From the NCBI GenBank assembly GCA_011389895.1, contig JAABTN010000003.1, forward strand, positions 1 through 64,000: a stretch of DNA of 64,000 nt, written 5' to 3'. Source of the DNA: Maritimibacter sp. Lineage in GTDB: Bacteria; Pseudomonadota; Alphaproteobacteria; Rhodobacterales; Rhodobacteraceae. The translations under genes were made by a program, and so were the position numbers. The notes beneath the pieces are model-generated. The model ran no database searches, was not told the origin of the DNA, and was given only the letters and a program-made list of their open reading frames with translations. Within the stretch, counting starts at the first letter, position 1; each line of letters begins with the position of its first letter. Below, in pieces: positions 1 through 64,000 of the stretch.

Positions 1-69
1 TAAAGCTCCTCGCGACCCGGAATCGCCGAACCCAAGGCTGATAATCACCGGCGCGACGCCTGTCGGCAC
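1..69 (-). CDS. Possible 5' end of a minus-strand CDS truncated by the window edge
   Basis: Open minus-strand frame from a GTG at 69 reads V-PTGVAPVIISLGFGDSGSRGAL to the edge. Too short to identify. Confidence 0.2.
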   Translation of the reverse strand, partial: MPTGVAPVIISLGFGDSGSRGAL

Positions 70-138
70 CGGCCCCGAACCGATTGGTTGCGGTCAGCCC
101 ACGCTTGCCTACACTCGCGCTTGAGATCAGGAGGTTCC

Positions 139-558
139 ATGGATCCCGACGAAGCGGAAATGTTCATCGAGGCGCAGGATGGCGTCTGGTCCGAGGTGAT
201 TGCCGAATTGAAGGCGGGGCGTAAGGCGACCCATTGGATGTGGTTCATCTTCCCGCAACTTGCGAGCCTTGGACAATCCAACATCTCGCAGCTTTTCGGG
301 CTGCACGATCTGGGTGAAGCCAAGGATTACCTTGAAGAGCCGACGCTTGGTCCGCGTCTGGTCGAGGTGTCGTCGCTTATCCTCACACACGAAGACAAGC
401 GCGCCGAAGACATCCTGGGCGATGTCGATGCACAGAAACTTCGATCCTCAATGACACTTTTCGCCGAGGTGCCCGGGGCGCATGACGTGTTTTCCGCCGT
501 GTTAGAGACGTTTTTTGACGGAAAACGCTGCCCCCACACCTTGGCCGAAGTCACCTAA
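139..558 (+). CDS. DUF1810 family protein
   Basis: ATG at 139 preceded by AGGAGG; protein MDPDEAEMFIEAQDGVWSEVIAELKAGRKATHWMWFIFPQL... matches the DUF1810 pattern (H-W-M-W-F-I-F-P-Q). Confidence 0.85.
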   Translation: MDPDEAEMFIEAQDGVWSEVIAELKAGRKATHWMWFIFPQLASLGQSNISQLFGLHDLGEAKDYLEEPTLGPRLVEVSSLILTHEDKRAEDILGDVDAQKLRSSMTLFAEVPGAHDVFSAVLETFFDGKRCPHTLAEVT

Positions 559-678
559 GGCCGCCGGCCACAAAAGACCCGCCTCCGCGTCCCCGACGGT
601 GCGGCCATTCAGCCAGAATTTGAGATGCGCGTCGCGGGGGGTATCTGTGGCATCATGGATGGTCTGTTCATCATTCAT
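502..678 (-). CDS. Small hypothetical protein (58 aa), not in the supplied ORF list
   Basis: Hand translation of the minus strand from ATG at 678 to TAA at 502: MNDEQTIHDATDTPRDAHLKFWLNGRTVGDAEAGLLWPAALGDFGQGVGAAFSVKKRL. AAAGGAG lies 7 nt upstream of the ATG. Directly downstream of the ribokinase gene. Confidence 0.5.
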   Translation of the reverse strand: MNDEQTIHDATDTPRDAHLKFWLNGRTVGDAEAGLLWPAALGDFGQGVGAAFSVKKRL

Positions 679-702
679 CGCGGCGCTCCTTTGCGCGTCA
701 CG

Positions 703-1572
703 CTACGGTTGGGCGAGCAGATCGTTCACCTCTTGCCGGGTCGGAATGGCATCGGCGGTACCCGGACGCGTGACCTGGATCGCCGACGCGGCAGACCCGA
801 GGCGAAGCGCCTCTGCAATCGAAAGACCTTGGTCGAGCCCCGCCGCCACAGCCCCGATGAAACAATCCCCGGCCCCGGTGGTGTCGACCGGATCGGCGGC
901 AAAGGCCGCTTGAAAGACCTCTGTCTTGCCCCGCCACGTCGCGCCATCGGCCCCCTTGGTGATCAAAAGCGCGGGCACCTCAAGCGCCGCGATCTCGATG
1001 CCAAGGAATTCTGCCATCTGCTCCGCTTCGACCTGATTGACCACGAGCACATCGACAAGCGGTAAAAGATCATGCGCCTTCTCCGGTTTGAACGGGGCTG
1101 CCGAATAGATCACGAAACAGCCCGCGGCACGCGCCATGCGGGCGGCTTCCGCAGTATGGTTCGCCTCGTTCTGAAGCAGAAAGATATCCCCAGCCCGGGC
1201 CTCGGACATGGCCGCTTCAAGCAGGGATAGAGACTGTTCATGGTTCGCCCCCGGCATCACCACGATAAGGTTTTCGCCCCTCTCGTCGACATAGATATTG
1301 GCATGCCCCGTCATCCGCCCATCGGTGCCGGTGAACCGCACATCCACCCCGAATTGATCAAGCTCCCGACGCCCAGCGCCCTCTGGCCCGACCATCCCGA
1401 TATGCACGACATCCGACCCCATGCGCCGCGCCGCGACCGATTGGTTCGCGCCCTTGCCCCCCAGACCCTGCGCATGCCCAGTCGCGGCGAGCGTTTCGCC
1501 GGGTCGGGGCAGATGCGGCACATTGTAAAAATGATCCACGTTGATCGAACCGAAGTTGAACACCGTCATCAC
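703..1572 (-). CDS. rbsK: Ribokinase / PfkB-family carbohydrate kinase
   Basis: N-terminal FNFGSINVDHFYNVPHLPRPGETL and C-terminal DTTGAGDCFIGAVAAGL PfkB signature. 4-bp overlap with the upstream gene. Confidence 0.85.
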   Translation of the reverse strand: MMTVFNFGSINVDHFYNVPHLPRPGETLAATGHAQGLGGKGANQSVAARRMGSDVVHIGMVGPEGAGRRELDQFGVDVRFTGTDGRMTGHANIYVDERGENLIVVMPGANHEQSLSLLEAAMSEARAGDIFLLQNEANHTAEAARMARAAGCFVIYSAAPFKPEKAHDLLPLVDVLVVNQVEAEQMAEFLGIEIAALEVPALLITKGADGATWRGKTEVFQAAFAADPVDTTGAGDCFIGAVAAGLDQGLSIAEALRLGSAASAIQVTRPGTADAIPTRQEVNDLLAQP

Positions 1573-3827
1573 TTCACCTTGCAGGCTGCCAATACTGCCA
1601 TGTTCAGGATGTCGTTCGCGGTCGACGTGGTCGAAGCGATCTGAATCGGCTTGGAAACGCCGGTCAGGATCGGGCCGATCACCGTCGCCCCCGCCAATTC
1701 CTGCATCATCTTCACGCTGATCGAGGCCGAATGGCGCGCCGGCACGACAAGGATGTTTGCCGGCCCGGACAGGCGGCAGAACGGATATTGCGCCAGAACA
1801 TCGGGGTTCAGCGCGACATCCACCGCCATTTCTCCATCAAACTCGAAATCCACACCGCGCCGCTCAAGGATCGCGGGGGTTTCATGCATCTTTTCCGCCC
1901 GCTCGGATTTGGGATATCCGAAGGTCGAGAACGAGACAAAGGCGACACGCGGCTCCAACCCGAGATCCCGCGCCACCGCCGCAGCACCCTCGGCGATATT
2001 GGCAAGATCTTCGGTCTCGGGCCATTCATGCACCAGCGTATCCGCAATCAAAACGATCCGGCCCTTGTGCAACAGCGCGGTAACACCCACCGCCCCGTCC
2101 TTTGGCTTCGCGTCGAATACGTGATTGATCAACTCCATCACATGCGCCGATTTCCGGGTCGCCCCGGTGACAAGCGCATCGCCATGCCCATGGGCCAACA
2201 TCAGCGCGGCAAAGACGTGCCGGTCCCGCGCGGCGAGACGGTGAATATCGTGGCGGTCGAACCCGTCGCGCTGCAACCGTTCATAGAGATAGGTCTTATA
2301 GGCCGCGAGATGTTGGGTATTGGCCGCATTCACGATCTCAAGCTCGGACACCGCGTCCCCCAACCCGGCGGTCTCAAGCTTTTCCTTCACATCGGAACTG
2401 CGCCCGACCACCAAGGCCTTGCCGAACCCGTTGCGTTGATAGGCAACGGCGGCACGCAGAACATGCGGGTCATCGCCCTCGGCAAAGATCATCGTCGCCT
2501 GCGCCGCGCGGGCCCGCGTGTTGAGCGACCGAAGGATCGAGGCGGTCGGGTCCATCCGCGCCTTCAGCGTGTTTTCATACCCCGCCATGTCGATGATCGG
2601 GCGTCGCGCCGCACCGCTATCGGCCCCGGCCTTTGCCACCGCGGGCGGGATCACGTGGATGAGCCGCGGATCGAACGGTGTCGGAATGATGTAATCGCGC
2701 CCGAAAGTAAGCTTCTTGCCATAGGCCATGGCGACTTCATCGGGAACATCTTCACGCGCAAGCGCGGCAAGCGCTTCGGCACAGGCGATCTTCATTTCGT
2801 CATTGATAGCCCGCGCGTGGATGTCGAGAGCACCGCGAAAGAGATAGGGAAACCCGAGCACATTGTTCACCTGGTTCGGGTAATCCGACCGCCCGGTTGC
2901 CACGATCACGTCTTCACGCACCTCGTGCACCTCTTCCGGCGTGATCTCGGGGTCCGGGTTGGCCATGGCAAAGATCACGGCATCTTTGCCCATGTTCTTG
3001 ACCATGTCCTGCGTCACCGCCCCCCGGACCGAGACACCAAGGAACACATCCGCCCCCTTCATCGCCTCGTCCAGCGTGCGCAGGTCCGTATGCGCGGCAT
3101 GGGCGGATTTCCATTGGTTCATGCCCTCGGTGCGACCCTGGTAGATCACGCCCTTGGTGTCGCACACGATACAATTGTCGTGCCGCGCCCCCATCGCCTT
3201 CAGCAATTCGATACAGGCGATCCCGGCCGCCCCGGCGCCGTTCAGAACGATCCGGCAGTCCTCGATCTTCTTGCCCGAGATATGCAGCGCGTTGATCAGC
3301 CCGGCGGCACAGATCACGGCGGTGCCATGTTGGTCATCATGGAACACCGGGATGTCCATCTCTTCCTTGAGCCGCTGCTCGATGATGAAACATTCCGGCG
3401 CCTTGATATCCTCAAGGTTGATACCACCAAATGTCGGACCCATCAGCCGGACGGCGTTGATGATCTCCTCGGGATCTTCTGTGTCGAGCTCGATGTCGAT
3501 CGAATTCACGTCGGCGAAGCGTTTGAACAGAACCGCCTTGCCCTCCATCACCGGTTTCGACGCAAGCGCGCCGAGATTGCCCAGCCCCAGCACCGCCGAT
3601 CCGTTCGACACCACCGCGACCAGATTGCCCTTGTTGGTGTAATCATAGACCGTCTCGGGGTTGGCATGAATCGCCTCGCACGGCACGGCCACGCCCGGGG
3701 AATAGGCAAGCGACAGATCCCGTTGCGTGGTCATGGGAACCGACGGTGTCACGTCGAACTTCCCCGGACGCGGGTCTATGTGGAAGGCAAGCGCCTCTTC
3801 GCGGGTGATCCTGGATTTACCTGCCAT
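1569..3827 (-). CDS. maeB: NADP-dependent malic enzyme with C-terminal phosphotransacetylase-like domain
   Basis: 752 aa; LSLAYSPGVAVPCEAI, DDQHGTAVICAAGLINAL, and a PTA-like C-terminus. Confidence 0.93.
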   Translation of the reverse strand: MAGKSRITREEALAFHIDPRPGKFDVTPSVPMTTQRDLSLAYSPGVAVPCEAIHANPETVYDYTNKGNLVAVVSNGSAVLGLGNLGALASKPVMEGKAVLFKRFADVNSIDIELDTEDPEEIINAVRLMGPTFGGINLEDIKAPECFIIEQRLKEEMDIPVFHDDQHGTAVICAAGLINALHISGKKIEDCRIVLNGAGAAGIACIELLKAMGARHDNCIVCDTKGVIYQGRTEGMNQWKSAHAAHTDLRTLDEAMKGADVFLGVSVRGAVTQDMVKNMGKDAVIFAMANPDPEITPEEVHEVREDVIVATGRSDYPNQVNNVLGFPYLFRGALDIHARAINDEMKIACAEALAALAREDVPDEVAMAYGKKLTFGRDYIIPTPFDPRLIHVIPPAVAKAGADSGAARRPIIDMAGYENTLKARMDPTASILRSLNTRARAAQATMIFAEGDDPHVLRAAVAYQRNGFGKALVVGRSSDVKEKLETAGLGDAVSELEIVNAANTQHLAAYKTYLYERLQRDGFDRHDIHRLAARDRHVFAALMLAHGHGDALVTGATRKSAHVMELINHVFDAKPKDGAVGVTALLHKGRIVLIADTLVHEWPETEDLANIAEGAAAVARDLGLEPRVAFVSFSTFGYPKSERAEKMHETPAILERRGVDFEFDGEMAVDVALNPDVLAQYPFCRLSGPANILVVPARHSASISVKMMQELAGATVIGPILTGVSKPIQIASTTSTANDILNMAVLAACKVK

Positions 3828-4059
3828 GTCTCTCTCTGTTCTGCGTTCGAAACTCTGTAGCCTTTGCTGTCACCCGTCTCAACCGGATAAACGAAACACT
3901 CCGGGGGTTTTTCTCGCATTTCGCGACATATTCCGAAAAAAATCGTCAGCAAAACGCAATTTTCCTGCGCGGCTGAGGTAATTGGCGTCCTGCCGAAATC
4001 CGGGTGAAATCCCGCCCCCATGTCTCTAAATTCGACACGAATCATGGGGGCTTTCGAGC

Positions 4060-5067
4060 ATGGGCAAAATTCTTCTGACCGGCGGCGCGGGGTATATCGG
4101 GTCCCACACCTATGTCGAACTGAAGGCGGCGGGGCATGAGGTTGTCATCATCGACAATTTCTCGAACGCGCGCAAAGACGTCATTGATCGTCTTGCCCAG
4201 ATCACCGACAGCCCTGTTCTGGTTCACGAAGGCGACGTGCTCGACAAGGCATTCCTCGCCACCGTGTTCGCCTCGCATGACTTCGACGCGGTGATCCATT
4301 TCGCGGCGAAAAAGGCAGTCGGAGAAAGTGTGGAAAAACCGCTGGAGTATTTCGAAACGAATTGCACCGGGTTCTCGACCCTTCTGATGGCGATGAAAGA
4401 GGCCGGGGTGTTCCGCGTCGTGTTCTCGTCCACCGCCACGGTCTATGGCGAACCCCTGTCGTTGCCCTATACCGAAGATCACCGGATTGCCCCGGTTTCA
4501 CCCTATGCACAATCCAAGGTGACTTGCGAAACGCTTCTCAAGCATCTGAAAGAGGCCGACGATCGCTGGACCTATGGCGTTCTGCGGTATTTCAACCCGG
4601 CGGGCGCGCATGATTCGGCGCTGATCGGCGAAGACCCGAACGACATTCCCAACAACCTGATGCCCTATATCGCCAAGGTCGCGACCGGCGAATTGCCGCA
4701 ACTCACCGTGTTTGGCGATGATTACAACACGCCCGATGGCACCGGCGTGCGCGACTACATCCACGTGGTAGATCTGGCCCAAGGGCACGTGCAATCGGTG
4801 GACAAGCTTATCTATGACAACAGCACGCATATCCTGAACCTCGGGACCGGCACGGGATACTCGGTGTTCGACATGTTGCGCGCTTATGAAAAGGCCTGCC
4901 AGAAACCGCTGGCCTACACGGTCGGTCCGCGTCGCGCAGGCGATATCGACTGTTTCTATGCCGACCCGGCCTCGGCACGCGAAATTCTTGGCTTTGAAGC
5001 GCGCCGGGGGCTGGATGACATGTGCCGGACCTCTTGGAATTGGGTGTCGCGCCTGCGAAATGTCTGA
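4060..5067 (+). CDS. galE: UDP-glucose 4-epimerase
   Basis: GGAGYIGSHTYVEL Rossmann motif, YAQSK active-site motif, full length. Confidence 0.93.
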   Translation: MGKILLTGGAGYIGSHTYVELKAAGHEVVIIDNFSNARKDVIDRLAQITDSPVLVHEGDVLDKAFLATVFASHDFDAVIHFAAKKAVGESVEKPLEYFETNCTGFSTLLMAMKEAGVFRVVFSSTATVYGEPLSLPYTEDHRIAPVSPYAQSKVTCETLLKHLKEADDRWTYGVLRYFNPAGAHDSALIGEDPNDIPNNLMPYIAKVATGELPQLTVFGDDYNTPDGTGVRDYIHVVDLAQGHVQSVDKLIYDNSTHILNLGTGTGYSVFDMLRAYEKACQKPLAYTVGPRRAGDIDCFYADPASAREILGFEARRGLDDMCRTSWNWVSRLRNV

Positions 5068-5145
5068 CCGGTCGATGCTTTGCAACGCCGGGGTTTCACC
5101 CCGCCATGGCACTGGTTAGAGTTTCCCAAACCGCCGGGGGCAAAC

Positions 5146-7800
5146 GTGAACACTCCAAACACCGTCACACCGATGATGGCGCAATACCTGGAGATCAAAT
5201 CCCGGTATCCCGACGCACTGTTGTTCTACCGGATGGGCGATTTTTACGAGCTGTTCTTCGATGATGCGGTGGCCGCCGCCGAGGCGCTCGATATCGCGCT
5301 GACCAAGCGGGGCAAACATCTGGGCGAAGACATCCCGATGTGCGGTGTTCCGGTGCATTCCGCCGAAGGATACCTACTGACCCTTATTCGAAAAGGGTTT
5401 CGTGTCGCGGTCTGCGAACAGATGGAAGACCCGTCCGAGGCAAAGAAGCGCGGCGCGAAATCGGTGGTCAACCGCGATGTCGTGCGGCTTGTCACCCCGG
5501 GCACCCTGACCGAAGACAGCCTGCTTGAAGCCAGGCGTCACAATTTTCTCGCCGCCTATTGCGAGGTTCGGGATGACGGCGCGCTGGCTTGGGTCGATAT
5601 CTCGACCGGCGCGTTCCGGGTGATGCCCTGTCCGCGTCACCGGCTGGGGCCAGAGCTTGCCCGCATCGCCCCGCGCGAGGTGGTGGTGAACGACGCGCAA
5701 GAAACGGATTTGGCCGAAATAGTCTCTGACAATGGCGCCGCCCTGACGGGGTTGGGCGGGGCTGCTTTCGACAGCACGTCGGCGAGCAAACGGTTGTGCG
5801 CCGTCTTCGGGGTCAACACTTTGGACGCCTTCGGAACCTTCGGTCGCGCGCCGCTTGGGGCGATGGGGGCGATTGTCGAATACCTCGACATCACGCAAAA
5901 GGGAAACCTCCCGCTGCTGCGCCCGCCAGAAATGGAAAGCGCGGGAGGGGCGATGCAGATCGATGCGGCCACGCGCCGCAACCTGGAAATTACCCACGCC
6001 CTTGCCGGGGGTCGCGATGGATCGCTGCTTGCCACCATTGATCGCACGGTGACCGCGGGCGGGGGGCGGTTGCTTGAGCGCCGGATTTCCAGCCCGTCTT
6101 GCGACCTGTCGACAATCACGGCGCGCCATGAAGCGGTGTCTTTCCTGCTGGAAAACTCCCGCGCGCGGGCGGATTTGCGCGACGCGCTGCGCAAAGTGCC
6201 CGACATTGACCGGGCGCTGTCCCGTCTTGCCCTCGATCGGGGCGGTCCCCGCGATCTTGCCGCGATCCGCGATGGGCTGGGTGCGGCATCCGAGATTCAT
6301 GACCAGTTCGGCGATCCCGAAACCCCCAAGCTTTTGTCCCAAGCGGTCGGCAACCTGTCAGGCCATGACAATCTGCGTGACCTTCTTGACCACGCGCTCA
6401 TTGCCGAGCCGCCGCTTTTGGTCCGCGATGGCGGCTTCATCGCACAGGGGCATGACGCCGATCTTGATGACGCCCGGACACTCCGGGACGAGGGGCGCGC
6501 AGTGATCGCCGGGATGCAGTCGGATTACGCCAGCCAAAGCGGCATTTCATCGCTGAAGATCAAGCACAACAACGTGCTGGGCTATTTCATCGAATGCACC
6601 GCAACGCATGCGGAAAAGATGCTCTCTCCCCCCTTGTCCGAAACCTTCATCCACCGGCAAACCACGGCAAATGCGCTCCGCTTCACGACCGTTGATCTGT
6701 CCGAGATGGAGACCAAGATCCTGAACGCCGGGAACCGGGTGCTTGAGATTGAAAAACGGCTCTATGACACCCTGAAACAGGCAATTCTCGATCATTCGGG
6801 CCCCTTGGGCGAAGCCGCACGCGCGCTGTCCGAGATGGATCTTGCCGCTGCGCTCGCGGATTTGGCCGTCACCGAGAACTGGGTTTGCCCGGTGATCGAA
6901 GACAGCCGCGCGTTCGAGATTTCGGGGGGGCGTCATCCGGTGGTGGAAAGCGCCCTGCGCGCCCAAGGCGGCGATCCCTTCATCGCGAACGATTGCGCAC
7001 TGTCCGACGGGTCCGAAGGTGCCGACATCTGGCTTCTGACGGGGCCGAACATGGCGGGTAAATCTACCTTTCTGAGACAGAACGCCCTGATCGCGCTCTT
7101 GGCCCAGGCCGGGAGCTTCGTGCCCGCGACCAAGGCACGGATCGGCATTGTAAGCCAACTTTTCTCGCGCGTCGGGGCATCAGACGACCTTGCGCGCGGG
7201 CGCTCGACCTTCATGGTCGAAATGGTCGAAACCGCCGCCATTCTGAACCAGGCCGATGACCGCGCGCTGGTCATTCTGGACGAGATTGGGCGGGGCACGG
7301 CGACCTATGACGGCCTGTCCATCGCTTGGGCCACGCTCGAATACCTGCACGATGCGAACCGGTGCCGGGCGCTTTTTGCCACGCATTACCATGAGCTTAC
7401 GCAATTGGCCGATACGCTCACCGGGGTCGACAACGCGACGATTTCGGTCAAGGAATGGAATGGCGAGGTGATTTTTTTGCACGAGGTGATCCGGGGCGCC
7501 GCCGACCGGTCCTACGGGGTTCAGGTCGCCAAGCTCGCCGGGCTGCCAGACAGCGTCATCGACCGCGCGCGGATCGTTCTCGACGCGCTTGAAAAAGGCG
7601 AACGCGAAGGCGGCTCTGCACAAAAGGCGTTGATCGACGATCTCCCCCTCTTCTCGGCCGTCGCCCCGCCGCCTTCCAGCCCCCGGCCAAGCGGGCCCTC
7701 ACTGCTCACAGAAAAGCTCGCCGGAATTCATCCCGACGAGCTGTCGCCTCGTGAGGCGCTTGACCTGATTTACCAGTTGAAGGATCTCAGCCGGGATTAG
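5146..7800 (+). CDS. mutS: DNA mismatch repair protein MutS
   Basis: PMMAQYLEIKSRYPDALLFYRMGDFYELF; Walker A GPNMAGKST; DEIGRGTATYDG. GTG start at 5146 preferred; the frame opens at 5080. Confidence 0.95.
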   Translation: MNTPNTVTPMMAQYLEIKSRYPDALLFYRMGDFYELFFDDAVAAAEALDIALTKRGKHLGEDIPMCGVPVHSAEGYLLTLIRKGFRVAVCEQMEDPSEAKKRGAKSVVNRDVVRLVTPGTLTEDSLLEARRHNFLAAYCEVRDDGALAWVDISTGAFRVMPCPRHRLGPELARIAPREVVVNDAQETDLAEIVSDNGAALTGLGGAAFDSTSASKRLCAVFGVNTLDAFGTFGRAPLGAMGAIVEYLDITQKGNLPLLRPPEMESAGGAMQIDAATRRNLEITHALAGGRDGSLLATIDRTVTAGGGRLLERRISSPSCDLSTITARHEAVSFLLENSRARADLRDALRKVPDIDRALSRLALDRGGPRDLAAIRDGLGAASEIHDQFGDPETPKLLSQAVGNLSGHDNLRDLLDHALIAEPPLLVRDGGFIAQGHDADLDDARTLRDEGRAVIAGMQSDYASQSGISSLKIKHNNVLGYFIECTATHAEKMLSPPLSETFIHRQTTANALRFTTVDLSEMETKILNAGNRVLEIEKRLYDTLKQAILDHSGPLGEAARALSEMDLAAALADLAVTENWVCPVIEDSRAFEISGGRHPVVESALRAQGGDPFIANDCALSDGSEGADIWLLTGPNMAGKSTFLRQNALIALLAQAGSFVPATKARIGIVSQLFSRVGASDDLARGRSTFMVEMVETAAILNQADDRALVILDEIGRGTATYDGLSIAWATLEYLHDANRCRALFATHYHELTQLADTLTGVDNATISVKEWNGEVIFLHEVIRGAADRSYGVQVAKLAGLPDSVIDRARIVLDALEKGEREGGSAQKALIDDLPLFSAVAPPPSSPRPSGPSLLTEKLAGIHPDELSPREALDLIYQLKDLSRD

Positions 7801-8398
7801 ACGAGACGCCAACCTGCGCCGGGCGCAACAGCCGGTCGTGAAGCATGAAGCCTTCCGCCATCACCTGAATGATATGGCCCTTCTTGGTGTCAGGCACCGG
7901 TGCTTCGAACATCGCTTCGTGGTGCTCGGGATCAAACCGCTCACCAATCTCGGGTGCCAGAATGGTGATCCCATGCTTTGAGAAAATATCAAGCAGCGCG
8001 CGCATGGTCAGCTCGATCCCTTCGGTCAGGCCCGAGGCCCGTTCGCGCAGATCATCGTCAATCGCGTCAAGCGCGCGTTTCATGCTGTCATAGACCGGCA
8101 GCATATCACGGGCGAGCTTCGATCCACCGTAATTCTCGGCCTCGCGCCGGTCGCGATCCGCCCGCTTGCGCATGTTCTCGGCATCGGCCAGCGCGCGCAT
8201 GAACTTGTCGCGCAATTCGTCACGCTCGGCTGTCAGCGCGTCAATCGTATCCTGATCCAGCGCGTCATGGTCGACCCCTTCCTCGGCCATGTCATCAAGG
8301 GATTGGAGCGGCTCGTCCGCCTCCGCCTGTTCCCCCATGATTTCTTCGATCGCTGCTTCGATATCCTCGATCGGCTCTTTCTTCGGGTCCGCCATCAT
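7787..8398 (-). CDS. grpE: Nucleotide exchange factor GrpE
   Basis: RDELRDKFMRALADAENMRKRADRDR...; C-terminal HEAMFE / GFMLHDRLLRPAQVGVS. Confidence 0.95.
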   Translation of the reverse strand: MMADPKKEPIEDIEAAIEEIMGEQAEADEPLQSLDDMAEEGVDHDALDQDTIDALTAERDELRDKFMRALADAENMRKRADRDRREAENYGGSKLARDMLPVYDSMKRALDAIDDDLRERASGLTEGIELTMRALLDIFSKHGITILAPEIGERFDPEHHEAMFEAPVPDTKKGHIIQVMAEGFMLHDRLLRPAQVGVSSNPG

Positions 8399-8406
8399 TA
8401 TCCTCT

Positions 8407-9471
8407 TCAGCCCCGGTCCGAGATGATTTTCCCGACCAGTTGCGCCGTGTAATCCACAATCGGCACGATGCGCCCGTAGTTGAGCCGCGTGGGCCCAATC
8501 ACCCCGACCGCACCGACGATCTTTCGGTCAGCGTTCATATATGGAGAAACCACCAGAGAGGAACCCGAAAGTGAGAAAAGTTTGTTCTCTGACCCGATAA
8601 AAATGCGCACACCCTCGCCATCCTCGGTCAACTCGAGAAATTCGGCAATATCCTGCTTACGCTCAAGGTCGTCGAACAACCGCTTGATCCGCTCAAGCTC
8701 GGCTTCATCCGCCGGATCGGTGATGAGATTCGAGCGTCCCCGCACGATCAACCTGTCCGGCCCGGCCCCATCGGTGTTCCACAGCGCGAGACCGCCTTCG
8801 ACCATTTCGCGCGCAAGGCTGTCGATCTCCTGCCGCCGCACTTCGATTTCGCGCCGCATGACATCTCGTAGCTCCGACAGCGTCTTGCCTTCTGCCAAGG
8901 CATTCAGAAAATTCGCCGCTTCCCGCATCGAGCTTGGGGTTTGCCCCGGCGGCGGCGCAAACACCCGGTTCTCGACCTGCCCATCGGCAAACACCAGCAC
9001 GACAAGCGCGCGGTCGGTGGCAAGGCTGATGAATTCGATATGCTTGATCGGCGCTTCATGCTTTGGCGTGAGAACAAGGCTCGCACCAGAGGTGATCCCC
9101 GACAGCGCCTTTCCGACCGAGTTTAAAAGCCCGGGCACATCGGCTGCGTTCGAGCCAAGCGTTTCCTCGATCTTGCCCCGGTCATCCTTTGTGAGATCAC
9201 CGACCTCAAGAAACCCGTCCACGAACATACGCAACCCCAGCTCGGTGGGAATCCGCCCCGCCGACACATGCGGGCTATCGAGAAGCCCCATGTATTCAAG
9301 GTCTTGCATGACGTTGCGGATCGTGGCCGCCGAGACCTTTGCATCCATGCCGCGCGTCAGCGTGCGTGACCCCACGGGATCGCCGGTTTCCAGATAGGCC
9401 TCGACCAGCTTGCGAAACACTTCGCGTGACCGGTCATTCAACGTGTCGATTGGTTGCGACCCTTCGGTCAT
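8407..9471 (-). CDS. hrcA: Heat-inducible transcription repressor HrcA
   Basis: [51 protein letters not shown] at 9471 preceded by GGAGG; the longer listed ORF (to 9804) overlaps rph. Confidence 0.94.
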
Positions 9472-9544
9472 GCTGCCTCCGAACCCTTGCCTTTTCACCC
9501 GACCCGTGACACCCACAGCGCGAAAAGCAAGGAAGGACACCAGA

Positions 9545-10258
9545 ATGCGCCCCTCTGGCAGGAATGTAGATGAAATGCGGTCGGTTTCAATCGAAACGGA
9601 CGTCACGAAACATGCCGAAGGGTCCTGCATGATAAAGATGGGCGATACGCATGTGCTTTGCACCGCATCGCTCGAACCGCGCGTGCCGCCCTTCCTGCGC
9701 AATTCCGGCATGGGCTGGGTCACGGCGGAATACGGCATGCTGCCGCGCTCGACCACGTCGCGGATGCGGCGCGAGGCGACGGCGGGCAAACAAGGCGGGC
9801 GCACGGTGGAAATCCAGCGCCTGATTGGCCGGTCCCTGCGGGCCGGTGTCGATCGTCAAGCCATGGGTGAGCGGCAGATCACCGTGGACTGTGACGTGAT
9901 TCAGGCTGATGGAGGCACCCGCTGTGCCGCGATCACCGGGGGCTGGGTCGCCCTGCGTTTGGCGACCAACAAGCTGATGAAGGCGGGCGATATCATCTCC
10001 GATCCGTTGCTTGACCCGGTCGCCGCGATTTCCTGCGGGATCTATGCCGGTCAGCCGGTGCTGGACCTTGATTACCCAGAAGATTCCGAAGCCGGGGTGG
10101 ATGGCAATTTTGTCATGACCGGAACCGGCCGGCTCATCGAGGTGCAGATGAGTGCCGAGGGATCGACCTTTTCCCGCCAGCAGATGGATGACCTGATGGG
10201 CCTGGCCGAAAAAGGCGCGGCCGAGCTTGTTGCCGCACAGAAAAAAGCCTGCGCATGA
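9545..10258 (+). CDS. rph: Ribonuclease PH
   Basis: [44 protein letters not shown]; divergent from hrcA. Confidence 0.95.
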
Positions 10259-10869
10259 CACGCCGGTTTGACGCCGAAACGCTCGTCATCGCGAGCCACA
10301 ACGCGGGCAAATTGCGCGAAATCGCCGCCCTCGTTGCCCCCTTCGGTGTGACCTGCACATCCGCAGGCGATCTCGGGCTGGATGAGCCGGCGGAGACCGA
10401 AGACAGCTTTGCCGGGAACGCACGGATCAAGGCGCATTTTGCAGCGAAAGAAAGCGGTCTTCCCGCCCTGTCCGATGACAGTGGCATCTGTGTCGATGCC
10501 CTCGACGGCGCGCCCGGCGTCTATACCGCCGATTGGGCCGAAACCCCGAATGGACGGGATTTTCCGATGGCGATGAAAAAGACATGGGACATGCTCGACG
10601 CCAAGGGTGCGGGCGAACCGCGCACCGCGTCGTTCAATTGCACCCTCTGCCTTGCCTGGCCGGATGGTCATGACGAGGTTTTCGAAGGCCGTGTGTCCGG
10701 TCGCCTGACATGGCCGATGCGCGGCGAACAGGGGTTCGGCTATGACCCGATCTTCATTCCCGATGGCCATGACGTGACCTTCGGTGAAATGGACCCGTCC
10801 GAGAAGCACGCGATGAGCCACCGCGCGATCGCCTTTGCCAAGCTGGTCGAGGGCTGCTTTGACCGATGA
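10255..10869 (+). CDS. rdgB: XTP/dITP pyrophosphatase, RdgB/HAM1 family
   Basis: [37 protein letters not shown]. 4-bp ATGA overlap with rph. Confidence 0.94.
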
Positions 10870-12016
10870 CTGGCGGCTTGGCGGCTTTGGCCTTTATGTC
10901 CATTGGCCTTTCTGCGCCGCCAAGTGCCCCTATTGCGATTTCAACAGCCACGTCTCGTCCTCGATCAACCAAGATGACTGGCTGACCGCCTATATCGCCG
11001 AAATTGACCGGGTCGCCCACGAAACGCCCGGACGCGTGTTGAACAGTCTCTATTTTGGCGGAGGAACCCCCTCCTTGATGGAGCCTCGCTTGGTCGACGC
11101 CGTCATTGACCGCGCCCTGTCCCATTGGACCCCGGCCAATGACATCGAAATCACGTTGGAAGCCAACCCATCCTCTGTCGAAGCGGCGCGCTTCGCGGGC
11201 TACCGGTCGGCGGGCGTCAACCGCGTGTCGATGGGGTTTCAGGCCCTGAACGACACCGACCTGAAACGTCTCGGGCGTCTGCATGACGTCAAGACCGCGA
11301 TGAAGGCGCTCGACACCGCGCGCGGCGTGTTCGACCGCATCAATTTTGACCTGATCTATGCAAGACAAGATCAATCCCTGGCGGATTGGGAAGCCGAGCT
11401 AACCCATGCCATTGATCTCGGCCCCGATCACATGTCGCTTTATCAACTTACCATCGAAGACGGCACGGCCTTTGGCGAACGGTTCGCGCGGGGCAAGCTT
11501 GGCGGATTGCCAACCGAAGATCTCGGGGCCGACATGTTCTTTCTCACCCAGACGCTGACCGAAGCCGCCGGGCTCTCGGCTTACGAGGTGTCAAACCACG
11601 CCCGCCCAGGGGAAGAGAGCCGTCACAATCTTATTTACTGGTCCGGGGGTGATTACGCCGGTATCGGGCCCGGCGCCCACGGGCGTCTGACCCTGAACAA
11701 TGCGCGCTATGCCACGTCGACCGCGCTGTCGCCTACCGCATGGCTGTCAGATGTCACAAACGGACGCGGTGAGGCGGCGCGAGATCGCCTTTCTCGTCGA
11801 GATCACGCCGGGGAGTACCTGATGATGGCCCTGAGGACGACCAGGGGGCTTGATCTGAGCCGCTTTGACGACATCTCGCCGGACCCCATTAAACCATTTA
11901 AAATCAATATGTTAAAAGATCACAACCTGCTCCGGGAAGATCAGGGCTTCCTGATCGCCACGCGGGAAGGTCGCGCGGTGTTGAACGCGATCATAACCGA
12001 GCTTTTGCCAGATTAA
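10859..12016 (+). CDS. hemW: Radical SAM heme chaperone HemW (coproporphyrinogen oxidase-like)
   Basis: YVHWPFCAAKCPYCDFNSH (CX3CX2C), LYFGGGTPSLM. TTG start at 10859 inferred ([19 protein letters not shown]). Confidence 0.9.
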   Translation: MTDDWRLGGFGLYVHWPFCAAKCPYCDFNSHVSSSINQDDWLTAYIAEIDRVAHETPGRVLNSLYFGGGTPSLMEPRLVDAVIDRALSHWTPANDIEITLEANPSSVEAARFAGYRSAGVNRVSMGFQALNDTDLKRLGRLHDVKTAMKALDTARGVFDRINFDLIYARQDQSLADWEAELTHAIDLGPDHMSLYQLTIEDGTAFGERFARGKLGGLPTEDLGADMFFLTQTLTEAAGLSAYEVSNHARPGEESRHNLIYWSGGDYAGIGPGAHGRLTLNNARYATSTALSPTAWLSDVTNGRGEAARDRLSRRDHAGEYLMMALRTTRGLDLSRFDDISPDPIKPFKINMLKDHNLLREDQGFLIATREGRAVLNAIITELLPD

Positions 12017-12912
12017 TCACCATCACCCAGATACCGGCACAGGTCATCAAGCTGATCAAGGTTGTCGTAGCGGATCGTGACCGCCCCCGCCTGCCCGCCA
12101 GGCTTGTGATCAATCGAAACCTTCATGCCCAACGTTGCCCCAAGCGCCTTTTCCAGCGCGACGGTATCGGCATCCTTTTCGCCCTTTTGGCGTGAGGTAG
12201 AGCCCTTTTTCTGACCCATCCCCTCTTTCGCAAGCCGCTCGATCTCGCGCACCGAAAGCGCGCTTCCAATCGCATGTTTGGCAAGCTTCACGGGATCATC
12301 CGACGTGATCATCGCACGCGCGGCCCCCGCGGACAGCTTCCCATCCCGAACGTATTCAAGCACTTCGGCGGGAAGGTTCAGAAGCCGCATCATGTTGGCG
12401 ATATGCGACCGCGATTTCCCAAGAGCATCGGCCAGCTTTTCCTGCGTATGACCGAACTTCTCCATCAGCTCCTTGTATCCCGCCGCTTCCTCGACCGCGT
12501 TCAGATCAGCGCGCTGAATGTTCTCGATGATCGCGACCTCGTAGGCCTCGGTATCATCATAATCGCGGATCAGCGCCGGAACCTCGTGCAATCGCGCCTT
12601 CTGCGCCGCGCGCCAACGGCGTTCCCCCGCAACGATTTCAAACTCATCCGCATTTTGCGGATGCGGGCGCACGATCAACGGTTGGATGATCCCCTTTTCC
12701 TTGATCGACGTCGAAAGCTCCGCCAAGGCCTCTTCCGAGAATTGGCGACGCGGCTGATCCGGGTTCGCTTTTACCTTCTCGATCGGGATCATCATATCCG
12801 GCTTGCGCGGCGCATCGGTCGTGGCAACATCGGCGTCACCTTCGGGCTGAACATCGGCCATCAGCGCCGAAAGACCACGCCCGAGACCCCGGTTTTGTTT
12901 CTTCTCTGCCAT
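12013..12912 (-). CDS. parB: Chromosome partitioning protein ParB
   Basis: NRGLGRGLSALMADV; PDQPRRQFSEEALAELSTSIKEKGIIQPLIVR; GERRWRAAQ. Confidence 0.96.
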   Translation of the reverse strand: MAEKKQNRGLGRGLSALMADVQPEGDADVATTDAPRKPDMMIPIEKVKANPDQPRRQFSEEALAELSTSIKEKGIIQPLIVRPHPQNADEFEIVAGERRWRAAQKARLHEVPALIRDYDDTEAYEVAIIENIQRADLNAVEEAAGYKELMEKFGHTQEKLADALGKSRSHIANMMRLLNLPAEVLEYVRDGKLSAGAARAMITSDDPVKLAKHAIGSALSVREIERLAKEGMGQKKGSTSRQKGEKDADTVALEKALGATLGMKVSIDHKPGGQAGAVTIRYDNLDQLDDLCRYLGDGD

Positions 12913-12921
12913 CTTGCCTCC

Positions 12922-13701
12922 TCAGCCCGCTTTCGCGGTCAATTCCTGTGCCAGCGCGATATATGCCTGGCTGCCTTTCGAGACCGGGTCATAGGTGATG
13001 ACCGGCATCGCGAATGACGGCGCCTCGCTCACCCGCACATTGCGGGGAATGACTGTCTTGAACACAAGCTCACCCAGCGTATCACGCGCATCCGCTTCGA
13101 CCTGTTGGGCAAGCCTGTTGCGCATGTCATGCATCGTCAGAACGACACCTTCGATCCGCAAGCGTGGATTTGCCGCCTCGCGGACCTCGCGGATGGTGAG
13201 CATCAGCTGGCTAAGACCTTCGAGCGCGAAAAATTCGGATTGAAGCGGGATCAGCACCGAATGGCTCGCAACCAGCGCGTTCACGGTGAGAAGGTTCAAG
13301 GACGGCGGACAATCAATCAGCACGAAATCGAACCCGAGCGCCAAAGCTTCATGCGCGCGCAGGGCGTCATGCAGAAGATGCGACCGCTTTTCATTCGCCA
13401 CAAGCTCGATATCAGCCGAGGACAGATCGGTGGTCGCAGGCGCGATAAAGAGCCGCTCGACCTCGGTCGGAATCACAACATCTTGTATCGGCGTCTCTTC
13501 CAACAACAAATCATAGGTGGTTAACGCGCGGTCCTGCGGCTCGATGCCAAGCCCGGTTGACGCGTTCCCCTGCGGATCCAGATCAACGACCAAAACCTTG
13601 TCCCCGGCCAAAGCAAGGGCTGCGGCAAGGTTGATGGCCGTGGTGGTTTTGCCGACCCCGCCCTTCTGATTGGTAATCGCGATGATTTTTGGATCAGACA
13701 C
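12922..13701 (-). CDS. parA: Chromosome partitioning ATPase ParA (Soj)
   Basis: [29 protein letters not shown] (deviant Walker A). GTG start at 13701 overlaps the end of rsmG by 8 bp. Confidence 0.95.
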   Translation of the reverse strand: MSDPKIIAITNQKGGVGKTTTAINLAAALALAGDKVLVVDLDPQGNASTGLGIEPQDRALTTYDLLLEETPIQDVVIPTEVERLFIAPATTDLSSADIELVANEKRSHLLHDALRAHEALALGFDFVLIDCPPSLNLLTVNALVASHSVLIPLQSEFFALEGLSQLMLTIREVREAANPRLRIEGVVLTMHDMRNRLAQQVEADARDTLGELVFKTVIPRNVRVSEAPSFAMPVITYDPVSKGSQAYIALAQELTAKAG

Positions 13702-14314
13702 GCTCGATCTCTCCGATTCTGAGGATAACGGCTTCGGGGTGGGTTCTGCTCCGTATCTTATCGGCCCGGAACGACCACGTTTCAAGCGCTTCCTTCAGTT
13801 CCGAGTCATGTTCCGCCCCTTTTGGGAAAAGAGCAACACCGCCTGGCGCAAGGTGCGGTTCGGCAAGCTCCAAAAGCTTTGGAAGCGGGGCGAGCGCGCG
13901 GGCAGAAACAACATCTGCCGACAGGGGTTCAACCGCTTCGATCCGCTCCGCGATCACCGACCCTGAAACCCCGGTCTCGCGAAGCACGGTGCGCAAAAAC
14001 GTTGCCTTTCGCAGGTCCGATTCAACACAGGTCACCGAAAGGTCCGGGTTTCGCTCTGCGGCCAGGATGGCGATGACAACACCGGGAAATCCACCGCCCG
14101 TCCCGAGATCAACCCATTCATGGGCATCGTCGGGGCCCAGGGCAAGGATTTGCGTCGAATCAAGGATATGACGCGACCAGAAATCATCAAGCGTGCTTCG
14201 GGACACCAGATTGATCTTCGGCGTCCACTTCCGCAGGAGGGCTTCATAAGTCTTCAGCCGCTCCAATGTTTCACGTGAAACATTTTCCTGCGCGGCAAAC
14301 TCTTCGGCCCTCAT
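13694..14314 (-). CDS. rsmG: 16S rRNA (guanine527-N7)-methyltransferase RsmG
   Basis: [19 protein letters not shown]; position between parA and mnmG. Confidence 0.94.
14267..14282. promoter_or_regulatory. parS centromere site (perfect TGTTTCACGTGAAACA)
   Basis: Exact 16-bp palindrome read from the sequence, inside the rsmG 5' coding region, with parAB ~0.6-2 kb away. Confidence 0.92.
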
Positions 14315-16185
14315 GCGCTCCGCGCTCGGCCAGCCTGACGCAGTTTCGCAAGGATCAGCGTCAGCGCAGCTGGTGTCATTCCCTCGATCCGACCGGCCTG
14401 CGCCAGCGTTTCTGGCCTTGCCCGCGACAGCTTTCCGGTCAGCTCTGTGGTCAGCCCGTCCAGCCCGGAATAGTCAAAATCTTCGGGAATCGCATGGCCT
14501 TCGTCGCGCTGCATCGATTCCACTTCCCGCTTCTGCCGCTCGATATACTTGGCATAAAGCGCGTCCTTGGCGATCTGCGCCCGTGTGTTAGAATCAATCC
14601 CCGTAAAACCCGGGTCCAGTGCAGCCACGTTTTCAAACGTCAGGCCGGGGATCGACAATAGGTCGTAGGCCGTGCGACGGGTTCCATCTTCGCGCACCTT
14701 TCCCCCGACCGCGTTGACCTGTTGCGGGGTAAAGGTTTGTGCAGACAAAGCTTTGGTCGCCGTGTTCAAGCGTGCCATCTTCTCCTCGAACGCCACCCGG
14801 CGCACGTCGGAAATGGCCCCAAGCTCAATCGCCAAGGGGGTCAGCCGCTGATCCGCGTTATCGGCACGCAACGCCAGCCTGAATTCCGCGCGCGAGGTGA
14901 ACATGCGATAGGGCTCGGTCACTCCGCGCGTTACCAGGTCGTCAATCATCACCCCGATGTAGGATGTCGCGCGCGAGAATATGACACTCTCAAACCCACG
15001 CGCCGCGCGGGCCGCGTTTGTGCCTGCGACCAAACCTTGTGCCGCAGCTTCCTCATATCCAGTGGTGCCGTTGATCTGACCCGCTAGATATAGTCCGGAC
15101 ACGGCGCGAAGCTCCAACGTCTGCCGAAGCGCGCGGGGATCGACGTAGTCGTATTCAATCGCATAGCCCGGCTGCCGGATCGTGACATCCTCAAGCCCGC
15201 GAATCGATCGCACATAAGCTTCTTGCACATCAATCGGAAGCGAGGTGGAAATACCGTTCGGGTAAACCGTATCGTCGTCCAACCCTTCCGGCTCCAAAAA
15301 CACCTGGTGCGATGTCTTCTCGGCAAAACGCACCACCTTATCCTCGATCGACGGGCAATACCGGGGGCCGACCCCATCTATATGCCCGCCATACATCGCC
15401 GATTTCAAAAGGTTCGCGGTGATGATTTCATGTGTTCGCGCATTGGTATGCGTGATTCCGCACGAAACCTGTCGCGCAAAGGGTGTCTTGTTGAGGAATG
15501 AGAACATCTCGGGTGCTTCATCGCCCGGCTGGGCGTCGAGCACATCCCAGTTGATCGTGCTTCCATCCAGCCGCGGGGGCGTCCCGGTTTTCAACCGCCC
15601 GAGTGGCAGGCCAAAATCATCAATCTGTTGCGCGAGCTTGACCGAGGGACGGTCGCCCATACGCCCACCTTCGCGCCGCTCTTCGCCGATATGGATCACC
15701 CCGCGCAGGAAGGTTCCCGTGGTCAGAACCACGGCCTGCGCCGAAAGCTCTGAGCCATCGCTAAGCCTAAGGCCTGTAACCGCGCCTTCGCGGAGGAGAA
15801 ATTCCGTCGCTTCCCCTTCTATGATCGAGAGCCCCTCAGCCGCCGCAACAATCTCGCCCATCGCAGCGCGGTAAAGCTTGCGATCTGCTTGCGCACGTGG
15901 GCCTTGAACCGCGGGGCCTTTGGAGCGGTTGAGCAGGCGAAATTGAATCCCCGCCTTGTCCGCCGCACGGCCCATCGCGCCGTCGAGCGCATCGACTTCG
16001 CGCACGAGGTGGCCTTTGCCAAGCCCGCCAATGGCCGGATTGCAGGACATGACGCCCAGATCGCTACGCCGAAGCGTGATCAGCGCGGTGCGCGCGCCGT
16101 TGCGGGCGGCGGCCAAGGCAGCCTCCGCACCAGCGTGGCCGCCACCGACCACGATCACATCGAATGAATGTTTCACGTGAAACAC
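14311..16185 (-). CDS. mnmG: tRNA uridine-5-carboxymethylaminomethyl modification enzyme MnmG (GidA)
   Basis: [43 protein letters not shown] start. Confidence 0.96.
16169..16184. promoter_or_regulatory. parS centromere site (perfect TGTTTCACGTGAAACA)
   Basis: Exact 16-bp palindrome overlapping the first codons of mnmG (encodes -FHVKH). Confidence 0.92.
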
Positions 16186-16200
16186 TCCTCTCGCAAACGC

Positions 16201-17472
16201 CTATTTCCCAAGGCAGAAACTGGCGAAAATTTCGTCCAGAACCATTTCAACATCAACCCGACCGACAAGCGAATCAAGCGCGCGGATCGCGGACCAAAGT
16301 TCTTCCGCCGCCAATTCCGACCGCTCAGCCCCGCTCTCTACCTCGATTCGAGCTGTTTCCAAAGCCTCCAACGCGTGGGTCATGGAATGCCGATGCCGGG
16401 CACGGATGGCGGTGCCCGCCCCGGACGCACGGTTCGAGAGAATCTCGGTCACCTGGGCGACGAGATAATCGATCCCCTCACCTGTCTTGCCAGAAACCCC
16501 ACGCCCTGTCAGGTCAGCCTTCCCTTCGACCACGATATCGCCATCTAGCGGATCGAAATCAAGCGGCTCTTCGGACAACAGGAAAATTCTCAGATCCGCT
16601 GCCATCGCGCGTTCGCGGGCGCGGGCGACGCCAAGCTGTTCGATCCGGTCTTCGCTATCACGCAAACCCGCGGTGTCGAGCATGGTGACAGGCAGGCCCT
16701 GAAGATCCATCCGCACCTCGATCACATCCCGGGTCGTGCCCGCGATGTCCGATGTAATCGCCGCTTCGCGCCCCGCCAGCGCGTTCAGGAGGGTTGATTT
16801 ACCCGCGTTCGGCGCGCCGACAATCGCGACCTCGAACCCTTCGCGAATCCGCTCGGCCACCTTTGATCCCTCCACCTCGCGCAGAAGGCCGTGTTGCGTC
16901 CGGTTCAAGAGATCGAGGACTTCCGGCGACACATCGACCGGCACGTCTTCGTCGGCAAAGTCGATGGTTGCCTCAAGCAATGCCACAGAACGGATCAGAT
17001 CACTTCGCCAGCTTTCGGCTTTTGCGCCAAGCGAGCCTGAAAGCACGCGCAATGCCTGCCGTCTTTGTGCTTCCGTCTCGGCGTCGATGAGATCCGCAAG
17101 ACCTTCGATCTGGGTCAGATCAAGCCGCTCGTTTTCAAGCGCGCGTCGGGTGAATTCCCCCGGTTCAGCCATGCGAAGACCGGGAAGCCGCGACAGCTCA
17201 TCCAGCAGCGCGGTGATAACCGCCGTCGATCCGTGCACTTGAAATTCGACAACATCTTCGCCGGTAAAGCTGTGATTGGCTTCGAACCGAAGCACCAGTG
17301 CTTCGTCAATCGGCCCATCGCGCCCCTTGAGAACACGAAGCGCGCATGTTCTCGGGTCCGGCAGACGCCCCACGATCTGTTGACCAGCCGCGATCGCTTC
17401 CGGGCCCGACACCCGGATCACGGCCACGCCGGCCTTGCCACGCGAGGTGGCCTGGGCGAAGATCGTATCCAT
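16201..17472 (-). CDS. mnmE: tRNA modification GTPase MnmE (TrmE)
   Basis: [41 protein letters not shown]-terminal FCLGK. Confidence 0.96.
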
Positions 17473-17499
17473 AGATAACCTGTTGTTTTATAACAGGAA

Positions 17500-18768
17500 T
17501 TACGCGTTCATCGAATCGAAGAACTCGTCGTTCGTCTTGGTCTGCTTGAGCTTCGAGATCAGGAATTCGATGGCATCCGTGGTGCCCATCGGGTTCAGGA
17601 TACGCCGCAAGACATAGGTTTTTTGCAGATCCTTCGAGCTGACCAAAAGCTCTTCTTTCCGCGTGCCCGACTTGATGATGTCAATGGCCGGGAAAATACG
17701 CTTGTCCGACACCTTGCGGTCCAGAACCAGCTCGGAGTTGCCGGTGCCTTTGAATTCTTCAAAGATGACCTCGTCCATCCGCGACCCGGTGTCGATCAGG
17801 GCGGTCGCGATGATGGTCAGCGACCCGCCCTCTTCGATATTACGGGCCGCGCCGAAGAACCGCTTCGGGCGTTGCAGCGCATTTGCATCGACACCGCCGG
17901 TCAGAACCTTGCCCGACGATGGCACCGTGGTGTTGAACGCGCGGCCAAGACGGGTGATCGAGTCGAGCAGGATGACCACGTCACGCTTGTGTTCGACCAG
18001 ACGCTTTGCCTTCTCGATGATCATTTCCGACACGGCCACGTGGCGCGAGGCGGGTTCATCAAAGGTCGATGCCACCACTTCGCCCTTCACCGAGCGTTTC
18101 ATATCGGTGACTTCCTCCGGCCGTTCGTCGATCAGGAGAACGATCAGATATACCTCAGGGTGGTTGACCGAGATGGATTGCGCGATGTTCTGCAAGAGAA
18201 CGGTTTTACCGGTGCGCGGCGGCGCGACGATAAGCGAGCGTTGGCCTTTCCCGATCGGGGCGACCAGATCGATGATCCGGGCCGAGCGGTCCTTTGACGT
18301 CGGATCGTCAAGCTCCATCTTCAAACGCTCATCCGGGTGAAGCGGCGTGAGGTTGTCAAAGGCGACTTTGTGCTTGGCCGTCTCTGGGTCGGTGAAGTTG
18401 ATCTTCTCGACCTTCGTGATGGCAAAGTAGTTCTCGCTTTCCGCCGGTGCAGAGATTACGCCTTCCACCGTATCGCCGGTGCGCAGCGAGTGTTTCCGGA
18501 TCATGTCCGGCGACATGTAGATGTCGTCCGGGCCCGGAAGATAGTTTGCCTCGGGCGAGCGCAGGAAGCCAAAGCCGTCTTGCAGCACCTCAAGCACCCC
18601 GTCCCCGCCGATCTCCCACCCATCCTCGGCGCGTGCCTGCAGGATCTGGAACATCATCTCGCCCTTGCGCATCGTCGAGGCGTTTTCGATCTCAAGCTCT
18701 TCGGCAAGGGCCAGAAGGTCCTTGGGACTCTGAGCTTTGAGTTCAGACAGGTTCAAACGTTCAGACAT
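17500..18768 (-). CDS. rho: Transcription termination factor Rho
   Basis: [55 protein letters not shown] at 18768 chosen over the extended ORF. Confidence 0.96.
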
Positions 18769-18852
18769 GGGAATCACCGGACGACAACGCGAAATGGCGT
18801 GGTCTTGTGTTGGGGATGGAGGTACTTCGGTCGGACGACCGCTTGGGGCGTG

Positions 18853-18881
18853 GATATAGGCCCCCAAAGGGTTCAAGTCAA
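18853..18881 (-). promoter_or_regulatory. Putative sigma70-type promoter of rho
   Basis: Minus strand TTGACT - 17 nt - TATATC, about 85-110 nt upstream of the rho ATG. Confidence 0.6.
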
Positions 18882-19301
18882 TCTGGCTGTTCCAAGCAGG
18901 ATGTCAAAGCGATCTCTGCCTGCCCTACCCAATAATAAAAAAAGAAATTTTAAAAGGATTTTGAAGATTGTAGGGCCTGTGCACGGTGGGGATTATCGGA
19001 TTTTGCCCCTTTTTCCCACAGCACGAATGAGAGTGGGACAAAGTTCGAGGGAAACAGGGAAACGCAAGGAAAAACATTTTATGTCAAAGGTTTAGAATGA
19101 TCGGGCTTGTGGATGTCCTGGTGGACTATCCTGTGCATCCGAGGCTTCGTCCCAAGCCGGTGGAAAAGCGCCCCCACATGTGGAACCAGCGTGGGATGAA
19201 ATGACGACAACCGGGCCATCAGTGGGGATTCCCATTTTCTCCCGTCTGGCGCACACTCACGTAAGCTGGAACAAACACGGATTTTCCACAGGGTTCCCAA
19301 C
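18882..19301. other. oriC: Candidate chromosomal origin of replication (oriC)
   Basis: Non-coding gap between divergent rho and maf. 18931-18970 is 34/40 A+T. DnaA-box-like 9-mers: TTTCCCACA 19012-19020, TGTGGATGT 19108-19116, TGTGCATCC 19132-19140, GGTGGAAAA 19159-19167, TGTGGAACC 19179-19187, TTTTCCACA 19282-19290. Flanks match the alphaproteobacterial origin neighbourhood. Confidence 0.7.
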
Positions 19302-19901
19302 ATGGCCACTGATCTTATCCTGGCGTCAGGCTCCAAAATTCGGGCCGAGCTTTTGCGAAATGCCGGGCTTTCGTTCGAAATTCTGCCCGGTCGGGTGGAT
19401 GAAGCCGCGATTCGCGCCGGGCTTGATGCAGAACAGGCATCGCCGCGCGACATTGCCGACACGCTGGCGGAATACAAGGCGCGCAAGACCGGGATGAAGC
19501 GCCCCGAGGCGCTGGTTCTCGGCTGTGATCAGGTTGCCGCGCTGGGCAAAACCGTGCTGGTCAAACCGGAAACGCCGGAGGAGGCGCGCGATCAACTCAC
19601 CCGCCTGTCCGGTCAGACCCATCAGCTTTTGTCCGCTGCCGTGATCTATCATCAGGCAGAGCCGATCTGGCGCCACGTCGGTGTCGTGCACATGACGATG
19701 CGGGATCTGAGTGCGGGGTATATTGACGCGTACGTTGCGCGAAACTGGGAGTCGATCCGACATTCCGTGGGGGCCTACAAGCTTGAGGAAGAAGGCGTTC
19801 GCCTTTTCACACGGGTTCAGGGAAGCTATTTCGATGTGCTTGGCTTGCCGATGACAGAGCTTTTGTCCTATCTCATTGCGCGAGGGGAGTTGCGCGTATG
19901 A
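19302..19901 (+). CDS. maf: Maf-family nucleoside triphosphate pyrophosphatase
   Basis: LILASGSKIRAELLRNAGLSFEILPGRVDE; SVGAYKLEEEGVRLF. Confidence 0.92.
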   Translation: MATDLILASGSKIRAELLRNAGLSFEILPGRVDEAAIRAGLDAEQASPRDIADTLAEYKARKTGMKRPEALVLGCDQVAALGKTVLVKPETPEEARDQLTRLSGQTHQLLSAAVIYHQAEPIWRHVGVVHMTMRDLSAGYIDAYVARNWESIRHSVGAYKLEEEGVRLFTRVQGSYFDVLGLPMTELLSYLIARGELRV

Positions 19902-20734
19902 GTTCACCTAGTATCCCGCTTGCCGCCATTGTGATGCCGCCCGGGGGGACAAGCGCCCTTCCGCGCGTGATGGACTACTGGTTCAAGGTAACGGGGCTTT
20001 CGGGCTGTTACGTGCCGCTTGAGGTCGAATTCAACGATCTTGAAGCGGTTCTGACGACCTTGCCAAGGATCGGGTTTGTCGGGCTGCACATCGCGCCCGC
20101 CTATCAAAAAGCCATGTTGGCGCATGCCGATATCATCACCGACCGGGCGGCGCTGATGGCTGGGGCGAACACCATCATTTTTCGCAAGGACGGGAAGCTG
20201 CATGGGGATAACACCGATGGCTATGGCTTTGTCGAAAACATCCGCCAAACCATTCCTGACTGGGACCCCAAACTGGGTCCGGCGGCCATTTTCGGGGCCG
20301 GGCAATCGGCCCGCGTGATCATTGCCGCGCTGCTTGAGGTCGGGGTTGAAGAGATCCGGGTGGCGAGCCGGACGCGCCCCAAGACCGACCAGTTGCGGCA
20401 GGAGTTTGGGACACGGATCAAGGTTTATGACTGGGTCAAGGCCGGGAACCTTGCCGATGGGGCCGCGATGGTGGTGAACGCCACGCCGCTTGGCCGGCAG
20501 GGGATGCCGGAGTTTCGCGTGCCGCTTGATGGTCTGCGCCCGGGGTCCGTGGCCTGTGATCTGACCCTTGATCCGCCGCATACGCGGTTTCTTCGCCAAG
20601 CGCATGACTATGGAAGCCATGCCATCGACGGGTCTGGCATGATGTTGTGCCAAGCCGCGCCAAGTTTCGAGCGCTGGTTCGGGGCACGCCCGCCAACGGA
20701 TGACGCCGCGCGGGCAGTCTTGTGGGCAACATGA
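19898..20734 (+). CDS. aroE: Shikimate dehydrogenase
   Basis: [61 protein letters not shown]; gene order maf-aroE-coaE. Confidence 0.85.
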
Positions 20735-21321
20735 CCTTTGTGCTTGGGCTCACAGGGTCGATCGGGATGGGGAAATCCACCACGGCGCAGATGTTTGCCG
20801 ACGAAGGTGTGCCCGTCTGGGATGCCGACGCGGCGGTTCACCGGCTCTATGCCCCGGGCGGCGCGGCGGTCGAGCCGATCCGGGCGCTTTGTCCCGAGGC
20901 GATCGTGGAGGGCGCGGTTGATCGCGGGGCGTTGAAGGCATGGATGGCCCGCGACCCTTCGGCCCTGAAACAGATCGAGGCGATCGTTCATCCGCTGGTG
21001 GCCAAGGATCGGCAGGCATTTCTCGCCGCAACGGACGCCGACATCGCCCTTCTCGACATCCCGCTGTTGTTCGAGGGCGGCGGTGGGACCGGCATGGACG
21101 CGGTCGTGGTCGTATCCGTTCCCGAAGACGTGCAACGCGACCGGGTCTTGGCGCGCGGCAGCATGGACGCGGCCACGTTTCAAACCATCCTCGCCAAACA
21201 GATGCCGGACGCGGAAAAGCGCAGGCGCGCCGATTACGTGATCGAGACCTTGACGCTTGAGGCCGCCCGCGCCTCTGTGCGATCGGTGCTGGACGACATT
21301 CGGGGGAAGATAGATGCGTGA
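20731..21321 (+). CDS. coaE: Dephospho-CoA kinase
   Basis: [41 protein letters not shown] overlap with aroE. Confidence 0.94.
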
Positions 21322-22003
21322 AATTGTCATGGACACGGAAACCACCGGCTTTGACCCGAAGACCGGGGACCGGATGGTCGAGATCGGCTGTGTCGAGCTA
21401 ATGAACCACATGCCGACAGGCCGGACCTATCACCAATACATCAACCCGAAACGCGACATGCCCGAAGGTGCGTTCAAGGTGCATGGGCTGTCGGAGGATT
21501 TTCTGCGCGACTACCCCGTGTTCGAAGAGGTGGCGGATGCGTTTCTCGATTTCATCGGGGATGCGAAGCTGGTCATTCACAACGCGAATTTCGATGTTCC
21601 GTTTCTGAATGCCGAGCTTGGGTGGTGTAATCGCCCGCAAATCCTGATGGATCAGGCCATCGACACGCTCATTATAGCCCGCAAGAAATACCCCGGCGCG
21701 GGCAATTCGCTTGACGCGCTTTGCCGCCGGTTCGGCATCGACAATTCACATCGCGAGCTGCACGGCGCGCTGCTTGATAGCGAAATCTTGGCCGAGGTGT
21801 ATCTTGAGCTTATCGGGGGGCGGCAGCCCGGGCTTGTTCTCGGGGGCATCCGTTCAACGGACGACACGACCGAGGTTGAAGACACCTGGCGTCCGCGTCC
21901 GCGTGCCACGCCGCTTCCTTCCCGTCTGACCGCGGGTGAGGCTGTGGTGCATCGCGAGTTTATCGAGGAGCTTGGCGAAAACGCCCTTTGGAAAAGGGCG
22001 TAA
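21314..22003 (+). CDS. dnaQ: DNA polymerase III epsilon subunit
   Basis: [56 protein letters not shown]. Confidence 0.95.
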
Positions 22004-22027
22004 TCGCGGGGTTTAATCGGCCTTCGA

Positions 22028-22519
22028 TCAGTTGGTCGGGGCTGTCTCGGTCTCTTTGCGGCGCGAAAGCTCTTGCCGGTAGAGCGCCACGAAATCGACG
22101 TTGTCGAGGTTCACCGGCGGGAAGCCCCCGTCACGAGTGACGTCCGACACGATGCGACGGGCGAAGGGGAAAAGCTGGCGCGGACATTCGATCAGGAGGA
22201 AGGGGTGAAGCTGATCCTCCGGCACGTTTTCAACATGGAAGAGCCCGGCATATTCAAGCTCGAGAATGAACATCTCGGACCCGGTTTCCTTGTTGGTCGA
22301 GGTCACCTTGTACTTGGTCAGCACTTCGTATTGGTTCTCGGTCGAGCGCTTCTTCGCATCCAGAGCAACTTCGACCTTGAGCTCAGGCTGAACCTCGCCG
22401 GTCACACCCTTTTGGACAAGGATGTTCTCGAACGACATGTCCCGGATGTACTGGCCCAGGATCTTCATGTTGACCTGAGGTTGTTGTTGGGCCGTTTGTG
22501 CCCCGTTTTCGTCCGCCAT
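22028..22519 (-). CDS. secB: Protein-export chaperone SecB
   Basis: VNMKILGQYIRDMSFENILVQKG; LLIECPRQLFPFARRIVSDVTRDGGFPPVNLDNVDF. Confidence 0.95.
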   Translation of the reverse strand: MADENGAQTAQQQPQVNMKILGQYIRDMSFENILVQKGVTGEVQPELKVEVALDAKKRSTENQYEVLTKYKVTSTNKETGSEMFILELEYAGLFHVENVPEDQLHPFLLIECPRQLFPFARRIVSDVTRDGGFPPVNLDNVDFVALYRQELSRRKETETAPTN

Positions 22520-22621
22520 TACGGTCTCCCAAAAAGAAATCTCGCGACTTGATACCAGCTTGTTCCAAGGGCCTCAACGCCAACCCTTCCCATGCTTGCG
22601 GTCCCGGGGTATCAGCAGGGG

Positions 22622-23143
22622 ATGAAGGATATGATCCCCGCATGGGTCGACGGCAAATTGACGCCGGTCGAGAAATTGTCAGCCCATCTGGATGGGCTGC
22701 GCCATCGTGCGGTGTCGGTCTTTCTGATCCATGACGATGAGATCCTGATCCAACAGCGTGCGGCGGGAAAATATCACACGCCCGGGCTCTGGGCGAACAC
22801 ATGTTGCACCCATCCGCTGTGGGATGAGGCACCCGAGATCTGTGCCGCGCGCCGTCTGGACGAAGAACTTGGGATCACCGGGGTCACGCCCGAATGGAAA
22901 GGCCAGATCGAATATCGGGCCGAGGTCGGCGGGGGCATGATCGAACACGAGGTTGTAGACCTGTTCTTGGTCAAAAGCGACCGGCGCCCTCTTATCACGC
23001 TGAACCCGGATGAGGTCGATGGCGTCCGCTGGATCGGCCTGAAACAGCTTGAACAGGAAGTGGCGGACCATCCGGAGTGGTTCACGCCATGGCTTCGCAT
23101 ATACCTCGCCGAGCACAAGTTGTCAGTGTTTGGTCCAGCCTGA
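22622..23143 (+). CDS. idi: Isopentenyl-diphosphate delta-isomerase (type 1)
   Basis: MIPAWVDGKLTPVEKLSAHLDGLRHRAVSVFLI; GKYHTPGLWANTCCTHP; Nudix ARRLDEELGI. Start could be 22592 or 22631. Confidence 0.9.
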   Translation: MKDMIPAWVDGKLTPVEKLSAHLDGLRHRAVSVFLIHDDEILIQQRAAGKYHTPGLWANTCCTHPLWDEAPEICAARRLDEELGITGVTPEWKGQIEYRAEVGGGMIEHEVVDLFLVKSDRRPLITLNPDEVDGVRWIGLKQLEQEVADHPEWFTPWLRIYLAEHKLSVFGPA

Positions 23144-23668
23144 GGGACCGTTCACAGGTTTGTGCGTGGGCTTCTTGTCGGGTGTGACATCTTCGAAATC
23201 ACCGTCGATCACATCGTCGCCCCCCGGTTTCGGGCCCGGTCTTGCCCCCGGTCGCGCGCCGGGATGGCCGCCGGGAGGCGGACCACGGGTTTCATGCACC
23301 GAGAAGCTTGAAAACCCCTGCACCTTGATCCGTTTCTTTGCTTCGCGAAACGCCCAATGGCGCACGGCGGGGATCAAAAGCAGGAAACCGACCGCATCGG
23401 TGAAAAACCCCGGCGTCAGCAAAAGTGCGCCTGAAAACAGGATCATCGCGCCATGTGCCAAGGGTTCGGACGGGTCAGACAGCCGATCAAAGCTTTGGCG
23501 CACCTGCCCCATGGCCAAGGCGCCCTGTTGACGAACCATCCAAGAGCCGATGAGCGCCGTAATCAACACGATACCCAGCGTTGGCCAGAGCCCAAGCCAC
23601 CCGCCAACCTGAATAAACAGGCCGATTTCAACGATCGGCACCGCGACAAAAAGAAACAAGAGCCACAT
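23123..23668 (-). CDS. fxsA: FxsA family membrane protein
   Basis: MWLLFLFVAVPIVEIGLFIQVGGWLGLWPTLGIVLITALIGSWMVRQQG; LTPGFFTDAVGFLLLIPAVR. Confidence 0.88.
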   Translation of the reverse strand: MWLLFLFVAVPIVEIGLFIQVGGWLGLWPTLGIVLITALIGSWMVRQQGALAMGQVRQSFDRLSDPSEPLAHGAMILFSGALLLTPGFFTDAVGFLLLIPAVRHWAFREAKKRIKVQGFSSFSVHETRGPPPGGHPGARPGARPGPKPGGDDVIDGDFEDVTPDKKPTHKPVNGPSGWTKH

Positions 23669-23773
23669 GGCATATCCATTCAAACGTTCTGGGCCAGTGG
23701 ACTTGGCCCGATCCAATGCCTACATATGGGCCAAAGGCGGCCGTTTCAAACCGCGTCCCGAAATGAGGTAAGA

Positions 23774-24436
23774 ATGTCATCTCCCGTCATCCAATTGATC
23801 GTTCTCGCAGCGATTGCCATTTTCCTGATCCTGCGCCTGCGCGATGTGCTTGGCACCCGCGAAGGGTTCGAGAAGCCTACGGTCACGCGCGACGGCACGC
23901 AAAAGACGTCTGGCCGCGATAAATTCGAGGTGATCGAAGGCGGGCCGGATACCGATATCACCGACAACGTGCCCGAAGGCAGCCCATCGGCGGAAGCGCT
24001 GGCCCGCATGAAGGCGGCTGAGCCAAGTTTCTCGGTCAGTGAATTCATGGGCGGCGCGCGCGGCGCCTATGAAATGATCTTGATGAAATTCGAGGCGGGC
24101 GAAATGGCGGACATCCAGCCGTTCCTCTCGGACGAAGTTTATGACAGCTTCGCGTCCGTGGTCGAAGAGCGCGAAAAACAGGGTCTGACCATCGACGCCA
24201 ATTTCGTCGGGGTGCGTGAAATCAAGCTGGTCGAAGCAGATTTTGACCAAGACACCGGTGAGGGCGAGATCACGATGAAATTCGTCGGGGAAATGACCTC
24301 GGTCGTGCGCGACAAGGGCGGCGATATCATCGAGGGCAATCCCAACGAAGTGAAGCGGCAGAAAGACATCTGGACCTTTGCCCGCGTCATGGGGTCGGAC
24401 AACCCGAACTGGTTGTTGGTCGCCACGGGCGGTTGA
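23774..24436 (+). CDS. Tim44/TimA-like domain membrane-anchored protein
   Basis: One N-terminal TM helix; FMGGARGAYEMILMKFEAGEMADIQPFLSDEVYDSF; C-terminal KDIWTFARVMGSDNPNWLLVATGG. Confidence 0.88.
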   Translation: MSSPVIQLIVLAAIAIFLILRLRDVLGTREGFEKPTVTRDGTQKTSGRDKFEVIEGGPDTDITDNVPEGSPSAEALARMKAAEPSFSVSEFMGGARGAYEMILMKFEAGEMADIQPFLSDEVYDSFASVVEEREKQGLTIDANFVGVREIKLVEADFDQDTGEGEITMKFVGEMTSVVRDKGGDIIEGNPNEVKRQKDIWTFARVMGSDNPNWLLVATGG

Positions 24437-24437
24437 G

Positions 24438-25478
24438 ATGCGCTGGGCTGCGGCGGTTCTGATTGCGGTAAGCATCGGGGTCGCGGCCCCCGTTTCGGCC
24501 TCGGTCGACGAGGCGGAGGTATCGCTTGTCACGTTCGAGGATCTTCCGGGCTGGGACGTGGATGACCACGAGGCGGCGATGGTCGCCTTTCTTCATACCT
24601 GCGAGCTTCTGGATGATCCGCAATGGCGCCCTGTCTGCGCGCTGGGCTTTGGCTTCGATGGTCCCCCAAAAAGCTTTTTCGAGCTGTTCTTTCGCCCGGT
24701 CCTGATTGAAGACGGCAAAGCGCCGCTTTTCACTGCCTATTTCGAACCGGAAATCATGGGGTCCGAGCGTCGCACATCACGCTTTGACATCCCCGTCTAC
24801 CGCCTCCCCCCCGAAATCGCTTCTGGTCAGCAGGCCTATACCCGCCGCCAGATCGAGGAAGAGGGTGCGCTGGCCGGGCGTGGGCTTGAAATCGCATGGG
24901 TCGAAGACCCGGTGGAATTGCAGTTTCTGCAGATTCAGGGCTCGGGGCGTATCCGGCTGCGGGATGGGTCGACGATCCGGCTGGGTTTCGGGGGGTCGAA
25001 CGGGCATCGGTATCGGTCGCTCGGGGATGAGCTGGTGCGCCGGGGCGTCTACAACCAGCACCAGGTTTCGGCAGAGGTCATCAAGAACTGGGTGCGCCGC
25101 AACCCGGCGCAGGGTCGTAATCTTCTGAGCCACAACACCTCTTACGTCTTTTTCACCGAACGCGAACATCTACCCCCCGACGCCGGGCCGGTGGGTGCGA
25201 TGAACCGGGCGATCACCGCGCAGCGCACGCTTGCGGTCGATCCGGCCTATACTCCGCTTGGCGCGCCGGTCTGGATCGAGAAGCGCGGCGAAAACCCGTT
25301 TTCCCGGCTCATGGTTGCACAGGATACCGGGTCGCGGATCAAGGGGGCGCAGCGTGCCGATATCTTCTGGGGCACCGGGGATACCGCGGGGCGGGAAGCT
25401 GGGCGGATCAAGGACACGGGGCGCATGATCGTGCTGCTTCCGATCCAGCGGGCCTATGCCCTGTTGCCGGAGGAATAA
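24438..25478 (+). CDS. mltA: Membrane-bound lytic murein transglycosylase A
   Basis: LFTAYFEPEIMGSERRTSRFDIPVYR; FLQIQGSGRIRLRDG; AQDTGSRIKGAQRADIFWGTGDTAG (3D domain). Confidence 0.93.
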   Translation: MRWAAAVLIAVSIGVAAPVSASVDEAEVSLVTFEDLPGWDVDDHEAAMVAFLHTCELLDDPQWRPVCALGFGFDGPPKSFFELFFRPVLIEDGKAPLFTAYFEPEIMGSERRTSRFDIPVYRLPPEIASGQQAYTRRQIEEEGALAGRGLEIAWVEDPVELQFLQIQGSGRIRLRDGSTIRLGFGGSNGHRYRSLGDELVRRGVYNQHQVSAEVIKNWVRRNPAQGRNLLSHNTSYVFFTEREHLPPDAGPVGAMNRAITAQRTLAVDPAYTPLGAPVWIEKRGENPFSRLMVAQDTGSRIKGAQRADIFWGTGDTAGREAGRIKDTGRMIVLLPIQRAYALLPEE

Positions 25479-25482
25479 TAGC

Positions 25483-26085
25483 ATGGCCCGCCGGTCTCCC
25501 AGACGTCTGAGCGACGAAGAACGCGCGCTTTGGGAAAAGGTGGTGGACAAGGCCACCCCGATGCACCCCGACCGGCACCGGACCGAGAGCGCCGAGGGTG
25601 CGCTTTTGCAACCGGAAACCTCCGCCCCAACGAACACCGCCACCCCGCCCCGGTTTCGCGTGGGCCAGACATCACAGGCCACGCCGCCCGCGCATGACAT
25701 TGCGCAGCCGATCGAAAACCACGTAGCGTCACAGCCCATGTCGATGGACCGCCGCCGGTTTACACAGATGAAGCGTGGCAGGCTCAAACCTGACGCGCGG
25801 CTGGATCTGCACGGGCTGACCCTGGCACAGGCGCATCCGGCGCTGACCCGATTTATCCTCGATGCCGTAGCGGGCGGCCAAAGGCTTGTCCTCATCATCA
25901 CCGGGAAAGGGAAATCCAGACCGGACAGCGGGCCCATCCCGGAACGTCACGGCGTGTTGCGACACCAGGTTCCCCATTGGCTCAACTCTGCGCCGTTGAA
26001 AGCACATGTGCTTCAAATCACCGAGGCGCACGTGAAACATGGCGGCATGGGGGCCTATTACGTCTACCTGCGCCGGATGCGTTAG
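25483..26085 (+). CDS. Smr/MutS-family endonuclease-domain protein
   Basis: LDLHGLTLAQAHPALTRFI; LVLIITGKGK; GVLRHQVPHWLN; GGMGAYYVYLRR. Confidence 0.9.
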   Translation: MARRSPRRLSDEERALWEKVVDKATPMHPDRHRTESAEGALLQPETSAPTNTATPPRFRVGQTSQATPPAHDIAQPIENHVASQPMSMDRRRFTQMKRGRLKPDARLDLHGLTLAQAHPALTRFILDAVAGGQRLVLIITGKGKSRPDSGPIPERHGVLRHQVPHWLNSAPLKAHVLQITEAHVKHGGMGAYYVYLRRMR

Positions 26086-27152
26086 GGCAGGGGCAAGACC
26101 TTTAACAACCGCGTATTCGCGCTGATCGCCTGACCTGACCCGTCGCGGGGGAAGAAATCCACAAAGTCATCGCCATCCCGCATCAGCTTGATTGCGGCGG
26201 GCGAGGTTGCGGGAATGAAATGCCCCGACCCCGCCGACCCGGCCAGCGCCGAGACATCGACCACGGTCAGATCACCCTCGGTCGTCACCGGGATATTGCG
26301 CATGGATCCCAGCCGCGCCTTGTCCCCCGCCACGCGGGACGACAGCATCAGGACTTGATCGCGGTTCGACACGAAAATCACCATGTCCTCGGGCAGCCGG
26401 TCAAAGCGTGCTGCCTGTGTCTTGAACACCTCCACGCCGATATCCGGTGAGACGAAGGCAAGCCCGTCGATCTGTCGATAGGACCATCCGGGTTCGGAAA
26501 TTTCGATCTGGCGCAGGGTTTCCATCACCAGCATGGCGCCAAGCGAATGGGCGATGATCGTGACGCGATCCGCCCCGACGCGCGACACGGAGCGCAACAG
26601 GCTTTCCAACCCGTCGCGCGAATACAGGACGCTTTCACGGTCATAGGCATAACCCGTGTTCGACCCGCGCGAAGGCCAAGAAAAATGCACCTTCGCGCCG
26701 TTCAAGGCGAAATCATTGCTTAGCTGGGCGGACCGGAACACGCCGTTGAAGAAGGTGTTGTAAAAGCCGTGGACATAGATCGTGACATCGCGTTTGCCGG
26801 GGGGAGAACCCCGCAGCTTTTCGGTCAGCGCAGCCTCGAACGCGGCGCGCGAGTAGTCGGTCTTGCCGCTGACCCAGAAATCGGATTCCGGATCGGGGTC
26901 TTGCCGGATCAGGGCCCGTTGGCCGGGGGTGTAGTCCGCCGGGAAATTGACCGGAACGGAGACATAGCTCAGGCCCTCCCCGCGCTCATCGGAAAACCAG
27001 CCATCAGGGGCCTTGGCCCGTGTCGTGGCAACGAAAACCTCGGGCGCGTCGGCACGCGGCGCGTCGGGGCGCACCGGGGCATAATCCGGCTCCGAACAAC
27101 CGGCCAGGACCAGAAGGAACAGGGCAAACAGGGTGCGCAAATGACATCTCAC
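26082..27152 (-). CDS. Alpha/beta hydrolase lipoprotein (DUF900-like)
   Basis: Lipobox LAGC; VTIYVHGFYNTFFNGVFRSAQL; HFSWPSRG; IIAHSLGAMLVMETLRQ. Confidence 0.8.
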   Translation of the reverse strand: MRCHLRTLFALFLLVLAGCSEPDYAPVRPDAPRADAPEVFVATTRAKAPDGWFSDERGEGLSYVSVPVNFPADYTPGQRALIRQDPDPESDFWVSGKTDYSRAAFEAALTEKLRGSPPGKRDVTIYVHGFYNTFFNGVFRSAQLSNDFALNGAKVHFSWPSRGSNTGYAYDRESVLYSRDGLESLLRSVSRVGADRVTIIAHSLGAMLVMETLRQIEISEPGWSYRQIDGLAFVSPDIGVEVFKTQAARFDRLPEDMVIFVSNRDQVLMLSSRVAGDKARLGSMRNIPVTTEGDLTVVDVSALAGSAGSGHFIPATSPAAIKLMRDGDDFVDFFPRDGSGQAISANTRLLKVLPLP

Positions 27153-27188
27153 AATACCACGACCGTAGACCCGCGCACCGCTGTCTGG

Positions 27189-28499
27189 CTATAGCATATA
27201 TCGCCCGATGTCGGCGCTTTGCATCAACTCGCCGAGATTTGCATCGACAAAGCCCGCGTCCACGGTGATTTCTTCGCCCGGCTTGTCAGGCGCGGTAAAG
27301 CTTAGTTCTTCGAACACCCGCTCCATCACGGTATAAAGCCGCCGCGCGCCGATGTTCTCCACGCTGGTGTTCACCTCGGCGGCAATGCGCGCAAGCGCCT
27401 TGATCCCATCCTCGGTGAAGGTGACCTTGACCTGCTCGGTGCCCATCAGCGCGGTGTATTGCCGGGTGAGCGCATTGTCGGTTTCGGTCAAGATCGCGAC
27501 GAAATCTTCCTCGGTCAAAGCCCGAAGCTCAACCCGGATCGGCAAGCGCCCCTGAAGCTCGGGCAACAGGTCGGATGGTTTGGCGATATGGAATGCGCCG
27601 GAAGCGATGAACAGGATATGATCGGTTTTCACCGCGCCATGTTTGGTTGACACGGTGGTGCCCTCGATCAGCGGCAAGAGATCGCGTTGCACGCCCTCGC
27701 GGCTGACATCGCCGCCGCGGGCATCGGTGCGGGCACAGACCTTGTCGATCTCGTCCAGAAACACGATCCCGTTCTGCTCGACGCTTTCCAACGCGATCTT
27801 GTTCACGCTGTCGTCGTCCAGAAGCTTGTCGGCCTCTTCGCTCAACAGCACCTCGTAGCTTTCGGCAACCGTCATCTTCTTGCGCACCGTGCGTCCGCCA
27901 AAGGCCTTGCCAAAGATATCCCCGAGGTTCAGCGCCCCCATCGACATGCCGGGTTGGCCGGGAATGTCCATCGCGGGCATGCCCCCGCCCGACTGGTCCT
28001 GCACGTCCAGCTCGATCTCGGTTCCATCAAGCTCGCCGGAGCGGAGTTTCTTGCGAAACATCTCGCGCGTGCCGTCGCGCGCGCCATCACCGGCGAGGGC
28101 GGAAATAACGCGTTCCTCGGCGTTGTGTTCGGCGGCGGATTTGACCTCGTCCCGCATGTATTCACGGGTCTGGATGATGGCGCTGTCCACGAGATCGCGC
28201 ACGATCTGCTCCACGTCGCGACCGACATAGCCGACCTCGGTAAACTTTGTGGCCTCGACCTTTATGAACGGTGCCCGCGCGAGCTTGGCCAGACGCCGCG
28301 AAATCTCGGTCTTGCCGACCCCGGTCGGCCCGATCATCAGGATGTTTTTTGGATATACCTCGTCCCGCAGATCATCGGGGAGCTGTTTGCGACGCCAGCG
28401 ATTGCGCAGCGCCACCGCCACCGCGCGCTTCGCGTCGCGTTGGCCAATGATGAAACGATCGAGTTCGCTGACGATCTCGCGAGGGGTCAGGTCGGTCAT
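27189..28499 (-). CDS. hslU: ATP-dependent protease ATPase subunit HslU
   Basis: [44 protein letters not shown]. Confidence 0.96.
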
Positions 28500-28508
28500 G
28501 AAACGCCC

Positions 28509-29066
28509 TTACTTGGTAATTTTTTCGATGGTGAGATTGCCGTTGGTGTAAACGCAGATGTCCGAGGCGATTGCCATCGCTTCGCGCGCCACCGTTTCGG
28601 CGGTCTTGTCCGTGTCCATCATCGCGCGGGCGGCGGCGAGGGCGTAATTGCCGCCCGATCCGATCGCCGCAACGCTGTTTTCCGGCTCCAGCACATCACC
28701 CGCCCCGGTCACGACATAGAGGTCGTCACCATCGGTCACGATGAGCATGGCTTCGAGTTTCTGGAGGTACTTGTCGGTGCGCCAGTCCTTGGCCAGCTCG
28801 ACACAGGCGCGCGCAAGCTGTCCGGGGGTTTTCTCCAGCTTGGTTTCCAGTCGTTCGAGCAGGGTAAAGGCATCGGCGGTCGATCCGGCGAACCCGGCGA
28901 CGATGTCATAGCCGCCCGGGCTAAGCCGCCGGACCTTGCGCGCGCTGCCCTTGATCACGGTTTCGCCAAGGCTCACCTGTCCGTCGCCCGCGATCACAAC
29001 CTCGCCCCCCTTTTTCACACCGCAGATCGTGGTGCCGTGCCAGCCGGGAAAATCCTTGTCCGCCAT
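28509..29066 (-). CDS. hslV: ATP-dependent protease proteolytic subunit HslV
   Basis: [43 protein letters not shown] at 29066; the listed ORF is over-extended. Confidence 0.95.
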
Positions 29067-29177
29067 TTCGCCTCCGCTCGTTGTCACGTCTATATGGACC
29101 CCGCGCGGTGGCGCGACAACCACCAGACTTGACCACCCCTGCTTGACCGCCCGCTTCGCCCGGCTAGGGTCGCGGTC

Positions 29178-30098
29178 ATGAGTGAGCCGAAAATCCTTCG
29201 CATCTATCTGGATGAATCCATGCTGTGGCAGGCGCGCGAAGGATGGTTCGGCTTTGGCGACCGGGTGACCAAGGCGTTTCAAGAGGCCGGGTTTCGCGTT
29301 GAGCTTCGGCAAAATTCGTTTGACGCGCGGGCGAAGTCGGCGGCGCGGCGGGGTTATTCGCTGTTTCTCATGGATGATCCGTTTCACCCGAAATCGCTGA
29401 ACATGCGCAAAGCCTATTACTTTCCCTATTGGCGGATCGAGGCAACGTCCAAGCGGTGGGAGTTCGAGGTTGCCCAAAGCCGGTTCGAACCGGACGAAAT
29501 TGACCCTGATCATGCTCAAAAGTGGTTCGGAAATTGGCGCAAATGGGTGTTTCGGGGTGGTCCGGCGCGGGCCGAGAAGACCGGGATGATCTATGTCGCG
29601 CTTCAGGGGCGGTTGACCGCGCAGAGGTCGTTTCAATCCATGTCGCCCCTGGACATGATCGGCGAGGTTCAGGCGCGGGCGGGGGACCGGCGCATTCTGA
29701 TCGGGCTTCACCCCGGCGAGGAGTATTCCGAGGAAGAGCGTCGCGCGCTGGAACGCATCGAGGACCGGGATACGCGCGTGACGGTGCAAACCGGCGGGAT
29801 GGAAGAGGCTCTACGCACCTGTGACTTCACCGTGACGCAGAATTCCGCCGCCGCGCTGTCGGGGTTCTTCTTCAAAAAGCCCGCGATCCTTTATGGCGAG
29901 ACGGATTTTCACCACCAGATGCCCCGTATCTCGCAGCTTGGTAGCGATGAGGCTTGGTGGCAGGTCGAAGCCTGTGCGCCCGATTACGAGAAATACCTAT
30001 ACTGGTTCCTCCACCTCAACGCGATCAAGGCCGATGAGGAAGGCGTGGCGGAGGCAAAGATCCTCGCAACCTGTCGCCATCACGGTTGGGAGATTTAG
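29178..30098 (+). CDS. Uncharacterised protein, possibly related to capsule-biosynthesis/Kdo-transferase-like glycosyltransferases
   Basis: 306 aa; [29 protein letters not shown] resembles the C-terminal donor-binding pattern of KpsC/KpsS-type proteins. Confidence 0.55.
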
Positions 30099-30101
30099 GC
30101 T

Positions 30102-31142
30102 CTATTCCAGCCAACCGGCGAGGTTTTCGATGGTCACATTCGCCAGCGCGTCGATATGGGCCGGGTCGTCGTTGAGACAGGGAATGTAGGTAAAGCTTTC
30201 CCCCCCGGCCTCTTCGAAGGCTTCACAAATCTCGCCCTTGATCTCTTCCAGCGTTTCGATGCAATCGGCGGAAAAAGCGGGTGCGAGCACGGCGATCTTT
30301 TTCACCCCGTCCTCTTTTGCCAGCCGCGCGACCTCTTCAACCGTGTAGGGTTTGAGCCATTCCTCGGGGCCGAACACCGATTGGAACGTGGTTTGAATCC
30401 GGTCTTCCGACCAGCCCAACCGTTCGGTCAGAAGCCGCGTCGTTTTCTGACATTGGCAGTGATAGGGATCGCCTTCCATCAGGTACCGCTCGGGCATGCC
30501 GTGGTATGAACAGATCACCCGGTCCGGCGCATCCGCTTCGGTCGGATACACCCGCTCGACCGATTGTGCGAGCGCCTCGATATAATCGGCGCGGTCGAAA
30601 TAGGCCGAGGTGGTGCGCACCGCCGGTTGCCATGTTTGGTCCATGAGCGCGCGGAAAAATTCGTCGTTCGCAGTGCCCGACGTGGTGGCCGAATAATGGG
30701 GATACAGCGGAAAGAACAGGATGCGCCGGCACCCCGCCTTGACCATCGCGTCAACCTTGGACTTGGTCGAGGGGTTGCCATAGCGCATGCAGAAATCGAC
30801 CATGATCCGGTCGCCGAAGGCATCACCCAGCTTATCCGACAGCTTTGCCACCTGTGCCTTGGTGATCGTCATCAAGGGGCTTTCGCCTTCCTCGTGATTC
30901 CAGATCATCTTGTAATTCGCGCCAGAGCGGAATGGCCGGATGGTGAGAATTGGACCTTGGAGGATCGGTTGCCATTTCCATGACGGATAGTCGATCACGC
31001 GCTTGTCCGACAGGAATTCGTTCAGATAGCGGCGCATCGACCAATAGTCATAGTTGTCCGGTGTTCCGAGATTGGCAAAAAGCACGCCAACCTTGGCGGT
31101 CGGCACCTCGGGGTGATCCGCAGGCATGGTATCGGTTTTCAT
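30102..31142 (-). CDS. hemH: Ferrochelatase
   Basis: VGVLFANLGTPDNYDYWSMRRYLNEFLSDKRVIDYP; SYHGMPERYLMEGDPYHCQCQKTTRLL. ATG at 31142. Confidence 0.95.
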   Translation of the reverse strand: MKTDTMPADHPEVPTAKVGVLFANLGTPDNYDYWSMRRYLNEFLSDKRVIDYPSWKWQPILQGPILTIRPFRSGANYKMIWNHEEGESPLMTITKAQVAKLSDKLGDAFGDRIMVDFCMRYGNPSTKSKVDAMVKAGCRRILFFPLYPHYSATTSGTANDEFFRALMDQTWQPAVRTTSAYFDRADYIEALAQSVERVYPTEADAPDRVICSYHGMPERYLMEGDPYHCQCQKTTRLLTERLGWSEDRIQTTFQSVFGPEEWLKPYTVEEVARLAKEDGVKKIAVLAPAFSADCIETLEEIKGEICEAFEEAGGESFTYIPCLNDDPAHIDALANVTIENLAGWLE

Positions 31143-31167
31143 TCTCTGTCCCTTCACGTCCCGCCTG

Positions 31168-31983
31168 TTACGGGGTGTCGTCCGGTTTGGTTTCATCGAC
31201 GCCAAGCGCATCGGCCAGCCGCATCTTGGCGGATCCGGGGCGCAGTGGCTTCTGCTGGCTTTCATGAGGGGCCCATCCGGCGAGGAAAATGAGATCGAAT
31301 GTCGCGGTGATTCGCCCGTCCTCGGCACCGAAGGCCTCGCCATAACGCGCGGCCATCGCGGGGAACAGGGCCCGCGGTGTTCGCGTCGCCCGGGTCGCAA
31401 GCGCATTGCCTTCGCCCATGTTGCGCAGGTCACGAAGCAGGGCGAAGGCGTCCGCGTAGCTCACGCTGCGTTTGGAGTTGTCTGCGACCGGAAGCGCAAA
31501 ACCGGCCCGTTGCAACAGCGCGCCGAGGTCGCGAAGTTCGCCCATCGGGAGCAGGCGGGGGGACAACCCTGCGCTCATCGCGATCTCGGTTTCCGACAGG
31601 ACAGACCGGAGTTCGGAGAGCGTTTCGCCCCCGAACATCACGCCGATGAAGAACCCGTCAGGCTCCAACGCGCGCAGGCATTGAACAAGCTGGCCGACCG
31701 GGTCATTCGCCCAATGCATCGACAGGCCATGGATCACGAGATCATGCGCGCCGGGGGTCAGCGCAAGGTGGTCGTCATCCGGCGCGATCACCGCATCGGG
31801 AAAGAACCGGCCCCAAACCTCGGGAAAACCCGTCACCACGGCGGGTTTCGTAAACCTTCTGTTAACCTCGATTAGGCGATCCTGAGCCTCGAAAGCCGCT
31901 TCTTCCTGAAGAAACATTCCGTCCGCGGTCGCACGGCTGCGGGTCAGGGCAAGTCGGGTTTGATCGGTCAGGCGCTGGGTCAT
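31168..31983 (-). CDS. SAM-dependent methyltransferase, BioC/NDUFAF5-like
   Basis: DLVIHGLSMHWANDPVGQLVQCLRALEPDGFFIGVMFGGETL; ATG at 31983. Confidence 0.75.
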   Translation of the reverse strand: MTQRLTDQTRLALTRSRATADGMFLQEEAAFEAQDRLIEVNRRFTKPAVVTGFPEVWGRFFPDAVIAPDDDHLALTPGAHDLVIHGLSMHWANDPVGQLVQCLRALEPDGFFIGVMFGGETLSELRSVLSETEIAMSAGLSPRLLPMGELRDLGALLQRAGFALPVADNSKRSVSYADAFALLRDLRNMGEGNALATRATRTPRALFPAMAARYGEAFGAEDGRITATFDLIFLAGWAPHESQQKPLRPGSAKMRLADALGVDETKPDDTP

Positions 31984-32013
31984 GGCGCGAGACCATAGAA
32001 GGAGGCACGCGAA

Positions 32014-32730
32014 ATGCAATCGCTCGTCCGGGCGGTTTACCCGGCGCAATGTGCAAGTTGTGGTGAGATCGTCGATGGCGATGGCGGGCTTTGCGGGGCC
32101 TGTTGGCGCGAAACGCGGTTCGTGCTTGGCCATGTCTGCGACACCTGTGGCACGCCGCTTCCGGGTGAGGAAGACGGGGGGACCGACCAATGCGACGACT
32201 GCATGCACATTGCGCGGCCTTGGCGACGGGGGCGCACGGCGTTGACGTATGATGGGATCGGGCGGCGGCTCGTCCTTGGTCTGAAATATGCCGACCGGCT
32301 TGATATCGCGCGCCCGGCGGCGCGGTGGATGGCACGGGCGATCGAACCGATCACAACGCCGGGCATGGTCATTGTCCCGATCCCGTCTCACTGGACCCGG
32401 ATGTTTCGCCGCCGCTACAACCAAGCCGCCGAGATCGCCCGCGCGCTGGGCCGGGAGACCGGGATGGCGGTATTACCAAACGCACTGATCCGCGCCCGTG
32501 GTGGTGAAACGCAAGGCGGCAAGAATTTCGACGCCCGCTTTGCCAATCTTGTTGGCGTGATCCAACCGCATCCGAAGAAGGGCGCGGATCTTGCGGGCAA
32601 GGATGTGCTTATCGTCGATGATGTGATGGCCTCGGGCGCGACCTTGGGGGCGGCGACCGAGGCGACATATGTCGCGGGCGCGCGGGTGGTTTGCATCGCG
32701 ACACTGGCGCGGGTGGCCAAGGATACCTAG
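32014..32730 (+). CDS. comF: ComF family phosphoribosyltransferase
   Basis: N-terminal paired cysteines (CASCGE, CGACW, CDTCG, CDDC); DVLIVDDVMASGATLGAA PRPP-binding motif. Confidence 0.92.
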   Translation: MQSLVRAVYPAQCASCGEIVDGDGGLCGACWRETRFVLGHVCDTCGTPLPGEEDGGTDQCDDCMHIARPWRRGRTALTYDGIGRRLVLGLKYADRLDIARPAARWMARAIEPITTPGMVIVPIPSHWTRMFRRRYNQAAEIARALGRETGMAVLPNALIRARGGETQGGKNFDARFANLVGVIQPHPKKGADLAGKDVLIVDDVMASGATLGAATEATYVAGARVVCIATLARVAKDT

Positions 32731-32769
32731 ATGTTCCATGACAGGGCCACAGCCCGAAAAGGACATCCG

Positions 32770-33024
32770 ATGAAACCGATCACGATCTATACCACCCCCT
32801 TTTGCGGCTTCTGCGTCGCGGCGAAACGGCTTTTGAAAAAGAAGAACGCCGAGTTTAACGAGATCGACGTGTCGCGCGACAAGGAGAAGCGGCAGGAGAT
32901 GATGCAGAAATCCGGACAGCACACCGTGCCGCAAATCTGGATTGGCGAAATCCACGTCGGTGGGTGCGACGAGCTGCATGAACTTGAGCGCGCGGGCAAA
33001 CTCGACCCCCTGCTGGCCGCGTGA
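32770..33024 (+). CDS. grxC: Glutaredoxin 3
   Basis: ITIYTTPFCGFCVAAKRLL; TVPQIWIGEIHVGGCDEL. Active site is CGFC. Confidence 0.92.
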   Translation: MKPITIYTTPFCGFCVAAKRLLKKKNAEFNEIDVSRDKEKRQEMMQKSGQHTVPQIWIGEIHVGGCDELHELERAGKLDPLLAA

Positions 33025-33845
33025 CCCGGGTCGCGCTGGTTCAGCTTTGTTCCGGCGACGATCCCGCCGCCAACCTTCCCGCAACGCGCGCGCTTGTGCA
33101 AAAGGCGGCGGCGGAGGGGGCGCGCTTCGTGTTGACCCCCGAGGTGACGAATTGCGTCTCGACCAGCCGGGCGCACCAGGAAGAGGTGCTTTCACCCGAG
33201 GAGACCGATGTTACCTTGGCGGCCCTGCGGGCTGACGCAGCCGCGCTTGGGGTTTGGCTTCTGATCGGGTCTCTGGCGCTCAAGACGGATGATCCCGATG
33301 GCCGGTTCGCGAACCGGTCTTTCCTGATCGACCCGGCGGGAAGTATCACCGCGCGGTATGACAAGATCCACATGTTCGATGTCGATGTCTCGACCAGCGA
33401 ACGGTATCGCGAAAGCGCGGGTTATCGCCCGGGATCGGTCTCTGAATTGGCCCAGGTCGATGGAATTCCGGTCGGACTTACCATCTGTTACGACGTGCGG
33501 TTCCCGCATCTTTATCGAAGGCTCGCCCAGGCCGGGGCCAGCATTCTGACCGTGCCTTCCGCCTTTTCGACAGCCACCGGACCGGCACATTGGGAGGTGT
33601 TGTTGCGCGCCCGGGCCATTGAAACCGGGTGTTTCGTGCTCGCCCCCGCGCAGACCGGTCAGAACACCGGGAAGAGAGCGACGCATGGGCATTCTCTCGC
33701 GGTGTCACCTTGGGGCACGGTTCTGGCTGATGGCGGCAGCGCGCCGGGGATAACCTTGGTTGATCTTGACCTCTCGGACGTGGAAAAGTCGCGTCATCGT
33801 ATCCCGGCCCTGCGCCATGACCGCGAGTTTGAAGACCCCGCATGA
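33021..33845 (+). CDS. Carbon-nitrogen hydrolase (nitrilase superfamily, Nit1-like)
   Basis: FVLTPEVTN; YDKIHMFDVDV; GLTICYDVRFPHLYRRLA. Confidence 0.9.
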   Translation: MTRVALVQLCSGDDPAANLPATRALVQKAAAEGARFVLTPEVTNCVSTSRAHQEEVLSPEETDVTLAALRADAAALGVWLLIGSLALKTDDPDGRFANRSFLIDPAGSITARYDKIHMFDVDVSTSERYRESAGYRPGSVSELAQVDGIPVGLTICYDVRFPHLYRRLAQAGASILTVPSAFSTATGPAHWEVLLRARAIETGCFVLAPAQTGQNTGKRATHGHSLAVSPWGTVLADGGSAPGITLVDLDLSDVEKSRHRIPALRHDREFEDPA

Positions 33846-34288
33846 CCGACCAGTACTCAGACAGCCTGTCTGTCGCCCTCTTCAGTGAAATGTTCATGGC
33901 CGATCAGCTCGCGCGCACGGCCCTGTCGAAGGCGTTGCCAAAGGGTATGGAGCTAAGCCATTTTTCCGTGCTCAACCATCTTGCCCGCGCGGGCGAGACG
34001 CGGTCGCCGGCGCAGTTGGCGAAATCGTTCCATGTGACGCGGGGCGCGATGACCAACACGTTGAACAAGCTGGAGTGGGCCGGGCATATTCACGTGCATC
34101 CCGATTGGGACGATGCGCGGCGCAAGCAAGTGACCATCTCGCCCGCCGGGCGCAAGGCCCGCGATGCCGCGCTTGCCGCGATCACGCCGATTATCGCGGA
34201 CGTGGTCGCACAGATCGGTCCGGACAAGGTGCGCGCGGTCCTGCCCGTTCTGCGCGAGATGCGGGTGAAATTCGATGAACAGGGCTGA
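33842..34288 (+). CDS. MarR family transcriptional regulator
   Basis: LSHFSVLNHLARAGETRSPAQLAKSFHVTRGAMTNTLNKLEWAGHIHVHPDWDDARRKQVTISPAG. Confidence 0.9.
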   Translation: MTDQYSDSLSVALFSEMFMADQLARTALSKALPKGMELSHFSVLNHLARAGETRSPAQLAKSFHVTRGAMTNTLNKLEWAGHIHVHPDWDDARRKQVTISPAGRKARDAALAAITPIIADVVAQIGPDKVRAVLPVLREMRVKFDEQG

Positions 34289-34302
34289 CGTGGAGCGCGC
34301 GC

Positions 34303-35046
34303 CTAGTTTGCAACGCTCGTGGTGACATAGTTCACCGACAGGTCGCGGGACGAGATCGACCAGCTCCACAACACCGGATTGAAGACGAAACCCTTCTTGT
34401 CGACAAGCCGAAGCCCGGCGCGCGTGATCAGGTCGCCAAGCTCGTCCGGCGTAATGAATTTCTTCCACTCGTGCGTGCCCTTGGGTAGCCAGCGCATGAC
34501 ATGTTCGGCCCCGATGATGGCGACCATGTAACTTTTCGGGTTCCGGTTGATGGTCGAGGCAACCATGAGACCGCCGGGTTTCAGAAGCTGATGGCAGGCC
34601 GTGAGATAGGACAGCGGATCGGACACATGTTCGACAACCTCCATGTTGAGCACCACGTCGAATTTCTCGCCCGCCGCCGCCATCGCCTCGGCGGTGGTGT
34701 GGCGATAGTCGATGTCGAGCCCGGATTGTTCGGCGTGCACCTGCGCAACCGGAATATTCCCCGCCGCCGCATCGGCGCCCACGACCGTGGCCCCGAGCCG
34801 CGCCATGGGTTCGGACAACAGCCCGCCACCACAGCCGATGTCGAGAAGCCGGAGACCGGCGAAGGGTTTGTTGTCGGACAGATCACGCCCGAACTCTGCC
34901 GCGATTTGTGACGTGATGTAATCCAGCCTGACGGGATTCATCATGTGCAGGGGCTTGAACTTACCCGTCGCATCCCACCATTCTGCTGCCATCGCCTCGA
35001 ATTTGGCGACTTCACTGGGATCGACTGTCGTTTCTGCGGTGGTCAT
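34303..35046 (-). CDS. ubiG: Ubiquinone biosynthesis O-methyltransferase UbiG
   Basis: [63 protein letters not shown]. Confidence 0.95.
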
Positions 35047-35100
35047 GCTACCCTCTTGCATTGATGGCGGAACATTCTTCGCCCCCTATATTAGGTCTTG

Positions 35101-36090
35101 ATGGAACACGCCGCAGGAAAAAACAGCACAGGGGCGAAATTGTATCTCCCTCTCGAACCGTGGGATCGGCAAATGCTGGAGGTCGGTGATGGCCACCAGG
35201 TTTATGTCGAGCAATGCGGGGCAAGAGACGGCATTCCCATCGTCGTGTTTCACGGTGGCCCCGGCGGAGGATGTTCCCCCGCCATGCGCCGGTTTTTCAA
35301 TCCGCAGAAATACCGCATTATCCTGTTCGATCAGCGCGGCTGCGGCCGCTCCCGCCCTCATGCCAGCGTCACGCATAACACGACCTGGCACCTTGTCGAA
35401 GACATCGAGCTTATCCGCACTACGTTGGGGATCGACCGTTGGATCGTCTTCGGGGGAAGCTGGGGGGCGACGCTGGCCCTGATCTATGCCCAGGCGCATC
35501 CGTCGCGGGTGGCATGGCTGGTGCTGCGCGGTGTGTTTCTTGCCACAGAACGCGAGTTCAACTGGTTCTATGGCGGCGGGGCCGGGCAGTTCTGGCCCGA
35601 TCTCTGGGCCCGGTTCATGGAGCCGATCCCCGAGGACGAGCGGGATGATTTGATCAAGGCCTATCATCAGCGCCTGTTTTCCGGAAATCGCACCGATGAG
35701 CTCAAGCATGCGCGCGTCTGGGCGGCGTGGGAAAATGCGCTGGCCTCGATCGACAATGACGGGGCGATGATCGACAGCCCGGCGGATTACGCGCTCGCCT
35801 TCGCGCGGCTTGAGAACCACTATTTCCAAAACCGCGCCTTCCTGTCGGAGGATCAACAGATCCTCGCCAACATGAACAAGATCGCCCATGTGCCGGGCAC
35901 CATCGTTCAGGGCCGCCATGACATGATCTGCCCGCCCCAATCGGCATGGGCGCTGCACAAGGCATGGCCAACGTCCGAGTTTCGCATGATCCCCCGTGCC
36001 GGTCACGCGGTATCCGAGCCCGGCATTGCCGCCGAGCTTGTGCGCACCACCGACAAACTGACGCGGCAGCAAAGCACGCTGGGCCTATGA
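35101..36090 (+). CDS. pip: Prolyl aminopeptidase
   Basis: VFHGGPGGGCSPAMRRFFNPQKYRIILFDQRGCGRSRPHA; FGGSWGATLALIYAQ. Confidence 0.94.
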   Translation: MEHAAGKNSTGAKLYLPLEPWDRQMLEVGDGHQVYVEQCGARDGIPIVVFHGGPGGGCSPAMRRFFNPQKYRIILFDQRGCGRSRPHASVTHNTTWHLVEDIELIRTTLGIDRWIVFGGSWGATLALIYAQAHPSRVAWLVLRGVFLATEREFNWFYGGGAGQFWPDLWARFMEPIPEDERDDLIKAYHQRLFSGNRTDELKHARVWAAWENALASIDNDGAMIDSPADYALAFARLENHYFQNRAFLSEDQQILANMNKIAHVPGTIVQGRHDMICPPQSAWALHKAWPTSEFRMIPRAGHAVSEPGIAAELVRTTDKLTRQQSTLGL

Positions 36091-36701
36091 AGGACCAAAG
36101 GCGCATCTGGGACCGGCTGGCAAAGCGCTACATCGCATCGCCCATCGGTGATGTGCCCGCCTATGAACGCAAGCTTGAACTGACGCGCGCCTATCTGCGC
36201 CCCGGCATGAAGCTTCTCGAAATCGGCTGTGGATCGGGGAACACCGGGCGCAAACACGCACCGCTTGTGGCGAGCTATACGGCGATGGACATCTCGCCCG
36301 AAATGATCCGGCGGGGTGAGGCAGAGGGGCCGGTGCCCGACAACATGCGGTTCGAATGCGGTGACTTCGATGCAGCCGATATCGCGCCCGGGAGCTATGA
36401 CATGATCCTTGCCCTGTCGGTCCTGCATCTTCTGCCCGACCCTGAGGCAACGGTGAAAAAGATCGCGGCGGCCCTGACGCCTGGCGGATATTTCGTGTCC
36501 TCCACCGTGCCGACGCGCAACTATCCGCTCTTGCGCGTGATCGCCCCGGTGGGGCAGCTGTTCGGGCTGATCCCGCATCTCGCCTCGATCAGCGCCGGCG
36601 ACATACGCGGCTACATGACCCAAGAGGGGCTTGAGATCATCGAAGACTGGGTGCCGGATGCGAAATCTGCCGTGTTCCTCGTGGCGCGGAAACGGTCCTG
36701 A
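36087..36701 (+). CDS. Class I SAM-dependent methyltransferase
   Basis: MKLLEIGCGSGNTGRKHAPLVASYTAMDISPEMI; ALTPGGYFVSSTVP. Confidence 0.88.
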   Translation: MKDQRRIWDRLAKRYIASPIGDVPAYERKLELTRAYLRPGMKLLEIGCGSGNTGRKHAPLVASYTAMDISPEMIRRGEAEGPVPDNMRFECGDFDAADIAPGSYDMILALSVLHLLPDPEATVKKIAAALTPGGYFVSSTVPTRNYPLLRVIAPVGQLFGLIPHLASISAGDIRGYMTQEGLEIIEDWVPDAKSAVFLVARKRS

Positions 36702-36712
36702 GAACATTGTGC

Positions 36713-36741
36713 TTGCAGACTCGTCCCACCTTCCCTATATC
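36713..36741 (+). promoter_or_regulatory. Putative sigma70-type promoter of the rimP-nusA-infB operon
   Basis: TTGCAG (36713-36718) - 17 nt - TATATC (36736-36741). Confidence 0.55.
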
Positions 36742-36798
36742 CCCCTCAACAGCGGAGGCGCTGGGGTCCAAACCCGACGCTCCACCGGAACACACCGA

Positions 36799-36820
36799 CG
36801 GGCCGCTGGCCCGTTTTTTT
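36799..36820 (+). terminator. Perfect intrinsic terminator in the rimP leader
   Basis: CGGGCC-GCT-GGCCCG followed by seven T; ends 17 nt before the rimP ATG (36838). Confidence 0.8.
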
Positions 36821-36837
36821 GTGCCTGAAAGGGTTCC

Positions 36838-37428
36838 ATGTCCGATCTTGTCGCCACGACCGCGATTGACCGTCGCCTCTGTGAAATCGTCCGTCCCGTG
36901 ATCGAGGGAATGGGGTTTGAGCTTGTGCGCCTGCGGCTCATGGGTGGTAATAGCCAGACGCTGCAGATCATGGCCGAGAAACCCGAAGGCGGGATCGAGG
37001 TTGATGACTTGGCCGAGATCAACACCGCGCTGGGCGCAACGCTTGATGTCGAAGACCCGATTGACGGGGAATATACGCTTGAGGTGTCGAGCCCCGGCAT
37101 TGACCGCCCGCTGACCCGGTTCAAGGATTTCGATACCTGGAACGGGTGGATCGCGAAGCTTGAAACATCAGAGCTGATCGACGGGCGCAAGCGGTTCAAG
37201 GGCGTGATCCACGGCACCGAGGGGGACGAGATTCTCATCGAGATCGACGACCAGGGCACGCCTGTGACCATCGGTCTGACCTTTGACCTGCTGGCCGAGG
37301 CAAAGCTCGTGCTCACCGACGACCTGGTTTCCGAGATGCTGAAACAGCGCAAGGACGCGGGCATCATCGACGAAAGCCAATACGACGAAATTGAAACGGA
37401 CGACGAAGCGTCCGAGGAGGAAAGATAA
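36838..37428 (+). CDS. rimP: Ribosome maturation factor RimP
   Basis: [69 protein letters not shown]. Confidence 0.95.
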
Positions 37429-39123
37429 ATGGCAATTACCTCTGCGAACCAGCTTGAACTGCTGCAAACGGCCGAGGCCGTTGCGCGGGAAAAGATGATC
37501 GACCCGGCGCTCGTGATCGAGGCTATGGAAGAGAGCCTCGCACGTGCTGCGAAGTCGCGCTATGGCGCGGAAATGGACATCCGCGTTGCCATTGACCGCA
37601 AGACCGGGCGTGCCACCTTCACCCGTGTGCGCACGGTCGTCGAAGAGGAAGAGCTTGAGAATTACCAGGCCGAGTTTACCGCCGATCAGGCCAAGGCTTA
37701 TTTCGAACCGGCGCGCGCCGGGCGCGAGGAATTCTGGTATCGCGATGGCGCGCTTCTGGACATGTCCGAGGCCAAGGAGCCGCAGCTTGGCGACGAATTC
37801 CGCGAAACCGTTCCGCCCGTCGACATGGGCCGGATCGCCGCCCAATCGGCCAAGCAGGTGATCTTGCAAAAGGTGCGCGAAGCCGAGCGGGATCGCCAGT
37901 ACGAGGAATTCAAGGATCGCGCGGGCACCATCATCAACGGTGTCGTGAAGCGCGAAGAATACGGCAACGTGATCGTGGACGTCGGCGCGGGCGAGGCAAT
38001 CTTGCGTCGCAACGAGAAAATCGGTCGCGAAAGCTATCGTCCGAATGATCGTATCCGGTGCTTCGTCAAGGACGTGCGCCGGGAAACCCGTGGTCCGCAG
38101 ATCTTCCTGTCGCGCACCGCGCCGGAATTCATGGCCGAGCTGTTCAAGATGGAAGTGCCCGAGATCTACGATGGCATCATCGAGATCAAGGCGGTTGCGC
38201 GTGACCCCGGATCGCGGGCTAAAATCGCCGTGATTTCCTATGACGGGTCCATTGACCCGGTCGGGGCCTGTGTCGGTATGCGCGGCAGCCGGGTGCAGGC
38301 GGTCGTGAACGAGCTTCAGGGCGAGAAGATCGACATCATCCCGTGGAATGAAGACATGCCCACCTTCCTCGTGAACGCGCTTCAACCCGCCGAGGTGTCG
38401 AAGGTGGTTCTGGACGAAGACGCCGGGTCGATCGAGGTGGTGGTGCCGGATGAGCAGCTTTCGCTCGCCATTGGCCGCCGCGGTCAGAACGTGCGCCTTG
38501 CCTCGCAGCTCACCGGGTTGGACATCGACATTCTTACCGAGGAAGAAGAAAGCAAGCGTCGTCAGGCCGAGTTTGCCGAGCGCACGCAGTTGTTCATGGA
38601 TACCCTCGATCTTGACGAATTTTTCGCCCAGCTTCTGGTGTCGGAAGGTTTCACCAACCTCGTGGAAGTCGCCTATGTCGAGATCGACGAGCTTCTGGTG
38701 ATCGAAGGGGTCGACGAAGACACCGCGCATGAGCTTCAGGCCCGCGCGCGCGATTATATCGAGGAACAGAACCGCAAGGCTCTGGAAGCCGCCCGCGAGC
38801 TGGGCGTGCAGGACAGCCTTGTCTCCTTCGACGGGCTGACGCCGCAGATGATCGAAGCGCTTGCAAAGGACGGGGTCTTCTCGCTGGAAGATTTCGCGAC
38901 CTGCGCGGATTGGGAGCTTGCGGGGGGTTGGACCACCGTCAACGGCGAGCGCGTCAAGGACGACGGGGTGTTGGAGCCGTTCGATATGGGTCTGGAAGAG
39001 GCGCAGAACCTTGTCATGACCGCCCGTATTCAGCTTGGCTGGGTCGATCCCGCCGATCTTGTGTCAGAAGAGGACGAGACCGAGGGCGAAGACGGCGAAG
39101 CAACCGAGGAGGTCGGGGCCTGA
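37429..39123 (+). CDS. nusA: Transcription termination/antitermination protein NusA
   Basis: S1 and KH motifs (DPVGACVGMRGSRVQAVVNELQGEKIDIIPW), SLAIGRRGQNVRLASQLTG. Confidence 0.96.
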   Translation: MAITSANQLELLQTAEAVAREKMIDPALVIEAMEESLARAAKSRYGAEMDIRVAIDRKTGRATFTRVRTVVEEEELENYQAEFTADQAKAYFEPARAGREEFWYRDGALLDMSEAKEPQLGDEFRETVPPVDMGRIAAQSAKQVILQKVREAERDRQYEEFKDRAGTIINGVVKREEYGNVIVDVGAGEAILRRNEKIGRESYRPNDRIRCFVKDVRRETRGPQIFLSRTAPEFMAELFKMEVPEIYDGIIEIKAVARDPGSRAKIAVISYDGSIDPVGACVGMRGSRVQAVVNELQGEKIDIIPWNEDMPTFLVNALQPAEVSKVVLDEDAGSIEVVVPDEQLSLAIGRRGQNVRLASQLTGLDIDILTEEEESKRRQAEFAERTQLFMDTLDLDEFFAQLLVSEGFTNLVEVAYVEIDELLVIEGVDEDTAHELQARARDYIEEQNRKALEAARELGVQDSLVSFDGLTPQMIEALAKDGVFSLEDFATCADWELAGGWTTVNGERVKDDGVLEPFDMGLEEAQNLVMTARIQLGWVDPADLVSEEDETEGEDGEATEEVGA

Positions 39124-39144
39124 TCCCAGGCCTCGGGATGGCGC

Positions 39145-39783
39145 ATGACGCGCGGGGGTGCACCCAAACTTCGGGAAGCAGGGCCAGAGCGCCGCTGCGT
39201 CGCGACGGGAGAGGTGCGCCCGGTCACCGGGATGATCCGCTTCGTCATCGGTCCTGATGGCGACGTGGTGCCGGACCTTCTGGGCAAGCTGCCGGGGCGT
39301 GGTCTTTGGATCACGCCGACGAAAGCGAATTTTGCCCTCGTGGCGAAGAAGGGCGGCTTTGCCCGCGCCGCGAAGATGCCGGTCAAGGTGCCCGACGATC
39401 TGGCAGAGCGTATCGAGACCGCCCTTGCAGATCGCGTGATCCATCTTATCTCTCTAACGCGCAAAGCAGGTCGCGCCGTGGCCGGATTCGAGAAGGTCAA
39501 GGATTGGCTGGCAAAAGAAGAGGCGCAGGTGCTATTTCAGGCATTTGACGGCTCGGAACGCGGAAAAACGAAATTACGCCCGCCAGAGGGCCAAAACAGC
39601 CATTTTTCCTGCCTGAGCGCAGATGAATTGGGTTTGGCATTCGGTCGCGATCATGTGATACATGCCGCACTCGCGGGTGGCGGACTCACGAAACGTGTTG
39701 TAGAGGAAGCCGCAAAGCTAACAAGCTTACGCGACGATATGGACGGTGGGAAGGCCCACCGGAAAGGTACGAAGACTAGATGA
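39145..39783 (+). CDS. RNA-binding protein with YlxR (DUF448) and L7Ae-like domains
   Basis: [43 protein letters not shown]; lies between nusA and infB. Confidence 0.9.
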
Positions 39784-42263
39784 GCGATACGGACGGTAAA
39801 AAGCCTCTTGGGCTGAAAGGGGGCCATCCTGGCTCCGTGAAGCAGAGCTTCAGCCATGGGCGCACCAAGAACGTGGTGGTCGAGACCAAGCGCAAGCGGG
39901 TCGTCAAACCCAAGCCCGGGTCGGGTTCGGGTGGCGGGTCGGGTGCCGGGTCGCCTGCGACCGATCCGTCCAAACGCCCCGCGGGCATTTCCGACGCCGA
40001 GCTGGAGCGCCGGATGAAGGCGCTTGCCGCCGCCAAGGCCAACGAGGCCGGCGAAGCAAAGCGTCGCGCGGAAGAAGAGAAATCCCGCGAAGAAGAGCGT
40101 GAGCGCCGCCGCCGTGAGGCGGACGAGAAGGAGCGCGAAGAGAAAGAGCGCGCCGAGGCCGCCCGCAAGAAGGCCGAGGAAGAAGAGCGTCAGCGCAAGG
40201 AAGCGGTCGAGGCGAAAGCCAAGCCCGCCGCCACGCCCGACGACCCCGCCGCCGCACAGGCCGCCGAGGCCCGCAGTGCAAAGCCGCAGGCCCGCAAACC
40301 CGACCGCGACAAACCGCAGGCCGATGACCGCAATCGCGGCAAGAGCAAGGGTGACGATGGTCGCCGCTCGGGCAAGCTGACGGTGAATCAGGCGCTGGCA
40401 GGCCGCGAGGGTGGCCGCCAACGGTCCATGGCCGCGATGAAACGCAAGCAGGAGCGCATGCGTCAAAAGGCCATGGGCAACGCCGAACCGCGTGAAAAGG
40501 TTGTGCGCGATGTGCAGGTGCCCGACGCCATTCTTGTGCAAGAGCTTGCCAACCGCATGGCGGAACGCTCTGCTGACGTGGTAAAGGCGCTCATGCAGAT
40601 GGGCATGATGGTCACGCAGAACCAGTCAATCGATCAGGACACCGCCGAAGTGATCGTCGAGGAATTCGGTCACAACATGGTCCGGGTGTCCGACGCTGAC
40701 GTCGAGCAGGTGATCCACCAGGTCGAAGACAAGGACGAAGACCTGTCTGCGCGTCCGCCGGTGATCACCATCATGGGCCACGTCGACCACGGCAAAACCT
40801 CGCTTCTCGACGCGATCCGCAATGCCAAGGTGACTGCGGGTGAAGCCGGCGGCATCACCCAGCATATCGGCGCCTACCAGGTGACAACCGACAGCGGAAC
40901 GCTTCTGTCGTTCCTCGACACACCGGGCCACGCCGCGTTCACGTCAATGCGGGCCCGTGGCGCGCAGGTGACGGATATCGTCGTGCTCGTGGTGGCCGCA
41001 GATGACGCGGTCATGCCGCAAACGGTCGAGGCGATCAATCACGCCAAGGCGGCGGGTGTTCCGATGATCATTGCGATCAACAAGTGTGACAAACCCGAAG
41101 CCGACCCGGACAAGGTGCGCACCGATCTGTTGCAACACGAGGTCATCGTCGAGAAGCTGTCGGGCGACGTTCAGGATGTCGAAGTTTCGGCCCAGACGGG
41201 TCAGGGGCTTGATGAACTGCTCGAAGCCATCGCGCTTCAATCCGAGATCCTCGAATTGCACGCCAACCCGAATCGCGCCGCCTCCGGTGCCGTGATCGAA
41301 GCACAGCTTGACGTGGGCCGGGGTCCGGTTGCCACCGTTCTGATCCAGAACGGCACGCTGCGCCAAGGTGACATTTTCGTCGTCGGGGAGCAGTGGGGCA
41401 AAGTGCGCGCCATGGAAAACGACCGTGGCGAGCGGGTGAAGGAGGCCGGGCCTTCGGTTCCGGTCGAAGTTCTCGGTCTGAACGGCACACCGGAAGCCGG
41501 TGATGTTCTGAACGTGGTCGATACCGAGGCACAGGCCCGTGAGATCGCGGAATACCGCGAACAGGCCGCGAAAGACAAACGTGCCGCTGCCGGTGCCGCA
41601 ACGACGCTTGAACAAATGATGCAGAAGGCGAAGGACGACAAGGATGTCGCCGAGCTGCCCATCCTGGTGAAAGCCGATGTGCAGGGATCTGCCGAAGCCA
41701 TCGTTCAGGCGATGGAAAAGATCGGCAACGACGAGGTGCGCGTGCGCGTGCTGCACTATGGTGTGGGCGCGATCACGGAAACCGACATCGGTCTGGCCGA
41801 AGCCTCGGGTGCGCCGGTGATCGGGTTCAACGTGCGTGCGAACGCCCCGGCCCGTAATTCGGCCAACCAGAAGGGCGTGGAAATCCGCTATTACAGCGTG
41901 ATCTACGATCTCGTGGATGATGTGAAAGCGGCGGCCTCGGGCCTGTTGTCGGCGGAAGTGCGCGAGAAGTTCATCGGTTACGCCGAGATCCGGGAGGTCT
42001 TCAAGGTCTCCAACGTCGGCAAGGTTGCAGGCTGTCTCGTCACCGAGGGCATCGCGCGGCGGTCCGCCGGTGTGCGTCTTCTGCGCGACGACGTGGTGAT
42101 CCACGAAGGCACGCTGAAAACGCTCAAGCGGTTCAAGAACGAAGTGGCGGATGTCCAGTCCGGTCAGGAATGCGGCATGGCCTTCGAGAATTACGAAGAC
42201 ATTCGCCCGGGCGACGTGATCGAGATCTTCGAACGTGAAGAGGTCGAGCGGTCGCTGGAGTGA
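39780..42263 (+). CDS. infB: Translation initiation factor IF-2
   Basis: [19 protein letters not shown]; long charged N-terminal coiled region; 4-bp overlap with the previous gene. Confidence 0.96.
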
Positions 42264-42286
42264 TCCGGGCCAGATAGACGATCAAG

Positions 42287-42309
42287 GGGCGGCTCGGGCC
42301 GCCCTTTTT
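42287..42309 (+). terminator. Intrinsic terminator after infB
   Basis: GGGCGGC-TCGG-GCCGCCC followed by TTTTT. Confidence 0.85.
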
Positions 42310-42317
42310 GCTGCCGG

Positions 42318-43391
42318 TTACTGCCCCGGTGCCTCTTCGTCCTGCTCAAGCCATGCTTCGAACCGCCTTTGGCGCAAGTCGCGGGTGTTGGCGTTCCATG
42401 CGCTGTCGCGGAGCAAGGCGCGCCCGCCGTGTTGCGGGGCGTTGGGCAGATGAACGCGCATCGGCACGCCGGTCGTCGGGTTGAGCCCGATTTGTGCAAA
42501 GGCGGATTGCCGCGTCGGGCCATAGGGAATACGCTCTGAGAACCGGGCCATCGAGGTCGGGCGCATCGCGAAAGCGAGGAAATCACGCGCCGCCTCGGGC
42601 TTCTCAGTGGTTGCCGGAATGGCCCAGACTTCGGTGCCAATGATCCGGCCATCCCAGACGATATCCACGGGGGCCTCGCCGCGTGCCGCGACATCGAAAA
42701 ACCGCCCGTTGAAGCCCGCCGCCATCACTGCACGCCTATCGGCCAGCATCTTTGCAGGCTTTGCCGGGTCGCTCCACCACAAGATATCGTCGCGGATTTC
42801 ATCAAGCCGCCGGAACGCAAGCCGCAGACCCCGCCCGGTGCTGAGAAGACCATAGACCTGTTCGGGCGGGACGCCTTCGGACAAGAGCGCCCATTCAAGA
42901 ATGCCATCGGGGCTACGCTGCACCGCGCGTTTGCCGGGAAAGCGGGCGGTGTCGAAGAAATCTTCGATCCGGGTAGGTTTGACACCCGGAAACGCACGCT
43001 CATCATAGGCCAGAACGCGGGCATAGACATTTTGCGGCATGCTGCAGCGACCGGGCGCATGGGGGAGAAAATCTTCCAGCGCGGCGCGCCCGAGAAGGGT
43101 CTGCGCATCGAGCGGCAGCAACAGCCCTTCGGCGCAGGCAACGCGCGCCTGATCGGCGAGCATGTCGATCACGTCCCATTCGCCGGGCCCGGCCCATGCG
43201 CGCAATGCCGCGACCGTGCCGTCATATTGCACGGCGTTGACGGCCTGTCCGGTGTCCGCGGCAAAGGGGTCGAACACCGACACCTGTTGCGCCGCTTCGT
43301 AGGCCCCGCCCCATGTGGCCACCGTGAGATCCTGCGCAGGCGCGGCGCTACTCAGGGCGATCAGAATGGCGGACAGGCTATAGCGCAGCAT
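42318..43391 (-). CDS. Extracellular solute-binding protein (polyamine/spermidine-type ABC)
   Basis: Signal peptide MLRYSLSAILIALSSAAPAQ; DLTVATWGGAYEAAQQVSVFDPFAADTGQAV; FNGRFFDVAARGEAPVDIVWDG. Confidence 0.82.
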   Translation of the reverse strand: MLRYSLSAILIALSSAAPAQDLTVATWGGAYEAAQQVSVFDPFAADTGQAVNAVQYDGTVAALRAWAGPGEWDVIDMLADQARVACAEGLLLPLDAQTLLGRAALEDFLPHAPGRCSMPQNVYARVLAYDERAFPGVKPTRIEDFFDTARFPGKRAVQRSPDGILEWALLSEGVPPEQVYGLLSTGRGLRLAFRRLDEIRDDILWWSDPAKPAKMLADRRAVMAAGFNGRFFDVAARGEAPVDIVWDGRIIGTEVWAIPATTEKPEAARDFLAFAMRPTSMARFSERIPYGPTRQSAFAQIGLNPTTGVPMRVHLPNAPQHGGRALLRDSAWNANTRDLRQRRFEAWLEQDEEAPGQ

Positions 43392-45084
43392 TCTCTTCCT
43401 CCCTGATCCGGGCGACATGGTCGATCCACGCGCTGACGATGTCAGCCTCGGACACCGCGCCGAGGTAGCGCCCGTCATCGCGTGTGACGACCGGCACCGC
43501 GTCGCCGACAAAGCCCCGCATCCGGTCCATCGCATCGGCAAGATTGGTGTCGTCTTCGAAGGTGAGCGTGGCGGGCGTGACGCCTTGGGCGGTGCTGTAG
43601 ACCCCGGTGAGCCGCCCGTCCGGGTCAAGTGCAAACGCCTGCCGCCACCCGGCCTCGGTCAGCCGCGCATCGACGTCGGCGGGGGCGTCTTCGGGCGTCA
43701 TCGTGATGGCCTTGTCGCTTAGCAAATCGCGCACCGGTATGGCGGCCAGAAGCGCGCGGTCCCGCCCCTTGGAGAAATCCATGCCCTTGCGCGACAGTTG
43801 AATGTCGAACAGGGAGCGGCCGAACAACCGGTGCGATACGAGGTTCGAGAACACCACCGCGACCATGGCGGCGATGGTGATGTCGTAATTCCGGGTCAGC
43901 TCGAACACGATCAGGATACAGGTGAGCGGCGCGCCGATCACGGCGCTGGCAAAGGCCATCATCGCGCCGATGGCATAGACCGCCACGCCCGAGGTCGCGA
44001 TCCCGGCAGCACCCGTGACGAGAGACCAGAATAACGCCCCGATGAGGCTCCCGACAAGCAAGGCGGGGCTGAACACACCACCCGAAAACCCCGCCCCGAT
44101 GCAAAGCGCCGTGAGCGTGATCTTGGCGAGGATGAGCACGAGAAGCTCCCCCTGCCCAAACGCGCCCTCGATGGTGGCAAAACGCAGGGTTTCGGTGCCG
44201 ATCCCGAGCACATCGGGCAAGGCAAGCGCGGTCACGCCCACGGCGAGCCCGGCAAGCCCGGGGCGCAGCGCGGGATGTTTGATCAGGCTGGCAATCCACG
44301 GACCACAGGCCAGCAGAAGCCGCATGAAGCCGATCGCGGCGAGCGCCACCAAGAGCCCCATGAGCGCGAAAAGGCCGAATTCATACCCATGCGCCACGCC
44401 CGGAAATTCGACAAGGAAAAGCGCGGGGCGCTCGAAAATCACGTTGGCGATGACATAGCCGGTGGCGGACGCGACCGTGACCGGCGCGAAGGCTTGGGTC
44501 GCATAGTGGCGCAGCACCACCTCGTGGGCAAAGACCAGCCCGGCAATCGGCGCGTTGAAAGCGGTGGCGATGGCCGCGGCCACGCCACAACTCATGGCAA
44601 TACCATCGAGATTGGGCACGCTCGCGCGCAGCCGGTGCACCGCGCTGCCGAAGAGTGCGCCAAGGTAAACCATCGGCCCGTATTGGCCGACCGAGGCCCC
44701 GGTGCCCAGCGACAGGATCGCGGTGAGGGTCGAGACGATCCCGCTTCGCGTGTCCGGCAACGTGCGGTGAAACTGCACCGACCGGATCACGTCCAAAGGG
44801 CCGAGAGGGCGGCGTTCAGGCGACAGGTAGCGATGCAGAAGCCCCACGATCAGCCCCCCCAGCGTGGGCACCAGCAGGGTCGCAAGCACGATGAGCCACG
44901 GCAGCCGTTCCCATTGCACCCGCGCACGAGGCGCAACCAGAAGCGCTGAATTGAGGTGTGAGACCATCTCGACAAAAAGGATCGCCGCGAACGAGGCCGC
45001 TGCACCGACGCAGAGCGCCGTTGCCGTCAGGATGATCATGCGGATGACGGGCCGCGCGGGTTTCCTGTGAGATGCGACACTCAT
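43378..45084 (-). CDS. ClC-family chloride channel/transporter with C-terminal CBS domains
   Basis: GTGASVGQYGPMVYLGALFGS; GAGFSGGVFSPALLVGSLIG; two CBS-like segments at the C-terminus. Confidence 0.92.
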   Translation of the reverse strand: MSVASHRKPARPVIRMIILTATALCVGAAASFAAILFVEMVSHLNSALLVAPRARVQWERLPWLIVLATLLVPTLGGLIVGLLHRYLSPERRPLGPLDVIRSVQFHRTLPDTRSGIVSTLTAILSLGTGASVGQYGPMVYLGALFGSAVHRLRASVPNLDGIAMSCGVAAAIATAFNAPIAGLVFAHEVVLRHYATQAFAPVTVASATGYVIANVIFERPALFLVEFPGVAHGYEFGLFALMGLLVALAAIGFMRLLLACGPWIASLIKHPALRPGLAGLAVGVTALALPDVLGIGTETLRFATIEGAFGQGELLVLILAKITLTALCIGAGFSGGVFSPALLVGSLIGALFWSLVTGAAGIATSGVAVYAIGAMMAFASAVIGAPLTCILIVFELTRNYDITIAAMVAVVFSNLVSHRLFGRSLFDIQLSRKGMDFSKGRDRALLAAIPVRDLLSDKAITMTPEDAPADVDARLTEAGWRQAFALDPDGRLTGVYSTAQGVTPATLTFEDDTNLADAMDRMRGFVGDAVPVVTRDDGRYLGAVSEADIVSAWIDHVARIREEENAAL

Positions 45085-45192
45085 GGAAGCATCTTCTGCG
45101 CTCACGCCATTCGGCACAAGGTTTCGTCAGAGAAAGTCATGGGCGGGGGTTTGGGACCGAACCGGGGCACTGACTGGCGCGCTGCCCTCGCC

Positions 45193-45591
45193 TTAAAGCA
45201 TGTCCCGCATCATGGCGATCAGCGGGATATCGGCGGGCGGCATCGGGTATTCGCGCAGCTTGTTCACCGCGACCCATTTCAGGGTCTGACCCTCTTTCGG
45301 CTGCGGCGTCCCCTCCCATTTCCGGCAGACGAAGACCGGCATCAGCAGGTGAAAATCGTCGTAGCCATGCGAGGCGAAGGTGAGCGGGGCGAGACAGCTG
45401 TTCCAAGTCTCGATCCCCAGCTCTTCGTTGAGTTCGCGGATCAGCGCGGTCTCGGGCGTTTCGCCGGTCTCGACCTTGCCCCCGGGAAATTCCCACAGAC
45501 CGGCCATGGATTTGCCCTCCGGGCGTTGTGCCAAAAGCACCCGGCCATCCCGGTCCAAAAGGGCCACGGCGGACACAAGAACGGTCTTCAC
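45193..45591 (-). CDS. mutT: 8-oxo-dGTP diphosphatase MutT (Nudix)
   Basis: GLWEFPGGKVETGETPETALIRELNEELGI Nudix box. Confidence 0.93.
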   Translation of the reverse strand: MKTVLVSAVALLDRDGRVLLAQRPEGKSMAGLWEFPGGKVETGETPETALIRELNEELGIETWNSCLAPLTFASHGYDDFHLLMPVFVCRKWEGTPQPKEGQTLKWVAVNKLREYPMPPADIPLIAMMRDML

Positions 45592-46889
45592 GACCGGTAA
45601 TCCGCATTGATCTGGATGTAGCCATGGGTCAGGTCACAGGTCCAGACCTGTGCCTCACCTGACCCAAGTCCGAGGTCGACCGAGATCAAGAGCGTGTCTT
45701 GCCGCATGTAGGCCGCCCCGGCGTCTTCCCGGTAGCTTTCGGCAACCCAGCCCTTCTCGGCCACGAGGATGTCACCGAAGTGAATGGTGATCAGGTCGCG
45801 GTCCGCTGCGGCCCCGGATTTGCCAATGGCCATGACCACCCGGCCCCAGTTCGGGTCTTCGCCCGCCACCGCGGTCTTGACCAGCGGCGAATTGGCGATG
45901 GCCATCGCATGGGTCCGCGCGTCGGCGTCATTGGCGGCACCGGTCACGCGCACCTCGACAAATTTCGTCGCCCCTTCGCCGTCGCGCACAACCTGATGGG
46001 CGAGGTCCAGCATCACGTCATGAAGGCCAGTGCGAAACGCCTCGGTCTCTGCAGTGACCGCCACGCCGGAGGCCCCGGTTGCCGCAAGGATCAGGGTGTC
46101 GGAGGTCGAGGTGTCGCTGTCCACGGTGATGTTGTTGAATGTCTGGTTGGTCAGGTCGCCAAGCATGTCTTGCAACACCGGCTGCTCCACCTTTGCGTCG
46201 GTGAAGATATAGACCAGCATGGTTGCCATATCCGGCGCGATCATCCCCGATCCCTTGGCGATGCCGGCGATTTTCACGGGCTTGCTGTCGATCGACACTT
46301 CGGCCATCGCGCCCTTCGGAAAGGTGTCGGTGGTCATGATCGCCCGGGCGGCCAGACCCAGCGATGCAGGGTCCAGCGCGGCGGAAAGCTCGTCCAGTTT
46401 CGCGGTGATGCGATCATGTGGAAGAGGCTCGCCAATCACGCCGGTTGAGGCGGAATAGACCCTGTTTTCGGGCACAGCAGTCACCTTGGACACGGTTTCG
46501 CTGATCGCCTTGACCGACCCGGCCCCAGCGCGCCCGGTGAAGGCGTTGGAGTTTCCCGAATTCACGATGATCGCGGCACCAGCCGCCGGGTCAGACCCCA
46601 GCTTTTCCTGACAATCGAGCACGTTGGCCGACCGCGTGGCCGACCGGGTAAAGACCCCTGCGATACTTGTCCCCGGGTCACAGACGGCCAGCATCACGTC
46701 CAGCCGCCCCTTGTATTTCACCCCCGCCTCGGCGGCAGCGAACCGGACACCGTCGATGACGGGCAGGTCCGGAAAGCTGGCCGGGGCAAGCGGGGCGACC
46801 GCGTGGGTGTGGGTCGACGCGGTCGTCAGGGCCGCTTTCAGAGCCTTGATCCTGAACTTCAGTTTCTTGATCTTGTTCGTCTTGCCCAT
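45588..46889 (-). CDS. argJ: Bifunctional glutamate N-acetyltransferase / amino-acid acetyltransferase ArgJ
   Basis: TIKGVFTRS-like AGVFTRSATRSANVLDCQEKL; KGSGMIAPDMATMLVYIFTDA. Confidence 0.95.
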   Translation of the reverse strand: MGKTNKIKKLKFRIKALKAALTTASTHTHAVAPLAPASFPDLPVIDGVRFAAAEAGVKYKGRLDVMLAVCDPGTSIAGVFTRSATRSANVLDCQEKLGSDPAAGAAIIVNSGNSNAFTGRAGAGSVKAISETVSKVTAVPENRVYSASTGVIGEPLPHDRITAKLDELSAALDPASLGLAARAIMTTDTFPKGAMAEVSIDSKPVKIAGIAKGSGMIAPDMATMLVYIFTDAKVEQPVLQDMLGDLTNQTFNNITVDSDTSTSDTLILAATGASGVAVTAETEAFRTGLHDVMLDLAHQVVRDGEGATKFVEVRVTGAANDADARTHAMAIANSPLVKTAVAGEDPNWGRVVMAIGKSGAAADRDLITIHFGDILVAEKGWVAESYREDAGAAYMRQDTLLISVDLGLGSGEAQVWTCDLTHGYIQINADYRS

Positions 46890-46913
46890 GGATCGCCCCC
46901 CGGTTTCTCGGGA

Positions 46914-47801
46914 CTATTCGAACAGGGTGGTGTCGGTCAGAACACCCGGGTCGATCCCTTCGAGATCGGCACGCTCGACCGCCGCGTCTTCCATCATGGC
47001 TGCAACGGCCTGTTCCACCGCGTTCGATTGGATCTCACCGGCCAATTCATCGCGCACTTCGTCCAGCGTGGGCGCGCCTTTTTCACGGGTCTCGTTCAGC
47101 CGCACCACGTGCCAGCCAAACTGCGTCTGCACCGGCCCGGTGACGTCGCCTGCGGCCATGTCGGACACCGCGACCTCGAACGGTTCGACCATCATGCCGG
47201 ACGAGAACCAGCCAAGCTCACCGCCGGAGGGACCGGATGGCCCCGTGGAAAACTCTTGCGCCAGTGCGGCGAAATCGGCGTCTTCGGCACGCGCCTGTTC
47301 CAAAAGATCGGCCGCCTCGGCCTCGGTCTCCACGAGGATGTGCGACGCGTTCCATTCGGTGGTCGGTTCCGCGCCCTCGTACTTGGCGTCATAGGCGGCC
47401 TGAAGCGCGTCTTCGTCCACGGCATCCGAGACGACCTCGGAAATCTTCTCGGCGGCGACCATCGACCGGCGTTCGTTATCAAGCTGAATCTCGATCTGCG
47501 GGCTGATCTGGTCGATCGCCTGGCTTAGAACGGTTTGCTGGACGAGCTGATCGACAAGGCCGGGAAACAGGATCTCGTTCGGCATCTGTTGATATTGGTC
47601 CGGCAGCATGGCGCGGGCGGCGACCACGTGGCCGATGGTGATTTCCTCGCCGTTGACCGTGGCAACGACCGTCTCGGCGGTGACCGGGGTCGTGGTGTCT
47701 TCGGATGTGGTTTCTTCCTCCTGCGCCCAGCCGGGCAGAGCCAGCGTCACGGACAAAAGGGTCGCTTTGAACAGCGAGGCGCGGGTGGGTGTATAGGTCA
47801 T
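46914..47801 (-). CDS. Parvulin-type peptidyl-prolyl cis-trans isomerase
   Basis: Signal peptide; ASHILVETEAEAADLLEQARAEDADFAALAQEFSTGPSGPSGGELGWF; FGWHVVRL. Confidence 0.93.
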   Translation of the reverse strand: MTYTPTRASLFKATLLSVTLALPGWAQEEETTSEDTTTPVTAETVVATVNGEEITIGHVVAARAMLPDQYQQMPNEILFPGLVDQLVQQTVLSQAIDQISPQIEIQLDNERRSMVAAEKISEVVSDAVDEDALQAAYDAKYEGAEPTTEWNASHILVETEAEAADLLEQARAEDADFAALAQEFSTGPSGPSGGELGWFSSGMMVEPFEVAVSDMAAGDVTGPVQTQFGWHVVRLNETREKGAPTLDEVRDELAGEIQSNAVEQAVAAMMEDAAVERADLEGIDPGVLTDTTLFE

Positions 47802-47838
47802 GAAACGTCCTTTGATCGTGCCGGATGTCCCGGCGTCG

Positions 47839-47867
47839 TTGACTATCTGGGCCCCGGACCTTACATC
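47839..47867 (+). promoter_or_regulatory. Putative sigma70-type promoter of secA
   Basis: TTGACT (47839-47844) - 17 nt - TACATC (47862-47867) in the divergent PPIase/secA gap. Confidence 0.45.
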
Positions 47868-48000
47868 GCAAGAGTCCTTGAACGGGGCCAACTCGCGCCC
47901 TTGATATGGGGCCTTGGACGGTCGGGCAACCACCCTTCACCGGATCACGAGAACGTCAAAGCGCAAAGTCGCGCATCGAGCGGAAGGCAGCGGAGAATTT

Positions 48001-50700
48001 ATGCTGGGTCTAGGAACACTCGCCAAGAAGGCATTTGGCACCCCGAATGACCGTAAAGTGAAAGCGACGCGCGCGATCATTGAGAAAATCAACGCATTGG
48101 AGCCGGAGTTTGAAAAGCTCACCGATGACGGGCTGATCGAGAAGACGACCGCTTTCAAGGTGCGGATCGAGGCGGGCGAAAAGCTGGACGATCTGCTTCC
48201 CGAAGCCTTCGCCAACTGTCGCGAAGCGGCGCGCCGGGCCTTGGGTCTACGTGCCTTCGATGTGCAGCTTATCGGCGGGATTTTCCTACACCAAGGCAAC
48301 ATTGCCGAGATGAAGACGGGCGAGGGCAAGACGCTTGTCGCCACCTTCCCCGCCTATCTCAATGCGCTGACCGGCAAGGGCGTTCATGTCGTGACCGTGA
48401 ACGATTACCTAGCCAAGCGTGACGCGGAATGGATGGGCAAGGTTTACGGGGCATTGGGCCTGACCACCGGCGTGGTGTATCCGCAGCAACCCGACGCCGA
48501 GAAAAAGGGCGCCTACGCCGCCGACATCACCTATGCCACCAACAACGAGCTGGGGTTCGATTACCTGCGCGACAACATGAAAGCCTCGATCGAGGACATG
48601 AACCAGCGCGATCATTTCTTTGGCATCGTGGACGAAGTCGATTCGATCCTGATCGACGAAGCGCGCACGCCCTTGATCATCTCGGGCCCGTCCGAGGACA
48701 AATCCGACCTCTACGTGTCGATCAACACGGTGATCCCGGACATTCAGGAAGATCACTATACCCTCGATGAAAAGGCGCGCTCGGCCACCTTTACCGACGA
48801 GGGCAACGATTTCCTTGAAGAGCGGCTGCATCGCGAAGGGCTCCTGCCCGAGGACCAGACGCTTTATGACCCGGAATCGACCACGGTCGTGCACCACGTC
48901 AACAACGCCTTGCGCGCGCACAAGCTGTTCCAGAAGGACAAGGATTACATCGTGCGCGGTGGCGAGGTCGTGCTGATCGACGAATTCACTGGTCGCATGA
49001 TGTCCGGACGCCGTCTTGCCGATGGTCTGCACCAGGCAATCGAAGCGAAAGAGGGCGTGGATATCCAGCCCGAGAACGTGACCATGGCCTCGGTCACCTT
49101 CCAGAACTATTTCCGGCTTTACGACAAGCTCGCGGGGATGACCGGCACCGCGCTGACCGAACAAGAGGAATTCATGGACATCTACGGCCTTGGCGTGGTC
49201 GAGGTGCCGACGAACATGCCGATTGCGCGCGTCGATGAACATGACGCGGTCTACCGCACCGTGGGCGACAAATACGCGGCGATCGTCGACGAGATCAAGA
49301 AATCCCATGAAAAGGGCCAGCCGGTTCTGGTTGGCACGACCTCGATCGAGAAATCCGAGGAATTGAGCCAGCTTTTGACCAAGGCCGAGGTGCACCACAA
49401 CGTGCTGAACGCCCGCCAGCATGAGCAAGAGGCGCATATCATTGCCGAAGCGGGCCGGATCGGCGCCGTGACCATCGCCACCAACATGGCCGGGCGCGGC
49501 ACCGACATTCAGCTTGGCGGAAACGTCGAGATGAAGGTGCTTGACGCGCTTGCCGCCGACCCCGAGGCCGACCCCGAGGCGCTGCGGGCCACGGCAGAGG
49601 CCGAGGTCGCGGATGAAAAGGCCAAGGTGATCGCGGCAGGCGGTCTTTTCGTGCTCGCCACCGAACGGCATGAAAGCCGCCGGATCGACAACCAGCTTCG
49701 CGGTCGGTCGGGGCGTCAGGGTGACCCGGGCCGCTCGGCCTTCTACCTGTCGCTTGAAGATGACCTGATGCGGATCTTCGGGTCCGAGCGGCTTGACAAG
49801 GTTCTGTCGGGGCTGGGCATGAAAGAGGGCGAGGCGATCATTCACCCTTGGGTGAACAAGTCGCTTGAGCGCGCGCAGGCAAAAGTCGAGGGCCGCAACT
49901 TCGACATCCGCAAACAGCTTTTGAAATTCGATGACGTGATGAACGACCAGCGGAAAGTGATCTTTTCCCAGCGTCGCGAGATCATGGAGAACGCCGACCT
50001 GTCCGACGTGACCCAAGACATGCGTCACCAGGTTATCGACGATCTTGTCGACGAATTCATGCCGCCCAAAAGCTATGCAGACCAATGGAACACCGAGGGG
50101 CTTTATGCCGCTGTTCTTGAAAAGTTGAACCTCGACCTGCCGGTGATGGAATGGGCTGATGAGGAAGGCGCCGACGACGATACGATTCGCGAAAAGCTTT
50201 GCGACGCGACGGATGCGCAGATGGCCGAAAAGGCCGAGGCCTTTGGCCCCGAATCCATGCGCAACATCGAGAAGCAGATCTTGTTGCAGACCATCGACGC
50301 GAAGTGGCGTGAACACCTCCTGACACTAGAACACCTGCGGTCTGTCGTGGGCTTTCGCGGCTATGCGCAGCGTGATCCTCTTAATGAATACAAGACCGAG
50401 GCTTTCCAGTTATTCGAAGGCATGCTCGAAGGTCTGCGTTCTGAGGTCAGCCAGAAGCTTGGACAGGTGCGCCCGATGACCGAGGAAGAGCAAAAAGCAA
50501 TGATGGAGCAGATGGCGCAGCAACAGGCCGCGCTGGCAAAGGCCGCGGATCAGGCCGAGACATCGGGACCGGCGGAACCGGGCAGCGCGCGCGAAGGCTT
50601 TGACGAATCCGACCCCTCGACATGGGGCAACCCGGGCCGAAACGCGCCCTGCCCCTGTGGGTCTGGCAAGAAGTTCAAGCATTGCCATGGCGCGCTCTGA
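48001..50700 (+). CDS. secA: Preprotein translocase ATPase SecA
   Basis: [39 protein letters not shown]-terminal zinc motif [14 protein letters not shown]. Confidence 0.97.
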
Positions 50701-50754
50701 CCGCGCCTGAAATCGGCAAAATTCTGGCACATAGCGGCTAGACCATTGAAAAAC

Positions 50755-50796
50755 GGTGCGATTTTCGGGTGCAAATCCGGAAACGCATCGTTTTTT
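50755..50796 (+). terminator. Possible imperfect intrinsic terminator after secA
   Basis: Imperfect inverted repeat GGTGCGATTTTCGG ... CCGGAAACGCATC followed by TTTTTT. Confidence 0.4.
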
Positions 50797-50870
50797 GGTC
50801 ACCTTTTATTCATTCTGTCACCCTATTGATCGGTCAAATTTCCCTTGAACCGTGGGAAAGGACCGTCGGC

Positions 50871-52205
50871 ATGCTTGAGAAAATTCAAGAGATCTCGACC
50901 AAGTTGGACAAGAAACGTGTCTACACCGCCGTTGGCGCGTTGGTGGTGGCCTTGGCGACCGGCCATGTGATGCAGCGCAACGTCGGGGATCAGACCGTGC
51001 GCGTTGATATGCCGTCGCAGCAGCAGGTCAGCACCGCCTCTGTCATGGGCACGCCCCCGGCCTCTTCCACCGCGCCCCAACCTGTGCAGGCATCAGACAG
51101 CGTGCAAAGCGACGCGCAACAACAGGCCGCGCTTGAGGCGGATACCCCAAACATGGATGGGGCCGAGGCTCCTGGCGAAGAGGTGACGCGCGCTGATGTA
51201 TCCGCCAGTATCGTGGGTGACGGTGCAGAGGCCGTGCCAGCCGACGACAGGGTTGCCGAGACCGCCGAGACCGAACAGCCGGAGCGTGATCTTCAAATCG
51301 CGGGGCTGCCGGAGGATATCAAGCTTGATATTCCCGTGTCTGCCAGCGCCCCCGAAACGCCGGAGACCACGTCCGAGGCGATGGATTTGGGGCAAACAGA
51401 GCTTCCTGCTGACCTGCCGGTTGAGCTGGCCAACGTGACCCGCGCGGTCACCAACCCGGAGTTTGCGCCGCAGACCGACATGATCGACATTGCGCCCGCC
51501 GCCGGGGCCCCGACGCCGCGCGACGACGCGGTCACCGTGACCGGCTGTGGGCCGAACGTGCGCGCCACGGCCCGGGCCGGGGCGATGGTCGATCTGACGG
51601 TTTTGTCGTCCTGCAACCCCGGTGCGGAGGTCGATATTGACCACGTGGGCCTACGCTTCACCGAGAAACTCAATGAAGACGGAGTGCTTGATCTTTCGGT
51701 TCCGGCCATGACTTCCGAGGCCCGGATCGAGGTTTCCGTGGCCGGGCAGACCCTGTCGGCGGACGTCACCGTGCCCGATATGGCCGAATATGACCGCGTT
51801 GCGCTCGTCTGGCACGGCGGCACCGGGCTTCAGCTTCATGCGCTGGAAGGCGGTGCGTTCTATGGCGATGCTGGTCACCGTTGGGCGGAATCGCCCGCGA
51901 TGCCGGATCATGCGATCAAGGGCGAAGGCGGTTTCGTGACCGTCCTTGGCTCCACATCCGGCGGGTTTGCCGCGGATGTCTATACCTACCCGGTCTCAAT
52001 GCCGACCGCCCCCGCGATCTCGATCGAGGCGCAAGTTCTGGAAACCACCTGCGAAGACGCGATCATGGGCGAATACCTTCGCTCATCCGTCGATACGGAC
52101 CCGGTGATCACCGAGGTCGGGATGGTGGTGCCGGAATGTGGCGCGGTCGGTGAATATCTTGTGTTGAAAAACCTGCCCGAAGACCTGACAATCGCGCGGA
52201 ATTGA
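50871..52205 (+). CDS. Hypothetical membrane-anchored protein (single N-terminal TM, acidic linker)
   Basis: ATG at 50871; KRVYTAVGALVVALATGHVMQ TM segment; long Ala/Glu/Thr-rich linker; no family recognised. Confidence 0.7.
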   Translation: MLEKIQEISTKLDKKRVYTAVGALVVALATGHVMQRNVGDQTVRVDMPSQQQVSTASVMGTPPASSTAPQPVQASDSVQSDAQQQAALEADTPNMDGAEAPGEEVTRADVSASIVGDGAEAVPADDRVAETAETEQPERDLQIAGLPEDIKLDIPVSASAPETPETTSEAMDLGQTELPADLPVELANVTRAVTNPEFAPQTDMIDIAPAAGAPTPRDDAVTVTGCGPNVRATARAGAMVDLTVLSSCNPGAEVDIDHVGLRFTEKLNEDGVLDLSVPAMTSEARIEVSVAGQTLSADVTVPDMAEYDRVALVWHGGTGLQLHALEGGAFYGDAGHRWAESPAMPDHAIKGEGGFVTVLGSTSGGFAADVYTYPVSMPTAPAISIEAQVLETTCEDAIMGEYLRSSVDTDPVITEVGMVVPECGAVGEYLVLKNLPEDLTIARN

Positions 52206-52238
52206 TCGCGCAGAAAATCGGGTCCGGGGGCAACATAC

Positions 52239-53798
52239 ATGACATGGCTTCGTGCGGCGGGACTGGCCGCATGTCTGGCGCTTTTTCCGGCCCTTCCAAC
52301 GTTCGCCGAGGATGTCACGCTGACCTCGCGGGACGGCGCGATCGAGATTTCCGGGACACTTCTTGGGTTCGATGGCGAATTTTATCGCGTCGATACGGAA
52401 TACGGCGTGCTCACGGTCGATGGATCGGGGGTGGACTGTGATGGGCCGGGGTGCCCGAACCTCACCGGATTTGTCGCCGATATGTCGATTTCGGCGGCAC
52501 AGGCGGTGGCGGAGCCGCTCTTTCCCGCGCTTATCGAAAGCTTTGCCCGTATCGAAGGCTATGCCGCCACGCGCGAAGAATGGCCCGGCAGGGGCTTTGT
52601 CTACACTCTGTATGACGGGGATGATGCCCGCCCGGTCGCGCGGTTCCGCGTCCGGCTCACCACCTCGCAAGAGGCGTTTGCCGATCTGATCGCCGAGGTT
52701 GCCGATTTCGTCGTATCGCTGCGCGAACCCACCCGGGATGAGCGTTTGATGGCGCGCGACGCGGCATTGGGCGATCTTGACGCGGTGCGGCAATCGCGGG
52801 TTCTGGCGCTGGATGCGCTTGTCCCGGTGGTCAACCCTGGCAACCCCGTGCGCCATCTCGGGATCGAAACGTTGGCCGATCTTTATGCCGGGGACATCAC
52901 GCGCTGGGCGGATGTCGGCGGCGAAGATGCCCCGATCACGCTTTACCTGCGCGACCCTGCCGCGGGTTTCGGCATGGTTTTCAACGATATGGTGGTGACG
53001 CCGTATGACAAGCAGTTGGCGGACAGCGTTCTGACGAAAGCCGCGAACGCTGGCGTGACGCGGGCGGTGGAAGACGATCCATTTGGCCTGGGAATAACAA
53101 GCTTTTCACAAACCGGGCTTACCGAAACCGTCACCTTGACCGGGGCGTGCACCTTTGAAGTCGCCCCGGGCCGAACCGCGATCAAGGCGGGGGATTATCC
53201 GCTGGCCGCCCCGGTCTTTCTTTATCGTCCGGCGATCCGTCTGCCGCAGGCGGGGCGCGATTTTCTCAGGTTCCTGCGCACCGGCGCGGCAGAGCGGGTG
53301 ATCCAGCGCGTCGGGCTTGTGGATCAGGGGATCGACGAAATATCGGTTGCGGATCAGGGCGCGCGGCTGGCCAATGCCATCGCGCAGGCGGGTGACGAGA
53401 TCCCGCTCGAAGAATTGCAGCGCATGGTCGCGCTGATGACAGGCACCCGTCGTTTGACCCTGACCTATCGGTTCTCGGGCGGATCGACCGCGCTCGACGC
53501 ACCGTCGCGCTCGAACGTTGGGCTGCTTGCCGAGGCGCTGGAGGCTGGCGCGTTCGATGGGCGCAGCCTGGTGTTCGTCGGCTTCTCGGATGGCGAGGGC
53601 GCGGCGGCATTGAACAAACGCCTTGCCGCGCGCCGGGCCGAGACGGTGCGCCGGGCAGTTGTCGAGGCGGCGGAAACCTTTGACCCCGAGCGGGTCACGA
53701 TCACCACCGATGCCTTTGGCGAAGCGCTTCCCATGGCCTGCGATGACAGCGAATGGGGCCGCCGGATCAATCGACGTGTCGAAGTTTGGGTTGAATAG
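52239..53798 (+). CDS. Periplasmic phosphate-binding-like (PstS-type) domain fused to a C-terminal OmpA-like domain
   Basis: Signal peptide; VVNPGNPVRHLGIETLADLYAGDITRWADVGGEDAPI resembles the PstS/PBP core; FVGFSDGEGAAALNKRLAARRAETVRRAV and RRINRRVEVWVE resemble OmpA C-terminal motifs. Confidence 0.8.
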   Translation: MTWLRAAGLAACLALFPALPTFAEDVTLTSRDGAIEISGTLLGFDGEFYRVDTEYGVLTVDGSGVDCDGPGCPNLTGFVADMSISAAQAVAEPLFPALIESFARIEGYAATREEWPGRGFVYTLYDGDDARPVARFRVRLTTSQEAFADLIAEVADFVVSLREPTRDERLMARDAALGDLDAVRQSRVLALDALVPVVNPGNPVRHLGIETLADLYAGDITRWADVGGEDAPITLYLRDPAAGFGMVFNDMVVTPYDKQLADSVLTKAANAGVTRAVEDDPFGLGITSFSQTGLTETVTLTGACTFEVAPGRTAIKAGDYPLAAPVFLYRPAIRLPQAGRDFLRFLRTGAAERVIQRVGLVDQGIDEISVADQGARLANAIAQAGDEIPLEELQRMVALMTGTRRLTLTYRFSGGSTALDAPSRSNVGLLAEALEAGAFDGRSLVFVGFSDGEGAAALNKRLAARRAETVRRAVVEAAETFDPERVTITTDAFGEALPMACDDSEWGRRINRRVEVWVE

Positions 53799-53801
53799 GC
53801 C

Positions 53802-54575
53802 CTATTTCAGGTATCCGTCCGACCGAAAGCTGACTTCGCGGGACCGCCCGATAATGATGTGATCATGGAGCCTTATGTCGAGCGCGGCGGCGGCATCGGC
53901 TACCTTGCGCGTCATGGCGATATCGTCTTGCGACGGGGTGGGATCGCCCGAGGGGTGGTTGTGCACGAGGATCAGGGCCGAGGCGCCCACTTCGAGTGCC
54001 CGTTTCACGACCTCGCGCGGATAGACGGGCACATGGCCAACGGTGCCTTCCGCCAGGGCCTCATCCGCGATGAGGGTGTTTTTCCGGTCGAGGTAGAGAA
54101 CGCGAAACTGCTCGGTGTCCCGGTGGCTCATGGTCGTGTGGCAATAGTCCAAAAGTTGTTGCCAGGATGACACGATGCGCCGCCCGATGACCCGGGCGCG
54201 TGACAGGCGGTGTGCCGCCGCCTCGACAATCTTCAATTCCTGGATGACCGCTTCGCCGACCCCATGCATCTCCTTGAGCCGGGCGGGGGAGGCGGAGAGA
54301 ACCCCGTTGAAATCCCCGAAGCGGTCCAGAAGCCGCCGCGCCAAGGGTTTCACATCCTGGCGGGGAATGGCGCGAAAGAGGACGAGTTCGAGCATCTCGT
54401 AATCGGCAAGCGCGGCGGGTCCAGCGGACACGAACCGCTGCCGAAGCCGCGCGCGGTGATCCTTGATATAGGATGGTAGCCGCGCCTTGCTGCCAGAGAC
54501 GGGCACCGGGGCGGCTTCGTCACAGGAAAACAGGGGCATGGCGGCTTCGGACATCTGGGGGGCGTGTTGGGTCAT
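53802..54575 (-). CDS. radC: DNA repair protein RadC (JAB/MPN domain)
   Basis: EQFRVLYLDRKNTLIADEALAEGTVGHVPVYPREVVKRALEVGASALILVHNHPSGDPTPSQDD. Confidence 0.94.
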   Translation of the reverse strand: MTQHAPQMSEAAMPLFSCDEAAPVPVSGSKARLPSYIKDHRARLRQRFVSAGPAALADYEMLELVLFRAIPRQDVKPLARRLLDRFGDFNGVLSASPARLKEMHGVGEAVIQELKIVEAAAHRLSRARVIGRRIVSSWQQLLDYCHTTMSHRDTEQFRVLYLDRKNTLIADEALAEGTVGHVPVYPREVVKRALEVGASALILVHNHPSGDPTPSQDDIAMTRKVADAAAALDIRLHDHIIIGRSREVSFRSDGYLK

Positions 54576-54641
54576 GCCACCAGAGTGCCGTGCAACGATG
54601 AATCTATGGTTAACGTGGCCCGGAAAGGGTGGGAGAAAGGC

Positions 54642-55799
54642 CTAGCCTTTCATCCCGTCCCAGAAGGTTTTGACCTTGGAGAAGAAATCGGTTCCTTCCG
54701 GGTTGTTCTCTTCCGAGAGTTTTTCGAATTCCTTCAAAAGGTCTTTTTGCTTGCCGGTGAGGTTCACCGGGGTCTCGACCGCAAGTTCGATATACATGTC
54801 ACCGTTGCTTGCCCCGCGCAGCGCCGGCATGCCTTTGCCCTTGAGCCGCATTTGTCGGCCAGATTGGCTGCCTGCCGGGATCTTCACGCGGCTGCGCCCG
54901 CCGTCGATGGTCGGCACCTCGATATCCCCGCCCAGCGCGGCCGAGATCATCGACACCGGCACCCGGCAATGCAGATGCGCGCCGTCGCGTTCGAACAGGT
55001 TGTGTTCGGCTACCTGGATGAAGATGTAGAGATCGCCCGAAGGCCCGCCGCGCAACCCGGCTTCGCCTTCACCGGCGAGCCGGATGCGGGTGCCGGTTTC
55101 GACCCCCGCCGGGATATTCACTGACAGGGCGCGCTCTTTCTCGATCCGTCCATGACCGTGGCAGGCGTTGCAGGGGTTCTTGATGATCTGGCCCATGCCG
55201 TGGCAGGTCGGGCAGGTGCGCTCAACCGTGAAGAACCCTTGTTGCGCGCGCACCTTGCCCAGCCCCGAACAGGTCGGGCAGGTCGTCGGTTCGGCCCCGG
55301 ATTCGGCCCCGGTGCCGTTGCATTCGTCGCAGGCGACCGAGGTGGGCACGTTGATCGTTTTCTGAAGCCCCTCAAAGGCCTCTTCCAACGTGACGCGCAT
55401 GTTATACCGCAGGTCCGAGCCGCGCATCGCGCGCGACCGTGCGCCGCCGCCGCGCCCGCCCATGAAGTCACCGAACAGGTCATCGAAGACGTCCGAAAAG
55501 GCGCTGGCAAAGTCGCCCTGCTGCGCGCCGTATCCGCCACCGGGGCGTCCGCCGCCGCCGCCGCCCATGCCACCTTCGAAGGCGGCATGGCCAAAGCGGT
55601 CATAGGCCGCCTTACGCTCGTCGTCCTTCAGAACGTCATAGGCCTCGTTCGCTTCCTTGAACTGGGCCTCGGCGTCCGGATTGTCCGCGTTACGGTCGGG
55701 ATGAAGCTCTTTCGCCTTTCGGCGGTATGCTTTCTTGATCTCGTCGGCCGAGGCACCCTTTTCGACGCCCAGAACCTCGTAATAATCGCGTTTCGACAT
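54642..55799 (-). CDS. dnaJ: Chaperone protein DnaJ
   Basis: J-domain [37 protein letters not shown]; four CXXCXGXG-type repeats. Confidence 0.97.
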
Positions 55800-55826
55800 C
55801 GGTCAGTCCCCCTTGGGAACACGCAA

Positions 55827-55854
55827 CCCGACCTGCCACGAGGGACAGGCCGGG
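55827..55854. other. Inverted repeat in the dnaK-dnaJ intergenic region
   Basis: CCCGACCTG ... CAGGCCGGG, 9-bp stem with one wobble and a 10-nt loop. Confidence 0.5.
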
Positions 55855-55871
55855 ATCCGCTTTTTGCAGGT

Positions 55872-57785
<1,914 letters not shown>

Positions 57786-57890
57786 GCTCTCATTCCTCTC
57801 TTTGGCGATGATGAGGGCAAAGGCCCCGAAAGCACCTTCGCCCGATCCCAGTCACAGGCCGAAACTGATCCCGTTCCGGCGTCTCCGGGT

Positions 57891-57919
57891 ATATAAGGGG
57901 GCCAAAAGACCGCTGCAAG
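57891..57919 (-). promoter_or_regulatory. Putative sigma32 (RpoH)-type promoter of dnaK
   Basis: Minus strand CTTGCAG - 12 nt - CCCCTTATAT, ~105 nt upstream of the dnaK ATG; resembles CTTGAA / CCCCATNT. Confidence 0.65.
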
Positions 57920-57973
57920 GCGGGGAAAACCGTGTTTTGGATGAAAAAAGCGACTCGTTTTCAGGGTTTTGTA

Positions 57974-58600
57974 ATGGATCGGCATGAAAGAGCGGGATCG
58001 CCCCTCGATCTGAACGGGGCGCAGGTCTACCCGGAGTATCTCGACCCGGCGGCGCAGGCGGCGCTGGTGGCGGCGTTACGCGACGTGGTGGCGCAGGCCC
58101 CGCTGTTCTCGCCCGAGACGCGGCGGGGCAAGAAGATGTCGGTCGCGATGACCTCGGCAGGGCGCTATGGATGGTATTCCGACCGCTCGCGCGGCTATCG
58201 GTATGAGCGCCAGCATCCCGAGGGCGGTGCATGGCCGCCGATCCCGGATCAGGTGCTTGGGATCTGGCGCGCGGTTGCGCCCGGCGCGCGCGATCCGGAT
58301 TGCTGCTTGGTCAATGTCTACCGCGAAGGCGCGAAGATGGGGTTGCATCAAGACCGTGACGAGGCGGATTTCACGCAGCCGGTGGTGTCGGTGTCGCTTG
58401 GGGACGAGGCGTTGTTTCGCATTGGCGGGACCGAACGGGGCGGGCGCACGCAATCCGCGTGGCTCAGGTCGGGCGATGTTCTGGTCATGGGGGGTGACGC
58501 GCGATTGGCCTATCACGGGGTGGACCGGATCAAGTTCGGGACATCGACGCTTCTAAAGGGGGGCGGGCGTATCAACCTGACCCTGCGGGTGGTGGATTAA
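57974..58600 (+). CDS. alkB: AlkB-like alpha-ketoglutarate-dependent dioxygenase
   Basis: CLVNVYREGAKMGLHQDRDEADFTQPVVSVSLGDEALFRIGG; HxD and RxNLTLR. Confidence 0.92.
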   Translation: MDRHERAGSPLDLNGAQVYPEYLDPAAQAALVAALRDVVAQAPLFSPETRRGKKMSVAMTSAGRYGWYSDRSRGYRYERQHPEGGAWPPIPDQVLGIWRAVAPGARDPDCCLVNVYREGAKMGLHQDRDEADFTQPVVSVSLGDEALFRIGGTERGGRTQSAWLRSGDVLVMGGDARLAYHGVDRIKFGTSTLLKGGGRINLTLRVVD

Positions 58601-58609
58601 AGCGGTGCT

Positions 58610-59215
58610 TCAATCCTGAAGCGTGCAGCACCCCGACAGCGGGAAGCTTCCGCCATTGCCAGTGCGAAAGAAATCCACGCGCCGACCAAACCGCTGATCG
58701 GACATGCCGTCATTGCAGGCCTCCCGGCTGATGAACCCGGTGATGTCGCCTGCCACCAATGCGGCACGCGGCGACGAGGGAAGCTGATCCACCGGCTGGC
58801 GGTACATGGTGATCGGGTCCGCGCCCATGCCGGGGTCGGAAAACGTCACCTCGGAGGCGCGGATCTCGAGCGACCAGAAGGGTTCGGTTCCGTAACACCA
58901 CATCGGAGTGGGGAGCTTTTCGCCCGCCGCCTGCCCCGGTTGCCGCGCCAGAAACCGCATCGACACCCATCCGGCCGTCTCGCCCAAGTTGATCTGACCC
59001 CAGCTTCGGTCGGGGTTGAGTTGCACGACCTCGACCCCGGTTTGGAAAGGCTCCAGCGCACCGATCTTCTGCCCGCCCGCATCGGGGGTGGTGCGCACGT
59101 TCAGCACGTCGTTCGCCGCCACGCCGGTAACATCATAAAGCGCGGGAAGATCGGCCATCTGCGCGGCAAGCGATGTGGGCCAGATCAGCGTGAGACACAG
59201 GATAAGCCGCTTCAC
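58610..59215 (-). CDS. SH3-domain secreted protein
   Basis: GTG start at 59215; signal peptide KRLILCLTLIWPTSLAAQ; SH3-like VTGVAANDVLNVRTTPDAGGQKIGALEPFQTGVEVVQLNPDRSWGQINLGETAGWVSMRFL; C-terminal Cys-containing domain. Confidence 0.8.
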   Translation of the reverse strand: MKRLILCLTLIWPTSLAAQMADLPALYDVTGVAANDVLNVRTTPDAGGQKIGALEPFQTGVEVVQLNPDRSWGQINLGETAGWVSMRFLARQPGQAAGEKLPTPMWCYGTEPFWSLEIRASEVTFSDPGMGADPITMYRQPVDQLPSSPRAALVAGDITGFISREACNDGMSDQRFGRRVDFFRTGNGGSFPLSGCCTLQD

Positions 59216-60033
59216 CGGCGCGCATCCCAGGATAGCGAGGCATGTTTGCGGGTGTAGCTTTCGCCCATGAACCCGATCACCAGAAGGACGGTCGAGACGA
59301 TCAGCGGGTAAACCCAATTCGAAAAATGCGGGTTGTAGTTGATGAACGCGAAGCCGCGCGCCTGGTCGATGATGTGAAACAGCGGGTTCCACGTGAACAG
59401 CACCAGCACGTTGAACGGCACCGTGTTGGCCACGAACATTTTGCCGGAGGCGACCATGTTCGCGCGGGTGTAGATCGTTGATCCGACCGTCGCGAACTGT
59501 GGAAACCACGGTTTCAGGGCGTAGAATACCATGCCGATGCCGATGCCCGAATACCAGGCCATCAGGAGCATGAAGAAAACGCCCGACATGCTGTAGATTT
59601 CGACCGGCTTGAAGGCGATGTGGTAGATGTAAAGCACCACCGCGACAGACAGGATCTGGATATAGAGAGCCCCGAGCGAATTGGCGACGATCGACACGAA
59701 GGTCGACATCGGGGCGTGCTGCATCATCGGGCTGGCCGGACCGTCCGCCCCGACGATGGCCGCCATGGATTTGGTCTGGGTCATGTAAAGGAAAATCCCC
59801 GACATGATGAACAGCAGGAAATCGCCGCGGATCAGAGAGCCGCGCAGGCCGAGCACCGAATACATGACATAGAACACCGCAACGAGGATCATCGTTTGCA
59901 GCATGTTGATGAACAGACCCATGAGCGCGTTGGCATGGGATTTTCGCAGCCCATGGACCGTCACATGATAGATGAGCTCGAAAATCCCGACGATCCGGGA
60001 AATCTTGCTTGGTCGTGTCTCGACTCGAAACAT
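59212..60033 (-). CDS. ABC transporter permease, polysaccharide-export (ABC-2/KpsM-like) type
   Basis: Multiple TM segments; MFVANTVPFNVLVLFTWNPLFHIIDQARGFAFINYNPHFSNWVYPLIVSTVLLVIGFMGE. Confidence 0.8.
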   Translation of the reverse strand: MFRVETRPSKISRIVGIFELIYHVTVHGLRKSHANALMGLFINMLQTMILVAVFYVMYSVLGLRGSLIRGDFLLFIMSGIFLYMTQTKSMAAIVGADGPASPMMQHAPMSTFVSIVANSLGALYIQILSVAVVLYIYHIAFKPVEIYSMSGVFFMLLMAWYSGIGIGMVFYALKPWFPQFATVGSTIYTRANMVASGKMFVANTVPFNVLVLFTWNPLFHIIDQARGFAFINYNPHFSNWVYPLIVSTVLLVIGFMGESYTRKHASLSWDARR

Positions 60034-60080
60034 GAAATGATCCTGTGCCTGCCAGCGCCATTTTCACAGGGAAATCTTGC

Positions 60081-60121
60081 CGTTCCCTTTATTGAGCACC
60101 ATAAGGGGAACGAAGTTTTTT
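60081..60121 (+). terminator. Terminator-like hairpin between divergent genes
   Basis: CGTTCCCTTTAT-TGAGCACC-ATAAGGGGAACG (12-bp stem, one G-T wobble), then AAG and TTTTTT. Confidence 0.6.
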
Positions 60122-60159
60122 ATCAACAACGCCGGTGTTTCCCGGCGAAAGGAGCCGTG

Positions 60160-60957
60160 TTGGATTACGAAGTTCTCATGGGCACGCTGCGGCGTCTGGC
60201 GATCGAGGCGGGCGAGACGATCATGGCGATCTATGACGCGGACGATTTCGAGGTGCGGGCAAAGGCCGACGACAGCCCGGTGACCGAGGCCGACGAGGCC
60301 GCCGATGCCCTGATCCACGCAGGTCTGCGCAAGATGTTTCCCGACATGGTCATCGTGACCGAGGAACAGGCAGACAGTCACAAGGAAACCGCCGATGAAT
60401 TCCTGATCGTCGATCCGCTCGACGGCACCCGGGAATTCGTCAACCGCCGGGGCGATTTCACCGTGAACATCGCTTATGTGAAAGACGGAACGCCGGTGCG
60501 CGGCGTGGTCTATGCCCCGGCGCGCAAACGCATGTTCTACACCGACGAGCGCGGCGCGTCGGTCGAGGAGACGGGCGATTTTCACCCCGACCAGCCCGGC
60601 AATTGCCACCCGATCCGGGTGTCGCATCCCGACAACAGCGCGCTGATGGTCGTTGCCTCGAAATCGCACCGCGATCAGGCCACCGATGATTACATCTCTA
60701 AATATGCGGTGAAGGACATGAAAAGCGCGGGATCGTCGCTCAAGTTCTGCCTGGTGGCGACGGGCGAGGCCGACATTTACCCCCGCCTCGGGCGGACGAT
60801 GGAATGGGATACGGCGGCGGGGCATGCGGTTCTGCACGGTGCGGGCGGCGCGGTCGTGCGCTTTGATACCCATGAGCCGCTGACCTATGGCAAGCCGATC
60901 TACGAGAACCCCTTTTTCATCGCCTATGCCCCCGGCGTGGAATTGAAGAAAGGCTGA
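60160..60957 (+). CDS. cysQ: 3'(2'),5'-bisphosphate nucleotidase CysQ (inositol monophosphatase family)
   Basis: DSPVTEADEAADALI; DPLDGTREFVNRRGDFTVNIAYV. Start ambiguous: TTG 60160 best fits AAAGGAG spacing; GTG 60157 and ATG 60178 also possible. Confidence 0.88.
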   Translation: MDYEVLMGTLRRLAIEAGETIMAIYDADDFEVRAKADDSPVTEADEAADALIHAGLRKMFPDMVIVTEEQADSHKETADEFLIVDPLDGTREFVNRRGDFTVNIAYVKDGTPVRGVVYAPARKRMFYTDERGASVEETGDFHPDQPGNCHPIRVSHPDNSALMVVASKSHRDQATDDYISKYAVKDMKSAGSSLKFCLVATGEADIYPRLGRTMEWDTAAGHAVLHGAGGAVVRFDTHEPLTYGKPIYENPFFIAYAPGVELKKG

Positions 60958-60958
60958 T

Positions 60959-61759
60959 ATGCCGGTTCTCATCGTCATCCCGGCCCGCTATGCCTCGTCC
61001 CGTTATCCAGGCAAGGCTTTGGCGGGTCTGCGCGGGGTGTCGGGCGTGGAAAAATCCCTGACCCAACGCTCGTGGGAGGCCGCGATGGCGGTGCGCGCTG
61101 CCGACCGGGTTGTGATCGCCACCGACGACGACCGGATCCGTGATGCAGCTGAGGGGTTCGGGGCCGAGGTGGTCGTGACCTCGGACGGTTGCGCCAATGG
61201 CACCGAGCGCTGTGCCGAGGCGTTCGACGCGCTGGGCGGGCGCTTTGACATCATCGTGAATTTGCAGGGCGATGCACCGCTGACCCCGCCATGGTTCGTC
61301 GAAGACCTCGTCGCTGGACTGAAGGCGCACCCGACCGCCGAAGTGGCGACCCCGGTGCTGCGTTGTTCCGGTCGTGCCCTTGACGGGTTTCGCGAAGATC
61401 GTCGCAATGGGCGGGTCGGCGGCACCACGGCCGTCATGGGGATCGAGAACGAGGCGCTCTATTTTTCAAAAGAAGTGATCCCCTATACCACGCAGGATTA
61501 CGCGCCCGAGGCCATGACACCGGTGTTTCACCATGTCGGCGTCTATGCCTACCGCCCCTCGGCCCTCGCCGCCTATCCACGATGGGAGCCGGGGCCATTG
61601 GAGCGTCTCGAAGGGCTTGAACAACTCCGGTTTCTCGAACGCGAACGCCCCGTTCTGTGTGTCGAGGTCGAGGCGCGCGGGCGTCTGTTCTGGGAGCTGA
61701 ACAACCCGGAAGATGTGGCGATTATAGAGTCTATGTTGGCCGAAATGGGTCTTGAATGA
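60959..61759 (+). CDS. kdsB: 3-deoxy-manno-octulosonate cytidylyltransferase-like protein
   Basis: VLIVIPARYASSRYPGKALAGL; DRVVIATDDDRIRDAAEGFGAEVVVTSDGCANGTERCAEAFDAL; IVNLQGDAPLTPP. Confidence 0.85.
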   Translation: MPVLIVIPARYASSRYPGKALAGLRGVSGVEKSLTQRSWEAAMAVRAADRVVIATDDDRIRDAAEGFGAEVVVTSDGCANGTERCAEAFDALGGRFDIIVNLQGDAPLTPPWFVEDLVAGLKAHPTAEVATPVLRCSGRALDGFREDRRNGRVGGTTAVMGIENEALYFSKEVIPYTTQDYAPEAMTPVFHHVGVYAYRPSALAAYPRWEPGPLERLEGLEQLRFLERERPVLCVEVEARGRLFWELNNPEDVAIIESMLAEMGLE

Positions 61760-62997
61760 CCACCCCGCCCCCGGTTTCCGTGATTATCGTGAGCCGGGGC
61801 AGACCGGCGCTTTTGCACCGCTGCCTGATCGGCGTGGGTCAGCTTTGGTATCCCGACTTCGAGATTGTCGTGGTCTCGGACCCCGAAGGGTTGGACGCGG
61901 TTGCACCCTGGGGCGATGCGATCAAACGGGTCGCCTTCGACGCGGCAAACATTGCGTCGGCGCGCAATGCGGGGATCAGGGCGGCGGCAGGCAGCATCGT
62001 GGCCTTCATCGACGATGACGCGGTGCCTGAGCCCACATGGCTCACCTACCTCGTGGCTCCGTTTTCCGACCCTGAGGTGGCCCAGACGGGCGGATACGTG
62101 CGCGGGCGAAACGGGATCAGCTTTCAATGGCGCGCGCGGGCGGTGAACCGGCTTGGCGCCGCGCGGGACATTCCGCAAAGCGGCGATGCGCCGTTTACGC
62201 CGGAGCTGGCGCAGGGCGAGGCGATCAAGACCGAGGGCACCAATATGGCCCTGCGGCGATCGGTGATTGCCGACATCGGCGGTTTTGACCCGGCGTTTCA
62301 CTATTTCCTAGATGAAACCGATGTGAACCTTCGGCTGGCGGATCGGTGCACGATGATCGTGCCCACGGCACAGGTTCACCACGCCTTCGCAGCCTCTGAT
62401 AACCGGACCGAGGATCGCGTCCCGACCGACCTGACCGAAATCGGCGCGTCCTGGGCCGTTTTTTTGCGAAAGCATGCCCCCGACGAGATGGAGACCGCGA
62501 CGGATCGCGCGTTTTCCGAGCAAGAGCAGCGATTGCGCAGGCATCTTGACGCCGGTCGCATGACCGCCGCCGAAAAGACCCGGTTGGAGGAAAGCTTTTT
62601 CAGGGGGTTCGACGTCGGCCTGACACGGGATGCGCACCCATCGGATCCGTTGCCTGACCCGAATACGCCGTTCAAACGGTTCGAACACACGTTTGATGGC
62701 ACCAGCGTGCTGATCGCTGGGCGTGCATGGTCGAAGCGTCGGCTTGCGGCCAAAGCCCGGGCGGCGGTCGCGGACGGATCGGTTGCAACGGTCCTTCGGT
62801 TGTCCCCCACCGCGCGCCCCCACCGCATGCGGTTTCACGCCGAGGGGTATTGGGAACAACGCGGTGGCCTGTTTGGCCCCTCCGACCGTGCGCAACCGCG
62901 GGTCCGGCTTTGGTCCTTTTCCAAACGGGTTGCTGCTGAGCGCACAAGAATTGGTATTCTGCGTGAAAAACAGGCAAACATCCCAGAAATTGGGTGA
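61756..62997 (+). CDS. Family 2 glycosyltransferase
   Basis: PPVSVIIVSRGRPALLHRCLIGVGQLWYPDFEIVVVSDPEG; AFIDDDAVPEPTWL; FLDETDVNLRLADR. Confidence 0.85.
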   Translation: MTTPPPVSVIIVSRGRPALLHRCLIGVGQLWYPDFEIVVVSDPEGLDAVAPWGDAIKRVAFDAANIASARNAGIRAAAGSIVAFIDDDAVPEPTWLTYLVAPFSDPEVAQTGGYVRGRNGISFQWRARAVNRLGAARDIPQSGDAPFTPELAQGEAIKTEGTNMALRRSVIADIGGFDPAFHYFLDETDVNLRLADRCTMIVPTAQVHHAFAASDNRTEDRVPTDLTEIGASWAVFLRKHAPDEMETATDRAFSEQEQRLRRHLDAGRMTAAEKTRLEESFFRGFDVGLTRDAHPSDPLPDPNTPFKRFEHTFDGTSVLIAGRAWSKRRLAAKARAAVADGSVATVLRLSPTARPHRMRFHAEGYWEQRGGLFGPSDRAQPRVRLWSFSKRVAAERTRIGILREKQANIPEIG

Positions 62998-63107
62998 CCT
63001 CCCGCGCCCCGCGACATATCTGTGAGACGGACCCGGCCCACGGTTCACGCCGCACGAACGGCTTGTTACCCCAAGCCCGGCTTAATGGATTTGAGAGGTG
63101 GAAGAAG

Positions 63108-64000
63108 ATGTCCAAGAAGGTGACCAAGGCGATTTTCCCAGTGGCAGGTTTGGGAACGCGGTTCTTGCCCGCAACCAAGTCGATCCCCAAGGAAATCATG
63201 ACGCTGGTCGACCGGCCCCTGATCCAATACGCGATCGACGAAGCGCGCGAAGCGGGGATCGAGGAATTCATCTTCGTCACCTCGCGCGGCAAGGGCGCGC
63301 TTGAGGACTATTTCGACAACGCCCCGGTCGTCGAGGCCGAGCTTGTCGCGAAAGGCAAGGATGATCTGCTCGATGTGCTTCGGTCGACCAACATGGGGTC
63401 CGGTGCCATCGCCTATATCCGGCAGCACAAGGCGCTGGGCCTGGGTCACGCGATCTATTGTGCCCACCGGCTGATCGCGGATGAACCTTTCGCGGTGCTT
63501 TTGCCGGATGACATCATCACGGGTGAGAAATCCTGCCTGAAACAGATGGTCGATGCCTATGACGAGACCGGCGGATCAATGGTCGCGGCGATGGAGGTCG
63601 CCCCGGAGAAAGCCTATGCCTACGGCGTGATCGACCCGGCGGAACAGGACGGCAACCTGATCAAGGTGAAGGGAATGGTCGAGAAACCGCAGACCGGCCA
63701 ACAACCGTCGAATTACGCCGTGATCGGGCGTTATATCCTGACCCCGGATGTGCTCGCGAACCTTGGGAAGTTTCGCAAGGGCGCGGGCGGTGAGATTCAG
63801 CTCACCGATGCCATTGCCGACGAGATCACCCAAGGAAGGCCGGTTCACGGGCTGCTGTTTGATGGCGAGCGGTTCGATTGCGGCTCGAAGTCTGGGTATC
63901 TTCAGGCGACCGTGCATTTCGGGCTTGAACGAAAAGACCTCAATCCCGAGCTGATGGCCTATCTTGAAGCCGTGGTTGATGCCAAACGGGCTGCGGGCTA
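63108..64000 (+). CDS. galU: UTP-glucose-1-phosphate uridylyltransferase (truncated by window edge)
   Basis: MSKKVTKAIFPVAGLGTRFLPATKSIPKEIMTLVDRPLIQYAIDEA; open to the window end. Confidence 0.95.
   Translation, partial: MSKKVTKAIFPVAGLGTRFLPATKSIPKEIMTLVDRPLIQYAIDEAREAGIEEFIFVTSRGKGALEDYFDNAPVVEAELVAKGKDDLLDVLRSTNMGSGAIAYIRQHKALGLGHAIYCAHRLIADEPFAVLLPDDIITGEKSCLKQMVDAYDETGGSMVAAMEVAPEKAYAYGVIDPAEQDGNLIKVKGMVEKPQTGQQPSNYAVIGRYILTPDVLANLGKFRKGAGGEIQLTDAIADEITQGRPVHGLLFDGERFDCGSKSGYLQATVHFGLERKDLNPELMAYLEAVVDAKRAAG

Follow-up and report, generated by a model that had tools for sequence, protein, structure and literature searches.

The rho–maf intergenic region of a Rhodobacteraceae genome as its very probable chromosomal replication origin

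Among alphaproteobacteria, the origin of Caulobacter crescentus (Cori) has been mapped by experiment and is described as a region of ∼400 bp (PMC1914354) with a 40-bp A+T-rich region and five DnaA boxes, directly flanked by hemE and a COG1806 gene. For the Rhodobacteraceae, Ori-Finder predictions of oriC were obtained for 101 closed genomes, the criteria being a skew minimum, DnaA boxes, a local GC minimum and proximity to parAB (PMC6699656), and a term search of the text of that paper yielded no mention of maf and no intergenic motif. In Bacillus subtilis, the basal unwinding system consists of DnaA boxes together with DnaA-trios (PMC6669920, PMC8287927). Here, a stretch of 64,000 nucleotides of a Rhodobacteraceae draft genome (the window) was analysed, and we conclude with a probability of about 0.95 that chromosome replication in this bacterium begins in the rho–maf gap. 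This had been proposed in the initial annotation and is borne out by a break in GC skew, DnaA boxes at positions conserved across 30 relatives, a profile match found once in the genome, nearby parS sites and a motif shared with the interval at hemE/COG1806; none of the contrary outcomes named there beforehand was seen among those open to computation. The origin is very probably an ordinary one of an already known kind, at the position expected for alphaproteobacteria, and it resembles the Ori-Finder oriCs of the family in the kinds of criteria applied rather than in compared positions. With it, the origin position of the draft genome is fixed.

Matches to rho obtained by tblastn in 29 relatives began at residues 1–5, and as the conserved rho start is the methionine at 18768, the oriC-bearing intergenic region, which also contains the profile match described below, extends from 18769 to 19301 (533 bp). 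It is non-coding, as had been noted, but ∼110 bp longer on its left side than the ∼420 bp previously given. An Rfam scan of the gap yielded no matches at E ≤ 1, and an RNA element in it was ruled out on this basis. The gap separates rho (17500–18768, minus strand; Pfam PF07497, PF00006 and PF07498) from maf (19302–19901, plus strand; PF02545). Beyond rho, mnmE, mnmG, rsmG, parA and parB occupy 12013–17472 on the minus strand, with parAB at 12013–13785, and beyond maf, aroE, coaE and dnaQ occupy 19898–22003 on the plus strand. The Pfam assignments agree with the names already given to the genes of both arms. Outward transcription over several kb had likewise been stated for both sides; it holds for the left arm as far as 12013, but since secB (named by eye from its reading frame without a Pfam scan) lies on the minus strand, outward transcription of the right arm ends at ∼22003.

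This is the same neighbourhood as that of Cori, and five box-like 9-mers and an A+T tract are likewise found here. However, hemE and the COG1806 gene flank Cori directly, whereas the immediate flanks here are rho and maf and hemE is situated on another contig. The Caulobacter-like arrangement claimed earlier thus stands for the next genes outward but not for hemE and COG1806, which are absent from the immediate flanks in this family; these two genes mark the position of a Cori-type oriC and are not a functional requirement. In all 30 family genomes with fetched Maf loci, this genome included, rho is divergent from maf around the interval. The hemJ gene stands beside rho in 23 of these 30, leaving ∼400 bp before maf, and is not found there in the other seven, this genome among them. 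A UPF0093 (hemJ) match was located on contig C68 and hemE on contig C4, so that neither gene adjoins the origin in this assembly.

Using TTATCCACA as the DnaA-box consensus for counting mismatches, five box-like 9-mers were detected in the gap at ≤ 2 mismatches. Six had been reported; the cluster itself is confirmed, and the count depends on the criterion. In dinucleotide shuffles of 18872–19301, the mean was 1.26 boxes and five were reached in 6 of 1000. The densest 533-bp stretch of boxes on the contig begins at 18981 and contains six, one of them inside maf, the runner-up stretch having four. Three predicted weak boxes occupy conserved positions, namely TAATCCCCA (18987–18995, minus strand), with a box at ≤ 2 mismatches in the same place and on the same strand in 21 of 29 relatives, TTTCCCACA (19012–19020, plus strand), found at ≤ 2 mismatches in 18 of 29, and ACATCCACA (19108–19116, minus strand), found in 18 of 29 at ≤ 2 mismatches and in 14 of 29 at ≤ 1. 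The position of TTTTCCACC (19159–19167, minus strand), detected by the mismatch scan, is not conserved among the 29 relatives. The best predicted box, TTTTCCACA (19282–19290, plus strand), located 11 bp before maf, has one mismatch, as noted before, and is the sole single-mismatch box in the gap; a single such box is not significant by itself (102 of 1000 shuffles), and this position carries a box at ≤ 2 mismatches in 12 and at ≤ 1 mismatch in 10 of the 29 relatives. Four of the five boxes of the gap (≤ 2 mismatches, same strand, 29 relatives) therefore sit at family-conserved box positions, and for this reason, judging from sequence, the weak boxes probably derive from conserved ones by decay or tuning. 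Across the 30 family rho–maf gaps, boxes at ≤ 1 mismatch occur at 6.0 per kb versus 0.18 per kb (34-fold) in control DNA, for which 1.18 Mb was taken from elsewhere on the same contig and from complete relatives. The non-coding gap hence possesses the box cluster of an alphaproteobacterial Cori-type oriC.

Such an origin also has an adjacent A+T-rich region, and here a tract at 18930–18972 is the probable DNA-unwinding element. It had been described as 34/40 A+T, and it proved to be the most A+T-rich 40-mer not only of the window but of the whole 145,760-bp contig; its A-rich block is conserved in the family. Profile searches and alignments defined a family-conserved single-copy core (18932–19017, plus strand) composed of an A-rich stretch, degenerate GAT repeats, a GTAGG element and DnaA boxes. 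The GTAGG element (18970–18974, plus strand), recognized in the family alignments, is separated by 12 bp from the first DnaA box, and the consensus from the alignment of relatives reads A-rich/GGATGATGAT-N3-GTAGG-N12-TGTGGATTA.

A sequence-only profile (R1) spanning 92 positions was built from the block around 18930–19022 of 29 relatives, with this genome excluded. It matched the 3.08-Mb assembly exactly once, even at E ≤ 10, at 18932–19017 (E = 1.3e-10). In the family, 134 of 150 genomes were matched, with one match each in all but one of the 134, and 16 of the 150 had no match at E ≤ 0.01; after dropping this genome and seven training genomes, 126 of 142 were matched. All 30 fetched loci from the family search lay between rho and maf. 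A class-wide search of 191 genomes gave several out-of-family matches near maf, and the four whose loci were read completely (L143, L146, L147 and L155) were located between hemE and a COG1806/DUF299-like gene, next to maf, where both genes were recognized by eye from translations without a domain scan. The core profile thereby matches the Cori-equivalent interval in other families, Caulobacter itself lying outside the search. In most of the sampled family genomes, the 92-position profile marks one site only, where the origin is expected, and can thus help to orient chromosomes and to estimate growth rates from peak-to-trough ratios. For some of the out-of-family matches (L142–L168), L142 and L145 being examples, the fetched DNA had no match to rho, maf, hemJ, aroE or mnmE; such matches may be chance or relocated origins.

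Proximity to parAB and parS is a further property of Cori-type origins. An assembly-wide scan for parS at ≤ 2 mismatches gave exactly two sites, both perfect, one inside rsmG (NVSRET; 14267–14282) and one at the start of mnmG (MFHVKH; 16169–16184), which places them 4.5 and 2.6 kb, respectively, away from the gap.

In many bacteria, the origin is found beside dnaA. Here, dnaA is on the same contig ∼80 kb from the gap, and it could be argued that the origin adjoins it and that the rho–maf gap merely belongs to the same chromosome region, the more so as the chromosomes of three relatives are numbered from dnaA, which is an annotation convention only. However, the stretch at 98.5–102 kb showed just four boxes at ≤ 2 mismatches and no cluster, and it is near the rho–maf gap that the parS sites lie. 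With regard to GC skew, the cumulative minimum of the contig (C33, 145,760 bp) is at 18118, and a two-segment fit puts the best change point at ∼20 kb. As the genome is a draft of 70 contigs, skew was also followed over sampled stretches of closed relatives. For G003, both the minimum (3475899) and the change point (3477501) fall close to maf (3477853), whereas dnaA, at position 1, is ∼80 kb off the break, and skew is already positive across most of 3480–3555 kb, that is, before dnaA. In G056, the minimum (101623) and the change point (107501) precede the core element (123085), and dnaA, again at position 1, is 100–110 kb off the break. The change is blurred in three other relatives, G129 and G149 having a local minimum at +32 and +70 kb, respectively, and G050 showing a broad transition. 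The skew minimum expected of a Cori-type oriC was therefore found on the contig itself, G003 and G056 having their break at or near the equivalent gap, in keeping with the check that the initial annotation had suggested. Skew thus points to the neighbourhood of the gap and away from dnaA on account of the breaks in C33, G003 and G056, less sharply in G129, G149 and G050, but taken alone it is too coarse to single out one gap. An origin beside dnaA was ruled out from skew together with box density, and we regard it as highly improbable.

Scarcely credible is a role of the gap as nothing but a region of divergent promoters and leaders for rho and maf, with boxes and A+T tract reflecting transcription control, which would suit the divergent, adjacent position of these genes but not the core, boxes and spacing kept in the 23 of 30 relatives where hemJ intervenes between rho and the conserved part, nor the core lying beside hemE and COG1806 instead in other families, nor the skew break and parS, which a promoter does not predict. 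The promoters of two such neighbouring, divergent genes are nevertheless to be expected in the gap, and promoter and origin functions can coexist there.

The reading as an origin draws on what was computed here, namely location, skew break, conservation of boxes and core, single copy and proximity of parS; DnaA binding, an opening site and helicase loading at the gap are deduced from these features and might be envisaged as follows. DnaA would bind a short array in which most boxes are weak (18987, minus; 19012, plus; 19108, minus; 19282, plus) and could oligomerize from the box at 18987 toward the A+T-rich tract at 18930–18972, which would be opened and the helicase then loaded. Two forks would depart, one through the rho-mnmE-mnmG-rsmG-parAB side and the other through the maf-aroE-coaE-dnaQ side, and the origin, once duplicated, would be moved by ParAB through the parS sites at 2.6 and 4.5 kb.

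A CtrA site array of the Caulobacter type is absent and was ruled out. Cori has five CtrA sites, whereas a search of the gap for several TTAA-N7-TTAA sites gave a single near match with one mismatch, TTAAAAGGATTTTGA (18950–18964). The search for an IHF site ended likewise with a single 1-mismatch candidate, at 19082–19094.

The layout is similar to that of B. subtilis in that an A+T-rich stretch containing trinucleotide repeats adjoins DnaA boxes, TAG being 13 bp from the box, but the trios of B. subtilis are 3'-GAT-5', whereas the repeat letters here are 5'-GAT-3'. The canonical rule asks for three or more 3'-NAN-5' trios no further than 16 bp from a DnaA box. By this rule, 11 runs of three near a box were seen in the family versus 18.5 expected from shuffles, which is no enrichment, and in the sequence of this genome the NAN run length was 1, with no run of three near a box. 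Canonical DnaA-trios, not being above shuffles, were thus ruled out. Tandem GAT (at least two repeats) is present in 20 of 29 relatives versus 4.5% of shuffles; in this genome, the GAT repeats of the block 18932–18974 are degenerate and not in tandem. The A-rich/(GAT)2–4/GTAGG block, 12–13 bp from the first box, might conceivably be a variant unwinding element with a non-canonical reading rule for DnaA, a suggestion that we consider rather unlikely. The conserved GAT/GTAGG module itself offers a concrete sequence for studying how alphaproteobacterial origins open.

The Maf protein encoded beside the origin shared 48–64% identity with its named matches, from Roseisalinus, Ca. Rhodobacter lobularis, Palleronia, Tropicimonas and a Rhodobacteraceae MAG.
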